Assembly (NCBI GenBank): GCA_020344215.1 | Contig: CP070815.1 | Location: 504,946-568,945 of the forward strand | DNA from: Gemmatimonadota bacterium | GTDB lineage: Bacteria > Gemmatimonadota > Gemmatimonadetes > Palauibacterales > KS3-K002 | Direction of reading: 5' to 3' | DNA: 64,000 nucleotides | Shown here: piece by piece, positions 1 to 64,000 of the stretch | Position numbering within the stretch: position 1 is the stretch's first letter | Layout of the letters: each line of letters begins with the position of its first letter | The notes under the pieces: generated by a model | What the model was told of the DNA's origin: nothing | Seen by the model: the letters and a program-made list of their open reading frames with translations, nothing else | The model's database searches: none | Position numbers and translations under genes: made by a program

Positions 1-24
1 GATTCCCGGATTCCCGGATTCCCG
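1..24. repeat. Short tandem repeat, three copies of GATTCCCG
   Basis: Three perfect head-to-tail copies of the octamer GATTCCCG open the window, just ahead of the glycosidase gene. The array may continue to the left of the window. No function is evident; it could be part of a longer intergenic repeat. Confidence 0.8.
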
Positions 25-65
25 TATCTTACAGTCGTCATGTCTCGGTCCCTCGATCGACCCCA

Positions 66-2765
66 ATGAACGACCGCACACCCGAAGAACGGCAGCCCGT
101 ACTCTTCGTGCTCCCGGACCGCGAGCCTTCGGAAGAAGTCGCGGCGGCACGCGCCTGGCTCGAGGCTCTTCCCAACGCCGACGTGCGGGCGGTCCCGCTG
201 GCCGAGCTGTCTGGGGAATTCCTCGGCTACGGGACCACGGTGTGGTTCCACTGGACGGAGCCGCCGGTCCTCCCGCACACCGCGCGCCTCGCCCTCGACG
301 CGCACGTCCGCGCCGGTGGCGGTCTGCTCGCCACGTTAGCGGCCGCGACGTTGCCGGTGCAGCTCGGCTGGGAGAAGGTCGCGCCGGACGAGATGACCGA
401 CGCCGTCTGGAACGCCGAGCCGGACGACGAGCTCGCCTTGAGCTTCAGCGCCGTGCCTTTCATCCGCGGCTTCCAGAGCTTCCGCGGGCATCCGCTGTTC
501 GCTGGGCTGGGCAGCGGTGTGTACACGTGGGCGCCGCAGGAGGGGAAGCGCCACATCCGCTACGCCTACACCGGCGATGTCTGGCCGCGGAAGGGGCGCG
601 TGGTGGCGGTGCAGCGGGCATACATCAGCGTGAACCCGGAGCGGCGCTTGGCCTGGGAGTACGCGGTCGGCGATGGGTGGGCCGTCTGTATCGGCGCCTA
701 CGTTTACTTCTCTGCCAGCGATCGCCGCTACGCGCTGCATCTCGATCGACTGCTCCGGAACGCGTTCCGGCGGATCGCGCCGAACGGACATCGCGTGCGA
801 GAGATGGGTGGTGCTTGGCAAGCGTCGGCGGTCGGCGTGGAACGGGACGAGCGAGTGCCGCTGCCGCCGGGACTCGCTGTCGACGCGGAAGTGGTTTCCG
901 ACTTGGCCGACGACCTGCGGCTGGAGGGTGAGGCGACGGATGCGGCATACACGCTGGCCGGGACACGCGCGCTTCTCGTGGGTCGGGAACGAGGCGGTCA
1001 CGAGGAGATCTGGTTTCACCCGGTGCGGGCGGTGAGCCGCTGGGGGCTGAGCGCGGGGGCCTGGGAGCGGCTCGAGGATGTAGAGCGTGGCAATCACCGC
1101 AACAACGTTGTTGCTACGCACTACTGTCTCACACCGGGCTATATCGAGCGCCGCCTCGACGTGGATGGGCGCACCGTCCTCGAGCGTACTACGGTCGCAT
1201 TAGACGAGCCCGGAGTGCTGGTCGAGCTGCGGCCGGAGGTGGAAGCTGCCGACCCGGTTCGACTCGACTGGGTCATGGAGTGCGATCTCCGGCTCATGTG
1301 GCCTTACCCGGCAAGTGCGACAGGTAGGCTGGCCTATAGCAAGAAAGGCGGCGGTCTCGGTCTCCGGGGCGAGGCCGGCGAGTGGTTGGGCGTCCAGGTC
1401 GATCCGGCGCCGCGGCTCATAACGGTGGAGAACCTGTCGGATGATGAGCACTCCCGCGTCCGTATCCACGCCGAGCTCGAGCTGTGGGGCCCCGTACGTA
1501 TCCTGCTCGTGGGCGCCCATCGTGAGGCGGTTCCGCCGGGGGCCGTCGATCTGCGCGGCTGGGCGGAGCGCCGCTCAGCCGAGCGGCGCCGTCAGCGCGA
1601 CCACGTGTTCGTCCTCGATTCCGACGAGCCCGAGTTGGTGGAAGCGCTCGAGTGGGCGAAGTGGCGGCTCTCCACCTACCGGGTCCACGTCCCGGATCTC
1701 GGCACCTCGCTGGTCGCCGGTTACGGCCGTTCGGGTGCCGGCGAATTCGGAGACGGCCGCCCCGGCTACGCCTGGTACTTCGGGCGTGACGCCTGCTGGA
1801 CGGCGCTCTCCAGCCTGGCCGTCGGCCAAACCGGCGCGGCGCGCGAGGTGCTTGAGTTCCTCGGTCGCCACCAGGATATCACGGGCAAGATCCTCCACGA
1901 GTGTACGACCAGCGGAGTAGTGCACTATGACGCCGCCGACTCCTCGCCGCTCTACTTGCTGCTAGCCGCCCGCTACCTGGAGGGCACGGGTGATACAGAG
2001 ACGCTGCAGCGTGAGTGGCCGCGGATCCTGGCTTGCTACGAGTACTGCTTGTCTACAGACAACGACGGTGACGGGCTGGTCGAGAACACGAACGTCGGAC
2101 ACGGTTGGGTGGAGTTCGGGCGGTTGGGCGGGCACCACGTGTCGCTCTACCTGGCCGGCCTCTGGGTCGCGGCGCTGGCGGAGCTGGAGGTCGCAGCCCG
2201 CACGCTCGGCCAGCTCGATTTCGCCGACGAGTTCGCCTATCGGGCCGCTGCTGCGCGCTCGAGCCTGGAGCTCTCCTTCTACGATCCGCTAGAGGCTCGC
2301 TACGCGGACGGTCGGCGCGCCGATGGGTCGCTCGACATGGCGGAGACGGTGTTGACGGCGGTGCCCCTGGCGCTGGGCGCGGTGCGGCCGGAACGCTGCG
2401 CGAGTTGGCTCGACCGTGTGGCGAGCGAGGACTTCACGTCGCCGTGGGGCGTGCGCCTCGTGCCGCGTTCCGACCCGGAGTATGAGCCCGATGGCTACCA
2501 CGCCGGCACGGTCTGGCCCCTCTACACCGGCTGGGTGAGCCTGGCGGAGTTCAGGGCCGGGCGCACGGACTCGGCTCGCGGGCATTGGGAGAGCGCGCTG
2601 CGCCTGTACCGCGCTCATACGCTCGGTGCTTGGCCGGAGGTGCTGCACGGCGACGAGGCGCGCAGCATCGGTGTGACCCCGGACCAGGCGTGGTCGACCG
2701 CAGCCGCGCTGTTCCCGCTGCTCGAGCTGGGCCGGGGCTCGCGGAACCGCACCGTGCCGAGCTAG
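66..2765 (+). CDS. Cytosolic six-hairpin glycosidase with GATase1/ThuA-like N-terminal domain
   Basis: 899 residues with no signal peptide. Residues about 1-240 look like a ThuA/glutamine-amidotransferase-like alpha/beta domain (FRGHPLFAGL near 140). The middle is beta-rich. Residues about 520-890 form an (alpha/alpha)6 six-hairpin domain of the amylo-alpha-1,6-glucosidase/GH15-like type, with LVAGYGRSG, WYFGRDACW, DNDGDGLVENTN and GTVWPLY as landmarks. The family hydrolyses alpha-linked glucans or oligosaccharides; the substrate here is unknown. The ATG at 66 is the first in frame. The exported protein at 11477-14149 shares the C-terminal motifs and is a paralogue with a different N-terminus, so the pair may process the same glycan inside and outside the cytoplasm (inference). 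Confidence 0.85.
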   Translation: MNDRTPEERQPVLFVLPDREPSEEVAAARAWLEALPNADVRAVPLAELSGEFLGYGTTVWFHWTEPPVLPHTARLALDAHVRAGGGLLATLAAATLPVQLGWEKVAPDEMTDAVWNAEPDDELALSFSAVPFIRGFQSFRGHPLFAGLGSGVYTWAPQEGKRHIRYAYTGDVWPRKGRVVAVQRAYISVNPERRLAWEYAVGDGWAVCIGAYVYFSASDRRYALHLDRLLRNAFRRIAPNGHRVREMGGAWQASAVGVERDERVPLPPGLAVDAEVVSDLADDLRLEGEATDAAYTLAGTRALLVGRERGGHEEIWFHPVRAVSRWGLSAGAWERLEDVERGNHRNNVVATHYCLTPGYIERRLDVDGRTVLERTTVALDEPGVLVELRPEVEAADPVRLDWVMECDLRLMWPYPASATGRLAYSKKGGGLGLRGEAGEWLGVQVDPAPRLITVENLSDDEHSRVRIHAELELWGPVRILLVGAHREAVPPGAVDLRGWAERRSAERRRQRDHVFVLDSDEPELVEALEWAKWRLSTYRVHVPDLGTSLVAGYGRSGAGEFGDGRPGYAWYFGRDACWTALSSLAVGQTGAAREVLEFLGRHQDITGKILHECTTSGVVHYDAADSSPLYLLLAARYLEGTGDTETLQREWPRILACYEYCLSTDNDGDGLVENTNVGHGWVEFGRLGGHHVSLYLAGLWVAALAELEVAARTLGQLDFADEFAYRAAAARSSLELSFYDPLEARYADGRRADGSLDMAETVLTAVPLALGAVRPERCASWLDRVASEDFTSPWGVRLVPRSDPEYEPDGYHAGTVWPLYTGWVSLAEFRAGRTDSARGHWESALRLYRAHTLGAWPEVLHGDEARSIGVTPDQAWSTAAALFPLLELGRGSRNRTVPS

Positions 2766-2808
2766 CATGGTCATTGATTCGGCCCCGACCGGTAGAGAGG
2801 AGGCCACG

Positions 2809-3258
2809 ATGGGTGGCATCAACCTCACGCGCATCCTCATCGGCGGGCTCGTGGCAGGGGTGATCTACAATCTCTCCGGGCTGGCGCTGGGCCAGGTCGT
2901 CGGCCTCGCATAGATCTTCGCCCGCTTCGGCTGGGAGCCGTCGGCCGGCGCCACGATCCAGCATGTGGCTGTCCGGTTCGGCTTCGGCCTCATCACCGTC
3001 TTCACCTATGCGGCGATCAGGCCGCGTTTCGGCCCCGGCCTGAGGACGGCGATCATCGCCGCCTGCATCATCTGGGTCGCTGCCGCCGCTCCGTTCATCT
3101 TCGTGCTGACGGAGCTGTTCGTCTTTACCGGCTCGCAGGCCGTCACTCTGCTGGTCTGGACGCTGGTCGAGGCGTGCGTGGCGACGAGCGTGGGTGGCTG
3201 GCTGTATCAGGAGTTGGAGTCCCGCGGCGAAGCGATCGGCAGCGCTCCGCGGGCCTGA
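2809..3258 (+). pseudogene. Small multi-helix membrane protein interrupted by in-frame TAG at 2911
   Basis: Reading starts at ATG 2809 behind AGAGAGGAGG. Codons 1-34 encode a transmembrane start (RILIGGLVAGVIYNLSG), then TAG occurs at 2911-2913. The same frame continues to 3258 with three more hydrophobic segments and the phrase YAAIRPRFGPGLRTA. From memory, this matches a family of about 150-residue membrane proteins common in Gemmatimonadota-like genomes. The intact reading frame on both sides argues for a recent nonsense mutation, a sequencing error or amber readthrough. A shorter protein could restart at GTG 2965, but it would lack the first helix. Function unknown. Confidence 0.6.
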
Positions 3259-3301
3259 TCGGCGGCCGGCCGGGGGCGTTGAGCGGGTCCCTGTTAGCGT
3301 C

Positions 3302-3856
3302 TTACTCCCAGCGCACGCGGTAGCGGCATACCGCACCGCCCAGGGCTCGACATTCCTCCTCCTCGACCTCGACGGTCGTCGCGCCGCACATCGCGAGTGC
3401 CCTCTTGTACCAGCCGACCACGGTAAGGCAATCGGCGGCGGAGAATGTCTCCGCATCGTAGGTCGTGAGGTAACCCTCGCTCTCGCCCGTCTTCTCCCAG
3501 GCTCGCCGCCCCGTCTGGTAGTAGAGCTCGTAGATCTGTGGCGCCTTCCTGAGGAAGGCTTCGGGATCGCCCGGTGTGAGGAAGGTGCTGTGGAGCGTGG
3601 TGAGGTTCTTATCCGCTGAGGCCACACCCAGCTGCTCGAAGAACTGAGGATCACCCTTGCCGCACACCTGGACTATGGCGTCGTCCAGTCGCTTGCCGAT
3701 CTCGAACGAGAGCCAGGACGACGGGAGCATCTTCCTCAGCGCCTCCTGGTCTTCGGCGCTGAGGCTCGCCATCACCTGCTGCACCTCATCCTCGCCGAAG
3801 TGCTCCTCCACGAAATCGAGCCGGGACTTAAGGACTGAGCCTTTGACCTTTTGCAT
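3302..3856 (-). CDS. TIGR02265/V4R-like cytoplasmic protein
   Basis: 184 residues, soluble, no signal peptide. The N-terminus (SRLDFVEEHFG) and the overall helical start resemble TIGR02265-type proteins. The C-terminus (EEEECRALGGAVCRYRVRW) ends in the small-ligand-binding V4R/heme-NO-binding-like pattern, a Cys-rich strand followed by a short beta strand. Proteins of this superfamily bind small ligands and act as sensors. No DNA-binding or output domain is visible here. It stands alone, transcribed away from the lipoprotein set at 4148. Its ATG has only a weak ribosome binding site. The family assignment is by pattern only. Confidence 0.6.
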   Translation of the reverse strand: MQKVKGSVLKSRLDFVEEHFGEDEVQQVMASLSAEDQEALRKMLPSSWLSFEIGKRLDDAIVQVCGKGDPQFFEQLGVASADKNLTTLHSTFLTPGDPEAFLRKAPQIYELYYQTGRRAWEKTGESEGYLTTYDAETFSAADCLTVVGWYKRALAMCGATTVEVEEEECRALGGAVCRYRVRWE

Positions 3857-4147
3857 GCCCTAATGCTACGGCGCCGGTCGAGGGCGGCAAGTGCGGGACT
3901 GCTGCGTGGCCGCCCGGAGCGGTGCTCATCACTGGGCCGTGCCGGCCCCACAGTGTTTCGAATGGAAACGCCGGCGAGCCGATCGCTGTCGCTCACGGAC
4001 ACACCCACCGCGTGCGGGCCCAGGGTGTAATCCTTTGTCGTTATGAGACTTACGGGCGTCGGAGCTCGCTGGCGACCGGGAACCCTTCTTGCACCCCGGC
4101 CAGCTGAGGGACTGAGGATTCGTACACCCCTTCTGAGGAGGTTTCTT

Positions 4148-4774
4148 ATGACCCGTCTAGGTGACTTCGCGAAACTGCTGGCGCTGGGCGCCACGTTCGG
4201 CGCGCTGGGCTGCGGCGGGGCCGCCAAGGTGGCGGAGCTGGAGGAGTCCCCGGTGGGAACCGAGGTGATCGTCGAGCGCAGCGCTGGGGAGCGCCCCGAC
4301 TGGATCACCGAGCCGCCCGAGGACGATGACGGGATGAAGTTCTTCTCCGGTGGTGAGGAAGGGTACGTCGACTATGCGATGGGCCTGCGCATGGCCAAGG
4401 CTGAGGCCTGGCAGGAGCTAGGCGAGAGCGTGCTGGGCATCTGGAGCTCGCTCTTGCAGGCCAGTGAGGTCGGTGGCAAGGAGCGCCTCCAGCAGTACGC
4501 TCGCAACTTCCAGGAGCTGGCGGTCAAGGAGATATCGCTCAGCGGCACGGAAGTCGAAGAGCGCTACTACGAGAAGGTAGCGGTGAAGACAACCTACGGC
4601 GTCGAGTATCACTACAACGCCTTCGTGTTGGTCAAAGTCCCGGAGGACGAGTACCACACGGCTCAGCTTCGCGCGCTGGAGCAGCTCAGGAACCGGGCGA
4701 AGCGGGAGAACAACACCGACGCCGAAGAGTTCATCGACGAAGCGATTCAGCGGTTGAACGAGATTGAAGGGTGA
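4148..4774 (+). CDS. LPP20-family lipoprotein (first of pair)
   Basis: 208 residues when started at ATG 4148, chosen because GAGGAGGT lies 6-7 bases upstream and because the signal peptide then ends in a lipobox (FGALGC). The mature part begins with a Pro/Trp motif (ERPDWITEPP) followed by an LPP20-like alpha/beta fold with a helix-rich C-terminus. The LPP20/FlgP family comprises outer-membrane-anchored lipoproteins, some of them flagellar. No flagellar gene is nearby, so the role is open. Its stop overlaps the GTG of the next lipoprotein by 4 bases, indicating translational coupling. An in-frame start at 4043 would destroy the signal peptide. Confidence 0.75.
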   Translation: MTRLGDFAKLLALGATFGALGCGGAAKVAELEESPVGTEVIVERSAGERPDWITEPPEDDDGMKFFSGGEEGYVDYAMGLRMAKAEAWQELGESVLGIWSSLLQASEVGGKERLQQYARNFQELAVKEISLSGTEVEERYYEKVAVKTTYGVEYHYNAFVLVKVPEDEYHTAQLRALEQLRNRAKRENNTDAEEFIDEAIQRLNEIEG

Positions 4775-6078
4775 AGCGTTGGGCGTTAGCCCTGGCGGGC
4801 GCGCTCGTCGTAGGAGCCTGTGGCGGTGGTGCGGCGCTGGAGCGGTCGGCTCCCGAGCGGCCCGTCTGGGTTGAGCTAACGCCTGCCGCGCGCGAGTCAC
4901 TCTACTTCGTCGGTATCTGCACCGACCTTCCTACGTATCAGGAAGCGCTGCGATGCGCGCGCGGTGAGGCGATGACGGACGTCGCCGCATGGGTCGGCGC
5001 CCGGTTCTCGTCGTACGTCTACGACCAGGCGACGGAGGAATCGCGCTCCGCCGGCTCGGTCATGTACCTCGATGCGGACGTCTTCCTCGCCGACGTGCGA
5101 CGCAGCGATACGTACCACGAGGTGCAGCAGACGGACTACGGAACGCGCTCGTATTACGTGAGCGTGCTGGTGGCCTACCCGCGGGACGCCGCCGAGTTGG
5201 AAAAGGCGCGGATCGAAGAGACCACGGTTCGGGCTGAGCGCCTAGTGGAGCAGGCTGTGGAGCGGGTGCCCGGTGTCGCTGGTGAGGGTCGCTGGGGCGC
5301 AGCGATGGAGGTCCTGCTGGCCACCGCAGGTGAGGTCGCTGTGTCTCGGAACCTTCGGCGCGCCGGGCACGCCGCTCGGCTGACGAACTTGGCGGAAGCG
5401 CTCGTCACGCCCTTGCAGCTCGACGCGAGCACTGAGGACAGGGGGGTCGAGGTGCGTGCGAGCTACAAGGGCGTGACGGCGGCGGGAGTGCCGGTGCAGT
5501 GCATAGCTGGGTCGGTTCAGGTGACGGCGGTGACGGACGACGAAGGCCGCGCCGTCTGCGAGCTCGCAGCTTCTTTACCTGGGGGGACGGGTCGAGTCAT
5601 CGCGCGTCCCGAGATAATGGGCTACCTCGATTCCGTTCCCCCGGGTGCCAGCGAGCTGGCGAACACGTTGGGCAAGCTGCTGGATCGTGCGGTGGAGGTG
5701 GAGCTCAGCGAGCCGCTCGACCTCGAGCTCGTGCTCAGCGGCGGTCGCGACTGCGAACCGGCCATTCAGGTATTGCGCGAGCGCCTCGGCGGAGCCGGCG
5801 TGCGGATGATCGGCTTCGTCAAGGGTGTGCCGAGCCTGGAGGTCTCATGTGAAGTGGGGGTGGGGAGCCGAAGTGGCGGACTCTATACGGCGACGGCGCG
5901 AGGCACGCTCGCGCTGAAGGCGGCGGAGCATCGCGGTGCCGATGTGTTGGCGCCCGTTAACGGGCTCGGCGCCTCGGTCTCCGCCGCGCGAGAGGATGCC
6001 TTGCTCAAGCTCGGAAACGAGCTTGCCGTCTCCGCACTCAAGCTGCTTGGTGATCTCGATGATCAGGGAGAGAACTAG
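4771..6078 (+). CDS. LPP20-like lipoprotein with C-terminal extension
   Basis: 435 residues from GTG 4771, which overlaps the previous stop (GTGA). The signal peptide ends in a lipobox (VVGACG). After a Pro/Trp motif (ERPVWVELTP), residues about 40-160 repeat the LPP20-like pattern of the preceding gene, including a central GTRSYYVSVLVAYP strand. Residues about 215-320 look like an Ig-like or carboxypeptidase-regulatory-like beta domain (VRASYKGVTAAGVPVQ). Residues 320-430 resemble a CsgG/curli-type alpha/beta module. It is probably anchored in the outer membrane with its neighbours. Function unknown. Confidence 0.7.
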   Translation: MKRWALALAGALVVGACGGGAALERSAPERPVWVELTPAARESLYFVGICTDLPTYQEALRCARGEAMTDVAAWVGARFSSYVYDQATEESRSAGSVMYLDADVFLADVRRSDTYHEVQQTDYGTRSYYVSVLVAYPRDAAELEKARIEETTVRAERLVEQAVERVPGVAGEGRWGAAMEVLLATAGEVAVSRNLRRAGHAARLTNLAEALVTPLQLDASTEDRGVEVRASYKGVTAAGVPVQCIAGSVQVTAVTDDEGRAVCELAASLPGGTGRVIARPEIMGYLDSVPPGASELANTLGKLLDRAVEVELSEPLDLELVLSGGRDCEPAIQVLRERLGGAGVRMIGFVKGVPSLEVSCEVGVGSRSGGLYTATARGTLALKAAEHRGADVLAPVNGLGASVSAAREDALLKLGNELAVSALKLLGDLDDQGEN

Positions 6079-7966
6079 GACTCGGATCCTGGTCGGACTG
6101 GCCTTTGCCGTCGGCCCACTGCTCTGGCCGTTGCTCGCCGGCGCGGCTCAGGCGCACGGGCCCGTCCGTGACGAGCTGGACGACCACCTGGCCCGGCTGG
6201 TCACGGAGATTCGGGCTTCGGTCCCCGATCTGGGGAACTACGAGCCGTTCATGGTCCTCCCGGTCTTGCACGACGAGCGCGGCTATCGCGTGCGGGCCAG
6301 CGACCTTCTCGAGCGTCGCCTGGCTACCGCGCTCGCCGCGCAGGGCGTCCGCGTCATCGACCAGGCGACGCGGCAGCGCATCCTGGAGGACCTGCAGACC
6401 TGTTACACCGATGAAGCGCCGTTCTGTCGCGCCCGGGATGTCGTGGGCCGCTTTGCGACCGCGGGCGGTATCCTGGAACCGTCGGTGCTGTCAATGCGCG
6501 GCGGTGTGGAGGTGCGGGTGAAGCTGGTGGTCGCGGCGGGCGCATCGGAGCTTACCGCTGGCGAGATCCTCGGCACTTGGAGCGTCGTAGTGCCGCCCCC
6601 GGCGCTCGACTCGCAGCGGGACCTGGTGCCGGCTCTGGGCGCGATCTCTTACGGCTTGCCGCCAGCCGCCGGAGACTCGGTGCCGCTGGACGACGTTGGC
6701 GAGTTGCGTGTCGATGTGCGGACGCAGGACGGGAGCCGAGCGTGGGTACAGATCGACGGACGCGTCGTCGTGCCAGCGCCAGTCATCACCACGACCACTG
6801 CGGGCCGCCACCTGCTGACCGTTACGGCCGTCGGCCATCGCCCGTTCAGCGACTACGTGCACGTCCCGCCGGGCGGCATTGTCAGCAGAGAGATCGTGCT
6901 CGCCCTCGGCGTCGGTACGATAGTGGTCACTGCGAACGCGGAAGACGCGCTCGTCTATCTGGACGATCAGTTCGTCGGCACGACACCCTGGGTGGGCAGG
7001 GAGATCGAAGCCGGCCGTCACCAAGTACGGATCGAAAGGATCGGCTTCGATCGTTACACCAAGAGCTTCGCCTTGGAACACCAGGAGGAGTACCATATCA
7101 AGGCCATTCTCAGCGAGCACCCCGGCGATATAGTGGTCACCTGCGTGCATGATGGAATCCAAGTCTACCTGGACCACGCGCGCGGCGGTCCGGTCGGCGG
7201 CTGCAGCACGGGCGAAGCGCTGACCATCCAACAGGTCTCGGCAGGCAAGCACCTGGTCTGGGGTAGGCGCGGCTCGCACTCATCCGACACTCTGACCGTG
7301 ATCGTGCGTGGCGGCGAAGCCGTTCCGTTGAGGTTGGCGCTGCGCTTGGGTTCGGCGCCGAGGTCGGAGGTCGGCACCAACGACGAGGGGTGGCAGGGAC
7401 GAAGCAGTCGACGTCGGCCCGACGGCCTGTACTTCAGCGTCGGTTGGGTCGCCGGCCAGGCCGAGTGGCAGATGGACATGCTCAGTGGCCCGGAGTCCTT
7501 CAGCTTGGAGGGTGACGGTCCCCGCGTAGCGACAGGGGTCTATGCCTCAGGTTGGGAGATCACACTCGGTGCGGACCTGGTCTTCCTGAAGGAGGTCGAG
7601 GGCATCTTCGAGGGGAGCAACGAGTACTTCGAGTTCTTCGTCGACCTGACGCGCTACTTCCGGCGCGACAAGAAGCTGCAGCCTTTCGGTGGCCTGCGGG
7701 GCCACTGGAACACCCTGACCTTCCGGGACCCCGAGGATCTGTACGATGATCTCTCCTCCGACGCGGTGGGATTCGGCGGCCACGTCGGTCTGAACATCCG
7801 CCTCGGCCGCAAGTCGTCTCTGGAGATCGGGGCCTCCTACAGCTACACCGGCAGGCGCGATCTGATCGAGGAAGGCGACGCAGGGGTCGTGCCGATCGCC
7901 GTGATCGAGGCCAGGGATTGGGAGTTCGCCTCCGGCTACATAGTGCTCAAGGTGGGCACGGGCTAG
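6059..7966 (+). CDS. PEGA-domain protein with C-terminal outer-membrane beta-barrel
   Basis: 635 residues from ATG 6059, which overlaps the previous gene by 20 bases and gives a clean Sec signal (ending LLAGAAQA). Residues about 25-190 contain a CsgG/FlgT-like module with two Cys (TCYTDEAPFC). Residues 210-440 contain repeated PEGA-type beta domains (GTIVVTANAEDALVYLDDQ, VGTTPW, AGRHQVRIERIGF, AGKHLVWG). The C-terminal 200 residues alternate aromatic and polar residues like an 8-strand barrel. PEGA domains bind the cell surface or cell wall. With the two upstream LPP20-type lipoproteins it probably forms an envelope complex. An alternative in-frame start at 5936 lies inside the upstream gene and gives no signal peptide. 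Confidence 0.75.
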   Translation: MIRERTRTRILVGLAFAVGPLLWPLLAGAAQAHGPVRDELDDHLARLVTEIRASVPDLGNYEPFMVLPVLHDERGYRVRASDLLERRLATALAAQGVRVIDQATRQRILEDLQTCYTDEAPFCRARDVVGRFATAGGILEPSVLSMRGGVEVRVKLVVAAGASELTAGEILGTWSVVVPPPALDSQRDLVPALGAISYGLPPAAGDSVPLDDVGELRVDVRTQDGSRAWVQIDGRVVVPAPVITTTTAGRHLLTVTAVGHRPFSDYVHVPPGGIVSREIVLALGVGTIVVTANAEDALVYLDDQFVGTTPWVGREIEAGRHQVRIERIGFDRYTKSFALEHQEEYHIKAILSEHPGDIVVTCVHDGIQVYLDHARGGPVGGCSTGEALTIQQVSAGKHLVWGRRGSHSSDTLTVIVRGGEAVPLRLALRLGSAPRSEVGTNDEGWQGRSSRRRPDGLYFSVGWVAGQAEWQMDMLSGPESFSLEGDGPRVATGVYASGWEITLGADLVFLKEVEGIFEGSNEYFEFFVDLTRYFRRDKKLQPFGGLRGHWNTLTFRDPEDLYDDLSSDAVGFGGHVGLNIRLGRKSSLEIGASYSYTGRRDLIEEGDAGVVPIAVIEARDWEFASGYIVLKVGTG

Positions 7967-8160
7967 CGATGAGTCCGCGGTCCAACGCACCGATTATGAT
8001 GCGGCCTGCGGCCGGCACCACTTGCTGGAAAACCCACTACTCGCACCGACTCTACCGAGATCTTCCCACACTTATGGACCGCCGACCCGGGCATTCTCGC
8101 CCGAGTTGCCAACAAAGTAGCACAACTTCCCGCTAGGTTCCCTGCTGCTCGGACGCCCCG

Positions 8161-10608
8161 TCACTGGTCGCGGAGCGCGACCATAGGATCGATTCGCGTT
8201 GCCCTGCGGGCCGGCAAGTAGCACGCGAGCAGCGCGGCGATCGCCACGACGACCGCGATGACGCCCAGCGTGGCAGGGTCGGTGGACTCGATCCCGAACA
8301 CGAAACTCTCGAGTGCGCGGGAGGTAACCACGGTCGTCGCCAGGCCCGCGACGATGCCGAATGCCGCGACCTTCATCCCCTGACGCAGCACCAAGCTCAG
8401 CACGCTCGGGGCATCGCCGCCCAACGCCATTCTAATCCCGATCTCGCGTGTCCTCTGTCCCACAGCATAGAGCATTGTCGCGTACATGCCGCCGGTGGCC
8501 AATAGCAACGCCACTATGGCGAAGCCAGCGAGCAGCATCGTGCGGAACCGTGGCGCCTGGAGAGAGGTCGATACCCGATCGCTCATTGCGACTACTCCGT
8601 CGAAGGGCACGGTCGGATCGACATCGGCGAGAGCTTGTCGCATCGGGCCAACTATGGCCGCCCGATCGGCTTCCGTGCGCACCACGATGTGGTTCCAACC
8701 GAACCACGCATGTTGGGAGTAGGGAACGTAGAACTCGCTCTGCCTCGGTGAAGCCAGGTTGAACTGGCGAATGTCGTTGACCATGCCTATGACGGTTACC
8801 GAGGGTGCTCCGGGACGGGGTGACATTGTGAAGCGCCGGCCCACGGGATCCACGCCGGGCCAGAAATCTCTGGCCATCGTCTCGTTTACGATGGCAACGA
8901 GCGGTTGCCCAGCGACATCGTTCGAAGTGAAGCTGCGCCCCCGGAGGACCTGGATCTTCAGCGTCTCGAAGTAGCCGGGGCCAACCATGTGCGCTGGGAC
9001 CCAGGGCGGCTCCTCACCTTCCCTACCCCCGACGTACACCGGCGGCGCCCACATCACGGAACCCATCGGCGGATCGACGATCGAGCCAGCCGAAGCGACG
9101 GCCGGGATGGCCGCGACCCGGTCCGTCAATTCACGGTAGTAGACGGCTCGCTGGTCATCGGTGGAGTATGATTTGCCGAGCCCGACCTCCATCATCAGTA
9201 CGTTTTCGGCTTCAAAACCCGGATCGACGCTCTGCAGTCTGAAGTAGCTGTTGATCAGCAGGCCGGCGCCGGCTAGCACGACGAGCGCCAGGGCCGTCTC
9301 GACGGCGACGAGAATGCTGCGAAGGCGTGCCCGGCCGGCGGTGACGCTGCTTTTGCCGCCTCTTTCCTTCAACGCTTGGCTGAGATCGCTCTTCGAACCG
9401 AGAATTGCCGGCGCGAGACCGAAGAGGACCGCGGTGACCAGAGCGAGCCCGAGGGCGAAGGCGAGCGCGACAGGATCAATTGCGACCGCAGCGCGCCTTG
9501 GGAAATCCGCCGGACCGATGACGCGGAAAGCCTCTACAGCGCTGATTGCTATGAGAATGCCAGCTATGCCTCCCAGCAGGGCAACACTGCCGCTTTCCAT
9601 CAGGAGTTGGAAGACGATCCTTCCCCGTGCGGCGCCGAGTGCTGAGCGGACAGCGACCTCCTTGTCCCGGTCGGTCGCGCGAGCGAGGAGCAGGTTAGCG
9701 ACGTTTGCGCAAGCGATCAGCAACAAGAGCGCGGAAGCAGCCAGCAATATCAAGAGCTCAGTTCTGGTGCTCCCGATGGTCATCTCGAGAAGAGAGGCGA
9801 TGCCGATTCCGAGCGTGCCATCGCTCGACGTGTAGGCGCTCGGGTACTCTGCAGCCATCGCCGTAGCCACGGCGTTGATCTCCTGCCGCGCCGCCTCGAT
9901 GCCAATTCCCGGCTTGAGGCGGCCGATGACGCGTAGCGATCGGCTAGTGCGGCTTCTGGCGTAAGCCATCCCATCGACCGGTAGCGCCATCCAGATCTCG
10001 GTATCCTGCAATTGCATAGCCGCGGGCCCCTGGAAACCGCTCGGCAGTATGCCGATCACGCGGAACGATCCCCGACCGCTGCGGGAATCCTCGGCTGCGA
10101 TCGTCGCTCCAATGATGTTTGGGGCACCGCCCCATCGCCTGTGCCAGAGGCCGTGGCTCAGGATCACGACAGGCTCAGCCCCTGTGAGGTGCTCCTTAGC
10201 CGAAAAGAAGCGGCCCATCCAAGGCGCCACTGCGAGAGTTCTGAAGAAATCCGGGGTGATGCGAGCCGCCGGTATCCGCTCCGGCGTGCCACCCCCGGTG
10301 AGGACGAACCCGGTGTTCGTCGCAGCGGCCAATCCATCAACGGTCCTTATTCGCTCCTTCCAATCGATGAAATCGGGCACGGAGGTATAAGTCGGTTGGG
10401 GGGAGTTCCACGACGTTCCGATGTACACCAACCGGGAAGCGTCTTCGTAGGGCAGCGGCCGCAGCAGGACGCCGTTCACCGCGCTGAAGATGGCCGTGCT
10501 GGCACCGATACCCAGCGCCAGCATCAAGGTCGCCAGTCCCGTGAATGCGGGCCTCTTGCGCAGGGTTCGCAGGGCCAAGCGCATATCTCGCTGAAGAACC
10601 TGGATCAT
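8161..10608 (-). CDS. ADOP-family ABC permease (FtsX/MacB duplicated orphan permease)
   Basis: 815 residues from ATG 10608, preceded by GAGGACC. The protein opens with the ADOP signature (DMRLALRTLRKRPAFTG), followed by TM1 with LALGIGASTAIFSAVNGVLL. It then has a large MacB-PCD periplasmic domain, three TM segments, a second periplasmic domain, and a final FtsX module ending with RIDPMVALRDQ. This two-module architecture defines acidobacterial duplicated orphan permeases, which usually lack an adjacent ATPase; none is present here. Members are thought to export peptides, lipoproteins or drugs with a shared ATPase. An upstream start at 10668 is possible but adds a non-conserved tail. Confidence 0.9.
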   Translation of the reverse strand: MIQVLQRDMRLALRTLRKRPAFTGLATLMLALGIGASTAIFSAVNGVLLRPLPYEDASRLVYIGTSWNSPQPTYTSVPDFIDWKERIRTVDGLAAATNTGFVLTGGGTPERIPAARITPDFFRTLAVAPWMGRFFSAKEHLTGAEPVVILSHGLWHRRWGGAPNIIGATIAAEDSRSGRGSFRVIGILPSGFQGPAAMQLQDTEIWMALPVDGMAYARSRTSRSLRVIGRLKPGIGIEAARQEINAVATAMAAEYPSAYTSSDGTLGIGIASLLEMTIGSTRTELLILLAASALLLLIACANVANLLLARATDRDKEVAVRSALGAARGRIVFQLLMESGSVALLGGIAGILIAISAVEAFRVIGPADFPRRAAVAIDPVALAFALGLALVTAVLFGLAPAILGSKSDLSQALKERGGKSSVTAGRARLRSILVAVETALALVVLAGAGLLINSYFRLQSVDPGFEAENVLMMEVGLGKSYSTDDQRAVYYRELTDRVAAIPAVASAGSIVDPPMGSVMWAPPVYVGGREGEEPPWVPAHMVGPGYFETLKIQVLRGRSFTSNDVAGQPLVAIVNETMARDFWPGVDPVGRRFTMSPRPGAPSVTVIGMVNDIRQFNLASPRQSEFYVPYSQHAWFGWNHIVVRTEADRAAIVGPMRQALADVDPTVPFDGVVAMSDRVSTSLQAPRFRTMLLAGFAIVALLLATGGMYATMLYAVGQRTREIGIRMALGGDAPSVLSLVLRQGMKVAAFGIVAGLATTVVTSRALESFVFGIESTDPATLGVIAVVVAIAALLACYLPARRATRIDPMVALRDQ

Positions 10609-10917
10609 GATGGTCCTCGGCTGTGAGCCGGGATGAGAGGAGTTGTTTAGGCTGCCGGAGGCCGGCACCGTGCATCAGGTTGGACAACCTGTCGCGTGGA
10701 AAGGTTGAGTGGGGTCCGTGATGGTCCTCGTCGCAGCCGACAGACGCTCAGTCTGTTGCCTGGTCAGTACTGTGCGAGGGCTCGCTGACAGTCAGTCGGA
10801 TCTGCGGGCAAGGTGCTCGACGTTCGGTTCGTGGACGGCCACTGAATGCCGCACACCCTCCGCCCCGCAACGGTGCGTGCGGGAAGCTGGGCGATGGGTT
10901 GACACTGAGTCCTTGGA

Positions 10918-10938
10918 CCACGGACACTCAGTCCGTGG
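10918..10938 (-). terminator. Hairpin downstream of dCMP deaminase; gap 10609-10946 otherwise empty
   Basis: A perfect 7-bp inverted repeat (CCACGGA / TCCGTGG) with a 7-base loop lies 9 bases after the deaminase stop. There is no T-run, so it may act only in RNA stability or Rho-independent pausing. In the remaining 310 bases of the gap I see no gene, only low-quality repeats of CAGTC/GACTG type. Confidence 0.35.
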
Positions 10939-10946
10939 CGTGTGCT

Positions 10947-11480
10947 TCACACTGTCAGCTTCCGCTTCGGTAACGCCCACTCCGCATCCGGATCATCCAT
11001 CGCCAGTCGGTTGATTCCGCCGTGAAACCGGCTTTGAATGCGGCCGTATTCGTTCTGCATGTCGGGATCGGGATGCTGCCAGTCGTGAATGTAGACCACC
11101 CGCTCGACACCTGCCTGCAGCAGTTCTTTCGTGCAGCCGAAGCAGGGGCGCATTGTCGAATAGATGGTCGCGCCTTCGACCGAGATTCCAAAGCGCGCCG
11201 CCGCCAACAGACAGTTCTGCTCTGCGTGGACACAGATGCACAGGTCGTATCCCTTGCCGGACTCGAACCGCTCAGGGTGCGCACAGCGTTCGCAGCCGCC
11301 GTCCAGGCAGTTAGGCATCTTCGACGGGGTGCCGTTGTAGCCGGTGGAGAGCACGCGCCAATCTTTGACGATGACGGCGCCGACGCGGCTGCCGAGGCAA
11401 TTGGCGCGCTTGCGGACGGCTATGGCGAGGCCCATGAAGTAGTGATCGAAGTCGGGTCGTTCCATCTCTGGTCGATTCAT
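10947..11480 (-). CDS. dCMP deaminase / ComEB-type cytidine deaminase
   Basis: 177 residues. Converts dCMP to dUMP, feeding dTMP synthesis. The zinc-binding set is intact: CVHAEQNCLLAAA (His and catalytic Glu) and PCFGCTKELL (two Cys). An additional Cys/His cluster (MPNCLDGGCERCAH) matches the second zinc site of the dCMP deaminase family. The C-terminus (about 30 residues after DWQHPDPDMQN) is a modest extension. The ATG at 11480 overlaps the stop of the upstream glycosidase (ATGA), so the two are translationally coupled although their functions appear unrelated. Confidence 0.9.
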   Translation of the reverse strand: MNRPEMERPDFDHYFMGLAIAVRKRANCLGSRVGAVIVKDWRVLSTGYNGTPSKMPNCLDGGCERCAHPERFESGKGYDLCICVHAEQNCLLAAARFGISVEGATIYSTMRPCFGCTKELLQAGVERVVYIHDWQHPDPDMQNEYGRIQSRFHGGINRLAMDDPDAEWALPKRKLTV

Positions 11481-14149
11481 TGCGTTCCGCCCTGCGGTTC
11501 CCTGAAGCGTATCTCCTGTAACACAAAGCGATCTTCGGGGCCGGTGAAGGTCACTCGCGCCACATACTGACCGGGCGCGATCGCCTCCATCGTCGGAGCA
11601 ATCGCTGCACCGCGTGGATCCGTCGGGGCACCGCACGGGCTGAGCAGGTGGAGGTCGTAGGTGCGACTGCCCCGGCCCTCCACCAGCAACGAGTAGTCTC
11701 CGCTGGATGCATCGTACGTATACCGAACGATTCGGAGTTCGGTCGCTTCCTGTCCTTCCTTGGGCTTTGGCCTGCGCGGGCTCGCGGCGACACCCGGACG
11801 ATAGCGGACCGTGACCTCTGCTCTGGCGTCCAGCGTGACGGTCACCTCGGGCTGGATGCCGTCCGGTCGTTCTGACGCTTCATAGGTGACGGACTCGCCG
11901 TTTACCAGCACCTCCGTGACGCGTGAACCCGGAGATAGGACGGGCGCGAAGCGGGCGCTCAGAGGATCGCCTTCGCCGTCGCGTGTGAGCCAGGCGGTGA
12001 ACTCGGTGGCGGAGCCTTCTGCGCAAGCGGCGCCCGGCCCCTCCTGAAAGTGGCGGATCATGATGTCCACCGTGCTCGATCCGACAGGATACTTGCGTAT
12101 GGCCACGGCTCGCCAGTCGGCCGGCAGTTGCGGCGCGAAGGTGAAGGCGTTGCGCGGCGCGTCCGCCGAGAGCCCCAGCATCCCACGGAAGAGCGGGGTC
12201 GGGATCATGCTGGTGGCGAAGAACTGGTGGGGCACGGTGGTGTCCAGCGTCCTGCGGAATGCGCCCGACTGCAGCTCCGGGTTCCGGCCCAACGCGTCGT
12301 AGAACGTGGAGCGTGCATTCGCCCAGAGCGCGTCGTATCCGGCGTGTCCGCGGCCGTAGTTGTAGAGCGCCCAGCTCGCGAACCCGGTCACGAACCCCCA
12401 GACGGTCCCCATGTTGTATTGCAAGGGATGGTAGAGCTCGTGATCCCAATCGAGCATGCGGGCGCCCCAGTCGGAGAGCAGCCGGTGCGAGGCGAGTGTG
12501 TCCATATAGTTCTGGGCGCGCTCGCGGTCGAGCAGCTTGAACGACATCGCCGTCGCCGGCCACACCGTCAGCGCCGGGTTCGTCCTGCCATCCTCCAGCA
12601 CCCCAAACGCGTACAGCCCCTTGTCATCTACATAGTACTCGCGCTCCAGGTTGCGCTGCGCCGTCTCGAAGTTGCGCGACGCCTCATCAGCCAGCTCGAT
12701 TTCACCCATTGCGGCTGCCAGGTCGGCGACGGCGCGCAGGCTCTCCACCCAGATGCCGGCCAGGTAGATGTCCTGGTGCAGGCCCGCGCCGATGGCGCCC
12801 ACTTCCACGGCGCCGAGCCCCGCGGCGGTGTTGTCGACGACCATGTCGCCGTCGCTGTCGCTTGCCAGCCCCCAGCGGTAAGCGTCGACGACGGCGTCCC
12901 AGCTCGCGCGCACGAACGCGGTGTCGGCGGTCTGCAACCAGTATTGATAAAGCGCTACCACCCAGTAGGGCGTGGTATCGGCGTGGTAGTAGGCGTAGGG
13001 GAAGTCGCTGTACCAGTTCTCGCGCGTTCGCTTCGCCGACTGGGTGACCTCGTGCGGCATCTTCCCATCCTCGCGACGGTTCCGCCGCTGGAAGTCGAGG
13101 CCGTGACGTGCGAGCTCGAAGCCGCCGTAGGGCAGGACCCCGAAGATGTTGATCGAAGCGTCGCCACCGAAGAACCAGCCGAACCCCGGTCGGCGGCCAC
13201 GGCCCGACGGCCCGTAGCCGGCGACCAGTCCGCAGCCGAGGTCGGGGTTGCAGGCGAGCGCTTCGTCCAGGTTCACCTTCGCCCACTCGAGAGCGAGGTT
13301 GAGCTCGTGATCGGGCGATCGAATTGAAGCGAAGCTCTCGCGGATGACTCGGGCGTGCTCAACGCGCTCGGCATAGTCGTACTGCGCCTGCTCAAGCAGC
13401 CGGGTGTAGAGCGCCGCGACGGAATCGCGGGGCATGATGCCACCGGCGATTACGATGGGGATGAACTCCGACTCGCTCACTTTGGGATCCACGGCTATGC
13501 GGAAGACGGACGGCGCGTCGGGCGCTGCGTGGGCCGGATGCGTCGAGCCTTCGGTGGCGAACGGTGATCCGATGAAGCCGTTATACTCGCGCCGGCTCTC
13601 GGAGAGGATGAAGCGCCGGTTGCCGGCGTCGTAGTACGCGTACTGGCCGCCAATTCCCGCCGGCCACATGAGGTCGAGGTCCGCCCTGAACGAAGCGACG
13701 ATCTCCAACGGCGTCACCGCGCTCACGTCTAACAGTACGATCATACCCGGCTCGTTCAGTGGCACCAGGAAGTGCTGGCGGACGGTGAAGGTGGCGTGCG
13801 AGTAAACGACCGTCATCAGCTCGGGCCGGACGACGACATGGCGAGCGACTCCTCGTCCTGGTATTGGCTCGCTGTAATCGGGGATCTTGAAGGCGAGCTC
13901 GAAGTCGTGGAACAGCTTCACGGGCCAGGACCACGCCTCGAACCTGCCGGTCTCGTCCCCGAAGAAGGCGGCCTCGCGGCCCACGCCGCCCAAGTAGATG
14001 CCGGGCCGCGCCGGTCCCTCGAGCTGGATGGGGCTGGCCTCGATCTCGAACTTCGCGATGCCCTGAGCGAAGAGGCTGCCCGAGCCGGCCAACAAAGTCA
14101 GCGCCACCGTGCTCACGTATCGTGCGGCCAAGAACGCGCGTCGGCTCAT
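11477..14149 (-). CDS. Tat-exported six-hairpin glycosidase
   Basis: 890 residues. The N-terminus (SRRAFLAARYV, then a hydrophobic stretch to SLFAQG) fits a twin-arginine signal peptide. Residues about 30-260 are a beta-sandwich domain. Residues 280-680 form the (alpha/alpha)6 toroid with LVAGYGPSGRG, GWFFGGDASI, DSDGDMVVDN, GAVEVG and GTVWGFVTG, clearly paralogous to the protein at 66-2765. The C-terminal 180 residues are beta-rich. Probably an alpha-glucan or oligosaccharide hydrolase acting in the periplasm or outside. Catalytic acid residues were not assigned with certainty. Confidence 0.85.
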   Translation of the reverse strand: MSRRAFLAARYVSTVALTLLAGSGSLFAQGIAKFEIEASPIQLEGPARPGIYLGGVGREAAFFGDETGRFEAWSWPVKLFHDFELAFKIPDYSEPIPGRGVARHVVVRPELMTVVYSHATFTVRQHFLVPLNEPGMIVLLDVSAVTPLEIVASFRADLDLMWPAGIGGQYAYYDAGNRRFILSESRREYNGFIGSPFATEGSTHPAHAAPDAPSVFRIAVDPKVSESEFIPIVIAGGIMPRDSVAALYTRLLEQAQYDYAERVEHARVIRESFASIRSPDHELNLALEWAKVNLDEALACNPDLGCGLVAGYGPSGRGRRPGFGWFFGGDASINIFGVLPYGGFELARHGLDFQRRNRREDGKMPHEVTQSAKRTRENWYSDFPYAYYHADTTPYWVVALYQYWLQTADTAFVRASWDAVVDAYRWGLASDSDGDMVVDNTAAGLGAVEVGAIGAGLHQDIYLAGIWVESLRAVADLAAAMGEIELADEASRNFETAQRNLEREYYVDDKGLYAFGVLEDGRTNPALTVWPATAMSFKLLDRERAQNYMDTLASHRLLSDWGARMLDWDHELYHPLQYNMGTVWGFVTGFASWALYNYGRGHAGYDALWANARSTFYDALGRNPELQSGAFRRTLDTTVPHQFFATSMIPTPLFRGMLGLSADAPRNAFTFAPQLPADWRAVAIRKYPVGSSTVDIMIRHFQEGPGAACAEGSATEFTAWLTRDGEGDPLSARFAPVLSPGSRVTEVLVNGESVTYEASERPDGIQPEVTVTLDARAEVTVRYRPGVAASPRRPKPKEGQEATELRIVRYTYDASSGDYSLLVEGRGSRTYDLHLLSPCGAPTDPRGAAIAPTMEAIAPGQYVARVTFTGPEDRFVLQEIRFREPQGGTQ

Positions 14150-14375
14150 TTCGGCCTGTCCCTTTCGCCGAGTGAAGTTGTCCCATTCAAAGCAGACGGC
14201 ATCGACTCGGGTCGGTGATCGAACCCGGCTCCTCCTACCCGAAGCCGCTATTCGCGATGAGGACCGCGAGTGCTGGAATAAGCGAAGGTGTGCGCATCCT
14301 GCGTACCGTTTTCCTCGAGAACTTCCTTTCGAGTCGGGGCGAAGCCCTTGGTTGAAATGAGCGTTGGCCCGTAAG

Positions 14376-14570
14376 TCAGTAGGGCAGGGGTCCCGCCTGC
14401 CGGAACACCGATAGTATGAGTGCGCCGGCGAGGACGAGACCGATGAGGATCGCCCAGCGCACGGCGGGTGAGAAGCGACGGTCGCGGTCCATGACCACCG
14501 TCACCCGCGAGGCGATGAGCACGATGATCCCCAGAAGCACGAGATCCCAGAAGAATTGCCAGACCCTCAT
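14376..14570 (-). CDS. Small two-helix membrane protein
   Basis: 64 residues with two hydrophobic segments (FFWDLVLLGIIVLIAS and WAILIGLVLAGALILSVF) separated by a basic loop (MDRDRRFSP). It sits 10 bases downstream of the RidA-like gene, so the two are probably co-transcribed. No family recognised. The 226 bases between it and the glycosidase start at 14149 hold nothing convincing. Confidence 0.5.
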   Translation of the reverse strand: MRVWQFFWDLVLLGIIVLIASRVTVVMDRDRRFSPAVRWAILIGLVLAGALILSVFRQAGPLPY

Positions 14571-14580
14571 TCGCGTCTCT

Positions 14581-15024
14581 CTAGCGGGCGGTGCGTACAG
14601 CGATGAACGCGATCTCCACGTTGGCGCCGCCGGGCAGGGCCGCCACCGCCACCGTCGTGCGCGCCGGCGGATCGGCGGGGAAGTACTCGCCGTAGACCTG
14701 GTTCAGCGCGGCGTAGTCGTCTACGTCGACGAGGAAAACGCTCGCCTGGACGACGTCGCTGAAGCCCAGTCCCAGCTCGTCGAGGAGCGTCCTGTACGAT
14801 TCCATGATGTTGCGCACTTCAGCGGCGGTGCGCTCTTCGGTCAGCGCGCGCGTCGAGTCGGTGACGCCGACCCTGCCGGCGAAGTAGTAGGTATCGCCCG
14901 CGCGCACCACGCCGCTGTAAGGACGGTCGGGCAGCTGGCTGTGCAACGTCGCCCGGTCCGGGGGCGGTGCCTGGCAGGCAATCACGGACACGGCGATGGC
15001 AAATGCAACGATCCGAGGAATCAT
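14581..15024 (-). CDS. Exported RidA/YjgF-family lipoprotein
   Basis: 147 residues. A signal peptide with a lipobox (VSVIACQ) precedes a complete RidA/YER057c/UK114 domain (AGDTYYFAGRVG, ARTTVAVAALPGGANVEI). Canonical RidA proteins are cytosolic and hydrolyse reactive enamines/imines formed by PLP enzymes. The active-site Arg of RidA corresponds to the Arg in ARTTV, which is present. A lipid-anchored periplasmic location would imply a different substrate. GGGGAGG lies just upstream of the ATG. Confidence 0.85.
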   Translation of the reverse strand: MIPRIVAFAIAVSVIACQAPPPDRATLHSQLPDRPYSGVVRAGDTYYFAGRVGVTDSTRALTEERTAAEVRNIMESYRTLLDELGLGFSDVVQASVFLVDVDDYAALNQVYGEYFPADPPARTTVAVAALPGGANVEIAFIAVRTAR

Positions 15025-15087
15025 CCTAGCCTCCCCGGTTTCAACAGGTTGTCGAACTGGAAGATCGGATAGCGAGACTGCACGCGC

Positions 15088-15093
15088 ATTATA
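15088..15093 (-). promoter_or_regulatory. Possible -10 box (TATAAT) for the RidA-like gene; gap 15025-15393
   Basis: A perfect TATAAT lies on the minus strand 64 bases upstream of the RidA-like start. The -35 position 17 bases further up (TGTCGG) is poor. The rest of the 369-base divergent gap shows no gene, repeat or strong hairpin; it must also hold the promoter of the rightward gene at 15394. Confidence 0.3.
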
Positions 15094-15393
15094 CTGCTGC
15101 CCCGGCGGTCCCGACAGAGTGCGGGTCGGAGGCTAAGGTGGACCGCCGTCGCTCCCTCGGCGACCCGCGTCTGCGAAACCTGGCGTCGCCGCACCCCGTA
15201 GTTGAGTGTACAGCGGGCAGGTGGGATGCTAAGGGTTGCCGTCACACGATGCGGTGCGCCCGAGCGAAGGGGCGGCCTTCGGGTCGCCCGCCACCTGTCC
15301 GTTTCGTTGTGAGCCCCCTGGTCGGTCGGTCGCGACTCCCGAGACACGGCTGCCTTCCGAGATTAGCATCCCCGCGCTGAATGGAGACAACAT

Positions 15394-17316
15394 ATGAGCG
15401 ACATCACGTTGACTGGAGCCAGACTGCTTGGATTCTCAATGGTAGGCGTCGTGCTGCTTGCGACGGGAGCCTACGCCCAGGAGGCCGTTCCGTTCGATTC
15501 CGAGCGCTGGAACGTGGTAGGCGGCGAGGTGATGGACCATCTGGGCCGCCAGTGCTTCAACGGGGCGGCATACCTCAGGGACGTGCAGTTCGAGGACGGC
15601 GTCATAGAGGTCGACGTGGCGGTTGATGGCTCGCGCTCGTATCCCGGGCTCATCTTCCGCCTGCAATCGGAGGAGAACTACGAGCGCCTGTACATTCGGC
15701 CGCACCGTGCCGGGCTCTATCCCGACGCCATCCAGTACACTCCGGTGATAAATCGTGTGGCCGGCTGGCAGCTGTACAACGGTGAAGGCTTCACCGCCGG
15801 CGCCGAGATACCCGCCGACGAGTGGCTCCACCTCAAGCTTGAGGTTCGTGGGACCCAGGCTCGCTTCTACCTGAACGACATGCGCGAGCCTGCGCTGGTG
15901 ATCCACGAGCTTAAGCACGGAGTGAGCAGCGGGCCTGTCGGCGTCCTGGCGCCGGCCGACCGCACGGCCTGCTTCTCGAACTTCCGCTATTCGCTTACCA
16001 GTGAGCTGGCGTTCGATGAGCCGCCGGCCGTGGAGACGCCCCCGGGCACGATCATCGATTGGGAGATCTCCCGAACTTACCCGACACAGCGGGCCAACCG
16101 GGCGCGCTACCCCCACTTCTTTTCGATCTTCACCGCCGGCTGGCGTAAGGTGAGGGCGGAGCCGTCGGGGCTGGTGGACATCTCCAGGCACGTGGCGCGG
16201 GAGAACAGCAAAGGGGACATCATCCTGGCGCGCACCATCTTCCGCGCGGCTGGGAACGAGCCGCTCCAGCTCTCCTTCGGCTACAGCGATGAGGTCGACC
16301 TCTTCTTCAACGGCAAGAAGGTCTTCTCCGCTAACAGCGCCTATCGCTATCGCGACCCGTCGTTCCTGGGGATCGTGGGTGCCTACGACCACGTGTACCT
16401 GACGACCGAGAAGGGTTTGAACGAGGTCCTGATGATGGTCTCGGAATCCTTCGGCGGCTGGGGCTTCATGATGCAAGCGGATCGTGCACTCGATCTACCT
16501 GTCCGGGAGCACGAGCGGGCCGAGTTGGCTTGGCAGACGCCGCGTGTCTTCCTGACGCCCGAGTCGGTACAGTACGACCGGAAGCGCGATATCCTCTACG
16601 TCACGAACTTCGACTACCAGTGGGCCCAGAAGTCTGAGGTGACCGGGTACATCTCGAAGCTGTCGCTGGCGGGGGAGATCCTCGAGCAGCATTGGGTCGA
16701 GGGCCTCCACGCGCCCACCGGCCTGCGGATGTATGATGACAAGCTCTGGGTCACCGAGCGTCGACACCTGACGGAGATCGACGTTGAGACCGGCGCGATC
16801 GTCGGCCGCTATCCGATCCCCGACGTCGATTTCCCCAACGACCTGGCGATCGACTCCGGGGGCAACATCTACATCTCCGACACGCGACCCACGTCGCACA
16901 TCGACAGCCGGATCTACCGGTTCAAGGATGGGGAGTTCGAGGTTTGGATGGATGGTGACGAGATCGTCCGCGCCAACGGCCTCTACGTCCACGGCGAGAG
17001 ACTGCTGGTCGGCAACACCGGAGACGGTATGCTCAAGGCCGTGAGCCTGAAAGACAAGACTGTCAGCGACATTATATGCCTGGGCGCCGGGGTGGTGGAC
17101 GGTATCCGAGTCGACAATAGCGGCAACTACCTGGTGTCACACTGGGAGGGGCAGACATACGTCATCACACCGGAGGGTGAGGTCGTCGAGATACTGAACA
17201 CCTTGTACGATGGGGTGAACAGCGCCGACTTCGAGTACATCCGCGAGCGTAACTTGCTGATCATCCCGACCTTTATGGACAACCGGGTCATGGCGTATCG
17301 CCTTATCGAGCCCTAG
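15394..17316 (+). CDS. Secreted LamG-like/jelly-roll/six-bladed propeller protein
   Basis: 640 residues with a Sec signal ending TGAYAQ. GGAGA precedes the ATG. Residues 30-200 look like a concanavalin-like (DUF1080/LamG) fold (GVIEVDVAVDGSRSYPGLIF). Residues 215-365 look like a galactose-binding jelly-roll domain (LSFGYSDEVDLFFNGKKVF). Residues 375-640 form an SMP-30/NHL-type beta-propeller (VTNFDYQW, LWVTERRHLTEID, DLAIDSGGNIYISDT, NYLVSHWEG). Propellers of this type include gluconolactonases and scaffold proteins. A catalytic metal site was not verified. It is followed 24 bases later by a small membrane protein. Confidence 0.75.
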   Translation: MSDITLTGARLLGFSMVGVVLLATGAYAQEAVPFDSERWNVVGGEVMDHLGRQCFNGAAYLRDVQFEDGVIEVDVAVDGSRSYPGLIFRLQSEENYERLYIRPHRAGLYPDAIQYTPVINRVAGWQLYNGEGFTAGAEIPADEWLHLKLEVRGTQARFYLNDMREPALVIHELKHGVSSGPVGVLAPADRTACFSNFRYSLTSELAFDEPPAVETPPGTIIDWEISRTYPTQRANRARYPHFFSIFTAGWRKVRAEPSGLVDISRHVARENSKGDIILARTIFRAAGNEPLQLSFGYSDEVDLFFNGKKVFSANSAYRYRDPSFLGIVGAYDHVYLTTEKGLNEVLMMVSESFGGWGFMMQADRALDLPVREHERAELAWQTPRVFLTPESVQYDRKRDILYVTNFDYQWAQKSEVTGYISKLSLAGEILEQHWVEGLHAPTGLRMYDDKLWVTERRHLTEIDVETGAIVGRYPIPDVDFPNDLAIDSGGNIYISDTRPTSHIDSRIYRFKDGEFEVWMDGDEIVRANGLYVHGERLLVGNTGDGMLKAVSLKDKTVSDIICLGAGVVDGIRVDNSGNYLVSHWEGQTYVITPEGEVVEILNTLYDGVNSADFEYIRERNLLIIPTFMDNRVMAYRLIEP

Positions 17317-17340
17317 TGTCACGACAAGGAGGATTGCAGA

Positions 17341-17559
17341 ATGGCCGAGAAGCGTGGTATGCCGCCGTGGTTCTTCGTGGTCGCGACGATCGTCTCCCTG
17401 CTGATGGTCGCCCTGTACATCCAGATGGTGCCGACGGAAGGGCTGTCGTTCTGGATGATCCTGCGCATCGCCTTCTGGGTAGGGCTGGCGGGCTTCTTCA
17501 TCTGGGGGTTCAGCCGGGCCCGAAAAGCGCGCCGCGATGGGAATCAGTTTGTTGCCTGA
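17341..17559 (+). CDS. Small two-helix membrane protein
   Basis: 72 residues with TM segments WFFVVATIVSLLMVALYI and FWMILRIAFWVGLAGFFIWGF and a basic tail (SRARKARRDG). AAGGAGGATTGCAGA upstream is a strong ribosome binding site. It probably forms an operon with the propeller protein. No family recognised. Confidence 0.6.
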   Translation: MAEKRGMPPWFFVVATIVSLLMVALYIQMVPTEGLSFWMILRIAFWVGLAGFFIWGFSRARKARRDGNQFVA

Positions 17560-17613
17560 CCCGGAGCCATGAACGCGGCCCGCTACATCGACTGCGAATG
17601 CCGCCTACCGCAA

Positions 17614-17641
17614 GCGCGGGCGCTGATGCAAGCGCCCGCGC
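17614..17641. terminator. Bidirectional hairpin between convergent genes
   Basis: A perfect 11-bp inverted repeat (GCGCGGGCGCT / AGCGCCCGCGC) with a 6-base loop is centred between the small membrane protein ending at 17559 and the S41 peptidase ending at 17656. No long T-run follows, but position and stability fit a shared terminator. Confidence 0.6.
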
Positions 17642-17655
17642 CCGAGTCTTCCCGC

Positions 17656-19032
17656 CTACGTCCCCTCCGAGCGCACCGACTCGTCCGTGTAGCCGTTGTC
17701 GTAGTGTCCGACCAGCTTGAGCGGGTTGCCGGACTCGTCGACCACGACCTCGAGGCGGAAGTAATCGATGTCCTCGAAGCGGAAGAGGCGCTCGGTCATG
17801 GGGATAGCGTGACGCCGCGGGCGCCCTGCTCGGTGGTACCACAGTTCGCCGTCCGCGAACGTCAGCGTCCGCGGGCCGTAGGTGCCTGCGTATGACGCCA
17901 GGACCTCGGGATCGATGGTAACCGGGTTCAGCTGAGCCTCGAGGCCCTCGATATGCCAGTCGAGCGCGTATAAGCGCCCCTCGTCCGTCTCATTCTCCCT
18001 GATCTTGCGAAGCGCCATGAGGTGAGCGGTCTCCAGCGCAACGCCTTGGGCGACCGCGAGGTCGGGGATCACGCCTACGCCTTCCCAGTTCGTCTCGGTG
18101 ATCGGATTGACGGCGCGTCCGTAGGGGAGCGACATAACGACGTTCAGCTTGGTGAAGAGCCGGCGGTTCACCGGGTGCGCTCCGCCGCCCGTGGTGTCGC
18201 CGACGATCGTCGCCCGCTCGAGGTTCTTCAGGTTATAGGTGAACTCCTCCGCGCCCGAGAAGGTGTAGTCGCTCGTCAGCACGTACAGGTCGGTCTCGGT
18301 CATCCGCGGTCCCTCGACGTGCGACTGAGTCCAGAACTGCTGCCAACTGTCGTCCTCGCGGATGTAGAAGCTGTTCAGGTGGACCGGCTCAGCGAAAAAA
18401 TAGCTGGTGATGAGCTGGATCAAGCTGGGTGAGCCACCACCGTTATTGCGCAGGTCGATGATCAGGGCATCGCAGTGGGCCAGGAAGTTCATCGCTGCGA
18501 CAGCGGTGGCGCCCGAATACTCCGCGCTCACGAAGCTATCGAAGCGTAGATAGCCGACGTTGCCGCTTAAGATCTCGACCCGCTTGAAGTTGAAGTTGTT
18601 ACGCGCGTAGGCCTCATGCTCTTCCTGCCGCGCGTCGTCCTCGTCGCGCTCGGCGGTGAGCTCTGCCATCTGCTCGGGACTCACGTATCCCACCCCGAGA
18701 TGCCGATCGTGACTGACCCCCTGTAGATCCTGGGTCAACGCGTCAGTAAACTCCCTGACCGTGCCAATATCGTCGTATGCACCATCGCTAAGTCGATTCC
18801 GCAACTGCCTCTCCATCTGCTCGGCGACGTCTGGGAAAACGTAGATTTCGTTGAGCGCCGCGCTTACCGAATCGATGATCTCCGCGCGCATCTCAGCGTC
18901 GCACGGGATATCTGGAGGTGGACCGACCTGAGCGATGGCGGGCGCTGCGCGCCAGACAAGAAGTGACGTCACAGCCAGCGCGAGCGTTGCGCCGAGCAGG
19001 CTTCTCCTGGAGCGACGACAAACGTTCATCAT
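17656..19032 (-). CDS. Exported S41-family (IRBP/tail-specific type) serine peptidase
   Basis: 458 residues. The N-terminus has a twin-Arg-containing signal (SRRSLLGATLA, then PAIAQ). An S41 N-terminal helical domain (YVFPDVAEQMERQL) leads to the catalytic core with DALIIDLRNNGGG, the nucleophile region SDYTFSGAEEF, and GDTTGGGAHP. No PDZ domain is evident, which fits the IRBP-like subgroup. The C-terminal 90 residues are a beta domain (SYAGTYGPRTLTFADGELWY) common as a tail in this subgroup. It probably degrades peptides in the periplasm or outside. The first of two adjacent ATGs (19032) follows AAAGGGGA. Confidence 0.9.
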   Translation of the reverse strand: MMNVCRRSRRSLLGATLALAVTSLLVWRAAPAIAQVGPPPDIPCDAEMRAEIIDSVSAALNEIYVFPDVAEQMERQLRNRLSDGAYDDIGTVREFTDALTQDLQGVSHDRHLGVGYVSPEQMAELTAERDEDDARQEEHEAYARNNFNFKRVEILSGNVGYLRFDSFVSAEYSGATAVAAMNFLAHCDALIIDLRNNGGGSPSLIQLITSYFFAEPVHLNSFYIREDDSWQQFWTQSHVEGPRMTETDLYVLTSDYTFSGAEEFTYNLKNLERATIVGDTTGGGAHPVNRRLFTKLNVVMSLPYGRAVNPITETNWEGVGVIPDLAVAQGVALETAHLMALRKIRENETDEGRLYALDWHIEGLEAQLNPVTIDPEVLASYAGTYGPRTLTFADGELWYHRAGRPRRHAIPMTERLFRFEDIDYFRLEVVVDESGNPLKLVGHYDNGYTDESVRSEGT

Positions 19033-19151
19033 TTCATCCCCTTTCTTGTCTCTCTGTTGCTCGCCGCGGCCGCGCCAGGTGGGCGCCGGTTAAGCCGCGG
19101 TCGTTTCTACAAACCAGTGCAAGGGCAATCGTCTCATGGTTGCACCGCGCT

Positions 19152-20162
19152 TCATCCGCCTGCGTCGTTCGTGGGGGCATGAGCCCTGGCCCAGGTGCGC
19201 TCCACGCTGTCGACGATGGCCGGGTACACGATGTATCGGCGGAACGGATCGATGATCGCCATATAGACTGGAGTGAGGGCGCTCGTCTCGCTAACGTAGA
19301 TGGCCCAGTACATCGTATAACCGTCGCTGGCGGGCTCCATCGCAATGCAGAAGAACGCGTGAGCCGTGCGGTTCATCATTTCGGCCAGCGACTCGTTCTC
19401 GAAAGTGTAGACAGTCTTGAAGAGATCACTGCCCGCGCCAGGCTGCTCCAGAGTTCGGGTACGATCGTCATCGGTCAGCCGGTTAACGTAGGATGCTGAC
19501 GTGTCGAAGTGGCGCTCGTCGTCCCAAGCGAGCACTCCGCCCAGGAACATCCGCAGGCCGACGAGTACGGCAACTGTCGTGTTCGCGTCGAACGGGGACT
19601 GGCTGCTGAGAATCTCTTGGGCGTCCCGGAGCGTGAGTCCCGCGCTACCGCCGCGGAGCTGGAAGACCCAGACGTCGTGCAGCGGCACATCGGCAAGGAA
19701 CGAATTGACGCGGAAGTCCTTGACCTGAAACTCCGCGGGGGCGAGGCGCGGCCTGTCTCCCAGTGTCGCTGACCACAGGAAGACGAAGTTGACGAGCGCG
19801 GCGGCGCAGACGAGGCCGATCCGCCGGAGCGTTCCCCCGAGTCCTCCGAGGCCCGCGAATACTCCTGCCGCTGCGACGGCCAGCGCCGCAGCCAGCAGCC
19901 AGGGGGCCACTCTGAGCGGTCCGGCCGCGACCGCTCCGAGGAGTGTGCCGCTGGCTATCCAGAGAGTCCAGGGCGGCGGCTCCATGCGCCCGGCGCGCCC
20001 CGCAAGCACGACGGCGACGATCGCCAGCACCACGACGACGACGTCGGCGAGCAGCACGGCCGCGACCGGTGCGTAAGGTGTGGTGGGCCAGCTGGCGACG
20101 GCGGCAACGAGCGTCACGGCGGCGCCAAGCAGCGTCATGACCAGCGTGGGCAGTCTTTTCAT
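19152..20162 (-). CDS. Membrane protein with C-terminal DUF2867 domain
   Basis: 336 residues. Residues 1-135 contain four or five hydrophobic helices. Residues 150-325 match the DUF2867 pattern (FRVNSFLADVPLHDVWVF, LFKTVYTFENESLAEMMNRT, IDPFRRYIVYPAIVD). DUF2867 occurs alone or fused to SDR-type enzymes and has no firm biochemical role. The gene starts 14 bases after the AhpD-like gene in the same direction, so it is probably the last gene of the MarR-controlled operon. No obvious ribosome binding site is seen, suggesting coupling or reinitiation. Confidence 0.7.
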   Translation of the reverse strand: MKRLPTLVMTLLGAAVTLVAAVASWPTTPYAPVAAVLLADVVVVVLAIVAVVLAGRAGRMEPPPWTLWIASGTLLGAVAAGPLRVAPWLLAAALAVAAAGVFAGLGGLGGTLRRIGLVCAAALVNFVFLWSATLGDRPRLAPAEFQVKDFRVNSFLADVPLHDVWVFQLRGGSAGLTLRDAQEILSSQSPFDANTTVAVLVGLRMFLGGVLAWDDERHFDTSASYVNRLTDDDRTRTLEQPGAGSDLFKTVYTFENESLAEMMNRTAHAFFCIAMEPASDGYTMYWAIYVSETSALTPVYMAIIDPFRRYIVYPAIVDSVERTWARAHAPTNDAGG

Positions 20163-20175
20163 GGCCGTTCATCTG

Positions 20176-20481
20176 TTAGTACGATGAACGACCGCTTTTC
20201 GTTTTGCGCTTCTCGACGGCCCGCAGCTGTGCCTCACGGAACGTGGCACGCACCCTGCCGCCCGCCACGGCCATCACGATGGACTGGACGGCATCGATCT
20301 CGTCTTCCGTTATTCCCATATCTCTGGCAACGCCAGAGTACTCCGCCATTCAAGGATAGCAGCCCACTGCCATGGCGGACGCCAGGTGGAGTAGCAGCGT
20401 CGTCCGCTCGTCGAGGACGTCGTTGTGGCGCGCCGAACCGTAGAACGCATTGAAGCGCTTCTGTCGCTCGCTGATGCGCAT
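20176..20481 (-). CDS. AhpD-like carboxymuconolactone-decarboxylase-family selenoprotein (CxxU)
   Basis: 101 residues if the in-frame TGA at 20352-20350 is read as selenocysteine (residue 44). The upstream part ends MAVGCYP and the TGA is followed by MAEYSGVARDMGITEDEI, so TGA stands exactly where AhpD/CMD proteins have the second Cys of their redox CxxC. The coding frame continues with a normal C-terminus (VQSIVMAVAGGRVRA) to TAA at 20178-20176. GGGAGGAG lies six bases before the ATG. A SECIS-like hairpin follows the TGA (separate entry). AhpD-like proteins are thiol peroxidase/reductase partners, and Sec-containing members of this fold are established in bacteria. It lies between arsN2-like and DUF2867 genes. 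The alternatives are a 43-residue truncated product or a sequencing error. Confidence 0.85.
20322..20338 (-). promoter_or_regulatory. Candidate bacterial SECIS element
   Basis: On the minus strand CTCTGGC-GTT-GCCAGAG forms a perfect 7-bp stem with a three-base loop. The loop begins after 18 bases counted from the TGA. The bacterial SECIS consensus is a small stem-loop within the reading frame, 16-37 bases after UGA, with G in the first or second loop position, usually followed by U. This hairpin meets each condition (loop GUU). Confidence 0.8.
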
Positions 20482-20499
20482 GATCTCTCCTCCCTTTGC

Positions 20500-21036
20500 T
20501 TACCCGCAGGCACAACTCTTCAGGTCGTGATGAGATGCTGGCGCGAGATCGTGTAGCGAGAGAGCCGGCACGATGAGACGACGCCGCGCTCGATGCACTT
20601 CCATATGCTTGACCATGCTCGTCGCGCTGGAACAGCAGCAGGAGGTGAACTCAACGGAGCCTGTGACCGCCACCGGGACCTGAGACCGATCGACGGGCTC
20701 GAAGCCGTGGCGCGCGAAGAAGCCCTCGGCGCCCTCGGTGAGCAGGTGCACCTCGACCACGCGCAGCCTGCACGCAAGATCGAGTGCCGCCTCTGTGAGC
20801 CGGTCACCGAGGCCTCTGCCTCGCTGGGCCGCAGCAACGGCCACGGATCGCAGAAACGCATGCTGCCCGTACAGTTCCAACGCGGCGCAGCCGACGAGTT
20901 CACCGTCCGTCCTGGCGACCAAGATGAGCGTGCCGGGACTGCAGGCGAGTCCGGCCTCGGGGAGGCCGCACGCGTTCAAGAGACTCAGTACCGCCGGAAG
21001 GTCCAATGGTTCGGCGATTTCGACTCTCGGTTCCAT
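20500..21036 (-). CDS. arsN2: ArsN2-like GNAT N-acetyltransferase
   Basis: 178 residues. GNAT core: LILVARTDGELVGCAALELY, VAVAAAQRGRGLGDRLTEAA (acetyl-CoA P-loop RGRGLG) and GFFARHGFEPVDRSQVP. The phrase VEFTSCCCSSATSMVKHM aligns with the AEFASLCPASA tail typical of arsenic-operon ArsN2 proteins. The C-terminus is extended by about 30 residues and ends LKSCACG, adding Cys to the run of three Cys in the core; these could bind a metalloid (inference). GGAGGA precedes the ATG. The gene lies 27 bases after the permease and 18 before the AhpD-like gene. ArsN-type enzymes acetylate amine-bearing compounds, including organoarsenicals in one subgroup. Confidence 0.75.
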   Translation of the reverse strand: MEPRVEIAEPLDLPAVLSLLNACGLPEAGLACSPGTLILVARTDGELVGCAALELYGQHAFLRSVAVAAAQRGRGLGDRLTEAALDLACRLRVVEVHLLTEGAEGFFARHGFEPVDRSQVPVAVTGSVEFTSCCCSSATSMVKHMEVHRARRRLIVPALSLHDLAPASHHDLKSCACG

Positions 21037-21062
21037 GTCTATGTCCTCCGTCTGAGGGTGTT

Positions 21063-22067
21063 CTAAGCGGCTATTGCCTGGAACAGGTACCCGATCCCGA
21101 TCACCTCAACGGTAAAGACCGCGACGATACGCCAGAGCAATCCCCTGGGAATGATCCGGGAGAGGAGTATCCCCTCGGGTAGACTGAGACCGTTGGCGCC
21201 CATCAGGAATGCGGTTACCGCGCCGATCCCTACTCCCTTGGCCAGCAGCGTCGAGGCCAGCGGCAGTAGCACCAGGGTGCTCGCGTAGACGGGAACGCTG
21301 AGCAGCGTCGCGGTGGGAACCGCCCAGGCATTCCCCGGTCCGGCGGCCTTGAGAATCAGGTCCTCCGGGACGTACCCGTAAATCGCAGCACCAACGGCCA
21401 CGGCGGCGACTAAGGGCAGCGCGAACTTCCTCAGATCGCTCAGGCTCCGAACGAAGGCCCGGGCGACCCTGTCTTGGAAACGTGCCGTGGCCACGGGGGA
21501 TGACACCACGAGAGGCAGTGCCAGCGTTGCCGAGCCTCGCACAGGCCCGACAGTGCTCATCTTCATGGGCTCGGTCAGATCCCCGGCGAGTGTCGTTGAA
21601 GCGCCGCAGCCACAGCCGGGTACCTGCGCTGCAGCGCCTGCCCGCCCTACGAGGCCATCTTCGCGCCGGTTCCAGTGGGCCACGACCACGCCGCCCAGCG
21701 CCGCAGCCAACAGCCCCGTTGAAGTGTAGAGAGCCGCGTACTCAACGCCTATGACGCTCCACAACAGCGCGAACGCCACCGGACTGATGAGTGGAGACGC
21801 GATGAGGAAGGCCACCAACGGCGCGGTCGGCACGCCGGCCAGGCGCATGCCGTTCACGATCGGCACCGTGGAGCAAGTACAGAACGGTGTGGCCGCCCCA
21901 AGCGCCGTTGCCAGCGGCACCGTCGAGTAGGCGGACCCTCCACCCAGCCAGCGCTGAATCCGCTCCGGCGTCAGTGCCTCGACCAGCAGGTAGACCAGCG
22001 TGCTGATCAGCAAGAAGAGCGGTACGAGTTCCGCGAGCAATACGAGACCGAATCGAAGCGCTGCCAT
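21063..22067 (-). CDS. DUF318/ArsP-type metalloid or organoarsenical efflux permease
   Basis: 334 residues from ATG 22067 (MAALRFGLVLLAELVP). An in-frame TTG at 22082 is the alternative. About eight TM helices occur in two halves. The signature ATPFCTCSTVPIVNG in the first half is typical of the DUF318 permease family, which includes ArsP (trivalent organoarsenical efflux) and SO_0444-type transporters. A central cytoplasmic loop contains PGCGCGAS, a likely metalloid-binding site. No ribosome binding site is seen, and an operator covers the start codon, so the message may be leaderless if a promoter acts here. The substrate cannot be fixed from sequence. Confidence 0.8.
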   Translation of the reverse strand: MAALRFGLVLLAELVPLFLLISTLVYLLVEALTPERIQRWLGGGSAYSTVPLATALGAATPFCTCSTVPIVNGMRLAGVPTAPLVAFLIASPLISPVAFALLWSVIGVEYAALYTSTGLLAAALGGVVVAHWNRREDGLVGRAGAAAQVPGCGCGASTTLAGDLTEPMKMSTVGPVRGSATLALPLVVSSPVATARFQDRVARAFVRSLSDLRKFALPLVAAVAVGAAIYGYVPEDLILKAAGPGNAWAVPTATLLSVPVYASTLVLLPLASTLLAKGVGIGAVTAFLMGANGLSLPEGILLSRIIPRGLLWRIVAVFTVEVIGIGYLFQAIAA

Positions 22068-22085
22068 AGTTGCATATACCAACTA
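22067..22085 (-). promoter_or_regulatory. Second MarR-type operator, at permease start
   Basis: TAGTTG-CATATAC-CAACTA, a perfect inverted repeat with 6-bp arms and a 7-base spacer. It matches the arms and spacing of the operator before marR (22659-22681). It covers the permease ATG. A TATATG placed 5 bases before the ATG could serve as a -10 box for a leaderless transcript (inference). Confidence 0.6.
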
Positions 22086-22100
22086 ACGCTGCAAATTGTG

Positions 22101-22122
22101 ACGCCTCGCTGTAGCGAGACGT
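22101..22122 (-). terminator. Hairpin between marR and permease
   Basis: ACGcCTCGCT / AGCGAGaCGT, a 10-bp inverted repeat with one mismatch and a 2-base centre, lies 10 bases beyond the marR stop. No T-run follows. It may attenuate readthrough from marR into the permease, fitting the second operator just downstream. Confidence 0.4.
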
Positions 22123-22131
22123 CCGGGTCAA

Positions 22132-22635
22132 TCAATCGAGACTACAACACGTGCCGCCGGTGGTGCTCACTCGCTCCTTCGCCGCTTGGGCCAGCCGTCC
22201 GATGAGCTCGATCATCGCCGCCCGCACATCGGGATCGAAGTCGGCGATGAGCCGCTTCTCACGTTCTTCAATGTCGTCCCTGATGGATTCGTAGAGCAGC
22301 CGGCCGGGTTCCGTGAGATCGAGGAGGACGGCGCGCCGATCATCTTCGTGAGGTCGCCGGCGCAGGAGCTTCTTCCGCTCGATGGCGTTGGCGACGCGGC
22401 TCACCGTGCTCTTGTCGAGGTACAGCAGGCTCGCCAGCTCATTCAACGTGAGGGGCCCGTGCCGGGCCACGCTCTCCAGAGCGTAGTACTGGGTGACGGA
22501 AACGTCCTGGCAGCAGATCCGGTCGCGATCCCGGAACTGATAGATACGGATCAGGTCCGACAGGGCGTCGTAGAATGCCACGGCGTCGCGGTCGAGTGCG
22601 GGATCGGCGGCTCTGGAGGTCTCGGTTCCAGTCAT
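22132..22635 (-). CDS. MarR-family repressor with Cys pairs
   Basis: 167 residues from ATG 22635 (GAGG seven bases upstream). The winged-helix core shows VTQYYALESVARHGPLTLNE, LLYLDKSTVSRVANAIE and RRRPHEDDRRAVLLDLTE, the MarR recognition helix and wing. Two Cys pairs, RICCQDVS near residue 41 and TCCSLD at the C-terminus, are unusual for MarR and could form a metalloid or thiol-reactive sensor site. Its own promoter -10 overlaps a palindrome, and a second copy lies at the next gene, so it probably represses itself and the operon. An upstream start at 22773 would extend past the promoter and is rejected. Confidence 0.85.
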   Translation of the reverse strand: MTGTETSRAADPALDRDAVAFYDALSDLIRIYQFRDRDRICCQDVSVTQYYALESVARHGPLTLNELASLLYLDKSTVSRVANAIERKKLLRRRPHEDDRRAVLLDLTEPGRLLYESIRDDIEEREKRLIADFDPDVRAAMIELIGRLAQAAKERVSTTGGTCCSLD

Positions 22636-22658
22636 AGCAGGTCCTCGGAGCTGCGTGT

Positions 22659-22681
22659 TATAGTTGCTACTGACAACTATA
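22659..22681 (-). promoter_or_regulatory. MarR operator overlapping marR promoter
   Basis: TATAGTTG-CTACTGA-CAACTATA on the plus strand: perfect 8-bp arms with a 7-base spacer. Its right half contains the marR -10 box, so bound repressor would block RNA polymerase. The core TAGTTG-N7-CAACTA recurs at 22067-22085. Confidence 0.75.
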
Positions 22682-22704
22682 CTGTGAACGCCTCTGAGTG
22701 TCAA
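22676..22704 (-). promoter_or_regulatory. Sigma-70 promoter of marR
   Basis: On the minus strand TTGACA (22704-22699), a 17-base spacer, and TATAGT (22681-22676). This is a perfect -35 and 5/6 -10 with ideal spacing. The start point would fall near 22669, giving a leader of about 35 bases that contains the GAGG ribosome binding site of marR. Confidence 0.75.
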
Positions 22705-22812
22705 GGAGTGGCGCGGTTTGACCACTTGGGCGGAGCGGCCACTTGGGTTGCTATCCTGGGGGAGATTGGGCAAGATCCGCTGACCTTAGTCGCGCCGCTT
22801 TGAGGGACTAAG

Positions 22813-23895
22813 ATGAGCGAGTTGGAGATACAGAGCCGTCGCATTTGCCTGGTGTTGCAGAGCGGGATCGGCGATATCGTCCACGGCCTCCCGCTGGTCA
22901 ACGCGCTGAAGCGCGATGAGCCGGGGCGCCATATCACCTGGGTTGTGGAGCGCGTTCCATCGCTGCTGCTGCAACCGCACCCGGCGGTGGATGAGGTCGT
23001 GCTCTTCGATCGTACAGGGGGCCTGCGTGAGATCCGGTCGCTGAAAGAGCAGCTCGCGCCGCTAAGCTTTGACCTGGTGATCAACTGCGGGATCTACTTC
23101 AAGTCGGCGATTCCGACGCTCATGGCGCGGGCGCCGCACAAGGCCGGGTACGGAAAGGACCGGGCGAACGATCTCGTTTGGCTTACCGCGAACCACCGGC
23201 TGCCGGCTCGCGGCCCGCGGCATCGCCAGGACATGTACCTGGAGTTTCTCGATCTTCTGGGTATCGACGACTACAGGCTCGAGTGGCGTATCCCGATCAC
23301 CGATGAGGAGCGGGAGGCGAAGTCGGCGTTCTTCGGCGAGCTCGATGCGGAGCGCGTCGTGGGACTGGTTACGACGACGGCGATGGACGGCAAGGACTGG
23401 CCGGTAGAACGCTTCGCGGAGCTGGCCACGTCACTGGAGCGTGACTTCGGATTTCGCGTGCTGTTGCTCGGCGGCCCCGGCGAGCGTGAAGGGCAACGGG
23501 CCCGGGAGGTGGCGGAGCGCAGCCGCGCTCGGACGGTCTGGGCGTTGGGGCCCGAACTGCGGCGGCTCGTCTATCTGATAGGCGGCTGCGATCTGGTGAT
23601 TGCCCCCGACACCGGGCCGCTGCACGTAGCCCGCGCGTTGGAAACTCCGGTGATTGGGCTGTACGGTTTGAGCGATCCGCAGCGCGCCGGGCCGTACAAG
23701 GCGTACGAGGATCTGACGGTTGACCGCTACAACTTCGATGCGCCAGGTAAGCCCTATAGAGGGTCGGTCGAGCGGCAGCATCCGGCGCGGGCGGGCTGTC
23801 GCTTGGGTCGTATGGAGCTTATCGCGGTGAGCGACGTGCTGGGTAAGGTCGAGCTCGCGCTGGATCGCTACCTGGGGCAGGGGAGAGTGCAGTGA
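22813..23895 (+). CDS. GT9 heptosyltransferase-like glycosyltransferase (first of pair)
   Basis: 360 residues. GT-B fold of family GT9: N-terminal QSGIGDIVHGLPLVNALKR, C-terminal LGGPGEREG and the nucleotide-sugar-binding PDTGPLHVARALE. Such enzymes add heptose or related sugars to the lipopolysaccharide core. The next gene overlaps it by 4 bases and is a clear paralogue, so the two probably add successive sugars. There is no signal peptide; it acts at the inner face of the inner membrane. Confidence 0.85.
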   Translation: MSELEIQSRRICLVLQSGIGDIVHGLPLVNALKRDEPGRHITWVVERVPSLLLQPHPAVDEVVLFDRTGGLREIRSLKEQLAPLSFDLVINCGIYFKSAIPTLMARAPHKAGYGKDRANDLVWLTANHRLPARGPRHRQDMYLEFLDLLGIDDYRLEWRIPITDEEREAKSAFFGELDAERVVGLVTTTAMDGKDWPVERFAELATSLERDFGFRVLLLGGPGEREGQRAREVAERSRARTVWALGPELRRLVYLIGGCDLVIAPDTGPLHVARALETPVIGLYGLSDPQRAGPYKAYEDLTVDRYNFDAPGKPYRGSVERQHPARAGCRLGRMELIAVSDVLGKVELALDRYLGQGRVQ

Positions 23896-24953
23896 GGCCG
23901 GAGCTCGAGGTCGACAGCCCGAGCGTCGCCATAGTCATGCTGAGCGCCATCGGCGACGCGGTGCATGTCTTGCCGGTGGCGAACGCGCTCAAGCGGGCGG
24001 TGCCGCGGATGAAACTCACCTGGGTGATCCAGCCCGTGCCGTACAGGCTCGTCTACAATCACCCGGCGATCGACGATTTCATCATCTTCGACCGCCGACG
24101 TGGTCTGAAGGCGTTGGGCGGGTTCGCTCGAACGCGGCGCGAGCTTCGCAGCCACCGTTTCGAGCTGGTGATCGATCTGCAGGTCTACTTCAAGGCCGGA
24201 ATCCTCACCTGGTTCACGCGTTCGCCGGTGAAGCTGGGGTTCGACAAGGACCGGGCGCGGGATCTCAACTGGCTGTTCACCACACGCCGCATACCGCCGC
24301 ACGCGAACCAACACGTGCAAGATCAATACTTCGAGTTCCTCGAGTACCTGGGCGTTAAGCACGAGCCGGTCCACTGGGGAATCGTCTTCACCGAGCAAGA
24401 GCGTGAGGAGCAGAGGCGTTTCTTCGAGCGGTTCGATAGACCTGTCTGCGCCGTCGTGGTGGGGAGCAGCAAGCCGAAGAAGGACTGGGCAGCGGATCGC
24501 TACGCCCGCCTGCTGGAGGTGATCGAAGGCGACTTCGGCTTTCAGACCGTGATCGTCGGCGGACCGGCGCCGGGCGAGCGGGCGGCGGCGGCGCGGGTCA
24601 TCCGAGAGACACGAGCGGAACCGATCAACGAGTCGGGTGACAACCTGCGTCGCTTGATGTACTTGGTGGACGGCTCCGACGTGTTGGTGAGCCCCGACAC
24701 CGGCCCGCTGCACATCGCCCGGGCGCTCGAGACGCCGGTGGTTGGGCTGTACGGCTACACCAGCCCGAAGCGCAGCGGGCCGTATCGCAAGTACACCGAA
24801 CTCGTTGTTGATGGGTACGCCCGCTATCCCGGTGAGGACTACCCGGTCAGCATGGACTACCGGCCCGACGGGATGGGCCGGATTACCGTTGAGATGGTAG
24901 GCGAGAAGTTCGGGCTTGCCGTCACCAAATACGTCTCAGCGGCACGATCGTAA
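23892..24953 (+). CDS. GT9 heptosyltransferase-like glycosyltransferase (second of pair)
   Basis: 353 residues from GTG 23892, which overlaps the previous stop (GTGA). It has the same landmarks as its neighbour: SAIGDAVHVLPVANALKR, VVGSSKPKKDW, and PDTGPLHIARALE. The catalytic Asp of GT9 is expected in the N-terminal domain and was not assigned. The two enzymes have diverged in the acceptor-binding N-terminal half but share the donor site, as expected for consecutive steps in core assembly. Confidence 0.85.
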   Translation: MRPELEVDSPSVAIVMLSAIGDAVHVLPVANALKRAVPRMKLTWVIQPVPYRLVYNHPAIDDFIIFDRRRGLKALGGFARTRRELRSHRFELVIDLQVYFKAGILTWFTRSPVKLGFDKDRARDLNWLFTTRRIPPHANQHVQDQYFEFLEYLGVKHEPVHWGIVFTEQEREEQRRFFERFDRPVCAVVVGSSKPKKDWAADRYARLLEVIEGDFGFQTVIVGGPAPGERAAAARVIRETRAEPINESGDNLRRLMYLVDGSDVLVSPDTGPLHIARALETPVVGLYGYTSPKRSGPYRKYTELVVDGYARYPGEDYPVSMDYRPDGMGRITVEMVGEKFGLAVTKYVSAARS

Positions 24954-25026
24954 CCGTGGCGGCTGGCCGCGCTGGCGCGAGTCGCGCCGCTCGCGCCCTG
25001 GCCCCCGCATCCTAGCTCGAACGGGC

Positions 25027-25767
25027 ATGGCCTATTCGGACCCTCGGGAACCACACGCGCGGGCGCTGTGCGACTTCTTTGGCGGCGAGACCGATGCCAA
25101 GATAGTCGTCCATAACAGCCTGGGCGAGCGTGAGGAGCTACAAGTCGCTGTGTTCTTCAGGGCGCCGGAGGACTTCTTCTCGTTCGAGCGCGCGGCGCTG
25201 GAGCTCTGTCGCGGTCGCGTGCTGGATGTGGGCGCTGGTACGGGCGTTCACTCCCTCTATCTGCAGGAGCAGGGCTTAGAGGTCTGCGCGATCGATGTAT
25301 TGCGGGAAGCAGTGGAGATCATGCGGCTGGGCGGCGTGCGCGATGCGAGGCTCGCCGACATCGCCGAGTTCCGGGAGGAACCGTTCGACACGATCCTCAT
25401 GATGATGAATGGGATCGGGATTCTGGGCACGCTCGACGGCCTCGACCGATTTCTCCGAGACGTTCCACGGCTCCTCAAGTCGGGCGGCCAGATCATCCTC
25501 GACTCCGGGCCGGCGCGTGTCGTGGGCGAGTCGGGAGACGCCGCGGTCGAGGTGGCTCTGGGTGGCCAGAGCACTTACCACGGCGAAGCGTGGATCACTC
25601 TCGAATACAAAGGGGAGAAGGGGCCGCCTTTCCGCGAGCTCTACGCCGACTCGGAGACGTTGACGCGCCACGCCGCCGGCGCCGGCTTCGAGTGTGAGAT
25701 CATCTTCCGGGACGAGCTCGGCGGCTACCTGGCACAGCTGACGCGCGCCGGCGGGCTCAGTACTTGA
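25027..25767 (+). CDS. Class I SAM-dependent methyltransferase
   Basis: 246 residues from ATG 25027. Motif I is GRVLDVGAGTGVHSLYLQ, motif II/III region EVCAIDVLREAVEIM and motif IV FDTILMMMNGIGIL, followed by RDVPRLLKSGGQIILDSG. This is the generic Rossmann methyltransferase core; the substrate is unknown. It follows the two GT9 genes by about 70 bases and may modify the same surface glycan. It ends convergently with the ABC permease gene, overlapping it by 11 bases. An in-frame start at 24916 would overlap the GT9 gene and adds a non-conserved basic tail. Confidence 0.75.
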   Translation: MAYSDPREPHARALCDFFGGETDAKIVVHNSLGEREELQVAVFFRAPEDFFSFERAALELCRGRVLDVGAGTGVHSLYLQEQGLEVCAIDVLREAVEIMRLGGVRDARLADIAEFREEPFDTILMMMNGIGILGTLDGLDRFLRDVPRLLKSGGQIILDSGPARVVGESGDAAVEVALGGQSTYHGEAWITLEYKGEKGPPFRELYADSETLTRHAAGAGFECEIIFRDELGGYLAQLTRAGGLST

Positions 25768-26656
25768 GCCCTGCGAGCTGGATCCCCCGCACGAAGTAGC
25801 GCTGGGTCAAGAGAAAGAGTACGAGGATGGGCATGACCGCGACCACCGCGGCGGCCATCTGGTAGGGCCAGTTGCTGAAGTAAAGGCCGTGGAAGGCGGC
25901 GATCCCCACTTCCACCGGCCGCATCGCCATCGATCGGGTGACGATCAGCGGCCAAAGGAAGCTCTTCCAGGTCTCGACGAAGGAGAAAAGCGCTACGGTC
26001 GCCAGCGCCGGCTTCGACAGCGGTAGCGCCACCTTCCAGAACACCTGCCACTCGCCGGCTCCGTCGATACGGGCGGCGTCCTCCAGCTCGCGCGGTATCG
26101 ACAGGAAATACTGGCGCATGAGGAAGATCCCCCAGACGCCGACCAGCTCGGTCACGATCAGACCCATGTAGGTGTCGACCCAGCCCAGCGCGTTCACCAG
26201 CAGGAAGCGCGGGATGAGGAGCACGATCACCGGCACCATCAGGTTGGCGAGGAAGAGGATGAAGACCTTGTCGCGGCCGGGGAAGCGGAGACGCGCGAAG
26301 GCGTAACCCGCCGTGGCGGCGGTGAAGAGATGCCCGGTCACGATGAACAGCGACATCACCGCCGAGTTGAGAAAGAAGCGGGCGAAAGGCGCCGCGGTCA
26401 GGGCATTCGGGTAGTTGCTCCACACCGGGTCGGCCGGCACGAGACGAGGCGGAAAGTGGAAGACCTCGAACTCGTCCATCAAGGAAGTCGAGAGCATCCA
26501 GAGGAATGGGACGAGCATGGTGATGCCGAGCGCGATGGCGAGCGCGTAGACGAGACCATCGGCGGTGCGTCGCCGCGCGCTGGTACCGCTGCGGCCGCCG
26601 ACCTGTCCAGCGGCTGCGAACACTCGGTCCAAAGACTTCACATCCGGCGTGCTCAT
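25757..26656 (-). CDS. ABC sugar permease, MalG/UgpE type
   Basis: 299 residues from ATG 26656, which overlaps the stop of the MalF-type gene (ATGA). Six TM helices. The EAA loop (EDAARIDGAGEWQVFWKVALPL) contacts the ATPase. A Ser/Arg-rich N-terminus precedes TM1. It is the last gene of the carbohydrate importer operon 31216-25757. Confidence 0.9.
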   Translation of the reverse strand: MSTPDVKSLDRVFAAAGQVGGRSGTSARRRTADGLVYALAIALGITMLVPFLWMLSTSLMDEFEVFHFPPRLVPADPVWSNYPNALTAAPFARFFLNSAVMSLFIVTGHLFTAATAGYAFARLRFPGRDKVFILFLANLMVPVIVLLIPRFLLVNALGWVDTYMGLIVTELVGVWGIFLMRQYFLSIPRELEDAARIDGAGEWQVFWKVALPLSKPALATVALFSFVETWKSFLWPLIVTRSMAMRPVEVGIAAFHGLYFSNWPYQMAAAVVAVMPILVLFLLTQRYFVRGIQLAGLKY

Positions 26657-28818
26657 CAGCTCGGTGTCATCTTCCGGCCCAGCAGCCTGAACTGGAGCAG
26701 GGTGATAGCGAAGATCACGGCGAACAGCACCCAGCTCATTGCCGACGCGTAGCCCATGCGCAGAAACTGCCAGGCGTTCTGGTAGATGTGGTAGACGATC
26801 ACGTCGGTGGCGTGGAGCGGCCCGCCCTCCGTCATGACGTAGACGAACGTGAAGACCTGGAACGAGCCAATGATCGAGGTGACCAGGATGAAGAAGGTCG
26901 TGGGGCGCAGCATCGGCAGCGTGATCCGCCGGAAGCGCCGCCACGGACCCGCACCGTCGATCATCGCCGCCTCGTAGAGCTCGTTAGGTATCGCCTGCAG
27001 GCCGGCCAGGAAGATCACCATCTGGAAGCCGACGTGGATCCAGACGGCCATGATGATGAGCGCCAACAGCGCCGTGCTCGGGCTGTTGAGCCACGGATAA
27101 GGTCCTAATCCGACGAGCCCCAGCGCCCAATTGAAGATTCCGAAATCGGGGTCGTACATCCACTGCCAGACGATCGAGATCGCAACGAAGCTGGTGATAT
27201 ACGGGAGAAAGAAGATCGCCCTGAGCAACGCTACACCCTTGATCCTGCGGTTGAGCAGGACCGCCACGCCCAGGGCGCACGCCATCGTGAGCGGCACGTA
27301 GAGCGAGTAGATCGCGGTGTTCTTCGCCGCGTTCCAGAAGAGCCCGTCGCCCGCCAGCTCGATATAGTGCTGCAGCCCGACGAACGGCTTCGCCGGCTCG
27401 AGCAGGTTCCAGCTGTGGAAGCTGAGGTAGAAGGCGAAGAGGAGCGGCACCGCGGAGAAGATCAGCAGCACGATGAGCGAAGGCGCGATGAAGCTCCAGG
27501 CGGTAGTCGTCTCGCGCAGTTCCATACCGCTCCCGGCCGATACCGCGAGGCTCGCGTAGATCGCCAGCCCGACGGCGAGCAACGCGTAGAGCCCGGCGAG
27601 CCAGAAGAGCACCGTGTTGCGCGAGTCCTCCAGCGGGTCGGTCAGTAGAACCAGCTCCTCATCTCCGTCGACCCCGATGATCCGGTAGGCGAACCGGTGC
27701 CCGGCGATCCGAACCCGGCCCGGGCTCGCGTCGATCCCAGCCAGCGGCTCAACCGGCACTTCTATGCTCGAGTCCACCAGCGTATCGCCGTCGAGCCACA
27801 CGACGTAAGCGCCAGCCAGCCGTGCCAGCCGGCCCATCGGGATCGCCCAGGGGCCGCCGCTCTCCGCGACGACCGCACCGCTTTGCGCGAGCAACGCGTC
27901 GGTACCTTTGGCCGAGACCTGAGTGTCGGAGGCGGCCAGCCAGGCGGCGGCTAGGGCCGGAAGCACGAGTGCCAAGGCAATGCCGCGGGTTCGCCGACGG
28001 GCCTCGCCGGGCCCCGCGTCGGTTAGGGTCACTCGATAGACGGCGAGGACCGCGAGGGCGGCGGCCAGGATCAGCGCGGCCATCGCGATGACCGGCGGCC
28101 GCGGGAGCTCGAATATGAGTCGCTGCTGGCGGACGATGATCGCGCCGGTGACATCCCATTCGTCGAAGTCCTTGAACGGCACCGCGGCGACTCGTTCGCC
28201 CTCAAGATCGAGGCTCAGGGCCCGGTCGAGGCTGACCAGCGAGTCCAGCAGGGCGCGGGAGATCTGATCGGGCCAGCTCTCTCCGTGCGCCAGCGAGTTC
28301 GTCGTGCCGAGGTAGACCGCCAGGTCGTAGCCGGTGGCCCTGCGGAAGCGCTCCTCCTGATGCGATTCCAACCCTAGAAGCGCCACGGCGAGCGACCCGT
28401 CTCCCGGTACGTAGGCGAGCCATATCGGTCGGCCATCGCCGGCGACGAGATCGATGACTACCTGACCTCGGCGTGCGGCGGCGAGCATCGCTTCGCTCTG
28501 CTCGGTGCCGAGACTGATGGGGATGGGCGTTAGGTCGGGGAATGTTGCGACAAGTCGGTCAGCGTGGTTGTAGATGCTGAAGCGCTCGATGTTCAAGCGG
28601 GCGGCACTGGCAGCCAGCCGCTCGGGTGGCATCCGTAGCGCTTCGCCGAGCTGTTCTCGGTACAGCTGCATGTACTCGAGCCCGCGGACGGCCATGTGCC
28701 GGTCGACCTCCGGCCCGAGGGCTGACCAGCTTCGGTACGCGGCGCAGATGCCGCCCAAGGCGAAGATGGCGGCCGGCGTGCAGACCAGCAGGACGAAGGG
28801 GAAACGCAGCCGCTTCAT
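26656..28818 (-). CDS. Sensor-like N-terminal region fused to MalF-type ABC permease
   Basis: 720 residues, more than twice the usual MalF-type length of about 300. TM1 (residues about 5-27) is followed by an extracytoplasmic region of about 210 residues (HADRLVATFPDLTPIP, YVPGDGSLAVALLG) that resembles a Cache/PAS-like sensor. Then come TM helices near 243 and 282, a second extracytoplasmic part (about 300-400, AYVVWLDGDTLVDSSIEVP) and a TM near 405. From about 440 the complete permease follows, with TM helices and EAA loop EAAMIDGAGPWRRFRRITLP. It overlaps the SBP gene (ATGA). The fusion suggests ligand sensing built into the transporter (inference). Confidence 0.85.
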   Translation of the reverse strand: MKRLRFPFVLLVCTPAAIFALGGICAAYRSWSALGPEVDRHMAVRGLEYMQLYREQLGEALRMPPERLAASAARLNIERFSIYNHADRLVATFPDLTPIPISLGTEQSEAMLAAARRGQVVIDLVAGDGRPIWLAYVPGDGSLAVALLGLESHQEERFRRATGYDLAVYLGTTNSLAHGESWPDQISRALLDSLVSLDRALSLDLEGERVAAVPFKDFDEWDVTGAIIVRQQRLIFELPRPPVIAMAALILAAALAVLAVYRVTLTDAGPGEARRRTRGIALALVLPALAAAWLAASDTQVSAKGTDALLAQSGAVVAESGGPWAIPMGRLARLAGAYVVWLDGDTLVDSSIEVPVEPLAGIDASPGRVRIAGHRFAYRIIGVDGDEELVLLTDPLEDSRNTVLFWLAGLYALLAVGLAIYASLAVSAGSGMELRETTTAWSFIAPSLIVLLIFSAVPLLFAFYLSFHSWNLLEPAKPFVGLQHYIELAGDGLFWNAAKNTAIYSLYVPLTMACALGVAVLLNRRIKGVALLRAIFFLPYITSFVAISIVWQWMYDPDFGIFNWALGLVGLGPYPWLNSPSTALLALIIMAVWIHVGFQMVIFLAGLQAIPNELYEAAMIDGAGPWRRFRRITLPMLRPTTFFILVTSIIGSFQVFTFVYVMTEGGPLHATDVIVYHIYQNAWQFLRMGYASAMSWVLFAVIFAITLLQFRLLGRKMTPS

Positions 28819-30145
28819 CGGAGGCTGCTACCTTCCATCGCGCCGGCCAGGATCGCGTCGATCCGCTGGGCGATGTCGCTGGTGACCTCGTCGAGCGGCT
28901 CGCCGGCGAAGATCACGCGATCGAGGATGTCGGGCATCTGCACCTCGACGTGCGCCCACTCCTCGACGACGGAACCCCATGACATGCGCCCGTTCCGGGC
29001 GGCGAAGAGGAAAGTCTCCTCCAGGCCGTACGGATCGTTCGCCGCGGCGTCCTCGTGCACAGCACGCAGCGATGGGATCGCGAGCCCGTACTCGGCGCGC
29101 ATTCGCTGCGCCTCGGCGGACGATAGGTGCGCCGCCAGCTCGACGGCGAGCTTCTTGTGTCGCGTGTTGTGGGGGACCGCCCAACCCGCGGCGTAAAGTA
29201 CTGTGACCGGATCGCTCGCCTCGTCGTAGCGCGGCAGCGGCGCGACGGCGATACGAACCTTCCCTTCGTCGATGTAGTGCCGGATGCTCGGCAGCCACCA
29301 GTGCCCGCTGGTGACCATGCCGATGCGACCGGTCAGGAAGAAGTTGCGCTCCATTCCCGTCGACTGGCGTCGGACATCGACCGAGGGCACCACCCTGTGG
29401 ACGGTGACGAGGTCGGTTAGGAAGCGGATGGCGGTCTCGGTTTCCGGGCTGTCGAGGTAGCCGGTGGCACGCCGGCCGTCGCGGCTCAGCACATCGCCGC
29501 CCGCCGCCCAGACCCAAGGCTGCCAGAGGTAAAAGACGCGGCGGACCTGCGTGCCCCACGTGTCGGGCCGGCCGTCACCGTCCACGTCGCGCGTCAGTCG
29601 CTGTGCAATGGAGAGGAAGTCGGCCCAGGTCCAGTCGCGTTCCGGCAACGGCACACCCGCCTCGTCGAAGAGGTCCCGGTTCAGATAGACGACGATAGGG
29701 TTGAAGTCCTTGGGGAACGCGTAGAGGCCGCCCGGCCTGCGAAAGATCTCCAGGACCTCCGGGTAGTAGGCGCTGGTGTCGACGCCGATGCGGTCGAGGT
29801 AGGCGGCGACGTTGACCAGGAGGCCACGTGCGATGAACGGCGCGGCCCCGTACGAGCCGTTGTCGAGCAACGCCACATCGGGCGGCGTGCCGGCGACGAT
29901 CGATGTGAGTAAACGCTCACGGTAGTTCGACGAGATCGACTGGTACTCGATGCGGATCCCCGGATGCCGTTCACGGAAGTGATCGAGGATGCGCTGCTCG
30001 ATCTGACGCTCCTCGGGGCCCGCCCAAGCCATCACCCGCAGGACGGTGCTCTCGCCGGTCTCGCCGGCACAGCCCAGCGTGGCGGCGAGCGCGGTCAGTG
30101 CGATGGCTATACGGCGCCGAAGATCTCGCGCCCGCTCAGCGACCC

Positions 30146-30149
<4 letters not shown>
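28815..30149 (-). CDS. ABC sugar-binding lipoprotein (family 1 SBP)
   Basis: 444 residues. The signal peptide ends in lipobox ATLGCAG. The two-lobed SBP_bac_1 fold shows VMAWAGPEERQIEQRIL, GTPPDVALLDNGSYGAAPF, RRPGGLYAFPKDFNPIVVYLN and YAAGWAVPHNTRHKKLAVELA. It captures an oligosaccharide or glycerol-phosphate-like ligand in the periplasm for the coupled permeases. Its start overlaps the ATPase stop, and its stop overlaps the next start, both by 4 bases. An EF-hand-like DVDGDGRPDTWG near residue 190 may be a calcium loop. Confidence 0.9.
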
Positions 30150-31216
<1,067 letters not shown>

Positions 31217-31259
31217 GGCTGAAGAATAATCCGCCGCATTGAGTGCGGGCAATCAAGCG

Positions 31260-32360
31260 TCAGGGATCACGCACGCAACGATAGCTGTGCCGCGGGCTGC
31301 CCCACGACTTCGGTTGTGAGTTGAAGGCGCCGTTGTAGCTGACGTAGTAGGCGCGGTTCTCGTCGTATTCATCCGCTGCCCAGTAGTAGATGGGCGCAGC
31401 GTCAGGCGCCCAGAGTGGTGTCTCCTTGTCAGGCGTCTTCTCACACGCGGCGCGGCCCAGCATGGCGATGCCGATCGCTCCGTCATCGAGGCAAGCTGCG
31501 TTTTCGCCGTGGCGCGTGAGGGAACGCATGATCTCGTCGGCGGTGGGCATGCGCCAGACGTCTTGAGGCTCATCCATCACGCGCGAGCCACCCTCGCTCA
31601 GGTACCGGCAGAGCCCTGTCGCCGCCATGTCGGCTACAGTCGCGTAGCGGTCCTCGTAGCCGGGCTTCTCGTCGAAGCCTGCCGGCGGCACTCCCCAAAG
31701 TGCGACACGATTCCAAGATGGGTAGCCACCCCACGACTGCTTCCAGTTCCAGCCGGGGCCTTCAGGGGCCCAGATGAGTGAGACCCCGTCTCCCACGATG
31801 AATCGCTCGGCCCGAATACCGTCGTCCTGCCGGGTGAGAACGATGGGGAGCCAGTAGAGCGACCAGCCGGCGAACGCGAGGAGGGGGGCGCCGATCGCGA
31901 GTACGTAGCGAGCGTTTCGCCGAAGCCAGACTTCCGGGTGCGCCCAGCCCTCCTCGCGGCGACGCCGGCGCTGGCGAGCCTCGAAGAGGAAGAGGGCGCC
32001 GATGATCACCAGCATGGCACTCACGGGGAAGAGTGCAAGTAGCTGACCGATGTCTACTCCCTCTTCGAGTCGCGGCCCCCACCACCAGGCGGTGAACGCA
32101 GCGCCGACGAGGATGATCATCGGGCCTCCGATTAGAGGCCACGCCAGCGCCAGCAGCGTGAGCAGCAGACACATTACGGCCGGGATCAGGTACCGGAGCT
32201 TCACGTACCATGGCCCCCACCACCCCTCGTAGTACATCTCGCCGACGCTCCAGAACGTCCAGAGGATCGTGACCAGGATCATCAACGCGGTGGCGACGTA
32301 GCCGGGGAGCTTGCGCTTGAGGCCCTTGCTGTCGAGGGCGAGGGCAGGTAAGCGGGCCAT
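31260..32360 (-). CDS. Multi-TM protein with C-terminal DUF1566 domain
   Basis: 366 residues from ATG 32360. Residues 15-180 contain four or five TM helices separated by a strongly basic loop (RQRRRRREEGW). Residues 200-366 form a DUF1566/Lcl-type C-terminal domain (DVWRMPTADEIMRSL, YYWAADEYDENRAYYV, SYRCVRD), related to the FGE/C-type-lectin fold, with several Cys that may form disulphides. The domain is predicted outside the cytoplasm. Function unknown. It lies 43 bases upstream of the importer ATPase start and could be the operon's first gene. Confidence 0.7.
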   Translation of the reverse strand: MARLPALALDSKGLKRKLPGYVATALMILVTILWTFWSVGEMYYEGWWGPWYVKLRYLIPAVMCLLLTLLALAWPLIGGPMIILVGAAFTAWWWGPRLEEGVDIGQLLALFPVSAMLVIIGALFLFEARQRRRRREEGWAHPEVWLRRNARYVLAIGAPLLAFAGWSLYWLPIVLTRQDDGIRAERFIVGDGVSLIWAPEGPGWNWKQSWGGYPSWNRVALWGVPPAGFDEKPGYEDRYATVADMAATGLCRYLSEGGSRVMDEPQDVWRMPTADEIMRSLTRHGENAACLDDGAIGIAMLGRAACEKTPDKETPLWAPDAAPIYYWAADEYDENRAYYVSYNGAFNSQPKSWGSPRHSYRCVRDP

Positions 32361-32539
32361 GCGGCTCCTCCGATACCCAGAGGCGCGGGAGTGTCGCTGC
32401 GAGGACCGAGTTGCTGGAGGGACAATATGCGGTCGGTCGGGCTGCGGGCAATTGAAATGCGGGGTCGGTCTGGTAAGTTGGTGAGTCCTTCGCCGGACTC
32501 TATCACGGTTGTAGCGGTGCGCGTAAGTTAGGAGCTTTA

Positions 32540-34354
32540 ATGGACTTAGCAAGGGCAGGGTTCGTTGCGTTAGCACTGTTGGCGAGCGCCGTCGGAGGGT
32601 GGGCGCAGGAGCCCATCAGGTATCTGGTGCGTGTCGACGATGCCAGCAGCCGGCTGTACCACGTGGAGGCGGAGTTGCCGGCCACCGGCGACGTTACGCT
32701 CGTGTCGCTTCCCTCCTGGACACCCGGCCACTACAAGGTGGAGAACTACGCCCGCAACGTTCGCCATTTCGAAGCGAGCGCCGGGGACGAGTCGTTGCGT
32801 TGGGACAAGCTGGACAAGGACACCTGGCGGGTTCATTCGGAGGGGGCAAGGAAGATCCGCGTTAGCTTCGACTACTTCGCCGGGACGCTCGAGCTCAGCC
32901 AAAGCCTGTTGAGGAGCGACTTCGGATTTCTCAACGGCACCAACCTCTTCGTTTTCCCCGAGTCTGGCTTTGACTTCCCCGCGCAGGTCAGCTTCGACCT
33001 CCCCGAAAGCTGGAAGGTCGCCACCGAAATGGAGGAGGCCGGGGAGCCTGGCGTCTACCGGGCGAGCGACTACCACGACCTAGTGGACAACCCGACGTTC
33101 GTCGGCCACTTCGCCATCGACAGCGTAAACGTCGACGGCCGCTGGAGCCGTCTCGCCGTCTACCCGGCTGCGCATTTCAGGGACCCGGCCAGGGGTATGG
33201 CGCTTGAGGCGCTGGGCAAGATCGCGACGACCCTCCACGAGATGTTCGGGGAGGTGCCCTACCGGCGTTACACCACGTTCATCTACCTGGCGGATGAGAA
33301 CTACCTGTACGTCGCCGGGCTCGAGCACTCGAACTCGCAGTTCGACATAATGCCGGCGATCATCTTCGACCAGGCGCGCTTCACCTTCCGCGAGCTGGTC
33401 TATCCGCTGCTCTCGCACGAGTACTATCACGCCTGGAACGTGAAGCGGATCCGCCCCACAGCGCTCTGGCCGTACGCGTACGATCGTGAGCAGTTCACTG
33501 AACTCCTCTGGGTCTCCGAGGGGATCACCGATTACTACGCGAACGTGGTACTGGTGCGGGCCGGGATCTGGAACGACAGGCAGTTCTGGGAGGCGACACG
33601 CAGCCTCATCGCCTCGGTGGAAGTGCAACCGGTGCACGAGGCGGTGGAGGACGCCAGCCTCAACACGTGGCTCGAGCCGACCTACGTCGATCAGTACTAC
33701 TACTACGACAAAGGCGCGCTGCTCGGGCTACTCTTGGACATCCAGATCCGTCACGCCACCGAGAACCAGCACAGTCTGGACGACGTGATGACCCGGCTCT
33801 ACCGTGAGCACTACCTCAAAGGCGGCGGTTTCACTACCGAGGACTTCATCGGCTACGTGGGTGAGTTCATCGGCCAGGAGGGCGCGTCGCGCTTCTATCG
33901 CGACTATGTAGATGGCCGCCTGCCGCTACCCTATCGCGAGACGCTGGCGCTGGCGGGGATGGATTTCCGGACCGACACGATCGTGGAGCCCTTCTTTGGG
34001 GTGCAGCTGGCCTCGCAGCGCAGGGGCCGCATGGTGGTCCGGCAGGTCGTGCCCGGCAGCCCTGCCGCTCGGGCAGGCCTGAGAGTGGGCGATGAGTTGA
34101 AGTGGGTGGGCGATGTCGAGGTCAACGACGGTGATTGGACGGACGAGTTTCACGAACTCTATGCCGAATCGATCGGCGAACCCATCACCATCGTCCACAG
34201 GCGTGGCGGTGAGGATGTGAGGAAAACGGTGAAGGTTGGCGAGCGCACCCGATACGAGCACCGTCTGGAGCCGATGGCGGAGGCAAGCGCCGGGCAGATC
34301 GCTCTGCGGCGCGGCATACTGGAGCGCGGTTCGTCCCAGTTGATAGACGAGTGA
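32540..34354 (+). CDS. Exported M61-family glycyl-aminopeptidase-like peptidase with PDZ domain
   Basis: 604 residues. Sec signal (ALLASAVGGWAQ). The M61 N-terminal beta domain (SWTPGHYKVENYARNV) is followed by the catalytic domain with zinc motif SHEYYHAWNVKRIRP (HExxH) near residue 292 and LLWVSEGITDYYANVV (third ligand Glu). A PDZ domain lies near 480-570 (FFGVQLASQRRGRMVVRQV, GSPAARAGLRVGDEL). GGAG sits before the ATG. The enzyme probably cleaves N-terminal Gly/Ala peptides in the periplasm. A shorter M61-like protein is at 57484. Confidence 0.9.
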   Translation: MDLARAGFVALALLASAVGGWAQEPIRYLVRVDDASSRLYHVEAELPATGDVTLVSLPSWTPGHYKVENYARNVRHFEASAGDESLRWDKLDKDTWRVHSEGARKIRVSFDYFAGTLELSQSLLRSDFGFLNGTNLFVFPESGFDFPAQVSFDLPESWKVATEMEEAGEPGVYRASDYHDLVDNPTFVGHFAIDSVNVDGRWSRLAVYPAAHFRDPARGMALEALGKIATTLHEMFGEVPYRRYTTFIYLADENYLYVAGLEHSNSQFDIMPAIIFDQARFTFRELVYPLLSHEYYHAWNVKRIRPTALWPYAYDREQFTELLWVSEGITDYYANVVLVRAGIWNDRQFWEATRSLIASVEVQPVHEAVEDASLNTWLEPTYVDQYYYYDKGALLGLLLDIQIRHATENQHSLDDVMTRLYREHYLKGGGFTTEDFIGYVGEFIGQEGASRFYRDYVDGRLPLPYRETLALAGMDFRTDTIVEPFFGVQLASQRRGRMVVRQVVPGSPAARAGLRVGDELKWVGDVEVNDGDWTDEFHELYAESIGEPITIVHRRGGEDVRKTVKVGERTRYEHRLEPMAEASAGQIALRRGILERGSSQLIDE

Positions 34355-34385
34355 CCATCGACGGTCGCCCGGGCAGCGAATGAGA

Positions 34386-34414
34386 GCGGCGCCCGGCCTC
34401 GTGCCGGGCGCTGC
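34386..34414. terminator. Bidirectional terminator-like hairpin
   Basis: GCGGCGCCCGGC / GCCGGGCGCTGC form a 12-bp stem (one G-T pair) with a CTCGT loop between the convergent M61 gene (ends 34354) and NhaC gene (ends 34457). A short GCTTAT follows on the plus strand. Confidence 0.6.
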
Positions 34415-34456
34415 GCTTATCTGCTCGTCTCGCGGGTCGATCGAGTGCCGCGGGCA

Positions 34457-36001
34457 CTATATAAAGATGACGGCCAACAAGGTGTATAGGACAGCGCCAA
34501 GCCCCGCGGCGGTGAGGGCCAGCGGGATCTGGGTGTACACGTGGTCCATCAAGTCGGAACCCGTGGCCAGGGACGACAGGATCGTCGTGTCGGAGATCGG
34601 CGAGCACTGGTCGCCGAAGACGCTGCCACCGGTTACCGCGCCGAAGCAGAGCGTCAGGAAGAACGGGTCCTGGCTGACCGAGAAGGCGAGCGGCATGGCG
34701 ACGGGGAAGACGACGGCGTAGGTGCCCCAGGACGTCCCGGTGGAGAATGCGATGACCATGCAAAGCACGAGGAACAGGGCCGGCACGATCGTCGGGGTGA
34801 GGAAGGCGGAGGTCACCTCGATGATGTAGGCGGCGGTGCCCACCGATTCGGCGACGCTCTTCAACGTCACAGCCAGTGCCAGGATGATCGCGCCGATGGT
34901 GACGCCCTTGCAGCCGTCGACGATCGCGCCGATCACCGTCTTCAGGTTCATCCCCTTGATCAGGGCGATGGCGGCGCCCACCAGCACGGCGAGCAGGAAC
35001 GCCTCGCCGATCAGCAGGGTCGGCGACTCAGAGCCGAGGATGAAGAACGTATAGATGTACGGGATGATGGCGACGCCCAGCAGCGTGCCCATCGGGCCGA
35101 GAAAGTCGATCAGCCCGCTCTTGTAGCCCTCCACGACACGGATCACGGTCAGCTCTTCCGAGGTGAGCGGATCCGCTCCCGGTCGGTTGAGCTGTCCCGT
35201 TTCCCGGGCCCGTCGGATGGCGTTCGACATCTTGCGACCGACGACCAGCGGCACGTTGGCCCAGAGCCGTCCCGGCATGAAGGGCATGACTTCGAGAGAG
35301 AAAGTCAATGTGAAGAGGATCGCGAACCAGGAGTAGAAGTTGAACGGTAGGGCTTTGAAGAAGAACGCGATGCCCTCGGACGTCGTACTGATGAACGGCA
35401 CTGTGCCGACGACGAGACCGGCCACGTAGATCGGCCAGACGTTGAAGGGGATGAGCGTAGCGGCGGGTGAAGCCGTCGAGTCGACGATGTAGGATGTCTC
35501 CTCGTGCGACACGCGATGCTTGTCGCAGACCGGCCGCACCGTCGTCCCGGTCAGCACTGTGCTTATCGTGCCCCCCTGGTGGAAGATGAGCCCCATCAGC
35601 CAGGCGAAGAACTTGGCGGAGCGTGGCCCGACGACGATGAGACGGCCCGCCCACTCGGCGAAGGTCTGGGCGCCACCTGTCCGCGTCCACAGGCCGATCA
35701 GGCCGCCCAGCGCCCACAGGTAGACGAGGAGTATGAGCGCGTAGCTCTCGCTGCCGATCGACGGGATGAGATAGTGCTGGACGATGTTGATCTTGCCGCT
35801 GATCACGCCGCCAAGTGCTATGCCGATGAACAGCGAGCTCACGACCTCGCGGGTGGCGAAGGCGAGGATGATCGCCACGGCCGGAGGCAGAACTGACCAG
35901 AAGCCAAAGTGCTCGCCGTACTGGGGGAAACTCCCTGTGAGGGCGAGCGCCACTACGAGGATGAGCCCACTGAGCAGCAACGCGATCCGGCGTCGATTCA
36001 T
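34457..36001 (-). CDS. NhaC-family Na+/H+ antiporter
   Basis: 514 residues with about 11-12 TM helices. The family pattern is visible in FATREVVSSLFIGIALGG, GLIFHQGGTISTVLTGTTV, STASPAATLIPFNVWPIY, FSTGTSWGTYAVVFPVAM and TGGSVFGDQCSPISDTTIL. It exchanges Na+ (or another small solute such as amines or dicarboxylates in NhaC homologues) for protons at the inner membrane. The gene starts 20 bases after the S9 gene ends and may be coupled to it. Confidence 0.88.
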   Translation of the reverse strand: MNRRRIALLLSGLILVVALALTGSFPQYGEHFGFWSVLPPAVAIILAFATREVVSSLFIGIALGGVISGKINIVQHYLIPSIGSESYALILLVYLWALGGLIGLWTRTGGAQTFAEWAGRLIVVGPRSAKFFAWLMGLIFHQGGTISTVLTGTTVRPVCDKHRVSHEETSYIVDSTASPAATLIPFNVWPIYVAGLVVGTVPFISTTSEGIAFFFKALPFNFYSWFAILFTLTFSLEVMPFMPGRLWANVPLVVGRKMSNAIRRARETGQLNRPGADPLTSEELTVIRVVEGYKSGLIDFLGPMGTLLGVAIIPYIYTFFILGSESPTLLIGEAFLLAVLVGAAIALIKGMNLKTVIGAIVDGCKGVTIGAIILALAVTLKSVAESVGTAAYIIEVTSAFLTPTIVPALFLVLCMVIAFSTGTSWGTYAVVFPVAMPLAFSVSQDPFFLTLCFGAVTGGSVFGDQCSPISDTTILSSLATGSDLMDHVYTQIPLALTAAGLGAVLYTLLAVIFI

Positions 36002-36020
36002 GGTCGCTCTCTTGTCGTCT

Positions 36021-38309
36021 CTAGTCGGCTGCGGGGACCCAGATGCGAACGGGCCGGAACCCCTCCAAGAGCAACCGGTACTCGGCGGCGTCGTTGGGGA
36101 TCTCGAACGCTAGCCTGTAGTTGAGGGTGGTAGCCGCGTCAATCTGCGGCGCTGGGACGCTAAAGGGTCCGGGCATCCCCAAGATCAGCGTCTCCCTACC
36201 GAACACCTCGGTGACTGTGCCCGTAAGCCGCCGCAACGTACCGTCGGGCCCGAGCAGGCTCAAGCCCGTCGCTGGGTCTAGGGAGAGGCTGTGTGCTGTG
36301 CGGTCTCTCAGGGCGGACTCGGCGGGCCGCAGGGTCAGGGCGACCTCGATGTAGCGGCCGCTCTCGGGAGCCATGCCCGTATAGTCGGCGCGTGGTGCGG
36401 CGCTCTCCACCCGCAGCTCCCAGCCGGCCGGTCCTGACACCCACTCGCCGGTGAGATAGAACTCGAAGAGGTCTGCACCGCCGAACTTGAGGTGTCTGTC
36501 GAACCAGCGGAGCTGGCGGAAGAAGAGGTCGCTGCGCCGACGCGGCGACACTGCCGGGCCTGCGCCACTCGAGAGCTCGACGTACTCGACCGGGCGTCCC
36601 AGGTCGCTCAGAGCTTGGTACAGTTCCGCGGGCTGGGTGCGAGGGACGAGCGTGTCGAAGTCGTCCGGGCCTTCGATGATGAGAAGCGGCGTGTGGATGC
36701 TCCGGGCGTTCGCCGTTGCCGAGCGATCGGGGGCGGGTGCAGCGAAGGCCGGCGCCGTCCAGCCCGACGAGCTCGCGGCTTCGAAGACGGCCACGGCGGC
36801 GCCGAACCTCGGCGTAGTCGTGAGCGTCCAGCTGGTCATCTCGGCGCCGTAGCCGCTGCCGTAGATGGCCAGTCGCTGCGGATCGGCGATGCCCATCCCG
36901 ATCACGGCATCGAGGCCGGCCACGAGATCGACGATGTCGCCGCCCGCCAGATCGCTGCGGCGCGCAGTGGCGAAATCTTCGCCGTATCCGCTGCTGCCAC
37001 GTGGATTGGGCGCGAGCACCGCATAGCCTTGGGCGGCGAAGAGCTGGAAGTCGCCGCGGCTGGTGAGAACGTCGCGGGCCCGGGTCCTCGGCCCAGCCTG
37101 CACATTCACCAGCAGCGGATAGCGGCGGCCCTCCTGGTAGTCGATGGGATAGACCAGCAGTCCCTCGATGTTCAACCCGTCGGGCGCCGTCCACCGAATC
37201 ACCTGCTGTCGGCCCAGCCGCCAATCTCGCGTGGCTGCGTTGAACTCGGTGAGGCGTTCGAACCGCCCGTCCGCGAAGTGCCACAGCTCGCCTGCAGCCG
37301 TCGCCGACTCGAGTGCGGCGAATATCGATGCGCCGGCCGGTGTCGCGTCGAAGGAGCCGACGTTGTACCCGCCCTGCGCGACGGCACGGACGGCACCGTC
37401 GCCGCGGATGGCGAACAGATGTGTCTGCGTTCCCAGAGCTGCCGTGAACAGCAGATCGCCGCCCGGCGGCCAGCAGTGTTCTACGACTGCTCGATCGAAG
37501 GAGTCGGTGAGCACCTGGGGCGTACCGCCGGATGCGGGTACGCTGAGCAGCTCGGTCTGCGAGTACGTGTCCGCCGGGTGTTGCGGCGCTTGGAAGACGA
37601 CGGTGCGGCTGTCGGGCGACCATATCGGCGCTACTTCGGGCCCCGGGCGGCTCGTGAGCCGGCGCGTGCGCTGGGCCGCCGGATCGAGGATGCGGAGGTC
37701 GTAGTTGAGGTAGTCCGCGGCGGCGCCGCTGCCGTTCGTGCTGTAGACGATCGCCGCACCGTCGGGACTCACGGCGATCTCGCGGATTCCGGGGTCGCCG
37801 CCCCAGACATATTCCGCTGTGCCACCGGGGACGAGCACCTTCCAGATCTCGCGAGCGCTGCTCGCCGTGCCGCCGGTGAGTGCGTAAATGGAGCCGTCTG
37901 GGGCCCAACCGTAGTCGAGCACGCCGCCCGGGATCTCGCTCAACTGGAGTGGCGGATCGTCGCTAGAGACTCCCAGGAGCCAGAGCTGCGGCTCGTCGTC
38001 CGTGTCCTGACCACGGCTTACGAAGGAGATCGAAGCGCCGTCCAGCGACCAGCGCGGAGCGCTTATGTCCGTGAAGCCGGTCGCCACGGTGCGTGCCCCT
38101 GTGGCCGGCCGCCACACATAGAGCTCGGTCCGGTACCCGTTCTCTTCCAGCGCGGCACGCATCGAGGTGAACGCCACCGACCCGCCGTCCGGCGAAACCT
38201 GCACGGCGCTCAAGTGCCTGAGCGCCAGGTACTCCTCGATCGTCACGGGAGCCTGCGGCGTCTGAGTGCCCTGGATCGGGATCAGAAAGAGAAGAAGGGA
38301 GAGATACAT
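36021..38309 (-). CDS. S9 prolyl-oligopeptidase-like protein lacking catalytic Ser and His (pseudoenzyme)
   Basis: 762 residues from ATG 38309, with a short signal-like N-terminus (LSLLLFLIPIQG). Residues about 30-440 are a WD40/TolB-like propeller (VQVSPDGGSVAFTS, PIWSPDSRTVVFQAP). Residues 470-660 are an alpha/beta-hydrolase domain. The nucleophile elbow reads IYGSGYGAEMTSW where active S9 enzymes have GGSYGGYMTSW, so the Ser position holds Gly (a Ser precedes it). The His loop reads SSGAGPAV instead of a GHG-type turn. The Asp loop (EGPDDFDTLV) is kept. A C-terminal beta domain follows. It may bind but not cleave peptides. The gene is intact, so this looks like repurposing rather than decay. 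Confidence 0.8.
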   Translation of the reverse strand: MYLSLLLFLIPIQGTQTPQAPVTIEEYLALRHLSAVQVSPDGGSVAFTSMRAALEENGYRTELYVWRPATGARTVATGFTDISAPRWSLDGASISFVSRGQDTDDEPQLWLLGVSSDDPPLQLSEIPGGVLDYGWAPDGSIYALTGGTASSAREIWKVLVPGGTAEYVWGGDPGIREIAVSPDGAAIVYSTNGSGAAADYLNYDLRILDPAAQRTRRLTSRPGPEVAPIWSPDSRTVVFQAPQHPADTYSQTELLSVPASGGTPQVLTDSFDRAVVEHCWPPGGDLLFTAALGTQTHLFAIRGDGAVRAVAQGGYNVGSFDATPAGASIFAALESATAAGELWHFADGRFERLTEFNAATRDWRLGRQQVIRWTAPDGLNIEGLLVYPIDYQEGRRYPLLVNVQAGPRTRARDVLTSRGDFQLFAAQGYAVLAPNPRGSSGYGEDFATARRSDLAGGDIVDLVAGLDAVIGMGIADPQRLAIYGSGYGAEMTSWTLTTTPRFGAAVAVFEAASSSGWTAPAFAAPAPDRSATANARSIHTPLLIIEGPDDFDTLVPRTQPAELYQALSDLGRPVEYVELSSGAGPAVSPRRRSDLFFRQLRWFDRHLKFGGADLFEFYLTGEWVSGPAGWELRVESAAPRADYTGMAPESGRYIEVALTLRPAESALRDRTAHSLSLDPATGLSLLGPDGTLRRLTGTVTEVFGRETLILGMPGPFSVPAPQIDAATTLNYRLAFEIPNDAAEYRLLLEGFRPVRIWVPAAD

Positions 38310-38390
38310 CGTCCGCTGGCGTCGCCTCCAACCCGGGTCATCACCGCTGGGATGGCCCGGAAATTGGGACAATCGCGCAGGCGGCACAAG

Positions 38391-38861
38391 CTAGTTGTCG
38401 TTCGTCTGGACGGCCTCCTGCGTGGTAGGCTCTTGGATCTCGTTCTGGAGACCGTCGGTGAGAAGCAGCCATGCTGCTGCCACGATGGCCCAAAGGGTGA
38501 AAACGGCCACGCCGCCGAGAATTGCGTTCCGCCAGGTGAAGAGGCGGGCAATGCCAGTCGATTCCCGGACGACCGTGATCTGCTCGCCGTCGTCCGCGAT
38601 CTCGACGTCGACGTGTAAGGTCGGGTCTGAGCGACCAATGGCGGGTACCCCACGCTGGATGTACGCAGTGATGATGATGACTGGGAGGCCGACAAGAAGA
38701 AGGATAGCAGAGAAGGGGACGAACCAGCCGGGCAAGCTTCGGTACTCGGTCATGGCGCGGGCCACGCTAAAGGCAACCCAGGCGAACAAGGAATAGGCAG
38801 CGAAAACCTGCCAGAGGAATCGCCGGTGAACCTCACCCAGCAGTCGTTTGAGACGTTGCAT
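38391..38861 (-). CDS. Membrane protein with LWQVFAAY-type helical module
   Basis: 156 residues with three TM helices: RFLWQVFAAYSLFAWVAFSV, FVPFSAILLLVGLPVIIITAY and AILGGVAVFTLWAIVAAAWL. The opening phrase HRRFLWQVFAAY and the LPGWFVPFSAILLLVGLPV stretch match a membrane module that in Gemmatimonadota-like genomes is often attached to kinases, adenylate cyclases or TPR proteins. Here it stands alone. It precedes the S9-like gene by about 80 bases. Function unknown. Confidence 0.6.
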   Translation of the reverse strand: MQRLKRLLGEVHRRFLWQVFAAYSLFAWVAFSVARAMTEYRSLPGWFVPFSAILLLVGLPVIIITAYIQRGVPAIGRSDPTLHVDVEIADDGEQITVVRESTGIARLFTWRNAILGGVAVFTLWAIVAAAWLLLTDGLQNEIQEPTTQEAVQTNDN

Positions 38862-38969
38862 AAAGGACCTCTACCGCACCGCTATTCTCCGCTGGTGGCC
38901 GCCGCGGAGACGGACACGGTCGTACAAGATGGGGCCCCCGAGCGATAGGATCAACGAGCCCCGGCCGAG

Positions 38970-39869
38970 CTAAGGTGACAGCGACGCATCGTAGGTCAAT
39001 ACGAATTCAAGGAACTTCGAGATCTCCACCATGTCTCGGCCCATGAAGCGGATGCTGTGGGAATCGGTGCGCTCCACGATGGGCAGGTAGGCGAGCATCT
39101 CCGACGGCCTGTAGTTCTTGAAGACCAGGTCGAGGGTGATCGGCGTCTCGAGCACGTAGGAGTCGAAATCGCCGATGCGCCCGACAGCGCTCGTGACCTT
39201 CTCGCGAATCAGGTTGTAGGCGACCCCGGGCATGAGAGTTCGCGCCGATTGATAGCTGATCGCCTGCTTCACCACAGCGCCCTCGATTTCGCCTATGAGC
39301 TTGCGTGTTTCCTCCAGCGCGGCGTCGTCACCGGAGATCATGATTACCGGGACCCCGAAGTGGCCGGCGATGGCCGCGTTGATGCCCGCCTCGGGCATCG
39401 CGGTGCCGTTCAAGTAGATCCCTGCGAGCCGGCCGCTGGAAAACGTGTGGGCGCGGACTCCTGTCGGGTTGTTGGTGCTCGAGTGGTAGCCGATGAAGAT
39501 GACAGCGTCAAACGTCTCGTCGATCCCCTCCATCATCATCAGCGGGCGCGGCCAGGATCTGATGAGCGTCACGTCAGCCGGCAGCCTGTCGATCAGCAGG
39601 TTCTCCCCGTTGCCGTGAGAGTCGCTGATGACGAACTCGGTGGCGCCGGCCGCACGAGCGCCCTCGATGGCGGCGTTCACCTCCGCGGTCATCCACTCGC
39701 GAGCCTTCGAGTACTCGAACCCCGAGGGCCCAAGGTGATCGCTGCTGACGACGCCGACGACACCCTCCATGTCGACGGAAATGTAGATCTTGTATCCGTC
39801 CTGTGCGTTGAGCTGGGCGCTCGGCAGCGCCACAATCAAGAATGCGTAAAGCGAAGCCGTCGCTCTCAT
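38970..39869 (-). CDS. Exported M55-family D-aminopeptidase (DppA-like)
   Basis: 299 residues from ATG 39869, chosen to give a Sec signal (SLYAFLIVALPSAQLNAQ). Zinc-binding motifs of the DppA family are visible: SVDMEGVVGV, ISDSHGNGENLL and FIGYHSS. DppA cleaves D-Ala-D-Ala-type dipeptides in the cytoplasm in Bacillus. Here a signal peptide suggests a periplasmic role, perhaps peptidoglycan peptide recycling. The upstream in-frame start at 39920 gives a basic extension before the signal and is rejected. Confidence 0.85.
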   Translation of the reverse strand: MRATASLYAFLIVALPSAQLNAQDGYKIYISVDMEGVVGVVSSDHLGPSGFEYSKAREWMTAEVNAAIEGARAAGATEFVISDSHGNGENLLIDRLPADVTLIRSWPRPLMMMEGIDETFDAVIFIGYHSSTNNPTGVRAHTFSSGRLAGIYLNGTAMPEAGINAAIAGHFGVPVIMISGDDAALEETRKLIGEIEGAVVKQAISYQSARTLMPGVAYNLIREKVTSAVGRIGDFDSYVLETPITLDLVFKNYRPSEMLAYLPIVERTDSHSIRFMGRDMVEISKFLEFVLTYDASLSP

Positions 39870-40042
39870 CGCGCTCCTCACCAGGTTGATATGTAGGCCA
39901 CGAAGCGGCCTGTAGAACATGGTCTGCCGGGGTGCGAGGTTGGGGTGTGTAAGTTAGGTATCTGATTAAAGATGAGCAATTCAATGCCATCAGCTTACAT
40001 ATCTCCCAGCCCCGGATCTAAAATCGGCTCCGATACCAGATT

Positions 40043-40059
40043 GTTACAAAGCGGTTACA
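40043..40059 (+). promoter_or_regulatory. PHO-box-like direct repeat
   Basis: GTTACA-aagcg-GTTACA: two identical hexamers with an 11-base period, as in PhoB/PhoP boxes, about 65 bases upstream of the pstS remnant. The 254-base gap 39870-40123 otherwise shows no gene. Confidence 0.45.
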
Positions 40060-40123
40060 TGCTCTTCTCACGGCGGGCGTAGCTTCCATCCACCATCGGG
40101 AAAGACCGAGAAGGAAGAGCGCG

Positions 40124-40379
40124 ATGAAGAGATATCTCGGGACGGCGTGCAGAGCTCGAGTCCTGCTGGCGGCCCCCATATTGGCCGTGCTGCCAGGCTG
40201 TGAGGGCCGGGCGCCCGGACGCCGCGCCCGAGGGTCGGGTGCACATAGACGGGTCTAGCACGGTGTACCCGATCACCGAGGCGGTCGTGGAGGAATTCCA
40301 GGCCGCGAACCGGAGGATCCGCGTCGCTGTTGGCGTGTCGGGCACCGGCGGCGGCTTCGAGAAGTTCTGCGCTGGATGA
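40124..40379 (+). pseudogene. pstS: pstS remnant (phosphate-binding protein, N-terminal fragment, frameshifted)
   Basis: Starts with ATG 40124 behind GGAAGAG. A lipoprotein signal ends in LPGCEG. About 35 codons in, the frame must shift to continue ([33 protein letters not shown]), the conserved N-terminal start of PstS. It then stops at 40377-40379. PstS is normally over 300 residues; only about 80 codons remain. The break joins directly to a pstB tail, so pstS C-terminus, pstC, pstA and most of pstB are absent. Confidence 0.85.
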
Positions 40380-40438
40380 TCTTCACCAGCCTGGACGATG
40401 CGCGCACCGAGGCGTAGATCACGGGCCGGTTCGGATAG
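40379..40438 (+). pseudogene. pstB: pstB remnant (last 19 codons, one nonsense change)
   Basis: In frame from 40379: [24 protein letters not shown]. PstB proteins end in IFTNP...TEDYITGRFG, so the Tyr codon before ITGRFG appears mutated to TAG (40415-40417). The true stop is at 40436-40438. It is immediately fused to the pstS fragment. Confidence 0.8.
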
Positions 40439-40450
40439 TAGGTAAAGACG

Positions 40451-40892
40451 ATGGCGCGCACACACTTCGAACAGAAACTGGACGACCTCACAGGGCGCCT
40501 CGTCGCCATGTCGCGCATGATCGAGGTGCTGATCGAGAAGGCGCTCGAGGCGCTGCGCGAGCGGGACGTCAGCAAGGCCGAGGCCGTAATACTCGGCGAT
40601 CGCGCAGGAAATGCTGCGCGATGTCCTAGATTCCTTCGTGCAACATGACGCCGATAAAGCTCGCAGCGTGCTGCAGCGCGACGATCGGGTGGATCGGCTG
40701 CACGAGTCGCACCTGCGGTCGATGATCACTATGATGATGGAGTCGCCCCGGCAAATCGGAGCGGCGTTGTCACTGATCCTGATAGGCCGTAACATCGAGC
40801 GTGTCGCCGATCTGGCCACGAACATCGGCGAGGATGTCGTATACCTGGTAGAGGGTAAGACGATTCGCCATCCCGCTGTGCCACACCGGTAG
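40451..40892 (+). pseudogene. phoU: phoU with internal deletion and frameshift
   Basis: The N-terminal part from ATG 40451 reads [18 protein letters not shown] and [17 protein letters not shown]. Near 40596 the frame changes and continues as [19 protein letters not shown], then [20 protein letters not shown] and [11 protein letters not shown], the second PhoU repeat. About 75 residues (the helices between the repeats) are missing compared with the usual 220. PhoU normally represses the PhoR/PhoB system through PstB; this copy cannot be functional as is. Confidence 0.85.
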
Positions 40893-40924
40893 CGCCTGTT
40901 TGGCCGCTGCCACTCGTCAGTCAC

Positions 40925-40955
40925 AGCCGGCGACGTCGAGGTCGCCGGCTGTTTT
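40925..40955 (+). terminator. Rho-independent terminator after phoU remnant
   Basis: AGCCGGCGAC / GTCGCCGGCT form a perfect 10-bp stem with a 6-base loop (GTCGAG), followed by GTTTTG. This is a strong intrinsic terminator that ends the former pst-phoU transcript just before the MscS gene. Confidence 0.8.
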
Positions 40956-40973
40956 GCCTTGGAGGGTAAAGAA

Positions 40974-42026
40974 ATGAACCTGACGTGGAGTGAGATTCAG
41001 GCGATCGCGATACCGGCGGCGATCGCAGTGCTCGGCTTCGTTGTCGGCCTCGTGGTGCGCAGGACGGTCATGCGCAAGCTGAGCAAAGTCGCCGACGCCA
41101 CCCGCACGGTTGTCGATGATGTCGTGCTCGCCGCTGTCCACGGGCCGGTCGTCATGTGGTTCATGATCGCCGGCCTCTACGCCGCGGTCCAGATTACCAC
41201 GTTGCCCGAGCGGATCACTGCTCTGATCCAGCAGTTGCTGCTCATCCTGGTGATCTTCTCGATCACCTGGGCAGTAGCGCGTATCGTGGCGGCGCTGGTG
41301 GAGAACGGGGCGAAGCGCGCACCGGAGACGCTGCCGGGCGCCACCCTGGTGACCAACCTGGCCCGCATCACCGTGCTGGCGATCGGTATCCTGGTCATCC
41401 TTCAGACGCTCGGTATCTCGATAGCACCGATCATCACCGCCCTCGGGGTCGGGGGGTTGGCCGTGGCGTTGGCGCTACAGGACACGCTGGCGAATCTGTT
41501 CGCCGGAGTGCACATACTGGTGTCACGCCAGCTTCGACCGGGCGACTATGTGAAGTTAGATTCCGGTGAGGAAGGGTACGTGATGGACGTGACGTGGCGG
41601 CAGACGACGATCCGGCAGCTGCCTAACAACATAATCATCGTACCGAACAAGCAGATCGCCAGCACGATCACGACCAACTATCACCTCCCCGAGCAGGAGT
41701 TGTCGGTCTTGGTGCCGGTCGGTGTGCACTACGACAGCGACCTGGAGCATGTGGAGCGTGTCACGATCGAGGTGGCCAAACAGACGCTCGAGACGGTGGA
41801 AGGCGGTGTTCCGAGCTGGGAACCCTTCATCCGCTACGCGGCGTTCGCCGACTCGAGTATCAACTTCAACGTAATCTTGAGGGGACAGGAGTACGTGAGC
41901 CAGTACCTGCTGAAGCACGAGTTCATCAAGCGACTACATAAGCGATACGAAGAAGAGGGAATAGTGATTCCGTTCCCGATAAGAACGGTTGTGATGCAAG
42001 ATGGTCTGAAGGTAGCCACCGGGTAG
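40974..42026 (+). CDS. MscS-family mechanosensitive ion channel
   Basis: 350 residues from ATG 40974 (GGAGGG nine to ten bases upstream). Three to four TM helices precede the MscS pore helix ([23 protein letters not shown]), followed by the beta domain ([20 protein letters not shown] and [14 protein letters not shown]) and an alpha/beta C-terminal domain. It gates in response to membrane tension and releases solutes on osmotic downshock. A TTG in frame at 40959 is the alternative start but has no ribosome binding site. Confidence 0.9.
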
Positions 42027-42066
42027 GCTTGGAGCCGAGACGGTCACAGAAGCTGGACAAAAGGGG

Positions 42067-43611
42067 TCAGAAGGTAAGTCCGCTCCTCGTTACCTCCATC
42101 GCCAGCCCTTCCATCATCTCCAGACCGTAGCCCGTCCCGAGATCGATCGAGCGCGGTGAGTGCCACTCGAGCGGGTCGCCGGCCGTCTCGATGTGCAACG
42201 TAGCGAGACCGAGCCGGCGCTGGAACGGTGACTGCCGCAGGTGGAGCGCCTGGATCTTGCGTGCCGGCACGATGTAGATCCTGCGGTTCCAGAGCCCCTC
42301 CCTGACGAGCACGTAGGTGCCGGCGCGAGCATGGCCCAGGTGACGGTAGTGGGCGTGGGCGAGCAACCAGGCGGGCAGGAGCGCCGCCGCCAGCAGGAGG
42401 CCCTCCGGGGTAGTGGCCAGCGTCAGTGCGGCGGTCGCCGCGATGACAACGAGCGCCCGGCGTATGAACAGCCGCCGCCGCGCACGCGGATGCGCAGGGC
42501 GCCACTCGACCGTCTTCCAGTCGAAGTCCGGGTACACCGTGTGCAGGTACTCGGTAAGCTCGCTCGTACGAATAATCGGCGCGAGTGTCTCCATCCGCTC
42601 GTCCGCCTTCACGCCCGGGCCGTAGCCGGCGGTCTGTACGCGGACCGAAGCCAGCTTCAGCCAGCGTCGCAGGATCGGCTCCTCGATCTGCACGTTCTGG
42701 ACGCGGCTCCTGCGGAAGCCCTTCTCGCGCCGCGTGAGCAGCCCGTAGCTCACCTGTAGCTCGTTTCCGAACTGCCTGAGGGTGAAATCGAAGTAGCGTA
42801 TCACGCTGGCGAACACCGAGACCGCCCAGCCGGCCAGCCCGAAGAAGATGCCGAGCACAAAGACGCCGACGAAGAAGGCCCCCATGTCGTGCTGAATCGT
42901 CTCGACCAGACTCTGCACCGCAGCGCCGGATTCCACGTACTCAGGTGGCAGGAAGCGGCCGAGTATCCGGTCGGTGGGCATGAAGTTGAACAGGTAGTCG
43001 CCGCCGAGCAGTGCACCTACCAGGACCCCAGCGCGGTTGGATGTCGCTCCGGCGATGGCCAGCTGGAGTGGCGTTGCGCGATGCAGGGCGGATTCAGGCA
43101 CCGGGTATGGCCCTACAGGCTGCTCCGGCAACGCCGCGGCTTCGCCCGCGACCGTCGGGGGCACGGCCTGCGGCGCCTGACGTGCCAGGCCGACAAGCCG
43201 CGCTCTCAAGCGGAGACCTTCTTCACGGCTGACGACGTGCAGCGTGGCTTCCGTCGCTTGGCCGCCGGCGGTCTCGATTCGGGCGGTCGTCACACGGAGG
43301 AGCTGCTGGAGAAGTCCGGCACGCAGGTCGACGTTCTGGATTCGGGAACGCGGGATCACACGTCTTTTCCGGAATAGCACACCGCGAGTGATGATCAAGC
43401 CGTCATCTGTGACGCGGTAGCGAAAGCGTAGATAGGAGAGAGTGATCCAGGCGGCGGCGACCAACGTGAAGCCGACTACGATGACGACGGCCGCGCCTCG
43501 CCCCAGCGATGCGGCGAACACGCCGATGATGAACGCGTAGAGAAGCTGGAACGCTCGCAGCAGTGGCGTGACCGGATGCAGCCGCGCCCAGCCGTTCGCT
43601 TCGTCAGACAC
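42067..43611 (-). CDS. YdbT-type membrane protein with tandem bacterial PH domains
   Basis: 514 residues from GTG 43611, which overlaps the upstream stop. Pairs of TM helices alternate with three bPH2 (DUF304) domains (YRVTDDGLIITRGVLFRKR, NELQVSYGLLTRREKGFR, YVLVREGLWNRRIYIVP), each followed by an IQ/RIQNV-like motif (RSRIQNVDLR, RSRVQNVQI, ARKIQALHL). The family (YdbT/YdbS) is membrane-bound and of unknown function, possibly in membrane homeostasis. Confidence 0.8.
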   Translation of the reverse strand: MSDEANGWARLHPVTPLLRAFQLLYAFIIGVFAASLGRGAAVVIVVGFTLVAAAWITLSYLRFRYRVTDDGLIITRGVLFRKRRVIPRSRIQNVDLRAGLLQQLLRVTTARIETAGGQATEATLHVVSREEGLRLRARLVGLARQAPQAVPPTVAGEAAALPEQPVGPYPVPESALHRATPLQLAIAGATSNRAGVLVGALLGGDYLFNFMPTDRILGRFLPPEYVESGAAVQSLVETIQHDMGAFFVGVFVLGIFFGLAGWAVSVFASVIRYFDFTLRQFGNELQVSYGLLTRREKGFRRSRVQNVQIEEPILRRWLKLASVRVQTAGYGPGVKADERMETLAPIIRTSELTEYLHTVYPDFDWKTVEWRPAHPRARRRLFIRRALVVIAATAALTLATTPEGLLLAAALLPAWLLAHAHYRHLGHARAGTYVLVREGLWNRRIYIVPARKIQALHLRQSPFQRRLGLATLHIETAGDPLEWHSPRSIDLGTGYGLEMMEGLAMEVTRSGLTF

Positions 43612-44077
43612 GGTCGTCGAGTTCCTCAAGTCGCGCGAGATCCTCACGCAGTCGCTCTGCCTCCTCGGCGGCGAGCCCGGGTATCTCGGCATCGGCGCCG
43701 CGGGTGCCTGCCGTGTAGATGATCAGGGAGTTGAGCCCCAGCCAGCGCTGCAACGGTGAAGAGCGAGTGTCCACGTGCTGGATGCGCACCCGCGGTATGA
43801 GCGAGCGCGACCGCCACAAGACTCCCTTTACGATCAAGACACGATCGGCCTCGACCTGCCATCGCCAGAAGCGGTAACGGAGGCCCGGCCACAGTACGGA
43901 GAACCCGATAAGCGGAAGCGCGGCGAGGCCGGCGATGACGCCCGGGGCGAGGAGCCGGATGCCCTCGGGTGCAAGGACCACACCTTCAACGAGGCCGGCT
44001 ATCGCGGTCAGCGGCAGCGCGAAGACTAGGCCGGTGAGCCTCCAGACGGTCGTTACGCGCTGGTCGAGTGGGTTCAA
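43604..44077 (-). CDS. YdbS-type PH-domain membrane protein
   Basis: 157 residues: two TM helices (LVFALPLTAIAGLVEGVVL and LLAPGVIAGLAALPLIGF) and one bPH2 domain (WRWQVEADRVLIVKGVLWR, PRVRIQHVDTRSSPLQRWL). The stop overlaps the GTG of the YdbT-type gene, the usual ydbS-ydbT order. Confidence 0.8.
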   Translation of the reverse strand: MNPLDQRVTTVWRLTGLVFALPLTAIAGLVEGVVLAPEGIRLLAPGVIAGLAALPLIGFSVLWPGLRYRFWRWQVEADRVLIVKGVLWRSRSLIPRVRIQHVDTRSSPLQRWLGLNSLIIYTAGTRGADAEIPGLAAEEAERLREDLARLEELDDRV

Positions 44078-44173
44078 TCATCCCCCCGGTCACGAGGTAG
44101 CGCGGGCACCTGGTCGACCCCGAAAGATGCATCGGTCGGCGCGCTGCCGCGAACGTTCTATCGGCTGTATTCC

Positions 44174-45907
44174 CTAGTAAGCGCGACCGACTATCCGGTA
44201 GCCGGTTTCTTGGACCGGTAACAGGTGGATGCGAACCGAGCGGGGACGAGGTGAGCCGGCCTGAGGGATCGCCCTGAGCTCGAGCTTGGCCATTTGCTCC
44301 TCTAGCGGCCTGCCACGGAATTCCTGCCAGAAATCTGAAGTGGTGGGAAGGGGTGGGAGCTCGAGCTCGCCATCTCCGCCGTCCGCTATTCGAGACTCCA
44401 TCACGCCCTCGACCTCGGCCCCGGCGGCCGGGAACTCGAAACGCATCTCATAGCGGCGTCCGCTCGCCGGGACGACGCCTTCGGCGACAGCCAGGTCGCG
44501 GAACGTGAGGACCGGCGCGCCGGGTGAGCCGCCGACGCTCGGTTCTTCCAGCGGGGTCACCCTGGAATGCCAATACTCGACCGTGAGGTCGCGGCGGCCG
44601 ATGATCGCCTGGACCAGAGCTTCCTCCGCCAGCGGGCTGCTGAGCCGACCGGCAGAGACGGCCGCGCGGATCTGCTCCTCGTCGAAGCTCGCCACCAGTT
44701 TGGCGCCCCAATAGCCGTCTCGGATCGTGCGATTCTGGAAGGCGGGGTTCGGATAGTTGCTCCTCCAGCTGCCGGGGTCGAACAGGTCCGTCGAGTAGAA
44801 GCCGATCGATGGGTGCTCCGGTTCATGGGAGTAGCGCTCCCAGCTGCTGGCATAGATGCCGGCGGTGAACAAGCGGGCGCTGATCGCGCCGAGATCGAGA
44901 TCGTATTCAACGCCGTCGCGCGGGGCGTTGGGAGCGATCCCTGCGCTTCCCAGGCTGGAGCCGAAGTCGATCAGGCAGTGCACTACTCTAAGTTGGCCGT
45001 CTTCCTCGACAACGATGTCGAGGGAGTTCTGCTGCTTGGCGTCGAGGTGGTTAAGCCACGCGGCCATGACGTACATACCGCGCAGCTCGCGGAGGTGCTC
45101 GTGCGGGATGGTGTCTGCCGGATCGTCCTTGCGCGTTCCCTCGTAGTTGAACGGGCCGATCCCTCCCGGCATGATCTGGCTGGCTACCGCTCGGATACGG
45201 CCGCTGGGGCGCTTAGCTAGGCCTGCCAGCATCTCCTGCAGGTCCTCATCGCTGATCGGATGCACCCGGCCCAGCCGGTCCTCGAACGCCAGCGATTCAC
45301 CGGCACGGGCCATGGGCGGATCCAATTCCACGATGTATACCGCGGGCACGTGGTAACCGGCCGCGTAGAACAGGCGCGAGGTTATCGCCTCGGCCGCGGT
45401 CATCAGCTCGTCGTAGCCCGGTGGGTCGAACTTGATCAAGTAGACACCGCCCGTTGCGTCACGGATCAAGTAGCCAGGAGTGATACCCCGCACCTTGGCG
45501 CCAAATACCGTCCAGTGCCCACTGGTGTCGGGTGGGACGCCGTAGGCAGGTCCACGTGCAACCTCGGCGGCCGTCATCCGCCGGCTCCCGTTTCTGTGTG
45601 TGAACCAGCTGGAGTTCACAATATCGTCTTCGGCGGTCGGGTTGTAGGCCTCGACCTTGTTACCGAGCCACGAGCGCAGCGCACGGGGCGGAATGAAGAC
45701 GTAGGTGAGCGGCTTGCGGATGCTCTGCTCGAAGAAATCGACCGTGACGTCGGGGTCCCGTTCCCCGGGCGCCTCGGCGAGCGTAGCGACTTCAGGGCTC
45801 GGCGCGGTCGTCGTGTTGACCACGGCCACACGGTTCTTGGCGCACGACGCCAGCACGAGCACGCACGCGGCGGAAACGATGGTGGGTATAAAGCCCGATC
45901 GCCGCAT
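44174..45907 (-). CDS. Lipoprotein with atypical protein-kinase-like (HipA/Fam20-like) core
   Basis: 577 residues. Signal peptide with lipobox (VLASCAK). Residues about 135-340 show a kinase-like order: GYLIRDATGGVYLIKFDP (candidate Lys in a beta strand), MTAAEAITSRLFYAAG (candidate Glu helix), AWLNHLDAKQQNSLDIVVE (D-x-K-x-x-N catalytic-loop-like) and HCLIDFGSSLG (DFG-like metal-binding Asp). Residues 440-577 are beta-rich. An ATP-dependent kinase outside the cytoplasm would need ATP, so it may instead bind another nucleotide or be a degenerate fold. Its ATG overlaps the stop of the barrel gene by one base. Family not named with certainty. Confidence 0.6.
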   Translation of the reverse strand: MRRSGFIPTIVSAACVLVLASCAKNRVAVVNTTTAPSPEVATLAEAPGERDPDVTVDFFEQSIRKPLTYVFIPPRALRSWLGNKVEAYNPTAEDDIVNSSWFTHRNGSRRMTAAEVARGPAYGVPPDTSGHWTVFGAKVRGITPGYLIRDATGGVYLIKFDPPGYDELMTAAEAITSRLFYAAGYHVPAVYIVELDPPMARAGESLAFEDRLGRVHPISDEDLQEMLAGLAKRPSGRIRAVASQIMPGGIGPFNYEGTRKDDPADTIPHEHLRELRGMYVMAAWLNHLDAKQQNSLDIVVEEDGQLRVVHCLIDFGSSLGSAGIAPNAPRDGVEYDLDLGAISARLFTAGIYASSWERYSHEPEHPSIGFYSTDLFDPGSWRSNYPNPAFQNRTIRDGYWGAKLVASFDEEQIRAAVSAGRLSSPLAEEALVQAIIGRRDLTVEYWHSRVTPLEEPSVGGSPGAPVLTFRDLAVAEGVVPASGRRYEMRFEFPAAGAEVEGVMESRIADGGDGELELPPLPTTSDFWQEFRGRPLEEQMAKLELRAIPQAGSPRPRSVRIHLLPVQETGYRIVGRAY

Positions 45908-47265
45908 CAGTAGCCTGCCAGGAAGGTGAAGTTGACTCGGAGACCCTCGTCACCGCCGGCGAACTCCAAACGGGCGCCGGACCCGGTCAGGGTGATCGTG
46001 CTGAGCGCGATGCCCAGGCTCGGCCTCAGGCGGCCGAATGTGAAATCATCCGCCAGGTTGTGGGCGACCATGCCGCCGTGCAGGAAGATGGAGGCGGCCA
46101 GTAAGGATGTCTCGCGCGGGCCCAGCCAGATACGGTACGAATACTCCACCCGCCCCAGGATCAGGTCGCGATCACGAAACCTCCCGGTCCGGTAAGCGGG
46201 AGCCGATGGGGTGCCACCGAGCCGCGCCAGACGGTAGAACGGGATCTCGCCCTCCCCGCTGGGCCGAGCGGTCTGGTAGCCGATCTCCAGTGCCAGGCTT
46301 CGCGTGTCGTGGTGGAACGGGATGACGGCTCCGACGCTCGCCTCGATCTCGGCGAAATCCGCCGCCCCCTCGGAGGCGCTCTCGTTCCAGCGCAAACCGA
46401 GGCGCAGCCACCGCCGTCCGGGCAGCAGACCGGGGTCGCGTGTGAACCACTCGGCGTGGCCGCCCACCGAGATGTAGCGATCGGTGGCTCCGAAGCGGGG
46501 GACCTCTTCAGGTTCGAAGATCGAATCGACATCGGGGAGACGCGCGTTGTTGCCCGGCGCGGTCTCGACCTCGGACCAGTCGGAGCTCAGTCTCAGTACG
46601 GTACTCCGCGTCGCTGCGAGGCCGAGTTCCGCGCCCACGAGCTGCTGGTCCAGCTCGTAGTCGGAGCGATCTTCCTCCCGGCTGTCGTGGCCGATCCCGG
46701 AAAACTCATCCTGGTGCCGGTGATTCATCGAGCCAACAGCGTTGGCGGCGAAGTTCTGGGGCTGACCTGGCACGAGGGCTTCGGGACCGTAGCCGGCCCG
46801 CACCAGGAAACGCCAGTACCCCTTGAAGGTCACGCCGCCACGTACGTGCGCCCAGGCCGCGCGGTCGATACTCGGTTGCCCGAGCAATAGGGCGACCCCG
46901 GTTCCGGAGCCCGTTCCCAGGGCCGCGACTGTAGGATAGACCGACCTTCTGTTCAGCTCCTGGTTGACGTATCCGATCCACCGAAGCAGGCGAGTGTCAT
47001 CCGCTACCTGAGACGCCTGTTCAAGTCCCAACACCAACAAGTACAACGGCGCCGTTATCACCTTGAATGGGAATTCCGCGACATCCCAGCCGTCGACGCT
47101 GGGGGTCCCTCGCTCGATGACAACGATCGAGTCCGCATCGATCTCCTGAGCGCGCGCAGCAGCCGGGAGAACGAGTATCAGTGTTAGTATGAGTCCCGGG
47201 ATGTAGGCGAAGAGCCTTCGCAGCGGGCGCTTCACACGCGATGGGGATCCGTGAGCAGCTCTCAT
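45907..47265 (-). CDS. Outer-membrane beta-barrel (surface-antigen/D15-like)
   Basis: 452 residues. Signal peptide (LILTLILVLPAAARAQ). After a short periplasmic lead the rest is an alternating aromatic/polar barrel of about 14-16 strands (GVTFKGYWRFLVRAGYG, WLRLGLRWNE, RVEYSYRIWLG, GARLEFAGGDEGLRVNFTF), ending in Tyr as outer-membrane barrels do. A GTG start 10 codons downstream is possible; neither start has a clear ribosome binding site. It is co-transcribed with the kinase-like lipoprotein, so the two may act together at the outer membrane. Confidence 0.75.
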   Translation of the reverse strand: MRAAHGSPSRVKRPLRRLFAYIPGLILTLILVLPAAARAQEIDADSIVVIERGTPSVDGWDVAEFPFKVITAPLYLLVLGLEQASQVADDTRLLRWIGYVNQELNRRSVYPTVAALGTGSGTGVALLLGQPSIDRAAWAHVRGGVTFKGYWRFLVRAGYGPEALVPGQPQNFAANAVGSMNHRHQDEFSGIGHDSREEDRSDYELDQQLVGAELGLAATRSTVLRLSSDWSEVETAPGNNARLPDVDSIFEPEEVPRFGATDRYISVGGHAEWFTRDPGLLPGRRWLRLGLRWNESASEGAADFAEIEASVGAVIPFHHDTRSLALEIGYQTARPSGEGEIPFYRLARLGGTPSAPAYRTGRFRDRDLILGRVEYSYRIWLGPRETSLLAASIFLHGGMVAHNLADDFTFGRLRPSLGIALSTITLTGSGARLEFAGGDEGLRVNFTFLAGY

Positions 47266-47389
47266 GACTAGCTAACGGCGCTCCTCAGATCTCCTGGAGG
47301 GGTTCCATGCAACTGGTCGTACAACATAGCGCCGCGTTTGCCCAGCGGCCACAGTCGATAGACTAGGGTAGCCGGGGGATCACAGAGCG

Positions 47390-47569
47390 ATGGCGACGAT
47401 TACCCTCGCTTTAGCGAAACAGGGGTTGCAGGCGGAAGGAGCCGGGGCGTATGTGGGGGAGCTCTATCTAGCCGATATCAGCGTACCGCGGTCGCTCTAC
47501 TCCGAGCCGAGTCTGAGGCTTGAGGCCACAGCGATCTTCGCCAAGAGCGATATCGTCCGCCTCAGATGA
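47390..47569 (+). pseudogene. nnrE: C-terminal fragment of NAD(P)H-hydrate epimerase (nnrE/YjeF_N)
   Basis: 60 codons: ATITLALAKQGL, YVGELYLADISVPRSLYS and AIFAKSDIVRL. This matches the last 55-60 residues of the YjeF N-terminal domain, which repairs damaged NAD(P)HX. No upstream part is present, with stops in frame just before 47390. It is therefore a truncated remnant between two unrelated genes. Confidence 0.7.
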
Positions 47570-47610
47570 AATGACATGAGTGGTCTTCGCTTGAATCAGC
47601 GGAGGGAATC

Positions 47611-48835
47611 ATGAACGCCGATGTGATCGTCATCGGAAGCGGCCAGACAGGTGTCCCGCTCGCCGCTCGACTCGCCGAAGCCGGCAGGGAAGTCATCATA
47701 GTCGAAGCCGGCCATCTGGGCGGTACGTGTGTCAACGTCGGTTGCACGCCGACCAAGACGATGGTGGCCAGCGCGCGGCTCGCCGCGATCGTCGATCGCA
47801 AGGACGCCATCGTGCAGCAGTGGCGGAAGGGGGTGGGCAGGCGGCTCGAGCGCGCCGGCGGAAAGCTGAAGCTGATCGAGGGCCAGGCACGCTTCGTCGG
47901 CGAGCGGGAGGTCGAGGTGAACGGCGAGCGCCACCGCGCCGAGACGCTGATCGTGAACGTGGGAGCCCGGCCACACGTGCCGCCGGTGGCGGGTCTGGGC
48001 GGCGTCGAATGGCTTGACAGCTCGAGCATCATGGACGTGCGGGAGCCACCCGAGCACTTGGTGGTGATGGGCGGTGGCTATATCGCTTGCGAGTTCGGCC
48101 AGATGTTCCGGCGCTTCGGCTCTAACGTGACGATCATGCAGCGGGGCAGGCATCTGCTGCCGCGCGAGGACACCGAGGTCTGCGAGGCCATCGAAGAGGT
48201 CTTCCGCTCGGAAGGGATCGTGGCGGTGCTCGGTGCCGAAGTCGTGGAGGTCGAGAAGGGCGACGGGGAAGTGGTCGTGCGCTGCGGCGGGGATCGCGCT
48301 GGACGGCCGGGGATTCATCGAGGTGTACGACGCCTATCGCACCAGTGCGGAGGGCGTATACGCCGTAGGCGACTGTAACGGTGGCCCGCAGTTCACCCAT
48401 AGCGCGTGGGACGACCACCGCATCCTCTACGATATACTGATGGGTCGCCGGACAGGCGGGCGCGGCGGCCGCATCACGCCGAGTACCGTGTTCACCGATC
48501 CACAGGTGGCGCGCGCTGGGCTGACGGAGCGGGAGGCTAAGGCTCAGGGCATCGAGCACGAGGTAGCGACAATGCCGTTCGGGCACATCGCCTGCGCCAT
48601 CGAGATGGATGAGACAGCGGGGGTCATGAAAGTGCTGGTCGACCCGAAGACGGAACGAGTCCTGGGCGCCGCCATCGTCGGCTATGAAGCTGGTGAGCTC
48701 ATCCACAGCTTCCTGATGCTGATGATGGCCGGAGCACCGGCCCGGGCCATGGTCGAAGCCCAGATGGTTCACCCCGCCCTGGCTGAAGGTCTGCAGACAA
48801 TGGTGATGAAGCTGGAGCGCTATCGCCTGAAATAG
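47611..48835 (+). pseudogene. MerA/Lpd-like FAD-NAD(P) disulfide oxidoreductase, internally deleted and frameshifted
   Basis: Starts at ATG 47611. First frame: FAD site VIVIGSGQTGVPLAARLAEA, redox motif GGTCVNVGCTPTK and NAD site VVMGGGYIACEFGQMFRR. Around 48284-48293 it must shift to the second frame, AAGIALDGRGFIEV, then RTSAEGVYAVGDC, FTDPQVARAGLTEREAK, ending in the dimerisation domain (MVEAQMVHPALAEGLQTM). About 30-45 residues that carry the LLVATGR-type strand are missing. The family includes mercuric reductase-like and ykgC-type enzymes. Two-frame expression would not give a full enzyme. Confidence 0.8.
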
Positions 48836-48841
48836 CGACGC

Positions 48842-48878
48842 ACCCCGCCGCGGCGCCTCGAACGGCCGTCGGCGGGGT
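48842..48878 (+). terminator. Stem-loop after the reductase remnant
   Basis: ACCCCGCCG / CGGCGGGGT, a perfect 9-bp stem with a 19-base loop, follows the reductase stop by six bases and also precedes the end of the leftward small ORF. No T-run. Confidence 0.45.
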
Positions 48879-48901
48879 CGGCAGGCGGCGGCTGGAAAGT
48901 G

Positions 48902-48973
48902 CTAGATCTTACGTTCCAGCCACTCCAGGACCTTGACGATCACCCGCAGTATAGGCTTGAGAATCCTCAGCAT
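48902..48973 (-). CDS. 23-residue cationic amphipathic peptide ORF
   Basis: ATG 48973 follows GAGGGGG at an ideal distance. The peptide starts MLRILKPILRVIVKVLEW and ends in a basic tail; charged residues at 3, 6, 10, 14, 17, 21 lie on one face of an ideal helix and Leu/Ile/Val on the other. This resembles membrane-active peptides such as type I toxins, antimicrobial-like leader peptides or small membrane regulators. An imperfect palindrome (48991-49011) lies just before the ribosome binding site. It lies 85 bases after the surE stop. No homologue recognised; a chance ORF cannot be excluded. Confidence 0.4.
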   Translation of the reverse strand: MLRILKPILRVIVKVLEWLERKI

Positions 48974-49058
48974 AGTTGTCCCCCTCGCTTCCCTCTCCTA
49001 CGTAGGGAGGGCGGCGCCGGTTTCGATGGACCAGGCGGCGGCGCCGGGTCCGAGGTGC

Positions 49059-49955
49059 CTAGCGGGGTCTCCCGTCAGGCGGCCAATCTGGCAGATCGGC
49101 GCCCAATTCGAAGAGTTCCTCAAGTAGCGCATAGTCGTGCTCGTCCACTCGCATAGGGACGATGGCGATCTGGTTCCTTCTGTAGGCGTAGACGTCGGTG
49201 GCGCTGGGAGCAGAGATCTCCAGGGTCGAGAAGCGCAGGCTCCAGAACTCGCGGCCATCAGCGGCCGAACTGTCATCGCTGTGCTCCAGCTCGATCCGCC
49301 ACGGCCGGGGGCTGCGCTGAACGACTACGGCGCCTTCGATCTCGGCGATCGGCACACGAGGGAAGCTCACTGTGAGGTACTGGCCGGGCTCGAGCTGGCG
49401 GACCAGTCGGGTCCGGGCCAGCTCTACGACCCAGCGCGCGAGAGCGGCGAGCGTCTCCGGGTGTTCCCTGCTGTAGCCGGAGACGGCGATCGCTGGCACG
49501 CCGAAGAATGCCGCGATCTGTGCGGCACCGACGGTTCCCGAGAGATTCCAGTCATCGCTCAAGTTGGGCGTGTCGTTCACACCGGAGATCACGAGGTCGG
49601 GCGGCTCATCGGCGAGCAATCCCCTAAGCGCGAAGACTACGGCATCGGCGGGATAGCCGTCGACACCGTACGCCGTGACTCCGTCGTGCAGCGAGCGGGT
49701 CTCGACCTCGAGCCCCCGTCTCGCGATAGCAGAGATGTAGTTCGTGCTGGCGCTGCGGTTCTCCAACGGGGCGACGACGTACGTCTCGGCGACAGGTGCG
49801 AAGGCGCGCGTCAGGGCGAGCAGGCCGTCGGCCTCGATGCCGTCGTCGTTGGTGAGGAGGACCTTTACCGGCCACTCGTCGGTTTGCGCGGCTGCGGACG
49901 TTGCGATCTCGAGCATGAGTGTCAAAAGGATGAGTGGAGTTTGTAAGCGACTCAT
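49059..49955 (-). CDS. surE: Exported SurE-family 5'/3'-nucleotidase
   Basis: 298 residues with a Sec signal (LILLTLMLEIATSAAAQ), unusual since SurE is normally cytoplasmic. Catalytic motifs kept: KVLLTNDDGIEADGL, APLENRSAST, DLVISGVNDTPNLSDD and GTVGAAQIAAFFGVPAIAVS. SurE removes phosphate from nucleoside monophosphates. A periplasmic copy could scavenge phosphate, fitting the lost pst system nearby (inference). The C-terminus (VYAYRRNQIAIVPM) is standard. Confidence 0.9.
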   Translation of the reverse strand: MSRLQTPLILLTLMLEIATSAAAQTDEWPVKVLLTNDDGIEADGLLALTRAFAPVAETYVVAPLENRSASTNYISAIARRGLEVETRSLHDGVTAYGVDGYPADAVVFALRGLLADEPPDLVISGVNDTPNLSDDWNLSGTVGAAQIAAFFGVPAIAVSGYSREHPETLAALARWVVELARTRLVRQLEPGQYLTVSFPRVPIAEIEGAVVVQRSPRPWRIELEHSDDSSAADGREFWSLRFSTLEISAPSATDVYAYRRNQIAIVPMRVDEHDYALLEELFELGADLPDWPPDGRPR

Positions 49956-50093
49956 GGCGTCAACCTTTCCACCGTCAGGCCCTCGGCGTCGAACTGGTCA
50001 CCGGGCAGGTCGGCCGCGAAAATTGTGGCTTCAGCACGCGCGAGGCAATGCTACGTCTTGCCGCCGGCGCGAGAACGCTTTACTAGGTGCCCT

Positions 50094-51026
50094 ATGAGCG
50101 ACATTTCGCCGAGCGCATTGGAGCTCATCGGGAACACACCGCTCCTCGCCTTGGATAGGGTGTATCCGGGGCCGGGTAGGATTCTCGCCAAGGCGGAGTT
50201 CGTCCAACCTGGTGGCAGCGTTAAGGACCGAGCGGCTCTGCGGGTCCTTGAGGATGCCCGCGAGTCGGGGGCGCTGGCGCCGGGCCAGCCGGTCGTGGAG
50301 ATGACCAGCGGCAATATGGGGGCGGGGCTGGCGGTGGTTTGCAATATCCTGCGCCATCCGATCATCGTCACGATGTCGGAGGGCAACAGCCCAGCTCGTG
50401 CCCGGATGTTGGAGGCACTCGGCGCCGAGGTTGTTCTGGTCGCTCAGGTTGAAGGGTGTCCGGGCCAGGTGAGCGGTGCCGACATCGACGCGGCTTCGAC
50501 CCGCGCCATCGAGATCGCCCGGGAGAGGAACGCCTTCTATGTGGATCAGTTCAACAACCCGTCATGTGTGCGCGCGCATGAAGAGGGAACGGGGCCCGAG
50601 ATCTGGCAGGTGACCGGGGGAGATGTCGATGCCTTTGTCGCCGTGGTTGGGACGGGTGGGACCTTCGTCGGTGCCAGCCGATACCTGAAGAGGAAGAGGT
50701 CTGGCGTCTACTGTGTGGCGGTCGAGCCGGAAGGGGCTGAGGTGTTGGCGGGGAAAGAAGTCGCGGAGCCGTGTCACCTGCTTCAGGGCACGGGATACGG
50801 GCTCGTGCCCCCGCAGTGGGATCCCGATCTCGTCGACGGTTTTCTAGCCGTCTCCGATGAAGAGGCGACTCGGTTCCGGCGCTCGCTCGCCGAGCAGGAG
50901 GGCCTGTACGTGGGCTTCTCGTCCGCCGCAAACGTGTGTGCTGCGGTGAAGTTGATCGAGAGCGGAACTGTCGGTCGCGCCCCCACCGTTGTGACCGTCC
51001 TCTGCGACACCGGACTCAAGTACTAG
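50094..51026 (+). CDS. Cysteine-synthase-family PLP-dependent lyase
   Basis: 310 residues from ATG 50094. PLP Lys in QPGGSVKDRAALR, phosphate-side loop EMTSGNMGAGLA, and glycine loop VVGTGGTFVGASRYL. The C-terminal GLYVGFSSAANVCAA and LCDTGLKY are the usual fold-type II end. Compared with CysK, the substrate loop reads TSGNMG instead of TSGNTG. Such changes occur in OASS, CBS-like and diaminopropionate-type relatives, so the substrate is uncertain. An in-frame start at 50025 is not preferred. Confidence 0.8.
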   Translation: MSDISPSALELIGNTPLLALDRVYPGPGRILAKAEFVQPGGSVKDRAALRVLEDARESGALAPGQPVVEMTSGNMGAGLAVVCNILRHPIIVTMSEGNSPARARMLEALGAEVVLVAQVEGCPGQVSGADIDAASTRAIEIARERNAFYVDQFNNPSCVRAHEEGTGPEIWQVTGGDVDAFVAVVGTGGTFVGASRYLKRKRSGVYCVAVEPEGAEVLAGKEVAEPCHLLQGTGYGLVPPQWDPDLVDGFLAVSDEEATRFRRSLAEQEGLYVGFSSAANVCAAVKLIESGTVGRAPTVVTVLCDTGLKY

Positions 51027-51099
51027 CAGGCCACTAACGCGGAGCCTGCTGTCGCTCGTCCGCAGGCGCCCCTCTCCAGCGATCTCTCGGTCTCGGCAA

Positions 51100-51417
51100 T
51101 CACCTCATCTCGAGGAACTCGATCGGTGCGCCGTTGTGCAGGATAAACGCGACGCGAACGCCCGCCGACGGCGAGTTGGGCTCGATCAGAACCTCGTGGC
51201 CGACGATAGCGGCCTCCAGATCGTCGACCTCGAACGCCACGTGGGGCACGGTCCTGACGATCTCGGGCAGCGGGCTGTCGGGCTTGAACCGCATCCACTC
51301 GACGCCGAAGGGGCTCGTGTCGAATCCCGAAACGTAGACCTTGTATTCTTCGAGGTACTCCTCGTTCGGCCGCGGTTCTTCGGTGGGGATCCCCACGTGA
51401 TGATATTGGGACTTCAT
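51100..51417 (-). CDS. VOC/glyoxalase-family protein
   Basis: 105 residues in a single betaalphabetabetabeta pair (HHVGIPTEE, VPHVAFEVDDLEAAI, VRVAFILHNGAPIEFLEM). Family members bind a divalent metal; likely ligands are the His in HHVG and the Glu in EFLEM. Substrate unknown. It lies 16 bases downstream of the DUF4390 gene in the same direction. Confidence 0.75.
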   Translation of the reverse strand: MKSQYHHVGIPTEEPRPNEEYLEEYKVYVSGFDTSPFGVEWMRFKPDSPLPEIVRTVPHVAFEVDDLEAAIVGHEVLIEPNSPSAGVRVAFILHNGAPIEFLEMR

Positions 51418-51433
51418 CGCTGCTCCGGATTCA

Positions 51434-52048
51434 TCATGGCCGGAACTGCTCGGTCCGCGCGCCGAGCTTGCGGGCCGAGAGTCCGATGAGGCGGATGAAC
51501 AGTCGCTTCAGCCCGCGCGTGAACGCGCTACCGACGCCGCTCCGCTCGCCCAGCGCGTCACCACGCAACCAGTGTTCGAGTTCGTCGAGGTCACCGAGCG
51601 AGAGAATCTCTATCTCGAGGCGCGCCTCGTAGTAGTAGCGGCCGCTGCCGGAGTACGGGCCTGGGAACGGCGACAGGTACCAGCTCTCTAGCGCTTGGCT
51701 CGCTGCTCCAAAGTCAGGGTACCACTCGTCGCGCTCCACGTCCCAGGAGCGCGTCAGGTTGAACTCACCGGACAGCGGCTCCTGATAGAGAAACAGCGAC
51801 CACGAGGTTCGCTCGACGAGCCCGTCGGCCAGGAACCTGTCGTGCCAGAGCTCGAGCTGGAAGTGGAAGCGCAGCGGCAGGCCGGAGAGCAGGGGTCGGA
51901 TCAGCACCGAGTCGGTGAAGAGATCGACAGGTCTGATCGCGGCTCGCCAGCTGTTCTCGGCGGTGCCTGGGGAGATGAGCAGACGAGGCCGTTGGGCCGC
52001 CGCCGGTCCGGCGACGGCCGTGATCGCGACGAGGGCAGCCGCGATCAG
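51434..52048 (-). CDS. DUF4390 exported protein with CTG start
   Basis: 204 residues. The first ATG/GTG-type start that gives a plain ORF (51907) would cut off the signal peptide. Reading upstream in frame shows a hydrophobic leader (LIAAALVAITAVAG, PAAAQ) that begins at CTG 52048, overlapping the barrel gene's TGA (CTGA). The mature part (FQLELWHDRFLADGLVERTSW, LSGEFNLTR) matches DUF4390, a periplasmic domain often encoded next to outer-membrane and NtrB/NtrC genes, as here. Confidence 0.7.
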   Translation of the reverse strand: MIAAALVAITAVAGPAAAQRPRLLISPGTAENSWRAAIRPVDLFTDSVLIRPLLSGLPLRFHFQLELWHDRFLADGLVERTSWSLFLYQEPLSGEFNLTRSWDVERDEWYPDFGAASQALESWYLSPFPGPYSGSGRYYYEARLEIEILSLGDLDELEHWLRGDALGERSGVGSAFTRGLKRLFIRLIGLSARKLGARTEQFRP

Positions 52049-53727
52049 AATCTGGCGGTGAGCCGAGCGTAGAAGTTGAATTCTCCCGATCCGACCAGAG
52101 GGTAGGCGAGGTAGAAGCCGAAGCCGCCGAGATCGATTCCGGCGCCTACGTCCGCCACCCAGTTATCGCTATCTCCCAAGAAGTCGAGCCAGTCCTCTTC
52201 GTTCCAGGCCGCGCCCGCGTTGTAAAAGAGCACGATCGCGGGGTTGAACTGGACGCTGAAGATGTCGCCGGTGATGTCGCGGGGGACCTCTTCGTGGTCC
52301 CAGTGGAACCGGAATCTCAAACCGCTGCGATACTCGGCCTGGAATAGCGTGAAGCGTTGGCACCCGTAGCCCGGCTCGCTGCCGAAGGTTTCCGAGCTGC
52401 GCGCTCCGCAGTCGAACTCCATCATCTCGTAGCCCGGCAGCGAGCCCGGGCCGCCGATCACATGCTGACGCTGCGCCGGGGTTCGCGTGCCGCCCAGCCG
52501 GCCGCCGCTCACGAGTCGGAAGGCCAGTACCGAGTTGTGGCTGACTCGGTTGTACCGTCGTAGGTCGAGGAATAGGTGGGTGAACTCCTGCCTGACCCCG
52601 CTCAGCCGCCCTCCGACGGCCTGCTCGAGTCGCAGCTCGTTGTACCATCCCGATAGGGGTCGATCCCGGTCGTTGCGCGTGTCGATCCCCAGCGTAAAGA
52701 CGAGGCTCCTGAGCTCACCGGAATCAGCCACCGCGTTCGGCCGGAACTCGTTGTCCGTATTCCAGAAGATCGTCCAGGGGCTACGCGCCGAGAGGCTGTC
52801 TTGCTTCTCGTCACGGAACGCGATCGAGCCGAATAAGCTGGAGGCGCGCCAACCGACGAGCCCGTACCAGCCTTTGCGTTCGTAGTAGTCTCGGTAATCG
52901 CGCCGAAAGAGGAAGAGGGCGAGTGAGTTCTCCAGATTGGTGAGCTTCCAGCTTTCGATCGGGTCGACCACCGACCAGTAGGCGCCCTCGAGCCAGATAT
53001 TGCGGTGGCCGGCGATCCATTGTTTTAGGCGCAGCTCCCAACCGATGTCACCTTTGTCGGGATCGAAACCGCCCTCGCTGCGCCAGATCAGGAACGCTTC
53101 GAGTCGAAGCGGATTGCGGCCGCCGGTCGTGATCCGGGGTCCGAATGCGATAGGCAGGCCCTCCACCCGGTTGTAGGCCCGCGCCGAGATGTAGACCTCG
53201 CTTTCGCCGAGCTGCCACGTGGGCAAGGCGATTCGCCGGCCCGTCGGTAGTATCTCGTGTTCCGGCCCCGAACCCAGGTACTCGATGCCGTCCTCCGTCC
53301 GCCGATAGCGGAACACGGTGGGATAGGTCGTGATTAGGCCGTCGACTCTCCCCCGCTCGACGCCGATGATGATGCCGCCGACGACGGTCAGGTCCCCTCT
53401 GATACGAGAGCCGTCGCGAAGCGAGATGTCGCCGTTGAGCACCAGTACGTCGCCGTCGATGCGGCCCGCTAGCTCAAGCGGGCCGCCGAGGACCGCTACG
53501 GCGCCGCCGATGGTACGGTCGGCCGGCACCCGGGTCCGGCCGCTGAAGCGGATGGTTGACGGGCTGTTGTAGAAGTCGACTAGGTCCTGCGCCACCCGCG
53601 CCGGGAGCTCTTCGCCCGGCGGCAGAGGCGTACGCACGCCGACCTGGATGGTGTCCTGTGCTTCGAGGATCGCCGGGGCGGCGAAGAGCAGGACGACCGC
53701 GCTAAGGATCTTGTACTGGCCTCTCAT
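52045..53727 (-). CDS. Outer-membrane beta-barrel with bactofilin-like periplasmic repeat
   Basis: 560 residues from ATG 53727. Signal peptide (VVLLFAAPAILEAQ). Residues about 60-120 contain a repeating beta-solenoid pattern (GGAVAVLGGPLELAG, IDGDVLVLNGDI, IRGDLTVVGG) as in polymer-forming (bactofilin-like) proteins. Residues 150-560 form a D15/Omp85-like barrel with 16 or so strands (FTLGIDTRNDRDRPLSGWY, QHVIGGPGSLPGYEMM, FQAEYRSGLRFRF) ending in Phe. It overlaps the DUF4390 start. Probably an envelope assembly or transport protein. Confidence 0.75.
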   Translation of the reverse strand: MRGQYKILSAVVLLFAAPAILEAQDTIQVGVRTPLPPGEELPARVAQDLVDFYNSPSTIRFSGRTRVPADRTIGGAVAVLGGPLELAGRIDGDVLVLNGDISLRDGSRIRGDLTVVGGIIIGVERGRVDGLITTYPTVFRYRRTEDGIEYLGSGPEHEILPTGRRIALPTWQLGESEVYISARAYNRVEGLPIAFGPRITTGGRNPLRLEAFLIWRSEGGFDPDKGDIGWELRLKQWIAGHRNIWLEGAYWSVVDPIESWKLTNLENSLALFLFRRDYRDYYERKGWYGLVGWRASSLFGSIAFRDEKQDSLSARSPWTIFWNTDNEFRPNAVADSGELRSLVFTLGIDTRNDRDRPLSGWYNELRLEQAVGGRLSGVRQEFTHLFLDLRRYNRVSHNSVLAFRLVSGGRLGGTRTPAQRQHVIGGPGSLPGYEMMEFDCGARSSETFGSEPGYGCQRFTLFQAEYRSGLRFRFHWDHEEVPRDITGDIFSVQFNPAIVLFYNAGAAWNEEDWLDFLGDSDNWVADVGAGIDLGGFGFYLAYPLVGSGEFNFYARLTARF

Positions 53728-53855
53728 GGGTCCTCCGAATAGGCAAACTGCCACTCTAGCCTTATCGGAGCAAACCCGATGCCGGACTCGGAGGCCCCAG
53801 CCTTCGCGGTTTGCCGCTCTCGGCGGGCTGGGATCGTGTCGATTGGAGACGCCCG

Positions 53856-53874
53856 GCGTGCCCGTCGGGCACGC
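53856..53874. terminator. Stem-loop after the NtrC-type gene
   Basis: GCGTGCCC / GGGCACGC, a perfect 8-bp stem with a 3-base loop, sits six bases beyond the response-regulator stop in a 152-base gap. No T-run. It may separate the regulator from the barrel gene at 53727. Confidence 0.5.
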
Positions 53875-53879
53875 TGCCG

Positions 53880-55259
53880 CTAGGCTTCCGCTCTGTCGCT
53901 CTGGGCGCCTTCCCTGGCGATCTCGAGCCGCTTCATCCGGCGGTAGAGGTTGGGCCGGTCGGTGTTCAGCTTGCGGGCGGCCTCGGCGATGTTGCCGTCG
54001 GCCGCGGCCAGCGCGGCCTGGATAAGCTGGCGCTCGAAACTCTCGAGCAACTCGGAGAGCGATCCCCCCTCGTCCACTGGCTCCGGTCCGGCGAGTCGTG
54101 CCCGGGGGAGGACAACGGCGATCTCCGAGGCACCGACAGCGCGATCGGGATAAAGGATCATCAGTCGCTCGACGGCGTTGCCCAGCTCGCGGACGTTGCC
54201 AGGCCAGTCGTAGGCGACGAGGGCATTGATGGCGGAGTCGGTGAAGTTCGGCGGCCGCAGGCCGTGACGCGCCCGGAAGCGCTCGATGAAGTGAGCGACG
54301 AGGCGCGGCACGTCCTCTTTGCGCTCGCGCAGCGGCGGGATGTGGATGGGCATCACGTGGAGCCGGAAGAACAGGTCCTCGCGAAAGCGCCCTTCCTTCA
54401 CCTCCGCCTCCAGGTCGTGGTTCGTGGCTGCGACGATGCGCAGGTCGACGGGGATCAGCGTGTCGCCGCCGACCCGTTCGATCTCGCCGGCCTCGATAGA
54501 GCGCAGCACTTTCGCCTGCGCCTCCGGGCTCAGGTCGCCTACCTCGTCGAGGAAGAGAGTGCCGCCGTTGGCGAGCTCGAACTTGCCGCGCCGCTGGCTT
54601 GTCGCGCCGGTGAACGAACCCTTCTCGTGACCGAACATCTCGCTCTCGATAAGATCGCGAGGTATCGCGGCGCAGTTGATCCGCACGAACGGTCCGCGGC
54701 TTCGTTCCGATAGAGCGTGGATGGCGACGGCTACCAGCTCCTTACCAGTGCCGCTATCGCCGGTGATCAGCACCCGCGAATCGGTGGAGGCGATGCGGCG
54801 GATCAACGCCCTGACCTCCTCCATCGCCGGGCTCACCCCGACCAGCTCTTGACCCGGCTCGAGCTCGCGGCGCAGGGCCAGGTTCAGGTCACGTTGACGC
54901 CGGAGTTCCAGCGCCGATTTGAGGGTGATGAGGACCGCTTCCGGGGTCAGCGGTTTCTCGAGGAACTGGAAGGCGCCGAGCCGCGTCGCTTGGACGGCAT
55001 CGCCCAGCGTTGCCTGGCCGCTCATCATCACGACCGGCACTTCGGGCCACGCTTCGGCTATCGACCCGAGCACTTCGAGCCCGCTGGCGCCGGGCAGCGC
55101 GAGGTCGAGGAGCACCGCGTCCGGCTCCTCGGCGGTCATCTTGTTCAGGGCCTCTTCGCCCGACTCCGCTTCCGCCGTCGTGTACCCCTCAGCCTCCAAT
55201 AGGCTGGCGACCAGGCGGCGAATGTTGCCTTCGTCGTCGACAATGAGGATTCGCGTCAT
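53880..55259 (-). CDS. NtrC-family sigma-54 response regulator
   Basis: 459 residues. Receiver domain (ILIVDDEGNIRRLVASLLEAE, phospho-Asp in AVLLDLALPG), AAA+ domain with Walker A GDSGTGKELVA, the sigma-54 loop GSFTGA, Walker B LFLDEVGD and arginine fingers, and a Fis-type HTH (AARKLNTDRPNLYRRMKRL). It activates sigma-54 promoters when phosphorylated. It starts 7 bases after the barrel gene ends and is the last gene of an operon begun by a histidine kinase, a likely partner. Confidence 0.92.
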   Translation of the reverse strand: MTRILIVDDEGNIRRLVASLLEAEGYTTAEAESGEEALNKMTAEEPDAVLLDLALPGASGLEVLGSIAEAWPEVPVVMMSGQATLGDAVQATRLGAFQFLEKPLTPEAVLITLKSALELRRQRDLNLALRRELEPGQELVGVSPAMEEVRALIRRIASTDSRVLITGDSGTGKELVAVAIHALSERSRGPFVRINCAAIPRDLIESEMFGHEKGSFTGATSQRRGKFELANGGTLFLDEVGDLSPEAQAKVLRSIEAGEIERVGGDTLIPVDLRIVAATNHDLEAEVKEGRFREDLFFRLHVMPIHIPPLRERKEDVPRLVAHFIERFRARHGLRPPNFTDSAINALVAYDWPGNVRELGNAVERLMILYPDRAVGASEIAVVLPRARLAGPEPVDEGGSLSELLESFERQLIQAALAAADGNIAEAARKLNTDRPNLYRRMKRLEIAREGAQSDRAEA

Positions 55260-55265
55260 AGTCCC

Positions 55266-57452
55266 TCAGAGAGCGCCTGCGAAGTATAGCTCGAACTGGA
55301 CCTCTTCGAACTCGGGGAAGACGAGCTCGGCCCGAATGAATCCGTTCAGCAGGCTGATCCCGCCCCCGGCCGACCATAATACGTCACCGCCCGAACCGCC
55401 GCCCGGCCAGTCGGAACCGTCGCCTGCCCAGCCGACGTCGGCGAAGATGACGGGTCGCCATATCGGTCGAATGTGGGCGACTTCGATGCGTCCCGTCCAG
55501 TAGGACTCGCCGCGCAGCGTGCCGTGCGTGAAGCCGCGGACGGTCTCGAGACCGCCGATCCGCCAGAGGCGCTGGACCGGCGCGTCGCCGGCGGTCCAGC
55601 CGCCGCGGGCCGCGATCGCCACCGCGGCTACCTTACCCAGGTCGACTTTGCCTTCCAATCCGACGCGGGGCTGCACGTAGTCGAGGGAATCGGCGTCGCT
55701 GCCGACCTCGGCACCGAACGTCAGCTGGCCACGGCCAGTGGGTCGGGTCCAGTCTCCGACGTAGATGATGGCCTCGGCGTCGCCACGCCAGAAGGTGCCC
55801 TCGTCCGCAGGCGGATTGAGCTGGAAGACGGAGTCCTGCCAGATACCTGGTATCGCGATGTCGGTGTTACGCTCCACGGACTGATGATCCTCGAACGCCA
55901 GCCGAAGACGGCCGCGGAACCAGCTCCAGCGGGTGTCGTAGGTGAGAGCGGCGCCGCTCGCTCGATAGTAGTCGGCGTCGTCACGACCCAGGATCAACGC
56001 GCGGAGTGAATTGCCGAAGGCCCGCTTGCGATCGCTGAGCGTCGTCCCCGCAACGTGAAGCTCGCTGTAGCCGGCGAGCTCGGCTCGCACCCCAGGGGCG
56101 TCGTAGCGGACGTCCAACCTGCCCTTCGGCTCCAGGTCGGCGAACCCGAAGCTGAAGCCGCCAGCCACCGACCAGAATGCGCGGCGCGGGATATCGTAGC
56201 GGACCGCCAGCCCCAGGGCCAGCGACTCGACCCGGTTGTAGCGGATGAAGTCGGGCAGCCGATCGTACTGAATGACGAACAGCTTGCGGCCGACGATGTC
56301 GTTGGACAGCGCTCGCGCACGACGTTCCAGCTCTTCGGCCGACGGGAGGGTGAGTTCCGAGGCCGGTGTCGCCAACGGCCGCTGCCACTCCGCGTATGCG
56401 AGCAGAGAGTCCTCGGGCGGACGGATGATTTCCCAGCCGCCCTGCGCGGGGCCTGCACTGACCTTCGTCGACTGACGACGGCGTGCGCTTTCCCCGCTCG
56501 TCGAGTCGGGCACCTCGTCCGGGTCGATTCTGCGGCCCGCCCGCAGCCAGAGAGTGCCGCCATCCTCGTAGGTTGTGCTGCGGTCTATTCCCTCCCGCAT
56601 CGAGTCGGGTGAGGTCCATGCGATGTGCTCGCCGGTGTTTATCTCGTAGAGGTCGAACTCGTTACGGAAGATGATCGGTAGCGCGGAGTTGCCGATGAAG
56701 GGGATGCGCACCATCAGCTCGACCTCCTGCTGGTGCGGGAGCCAGTAGCGCCGGTCCCATAGCCCCTGCTGCAGCGACGCCGAGATTGAAACGAAGCGGT
56801 TGGCCCATTCGGCGCCCTCCTCATCATCGCCCCAAAGGCGTCGCCCGACGAAGCGGATCTGCATAGCTCCGACGTCGCCGGTGGCCCCGTCCACCCACAC
56901 GGATCCGACGACGAGCGACTCGTCCCCGCGAGTGGGCGTGACCTTCACCTCCACGAGGTCGACCTGTCGGTCCGCTACGTAGAGCGTAACCGTGTCGCCG
57001 ACTTCGTAGGCATAGTAAAGCTCTGCCCCCACAGCGAACGGATGGACGGCAGCGCGGGTAGGGATATCGATGCCGCCCAACAGGCGCAGGCTGTCACCCG
57101 GTGCCGTGGCGACGAACCAGGGCCGGCTGAAATCGAGGCCCGCCTCCGCCTCGGGCCCGAACGAGGTGACGTAGCGTTGTCCCAGCATCTTCACCTGGAG
57201 CCCGCCCGCCCGTTCCCAGGCTACAGCGGATGCCAGCTCGCTTGCTACTAGCAGGTTGGGTGGCGCCAGCGGATCGCTGGTCAGCGCGACACTGACCAGC
57301 GTGTTGAGCCGCGATCTGTAATTGTGGAGGGTAGAGTCAGGCCGGTTGTGGCGTCGGCGTGCCAGCTCGACGACGTCCTGCGCCTGTGCCTCGAGCGGGG
57401 AGCTCAGGCTTAGAACGAAAAGCACCAGAACGACTCGACTCAGGCGTAGCAT
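55266..57452 (-). CDS. Outer-membrane beta-barrel (DUF5686/Omp85-like) with large periplasmic region
   Basis: 728 residues from ATG 57452. Signal peptide (VVLVLFVLSLSSPLEAQAQ). The N-terminal 380 residues form a periplasmic beta domain (DTVTLYVADRQVDLVEVKV, QQEVELMVRIPFIGN). From about 400 a 16-strand barrel follows (YDIPRRAFWSVAGGFSFG, GLETVRGFTHGTLRGESY, HIRPIWRPVIFADVGWAG). The GLETVRGF-type motif is typical of Omp85/TpsB-like barrels, usually transporters or assembly factors. It lies between an M61-like lipoprotein and an NtrC regulator in one operon. Confidence 0.75.
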   Translation of the reverse strand: MLRLSRVVLVLFVLSLSSPLEAQAQDVVELARRRHNRPDSTLHNYRSRLNTLVSVALTSDPLAPPNLLVASELASAVAWERAGGLQVKMLGQRYVTSFGPEAEAGLDFSRPWFVATAPGDSLRLLGGIDIPTRAAVHPFAVGAELYYAYEVGDTVTLYVADRQVDLVEVKVTPTRGDESLVVGSVWVDGATGDVGAMQIRFVGRRLWGDDEEGAEWANRFVSISASLQQGLWDRRYWLPHQQEVELMVRIPFIGNSALPIIFRNEFDLYEINTGEHIAWTSPDSMREGIDRSTTYEDGGTLWLRAGRRIDPDEVPDSTSGESARRRQSTKVSAGPAQGGWEIIRPPEDSLLAYAEWQRPLATPASELTLPSAEELERRARALSNDIVGRKLFVIQYDRLPDFIRYNRVESLALGLAVRYDIPRRAFWSVAGGFSFGFADLEPKGRLDVRYDAPGVRAELAGYSELHVAGTTLSDRKRAFGNSLRALILGRDDADYYRASGAALTYDTRWSWFRGRLRLAFEDHQSVERNTDIAIPGIWQDSVFQLNPPADEGTFWRGDAEAIIYVGDWTRPTGRGQLTFGAEVGSDADSLDYVQPRVGLEGKVDLGKVAAVAIAARGGWTAGDAPVQRLWRIGGLETVRGFTHGTLRGESYWTGRIEVAHIRPIWRPVIFADVGWAGDGSDWPGGGSGGDVLWSAGGGISLLNGFIRAELVFPEFEEVQFELYFAGAL

Positions 57453-57483
57453 CTTTCCCTGCACGTATCCGTGTCGGACCCCG

Positions 57484-58998
57484 TCACGGCCGGATTGAAC
57501 TGAGCGTGTTCGGCACCCATCCGTCGAGGCTCACGAGTGTCCCGTTCCTCCACCCCAGCTTGAAATCCTGGAGGCGGCCGTCCCAATCGGGGTTGGCCGC
57601 GCCGGCTAGCCAGTCGTCGATCCACTCGTTCTCCCTGATCGCGCCCAGCTCCCGGATCAAGACGTCCTCGGTCACCGGGCCGCCGCGGCGGATAGCGGTC
57701 AGCGCGCGCTCCAGCGATCGGCCGCGGTCCTGGAAGCCGAGGTCGAGGAGAAAGGCCGCCGCAGCCCCGCCGTCGTAGATGTAGCGGTAGACGCCGGCTT
57801 GCCAGAAATCGCGCTCGGCGTCGACGATCGACCGCGTGCCGTAGAGCGGGCTCTCGCGATAGCGCGCGATGCGCTCGGCGATCTCGTCCAGGAAGTCCTG
57901 AGGGGTAATGAGCTCGCCGACCAATAGGGACTTCAGGGTCATGTAGTCGGTGAAGCCCTCGGAGAACCAACGTGGCGGCTCCTGCCGGAAGGAGAAGCCG
58001 ATGGGGATGTACCAGTGCATCAGCTCGTGCGCTGTCGTGTACATCCAGTGGCGGAACTCGATCTCGGCGGGCCCGGTGCCGCCGACGTAGACGATACCCG
58101 ATCTCCCGATGACCTGTCCGCCGGTACTCAGCCCCGGCACGCTGGCGGGGACACGACCCGCCCCGAGCAGGTGATCGCCGGCGCCCCAACCGTCGCCGGC
58201 GATGCGGTGCAGGTTACCGGCGATGCGGTTCACCGCGTCGAATACCCGGTCGTCGGAGACCGGCCAGCGGCCGTGGATCGCGGTGGTAAGAGAGCGCGGC
58301 CCTATGGTGAAGCGCTTCGTGCGCAGCGGGCCGACAACGAAGACCGACTGGATGATGTCCTCGATCTCGTAGCCCGTGCCGGTCCTGCCCTCCAGCGTCG
58401 CGACGCGCCAGGAGGACGGCATGCCGGTGAACCAGATCCGGGCAGTCACCTTGCCGCCGCGTGGACTGCCGAGCCAGACGCGCGGCAGTAAATCGCCGCC
58501 GATTATGTGACCGCCGCCGGCGTCGAGTTGGGAGGCGCGATGGTAAAGCTGTGAATCGTGCGCCGGTGCCAAGGTCATCGCGAAGCGAATCGTGACGCGC
58601 TCCGGCCGTACCGCCTCGACTAGGTGATGGCCGGCGCCGTACTCGCCAGCGTTCATCGCTACATTCAGGCTGCCGCCAGCCCCCCGCGCTTCGAGTCGGC
58701 CGAGACGCGCCTCGAGACCCGGATAGCCGTCCCAGTTGGCACGGAACAGCAGGTGAATCGTCTGTGGCCGAGTGACGTCGAGCTCGATACTCCCGTCGAT
58801 TGCGTGTCTGGAAGGCTCGAGCCGCAGCCGGAATTCGGGGGTCACGGGAGCCGAGATCGCCGGGGCCCGCTCGTCGCCAGCCGGGCCCGCGTCGGCTGGG
58901 GCCCTCTCGTCGGTAGCAGGGACGGCGCGCTGGCTCTCGGGTTCCCCGCAGGCCAGTGCGGCGACAACGAGCGAGAGGAGGACGAGCGATCTCTTCAT
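57484..58998 (-). CDS. M61-like metallopeptidase lipoprotein
   Basis: 504 residues. Lipobox VAALACGE. A Pro/Ala-rich linker with the repeated motif DERAPA leads to a beta domain (residues 60-200). The catalytic domain has HELMHWYIPIGF (HExxH) near residue 325 and WFSEGFTDYMTLKSLL (Glu ligand). It lacks the PDZ domain of the protein at 32540, so it is shorter than typical M61 enzymes. It is anchored to a membrane as a lipoprotein and encoded one base after the histidine kinase stop. Confidence 0.8.
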   Translation of the reverse strand: MKRSLVLLSLVVAALACGEPESQRAVPATDERAPADAGPAGDERAPAISAPVTPEFRLRLEPSRHAIDGSIELDVTRPQTIHLLFRANWDGYPGLEARLGRLEARGAGGSLNVAMNAGEYGAGHHLVEAVRPERVTIRFAMTLAPAHDSQLYHRASQLDAGGGHIIGGDLLPRVWLGSPRGGKVTARIWFTGMPSSWRVATLEGRTGTGYEIEDIIQSVFVVGPLRTKRFTIGPRSLTTAIHGRWPVSDDRVFDAVNRIAGNLHRIAGDGWGAGDHLLGAGRVPASVPGLSTGGQVIGRSGIVYVGGTGPAEIEFRHWMYTTAHELMHWYIPIGFSFRQEPPRWFSEGFTDYMTLKSLLVGELITPQDFLDEIAERIARYRESPLYGTRSIVDAERDFWQAGVYRYIYDGGAAAAFLLDLGFQDRGRSLERALTAIRRGGPVTEDVLIRELGAIRENEWIDDWLAGAANPDWDGRLQDFKLGWRNGTLVSLDGWVPNTLSSIRP

Positions 58999-58999
58999 C

Positions 59000-60226
59000 T
59001 CATTCGGATCCGGATGGCACGATGGGCAGCCTCACGATGAAACAGGCGCCTTCATCCGCATCGCGTAGCTCCACTTCCCCGCCGTGGGCACGAACCGTCT
59101 GTCGCACCAGCGCCAGGCCGAGACCGGTCCCCCGCCTCTTCGTGGTGAAGTCCGGGTCCCAGAGCCGCTCGCGGTGTTCGGCCGGGATGCCGGGCCCGTT
59201 GTCGGCAATGGCCACCTCCACGGCGTCACCGGCGGCCGCGATGGTGACCTCGATGCGTCCGTCGGCTCGGACGCCGAGTGCCTCCACCGCATTGCCCAAC
59301 AGGTTGCGAAACACCCTACTCAGAGCGTCTAAGTGACCCTCGATGCGCGGCGCCGTCCCTCTAACGTTGAGCGTGCCCTCCACCGTCTCGGGTAGATCGC
59401 GCCTCAGCAGCTCGCGCAACAACTCGGCCAGGTCGATCTCACTGGTCGGCCCTTCGGGCAGCCGGCCGAGTTGGGAGAAGCTGCGCGCCATCTCATCGAG
59501 CCGTTCCGCTTCGTGTGAGATCACTTCGAGCGGCTCATCGAGTGCACCGGTCTTGCCGTCGGCTGCGTGCTGGCGCGCCTGCCTCAGCGCGAGCATGAGC
59601 GGCGTAAGCGGGTTCTTCATCTCGTGAGCCACGCGTCGTGCCATCTCGGTGAAGCCGCGCAGCCGCTCCGCCTCCAGCGCCTGGCGTCGCCCTTCGGCCA
59701 GGCGCGCGGCCATGTCGCGGAAGGCCTGACGCAACACGGTGAACTCCGGAGGGCCGTGCCGCTCTGCGGGGCTGGGCTCCGGAAGCGGTTCCTCGCGGGC
59801 GAGCCGGCCGGCCCAGTCCGCGATCTCGTTCACCGGCCGGCTGAGCAACCGTGCGAACTGTCGTGCCGCAAGCGCCGCGACGACCGCCAGCGACAGCCCG
59901 ACGACCATAGCGACCCAGGGTAGCGCTGCGGCCAGGCGTCCGGCGATCAGGTCCCAGCGGCGCGCCAGCTGGATCGAGCGGGACAGCTCGGCCTCATGCT
60001 CGTTGGCCGCGGCTTGGGCCAGCGAATCGGCTCCCGCCTCCTCCAGCGCCTCCAGTAGCTCGATCCCCGTCTCGCCGACCCGCGCCCAGCCGCCGGCGCC
60101 GCCCAGCTCGACCTGCGCTCTAATACCCCAGGCCGCCAGGCCGAGGAGCGCCACGGACGGAACCGCCGACAGCAGGAACAGAACGAGGAATAGCCGGGTC
60201 GCGAAGGAAGGCCGGCCGCGTCGCAT
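59000..60226 (-). CDS. NtrY/NtrB-like sensor histidine kinase
   Basis: 408 residues. TM1 (LFLVLFLLSAVPSVALLGLAAWG), a short extracytoplasmic region, TM2 (WVAMVVGLSLAVVAALAA), HAMP-like segment (RPVNEIADWAGRLARE), HisKA with VAHEMKNPLTPL (phospho-His) and an HATPase domain (NLLGNAVEALG, DNGPGIPAEHRE, GTGLGLALVRQTV). It probably phosphorylates the NtrC-type regulator at 53880. The extracytoplasmic part could sense an envelope signal, fitting the outer-membrane genes between them. Confidence 0.9.
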   Translation of the reverse strand: MRRGRPSFATRLFLVLFLLSAVPSVALLGLAAWGIRAQVELGGAGGWARVGETGIELLEALEEAGADSLAQAAANEHEAELSRSIQLARRWDLIAGRLAAALPWVAMVVGLSLAVVAALAARQFARLLSRPVNEIADWAGRLAREEPLPEPSPAERHGPPEFTVLRQAFRDMAARLAEGRRQALEAERLRGFTEMARRVAHEMKNPLTPLMLALRQARQHAADGKTGALDEPLEVISHEAERLDEMARSFSQLGRLPEGPTSEIDLAELLRELLRRDLPETVEGTLNVRGTAPRIEGHLDALSRVFRNLLGNAVEALGVRADGRIEVTIAAAGDAVEVAIADNGPGIPAEHRERLWDPDFTTKRRGTGLGLALVRQTVRAHGGEVELRDADEGACFIVRLPIVPSGSE

Positions 60227-60256
60227 CTTCCCTACGCAGCCTCCAGGTGAGTGGAT

Positions 60257-61831
60257 TCAGACAAAGAGGGCCTCGAAGGCACGGGTCCCTGCAATCTGGA
60301 AGTCGCCGGACGTGTCGATCTGTACCAGCAGCTCCGCTTCATCGGCCGCGGGCGCCTCGAACGCCGCGCGCTGGTCGTCGAGCAACTCGATCCGGCCGTC
60401 GGTGACCTGGCGTGTGGGCTTCGAGAGCCGCGCCCTCAACACGTTGTCGGGAGCGGTGCATTCCACGATGGCGAATAGCGCTTCCCGGTCGACCGCCGCC
60501 TCTCTCGCTTGAGCGCGATGTCGAACTTTCGACCACGAGGCGTCGAGGATAACGGAGTTGCCGCGCGCTAGCTCGCGCTTCGCCTCGAACACGAGGGCCC
60601 TGTAAGTGCGGTCGGTCCACTCCTGCGAGTAGATACCCGTGCCGAACGGGACCTTTCGTTCCTCGTCGGGCTCGATGCCGGCTAATTGCTTGCGCATCAC
60701 GTCGCTGTGCAAGACCCGGGCACCGGAGCGCTGGCTCAGCTCCTCCGACTGACGCGTCTTACCGCTCCCCATCAGGCCGACCACGAGCACGAGGCGCGGC
60801 CGCAGGCGCAGCGCCTCGGCAAGCGACCGCTCGAAGAAGCGGCGCGCCTCGTCCGTGGCCGCCGCTTTCTCCTCGACGCTTGGCCCGTCCTGGGCGACGA
60901 CGAACGAGCGAACCTTGCCGCGCACGTAGGCGCGGTACGACTCGTAGAAGCGGAGGAGCGACGGGATGCGCTGGTCGCTCGAGCTGTCGTAATAAGCGTC
61001 GAGGAACGCCGCGGCCAGATCGTCCCGGCCACGGTAGCGCAAGTCCATCGACAAGAACGCGATGTCGGCGATCGTGTCTGAGTACCGGAAGCGCTCGTTG
61101 AACTCGATACAATCGAGCACGTGCGCGGTCCCGCTCTCTGGGTCGATGAAGATGTCGTCGGTCTGCAGGTCGCCGTGGCAGTCGCGGATCCAGCCGCCGG
61201 CGATGCGTTCCTCGAACAGGTCGGCGTAGACCCGCATGAACCGCTCGATCTCGGTCTTACAGCTCTCCCACGTCCTGTACGTCAGGGTGCGGCCTATGAA
61301 CGACTCGGTCTGCTCGAAGTTCTCGTCCCAGTTGTGCCTTACGACATCGAGCGACCCGAACGTTGAGATCTCCGGCGACGTCTCGGCGCGGGCGTGGAAG
61401 TCGGCGACGAGACGGCCGAGGTCGCGCATCGTTCCCGGTCGGACGCGTCCCGCCTGAATCAGACTGGACAGCCGCTGCTCGTCGGGCAGCCGTTTCATCA
61501 CGACCGCGATCTCCTCGACGAGCGCGGGCGCGCCGAAGCTCAGCTGCCCACCCTCGTCGCGGTGCACTGCGGCCAGGTCGAGGTAGACGTCGGGCGAGAT
61601 CCTGCGGTTGAGCTCGATCTCGGCCATCGCCGCGGCGCGTCGCTTCTCAAGCGTCGAGAAGTCGAGAAAGCCCATGTCGACTGGCTTCTTCACCTTGTAG
61701 ACGTAGTCGCCGGCGAAGAAGAGGTGCGAGATGTGGGTCTGCTGATGCAGGACGCCGTCGACGGGGTGCTCATAGCTCTTGGGGTCGAGGAAGAAGTCGA
61801 TGGTCTCTGGCGGGGTCGCTGCCTGGCTCAC
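60257..61831 (-). CDS. APH-like kinase fused to P-loop AAA kinase (COG2187/COG0645 type)
   Basis: 524 residues from GTG 61831, which overlaps the pncB stop (GTGA). Residues about 1-330 are an aminoglycoside-phosphotransferase-like domain (VMKRLPDEQRLSSL, CHGDLQTDDIFID, DCIEFNERFRYSD). Residues 345-524 are a small P-loop kinase domain (VVGLMGSGKTRQSEELS, HSDVMRK, VILDASWSKVRHR). This fusion is a known bacterial architecture of unknown substrate. Coupling to pncB hints at a role around nicotinate or nucleotide metabolism (inference). Confidence 0.85.
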   Translation of the reverse strand: MSQAATPPETIDFFLDPKSYEHPVDGVLHQQTHISHLFFAGDYVYKVKKPVDMGFLDFSTLEKRRAAAMAEIELNRRISPDVYLDLAAVHRDEGGQLSFGAPALVEEIAVVMKRLPDEQRLSSLIQAGRVRPGTMRDLGRLVADFHARAETSPEISTFGSLDVVRHNWDENFEQTESFIGRTLTYRTWESCKTEIERFMRVYADLFEERIAGGWIRDCHGDLQTDDIFIDPESGTAHVLDCIEFNERFRYSDTIADIAFLSMDLRYRGRDDLAAAFLDAYYDSSSDQRIPSLLRFYESYRAYVRGKVRSFVVAQDGPSVEEKAAATDEARRFFERSLAEALRLRPRLVLVVGLMGSGKTRQSEELSQRSGARVLHSDVMRKQLAGIEPDEERKVPFGTGIYSQEWTDRTYRALVFEAKRELARGNSVILDASWSKVRHRAQAREAAVDREALFAIVECTAPDNVLRARLSKPTRQVTDGRIELLDDQRAAFEAPAADEAELLVQIDTSGDFQIAGTRAFEALFV

Positions 61832-63024
61832 TGGGACTCGTCCTCCCACTCGATCTCGAAGCCTTTGAGCCGCTCGAGCGTTCGGGCGCGGATCTCGCCG
61901 GGCTCGAGCGGCGGCCGTACGGGCACCCCGCCCGTCAGCCAGTCGCTGAGCAGCGGTTCGACCTCCGAGCCGCAGTCGGGGCAGCGGTCGGGCCACTCGC
62001 TGGGCCTATGGAGCGGCACGAGATCGTCCTCGATGCAGCCGAGACAGCGGATAACCTGCTTGGCACCCGACCACTTGCCGCGCTTCGCCACGGGTTCGCC
62101 GTCGAGCTCTATGATGTCCATGCTGAAATCGATGACGGGGGCGCCGCTGATATATGTGCCTACGCCGTAGCCGTCGACGACCGGCCCCAGGTCTTGTATG
62201 GCGGCTTCATCGATGCCGCCGCTCACGAACAGCTCTACGTCGGTGTAGCCACGCAGGTCGAGTTCCCAGCGCACTTCACTGAGAATGTCGAAGAAGTCGC
62301 CGCGGCGGCTGGTCGGCGTGTCGAGGCGGATGGCGGCGAGGCGGTCGCCGAGAGCTTCAGCCACCTCGAGTGCCGCGAACTTCTCATCGCTGAACGTGTC
62401 GATCAGTGAGATGCGCGGCACGCTCTCATCGATGACCTCGTCGAAGGCCTGGGTCGCAAGGACCGTGTCGCCCATCACCAGAACGAGTGCGTGCGGGATG
62501 GTACCCACCGGCTCCGTTCCGAGGAGCTCCGCACTGGCTACCGCGGCCACGCCGTCGCAGCCTCCGATGTACGCCGCCCGCTCGATCATCGGCGCCAGCG
62601 CGGGATGCATACGGCGCGCGCCGAAGCTGATCAGCTTCTTCTCGGGCCCCGCGGCCAACCGGCAGCGGGCGGCGCGTGTGGCGATCCCGGAGGCCTGGCA
62701 CATGAGCCCCAAGATCGCAGTCTCGTAGACGCCGAAGCCCCGATAGCTACCCTCGATCTCGAGTACCGGCTCCAGTGGTCTGAAAACCGCGCCTTCCTCC
62801 ATGGCGCGGACGTTTACGCTGATCCCTTCGAGAAGATGAGCGACTTCGGCCAGGCCTGCGAGCACGGCCCACTCCCAGTCATCGGGCAGCGACTTGGCTG
62901 TGAACTCGGCCCGCACGTGCGCATCGATGCCCTTCGCGTCGAGTATTGCGGCGGTGCGCTGGAAGTAGACGTCGGAGACCGCGCCGGCCTTGATCTGCTC
63001 GGGCGTGGCGATGTGGAAGCCCAT
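61828..63024 (-). CDS. pncB: Nicotinate phosphoribosyltransferase with C-terminal zinc-ribbon-like tail
   Basis: 398 residues. Catalyses nicotinate + PRPP to nicotinate mononucleotide in NAD salvage. Motifs: AGAVSDVYFQRTAAIL, EGSYRGFGVYETAILGLM, FGARRMHPALAPMIERA, SLIDTFSDEKFAALEVAE, LFVSGGIDEAAIQ and VDGYGVGTYIS. After residue 300 there is a four-Cys pattern (CLGCIEDD, DRCPDCGSEVEPL), zinc-ribbon-like and an addition to the usual core. The start ATG (63024) is five bases from the FmdB-type gene stop. Confidence 0.9.
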   Translation of the reverse strand: MGFHIATPEQIKAGAVSDVYFQRTAAILDAKGIDAHVRAEFTAKSLPDDWEWAVLAGLAEVAHLLEGISVNVRAMEEGAVFRPLEPVLEIEGSYRGFGVYETAILGLMCQASGIATRAARCRLAAGPEKKLISFGARRMHPALAPMIERAAYIGGCDGVAAVASAELLGTEPVGTIPHALVLVMGDTVLATQAFDEVIDESVPRISLIDTFSDEKFAALEVAEALGDRLAAIRLDTPTSRRGDFFDILSEVRWELDLRGYTDVELFVSGGIDEAAIQDLGPVVDGYGVGTYISGAPVIDFSMDIIELDGEPVAKRGKWSGAKQVIRCLGCIEDDLVPLHRPSEWPDRCPDCGSEVEPLLSDWLTGGVPVRPPLEPGEIRARTLERLKGFEIEWEDESQ

Positions 63025-63029
63025 TCAGA

Positions 63030-63194
63030 TCAACTCTTCTTGGCGGTTTTCGCGAAGAACGAGCTAAACTGCTGGGTCAGCTTGCGGCTGCCACAGTGTG
63101 GGCACTTCGGTCGCTTCTTGTCGTGCTCCTCGATGCGCAGCCGTAGGCTGAACGTCTTCCCGCACTCGTTGCACTGGTATTCGTAGAGCGGCAT
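63030..63194 (-). CDS. FmdB-type zinc-ribbon protein
   Basis: 54 residues. Begins MPLYEYQCNECGKTF and continues with CPHCGSRKLTQQFSSFFAK, two CxxC knuckles for one zinc ion. FmdB-family putative regulatory proteins of this size are common next to nicotinate and amidase genes, but their role is unproven. It is followed after five bases by pncB, so the two are probably co-transcribed. Confidence 0.85.
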   Translation of the reverse strand: MPLYEYQCNECGKTFSLRLRIEEHDKKRPKCPHCGSRKLTQQFSSFFAKTAKKS

Positions 63195-63452
63195 GGGCGG
63201 CATCCCCCTCGGTCCGCGAGACCGGGTTTCTCGGTCGTACCTAGCTGCTTGCGGCTAAGGTACAGTAATCGGTGACCGGTAACCAGTGATCTCGGCGGGG
63301 AGGTCGGAGCTGGGAAACCAGCCGTTCCGCGCGCCCACTAGGTTCTGGGGGCCCTCTTGCCCCGGGGCCTGGACGGCGGCCCCCCGATTACTGCTGAACC
63401 CGCCTTCCGGTATTAGCTTTCATATAGAGAATCACGCTGACGCGGAGGAACG

Positions 63453-63893
63453 GTGGCCGACGCCGAATGGCGGACGATCGAGCACACCGCCGATCTCGGG
63501 CTGGAGGTCGAGGCGCCGTCGCTTGAGCAGCTGTTCGTGGTGGGCGCCCACGGGCTGGCCGGCGTGCTGCTGGGCGACGAGGCCGGGGTTCCGTCCGCTA
63601 GTGCGGGTCGGGCGACCGAGTGGCGTGAGCTGGTCCTCGAGGGGCCGGACCGCCAGGCGTTACTGGTCGATTGGCTGCGTGAGCTCCTCTACATCCAGAT
63701 AACTGAGGGCGTGCTCTTCACGGCGGCGGAGATCAGCGAGCTGGGCGAGGACCGGCTGATCGCACGTGCCGGCTTCGCACCTCCCGCGGCCGATACGCCG
63801 GTGGAACGCGAACTGAAGGGTGTGACGTACCACGACCTGGAGTTGAGCCAGCGCGGCGACCGTTGGTACGCCCGGATCGTGTTTGATCTGTGA
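63453..63893 (+). CDS. Archease
   Basis: 146 residues from GTG 63453, after GGAGGAA. Archease fold: WRTIEHTADLGLEVEAP, LLVDWLRELLYIQITEG and KGVTYHDLELSQRGDRWYARIVFD. Conserved Asp residues (HTADLG and the final D) bind metal. It acts as a chaperone/activator of the RNA ligase RtcB, which follows eight bases later. The 258-base gap to the left holds no gene. Confidence 0.9.
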   Translation: MADAEWRTIEHTADLGLEVEAPSLEQLFVVGAHGLAGVLLGDEAGVPSASAGRATEWRELVLEGPDRQALLVDWLRELLYIQITEGVLFTAAEISELGEDRLIARAGFAPPAADTPVERELKGVTYHDLELSQRGDRWYARIVFDL

Positions 63894-63900
63894 GGTCAGT

Positions 63901-64000
63901 ATGGCAGTCGAAGGTTACAGACTCGAACGGATCGATGAATATCGCTGGCGCGTTCCGCGGACCGGCCCGATGCTCACCGAAGGCCTGGTATTCGCCGACG
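63901..64000 (+). CDS. rtcB: RtcB RNA ligase (5' end only, cut by window)
   Basis: The first 33 codons of RtcB are visible (YRLERIDEYRWRVPRTGPM and LTEGLVFAD), including the conserved start MAVEGYRLERI. RtcB ligates RNA 2',3'-cyclic phosphate to 5'-OH ends with GTP and Mn2+. GAGG lies upstream, and it is in an operon with archease. Confidence 0.85.
   Translation, partial: MAVEGYRLERIDEYRWRVPRTGPMLTEGLVFAD

Follow-up and report, generated by a model that had tools for sequence, protein, structure and literature searches.

The reading frame at positions 20176-20481 (minus strand) of the window, by which we mean the whole 64,000-nucleotide stretch analyzed, is interrupted by a TGA and raises two questions: is this TGA decoded as selenocysteine (Sec), and what would a selenoprotein do at this place in the genome? 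The frame runs from an ATG at 20481 to a TAA at 20176-20178 and comprises 101 residues, with a single internal TGA at 20350-20352, and a Shine-Dalgarno sequence, GGGAGGAG (20487-20494, minus strand), lies 5 nt ahead of the ATG. Read with Sec at the TGA, the product is MRISERQKRFNAFYGSARHNDVLDERTTLLLHLASAMAVGCYP-U-MAEYSGVARDMGITEDEIDAVQSIVMAVAGGRVRATFREAQLRAVEKRKTKSGRSSY, in which the local context AVGCYPUMAEY holds the motif C41-Y-P-U44; we refer to this protein as AhpD(U). It matches PF02627 at 41.6 bits (E = 1.2e-10), over the gathering cut-off of 23. A gene caller that treats TGA as a stop would give a fragment of at most 43 residues or a wrong-frame ORF, and standard annotation therefore does not show the protein. 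An earlier note on this DNA had claimed that the frame reads through the TGA at the second cysteine of a CxxC pair and on to the TAA, with a strong Shine-Dalgarno sequence in front and a SECIS-type hairpin behind; its coordinates, spacing and sequences for both gene and hairpin are exact.

The hairpin (20322-20338, minus strand), CUCUGGC-GUU-GCCAGAG, has a 7-bp stem and a GUU loop with a folding energy of -11.1 kcal/mol, and its stem and loop lie 11 nt and 18 nt from the TGA, respectively. The published limits for bacterial SECIS (bSECIS) elements are a loop of 3-9 nt, a stem of 4-16 bp, a minimum free energy (MFE) of at most -7.5, a G within the first two loop positions and a spacing of 16-37 nt (PMC13188914, Fig. 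2 legend), and the window hairpin is within all of them. As a single sequence, however, it is weak and not decisive evidence. Folding 56 nt gives the hairpin as the centroid, whereas the MFE structure differs (z = -1.15), and a scan for open-frame TGA codons with a perfect 7-bp SECIS-like hairpin returns two sites in the window versus a mean of 1.0 per shuffled window. The other of the two, at 10949 (minus strand), is simply where a deaminase-like gene normally ends. An Rfam search gave no match at the gathering threshold or at E <= 1, the hairpin being outside Rfam coverage. With chance hits this frequent, the case for a selenoprotein rests on comparison.

The source genome, a single contig of 4.74 Mb, carries the complete Sec machinery: it has selA (452.6 bits), selB (365.7 bits) and selD (371.9 bits, with an in-frame TGA of its own), and the tRNA-Sec gene, selC, is present with anticodon TCA (77.2 bits). 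The same genome holds other candidate selenoprotein genes with a hairpin 3' of each TGA. These are SelD, with Sec in HGAGUACK (807488-808405, minus strand); an ArsM-like methyltransferase with an in-frame TGA in KGUIAG (2280550-2281320, minus strand; hairpin -22 kcal/mol), which is probably a further selenoprotein; and a second CMD-family protein with the motif CEYU near 2181097 (plus strand), whose TGA is followed by a 7-bp hairpin with a GGU loop.

A first search of genome contigs yielded 12 relatives of AhpD(U). The corresponding codon is TGA in 11 of them and encodes Cys in L030 (Phycisphaerales), and each of the 12 genomes has a selB match over the cut-off. After searches in the order, the phylum and other phyla, the TGA set comprises 28 standalone loci, the window included, and the protein is conserved on both sides of the TGA codon. 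Going by record titles, the named members with the TGA form come from Gemmatimonadota, where it is rare (5 of 395 genomes), and from Desulfobacterales, other 'Deltaproteobacteria' (which take a Myxococcota placement in the protein tree), Neomarinimicrobiota (Fidelibacterota), Anaerolineales (Chloroflexota) and Zixiibacteriota. Cys (TGT/TGC) stands at the U44 codon in L030, L066, L069, L070, L072 and L109, and L030 and L066 read CYPC at the Sec site. In the protein tree the window groups with L021 and L022 and then with L024, and the Cys rows are long-branched. A search of viral contigs gave no relatives, and a plasmid search gave one distant Cys relative. More distant CxxU AhpD domains occur in frames of 344-489 codons with hairpins of their own (L073, L074 and L075), and these are possible fusion selenoproteins.

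All 28 TGA loci bear the hairpin at identical spacing, 23 of them with 7/7 pairs and five with 6/7. For the 26 distinct sequences, pairing holds in 97.3% of cells and two-sided changes occur in six of the seven pairs; the covariation score (0.425) was reached in 0 of 500 shuffles, and sliding the partner by 1-3 columns lowers pairing to 24-57%. For example, relatives have YFGVAK (TTT...AAA) where the window has YSGVAR (TCT...AGA), so that two non-synonymous changes, F to S (TTT to TCT) and K to R (AAA to AGA), keep one stem pair. Given the residues, the probability of the observed pairing from synonymous codons is 0.006-0.5 per locus, with a product over loci of about 1e-26 if independence is assumed, although the loci are not independent. 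Among Cys homologues, 2-4 of the 7 positions pair. The hairpin has thus been kept by covariation in TGA homologues and is absent from Cys homologues. Three checks proposed along with the read-through, namely sel genes in the genome, Cys homologues at the TGA position and conservation of the hairpin, came out in its favor, the relatives stand in for a fourth, an independent assembly, and incorporation of Sec at position 44 is almost certain from the comparative data. SelB would act on the hairpin just past the UGA and deliver Sec-tRNA(Sec), with translation then continuing to the TAA.

What kind of protein is made is suggested by its family and predicted structure. The AlphaFold model of AhpD(U) is all-helical (pLDDT 81, pTM 0.56), and its best PDB matches are 3bey, 1vke and 7y4r, the last being RclX (TM about 0.5, best E = 1.6e-3); since the model was built from 13 sequences and these matches are moderate, only the fold class is taken from it. 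A sequence-profile match to 3bey (E = 2.5e-7) points the same way, and AhpD(U) thus belongs to the CMD/AhpD family, with a predicted helical fold and a CxxC-type pair. Such a family, fold and set of nearest solved structures would also suit a general antioxidant, an AhpD-type peroxidase or disulfide reductase whose arsenic and mercury setting reflects metal oxidative stress. However, canonical AhpD of M. tuberculosis has the motif CxHCxxxH, in which the histidines form a proton relay, and these histidines are absent from all 13 aligned sequences, where P43 and Y48 are invariant. With C-x-P-U-x3-Y in place of C-x-H-C-x3-H, the family lacks the classical proton relay. A selenol ionises with less help, and the motif favors, though it does not prove, selenol/thiol chemistry unlike that of the known AhpD peroxidase. 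No AhpC or AhpF partner was recognized adjoining AhpD(U), which also speaks against an antioxidant. The description of the protein as AhpD-like in the earlier note therefore stands for the fold, but an AhpD-like peroxidase is not established.

The neighboring genes point to arsenic. In the window, a MarR-family regulator (22132-22635), an ArsP_1 family permease (21063-22082; PF03773, with a CTCS motif), the arsenic-resistance N-acetyltransferase ArsN2 (20500-21036; NF040501, 131.6 bits, over the cut-off of 125), AhpD(U) and a DUF2867 membrane protein (19152-20162) follow one another on the minus strand in this order. ArsN2 and AhpD(U) are 18 nt apart, and the DUF2867 gene starts 13 nt past the AhpD(U) stop. 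The permease is over the Pfam cut-off and under those of the SaoE and SO_0444 models. This run is an ars-type operon with recognized arsenic genes, as the claim of a metalloid-resistance-type operon had it, and the arrangement is partly retained in relatives (MarR-permease-ArsN2-AhpD(U) in L021 and MarR-ArsN2-AhpD(U)-DUF2867 in L022). The MarR protein has vicinal-Cys motifs, RICCQD and, near the C-terminus, GGTCC (within STTGGTCC), which are conserved in L021 and L022, and it is a candidate metalloid sensor.

In other relatives the family is tied to arsM and hgcAB besides, a setting wider than the resistance operon first described. The arsM gene precedes AhpD(U) in L026 and L085 (NF008823, 327 and 343 bits, respectively) and, by homology, in L027 and L028; an ArsR/SmtB-type gene lies ahead of the arsM-AhpD(U) pair in L026, L027 and L028, and acr3 adjoins in L027 (379 bits), with an acr3 homolog in L028. 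ArsR lies upstream of AhpD(U) in L095 and L096. Between the two genes in L095 (-605 to -393 relative to the CxxU motif) is an ORF for a 70-aa Cys-rich protein (AGCCIP, EECCPP) that has no NCBIfam match. In L026, L085, L086 and L089, hgcA (411-446 bits, cut-off 275) and HgcB-like ferredoxin genes adjoin AhpD(U) on the same strand, and in L026 and L085 they lie on one side of AhpD(U) with arsM on the other. Moreover, HgcA is over its cut-off in 17 of the 23 carrier genomes outside Gemmatimonadota versus 5 of 39 controls (P = 3e-6, pooled), the controls being genomes of two phyla without the TGA gene, as listed, irrespective of Sec use or habitat; by phylum, the controls with HgcA number 3/20 and 2/19 (within-phylum P = 7e-4 and 5e-4). 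None of the five Gemmatimonadota carriers, the source genome included, has HgcA, and the mercury link is therefore not directly applicable to the window.

These neighborhoods suggest that AhpD(U) is probably, taken as a whole, a selenoprotein that handles organo-arsenic, and in some relatives organo-mercury, by Sec-based thiol/redox chemistry. The organo-metal(loid) role as such, judged from gene neighborhoods, has a little better than an even chance. The pair C41-x-x-U44 would serve as a selenenyl-sulfide redox couple or as a soft-metal thiol/selenol site, so that the protein would be a Sec-based thiol-disulfide oxidoreductase or a metalloid-thiol carrier. It may keep arsenic, or its ArsM, ArsN2 or permease partners, reduced, with arsenic thiol-bound and trivalent for methylation, modification or efflux; that it is a reductase in a specific arsenic step is a tentative suggestion only. 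A recognized arsenic or mercury gene adjoins in 11 of the 27 loci with adequate flank, and none does in the other 16. The role of AhpD(U) may therefore be broader, and these 16 loci are what a general antioxidant would lead one to expect. Nevertheless, the repeated presence of arsM and hgcAB beside the gene across several phyla and the enrichment of HgcA among carriers argue against an antioxidant, which we regard as rather unlikely.

Two weaker explanations remain to be weighed. AhpD(U) might handle selenium itself, for example by protecting or delivering reduced selenium, since a Cys homolog with the motif CLPC lies directly downstream of putative selA/selB ORFs in Photobacterium sp. DA100 (L109, NZ_CP119424.1); this homolog is distant (39.5%), however, and no sel gene was recognized adjoining the Sec forms in the neighborhood listing, which makes such a function quite improbable. 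It is scarcely credible that the TGA really ends translation, belongs to a pseudogene, arose in sequencing or has been reassigned, with a chance hairpin beside it, and the comparative data refute this, for although the single-sequence hairpin is not significant, the genome has the full sel machinery, 28 loci share TGA and hairpin with protein conserved on both sides, a sequencing error is untenable when 27 further loci have TGA at this codon, and TGA ends other genes of the window, such as the DUF2867 gene at 19152, which rules out reassignment.

The organo-metal(loid) reading sets AhpD(U) beside several known systems. That selenium-containing AhpD-like proteins are known had been said at the outset, and in the parts of the sources covered CxxU proteins of the CMD/AhpD type are indeed catalogued (PMC9312934, PMC13188914), including a CMD-like CxxU selenoprotein of PF02627 from a marine metagenome, with MBW1767730.1 as representative. 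This entry shares Pfam family and CxxU motif with AhpD(U), its table description states neither operon context nor function, and, compared by that description only, it may belong to the AhpD(U) subfamily. ArsM-AhpD Sec fusions (NF041537) are catalogued as well, as is Sec in HgcB.

Also in favor of the organo-metal(loid) reading, the best NCBIfam matches of AhpD(U) are the AhpD parts of NF041537 (arsenite methyltransferase/AhpD domain selenoprotein; 42.0 bits) and of NF045649 (MduS; 49.2 bits), both of which have CxxU and an arsenic or methyltransferase link like AhpD(U). These are, however, methyltransferase fusions of 338-345 positions, whereas AhpD(U) is a standalone protein of 101 aa, and arsM lies beside AhpD(U) in relatives, whereas the window has none next to the gene. 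Because AhpD(U) is one domain only, it scores under the curated cut-offs of the Sec-fusion models, and as a whole protein it is not an NF041537 (ArsM_AhpD_UU) member (42 bits versus 510, on the AhpD part only). The GSU3128 family (NF041047, a distant AhpD homolog) is likewise a small standalone CxxU AhpD-like selenoprotein, but with 32.9 bits, where the cut-off is 110, AhpD(U) falls into a different subfamily. Similarly, the arsenosugar biosynthesis-associated peroxidase-like protein (TIGR04169) resembles AhpD(U) in being AhpD-like and in an arsenic pathway, and AhpD(U) scores 26.5 bits versus its cut-off of 120. Clusters of hgcAB with flanking arsenic genes have been described (McDaniel et al. 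2020, PMC7438021), and AhpD(U) relatives sit in hgcAB clusters with arsM and arsR of this kind, whereas the source genome has no HgcA match; the passages covered of that paper do not mention this selenoprotein. In the papers covered we found no account of clusters of the ArsN2/ArsP, arsM or hgcAB type that contain a CYPU protein as a standalone gene, although other papers may mention the family. The Sec-containing CMD/AhpD type was thus known before, and the new part is the genomic link.

That link consists in the recurrence of a Sec protein in clusters for arsenic methylation, arsenic resistance and mercury methylation. It is possible, though we think it unlikely, that the CYPU subfamily is a dedicated organo-metal(loid) selenoenzyme, which ArsM, hgcAB mercury methylation and organoarsenical resistance of the ArsN2/ArsP type would share as a Sec-dependent partner for redox chemistry or metal transfer; if so, it would be a direct biochemical link from selenium to methylmercury and methylarsenic metabolism. 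Should the link prove causal, the supply of selenium could affect the speciation of arsenic and mercury via a definable enzyme.
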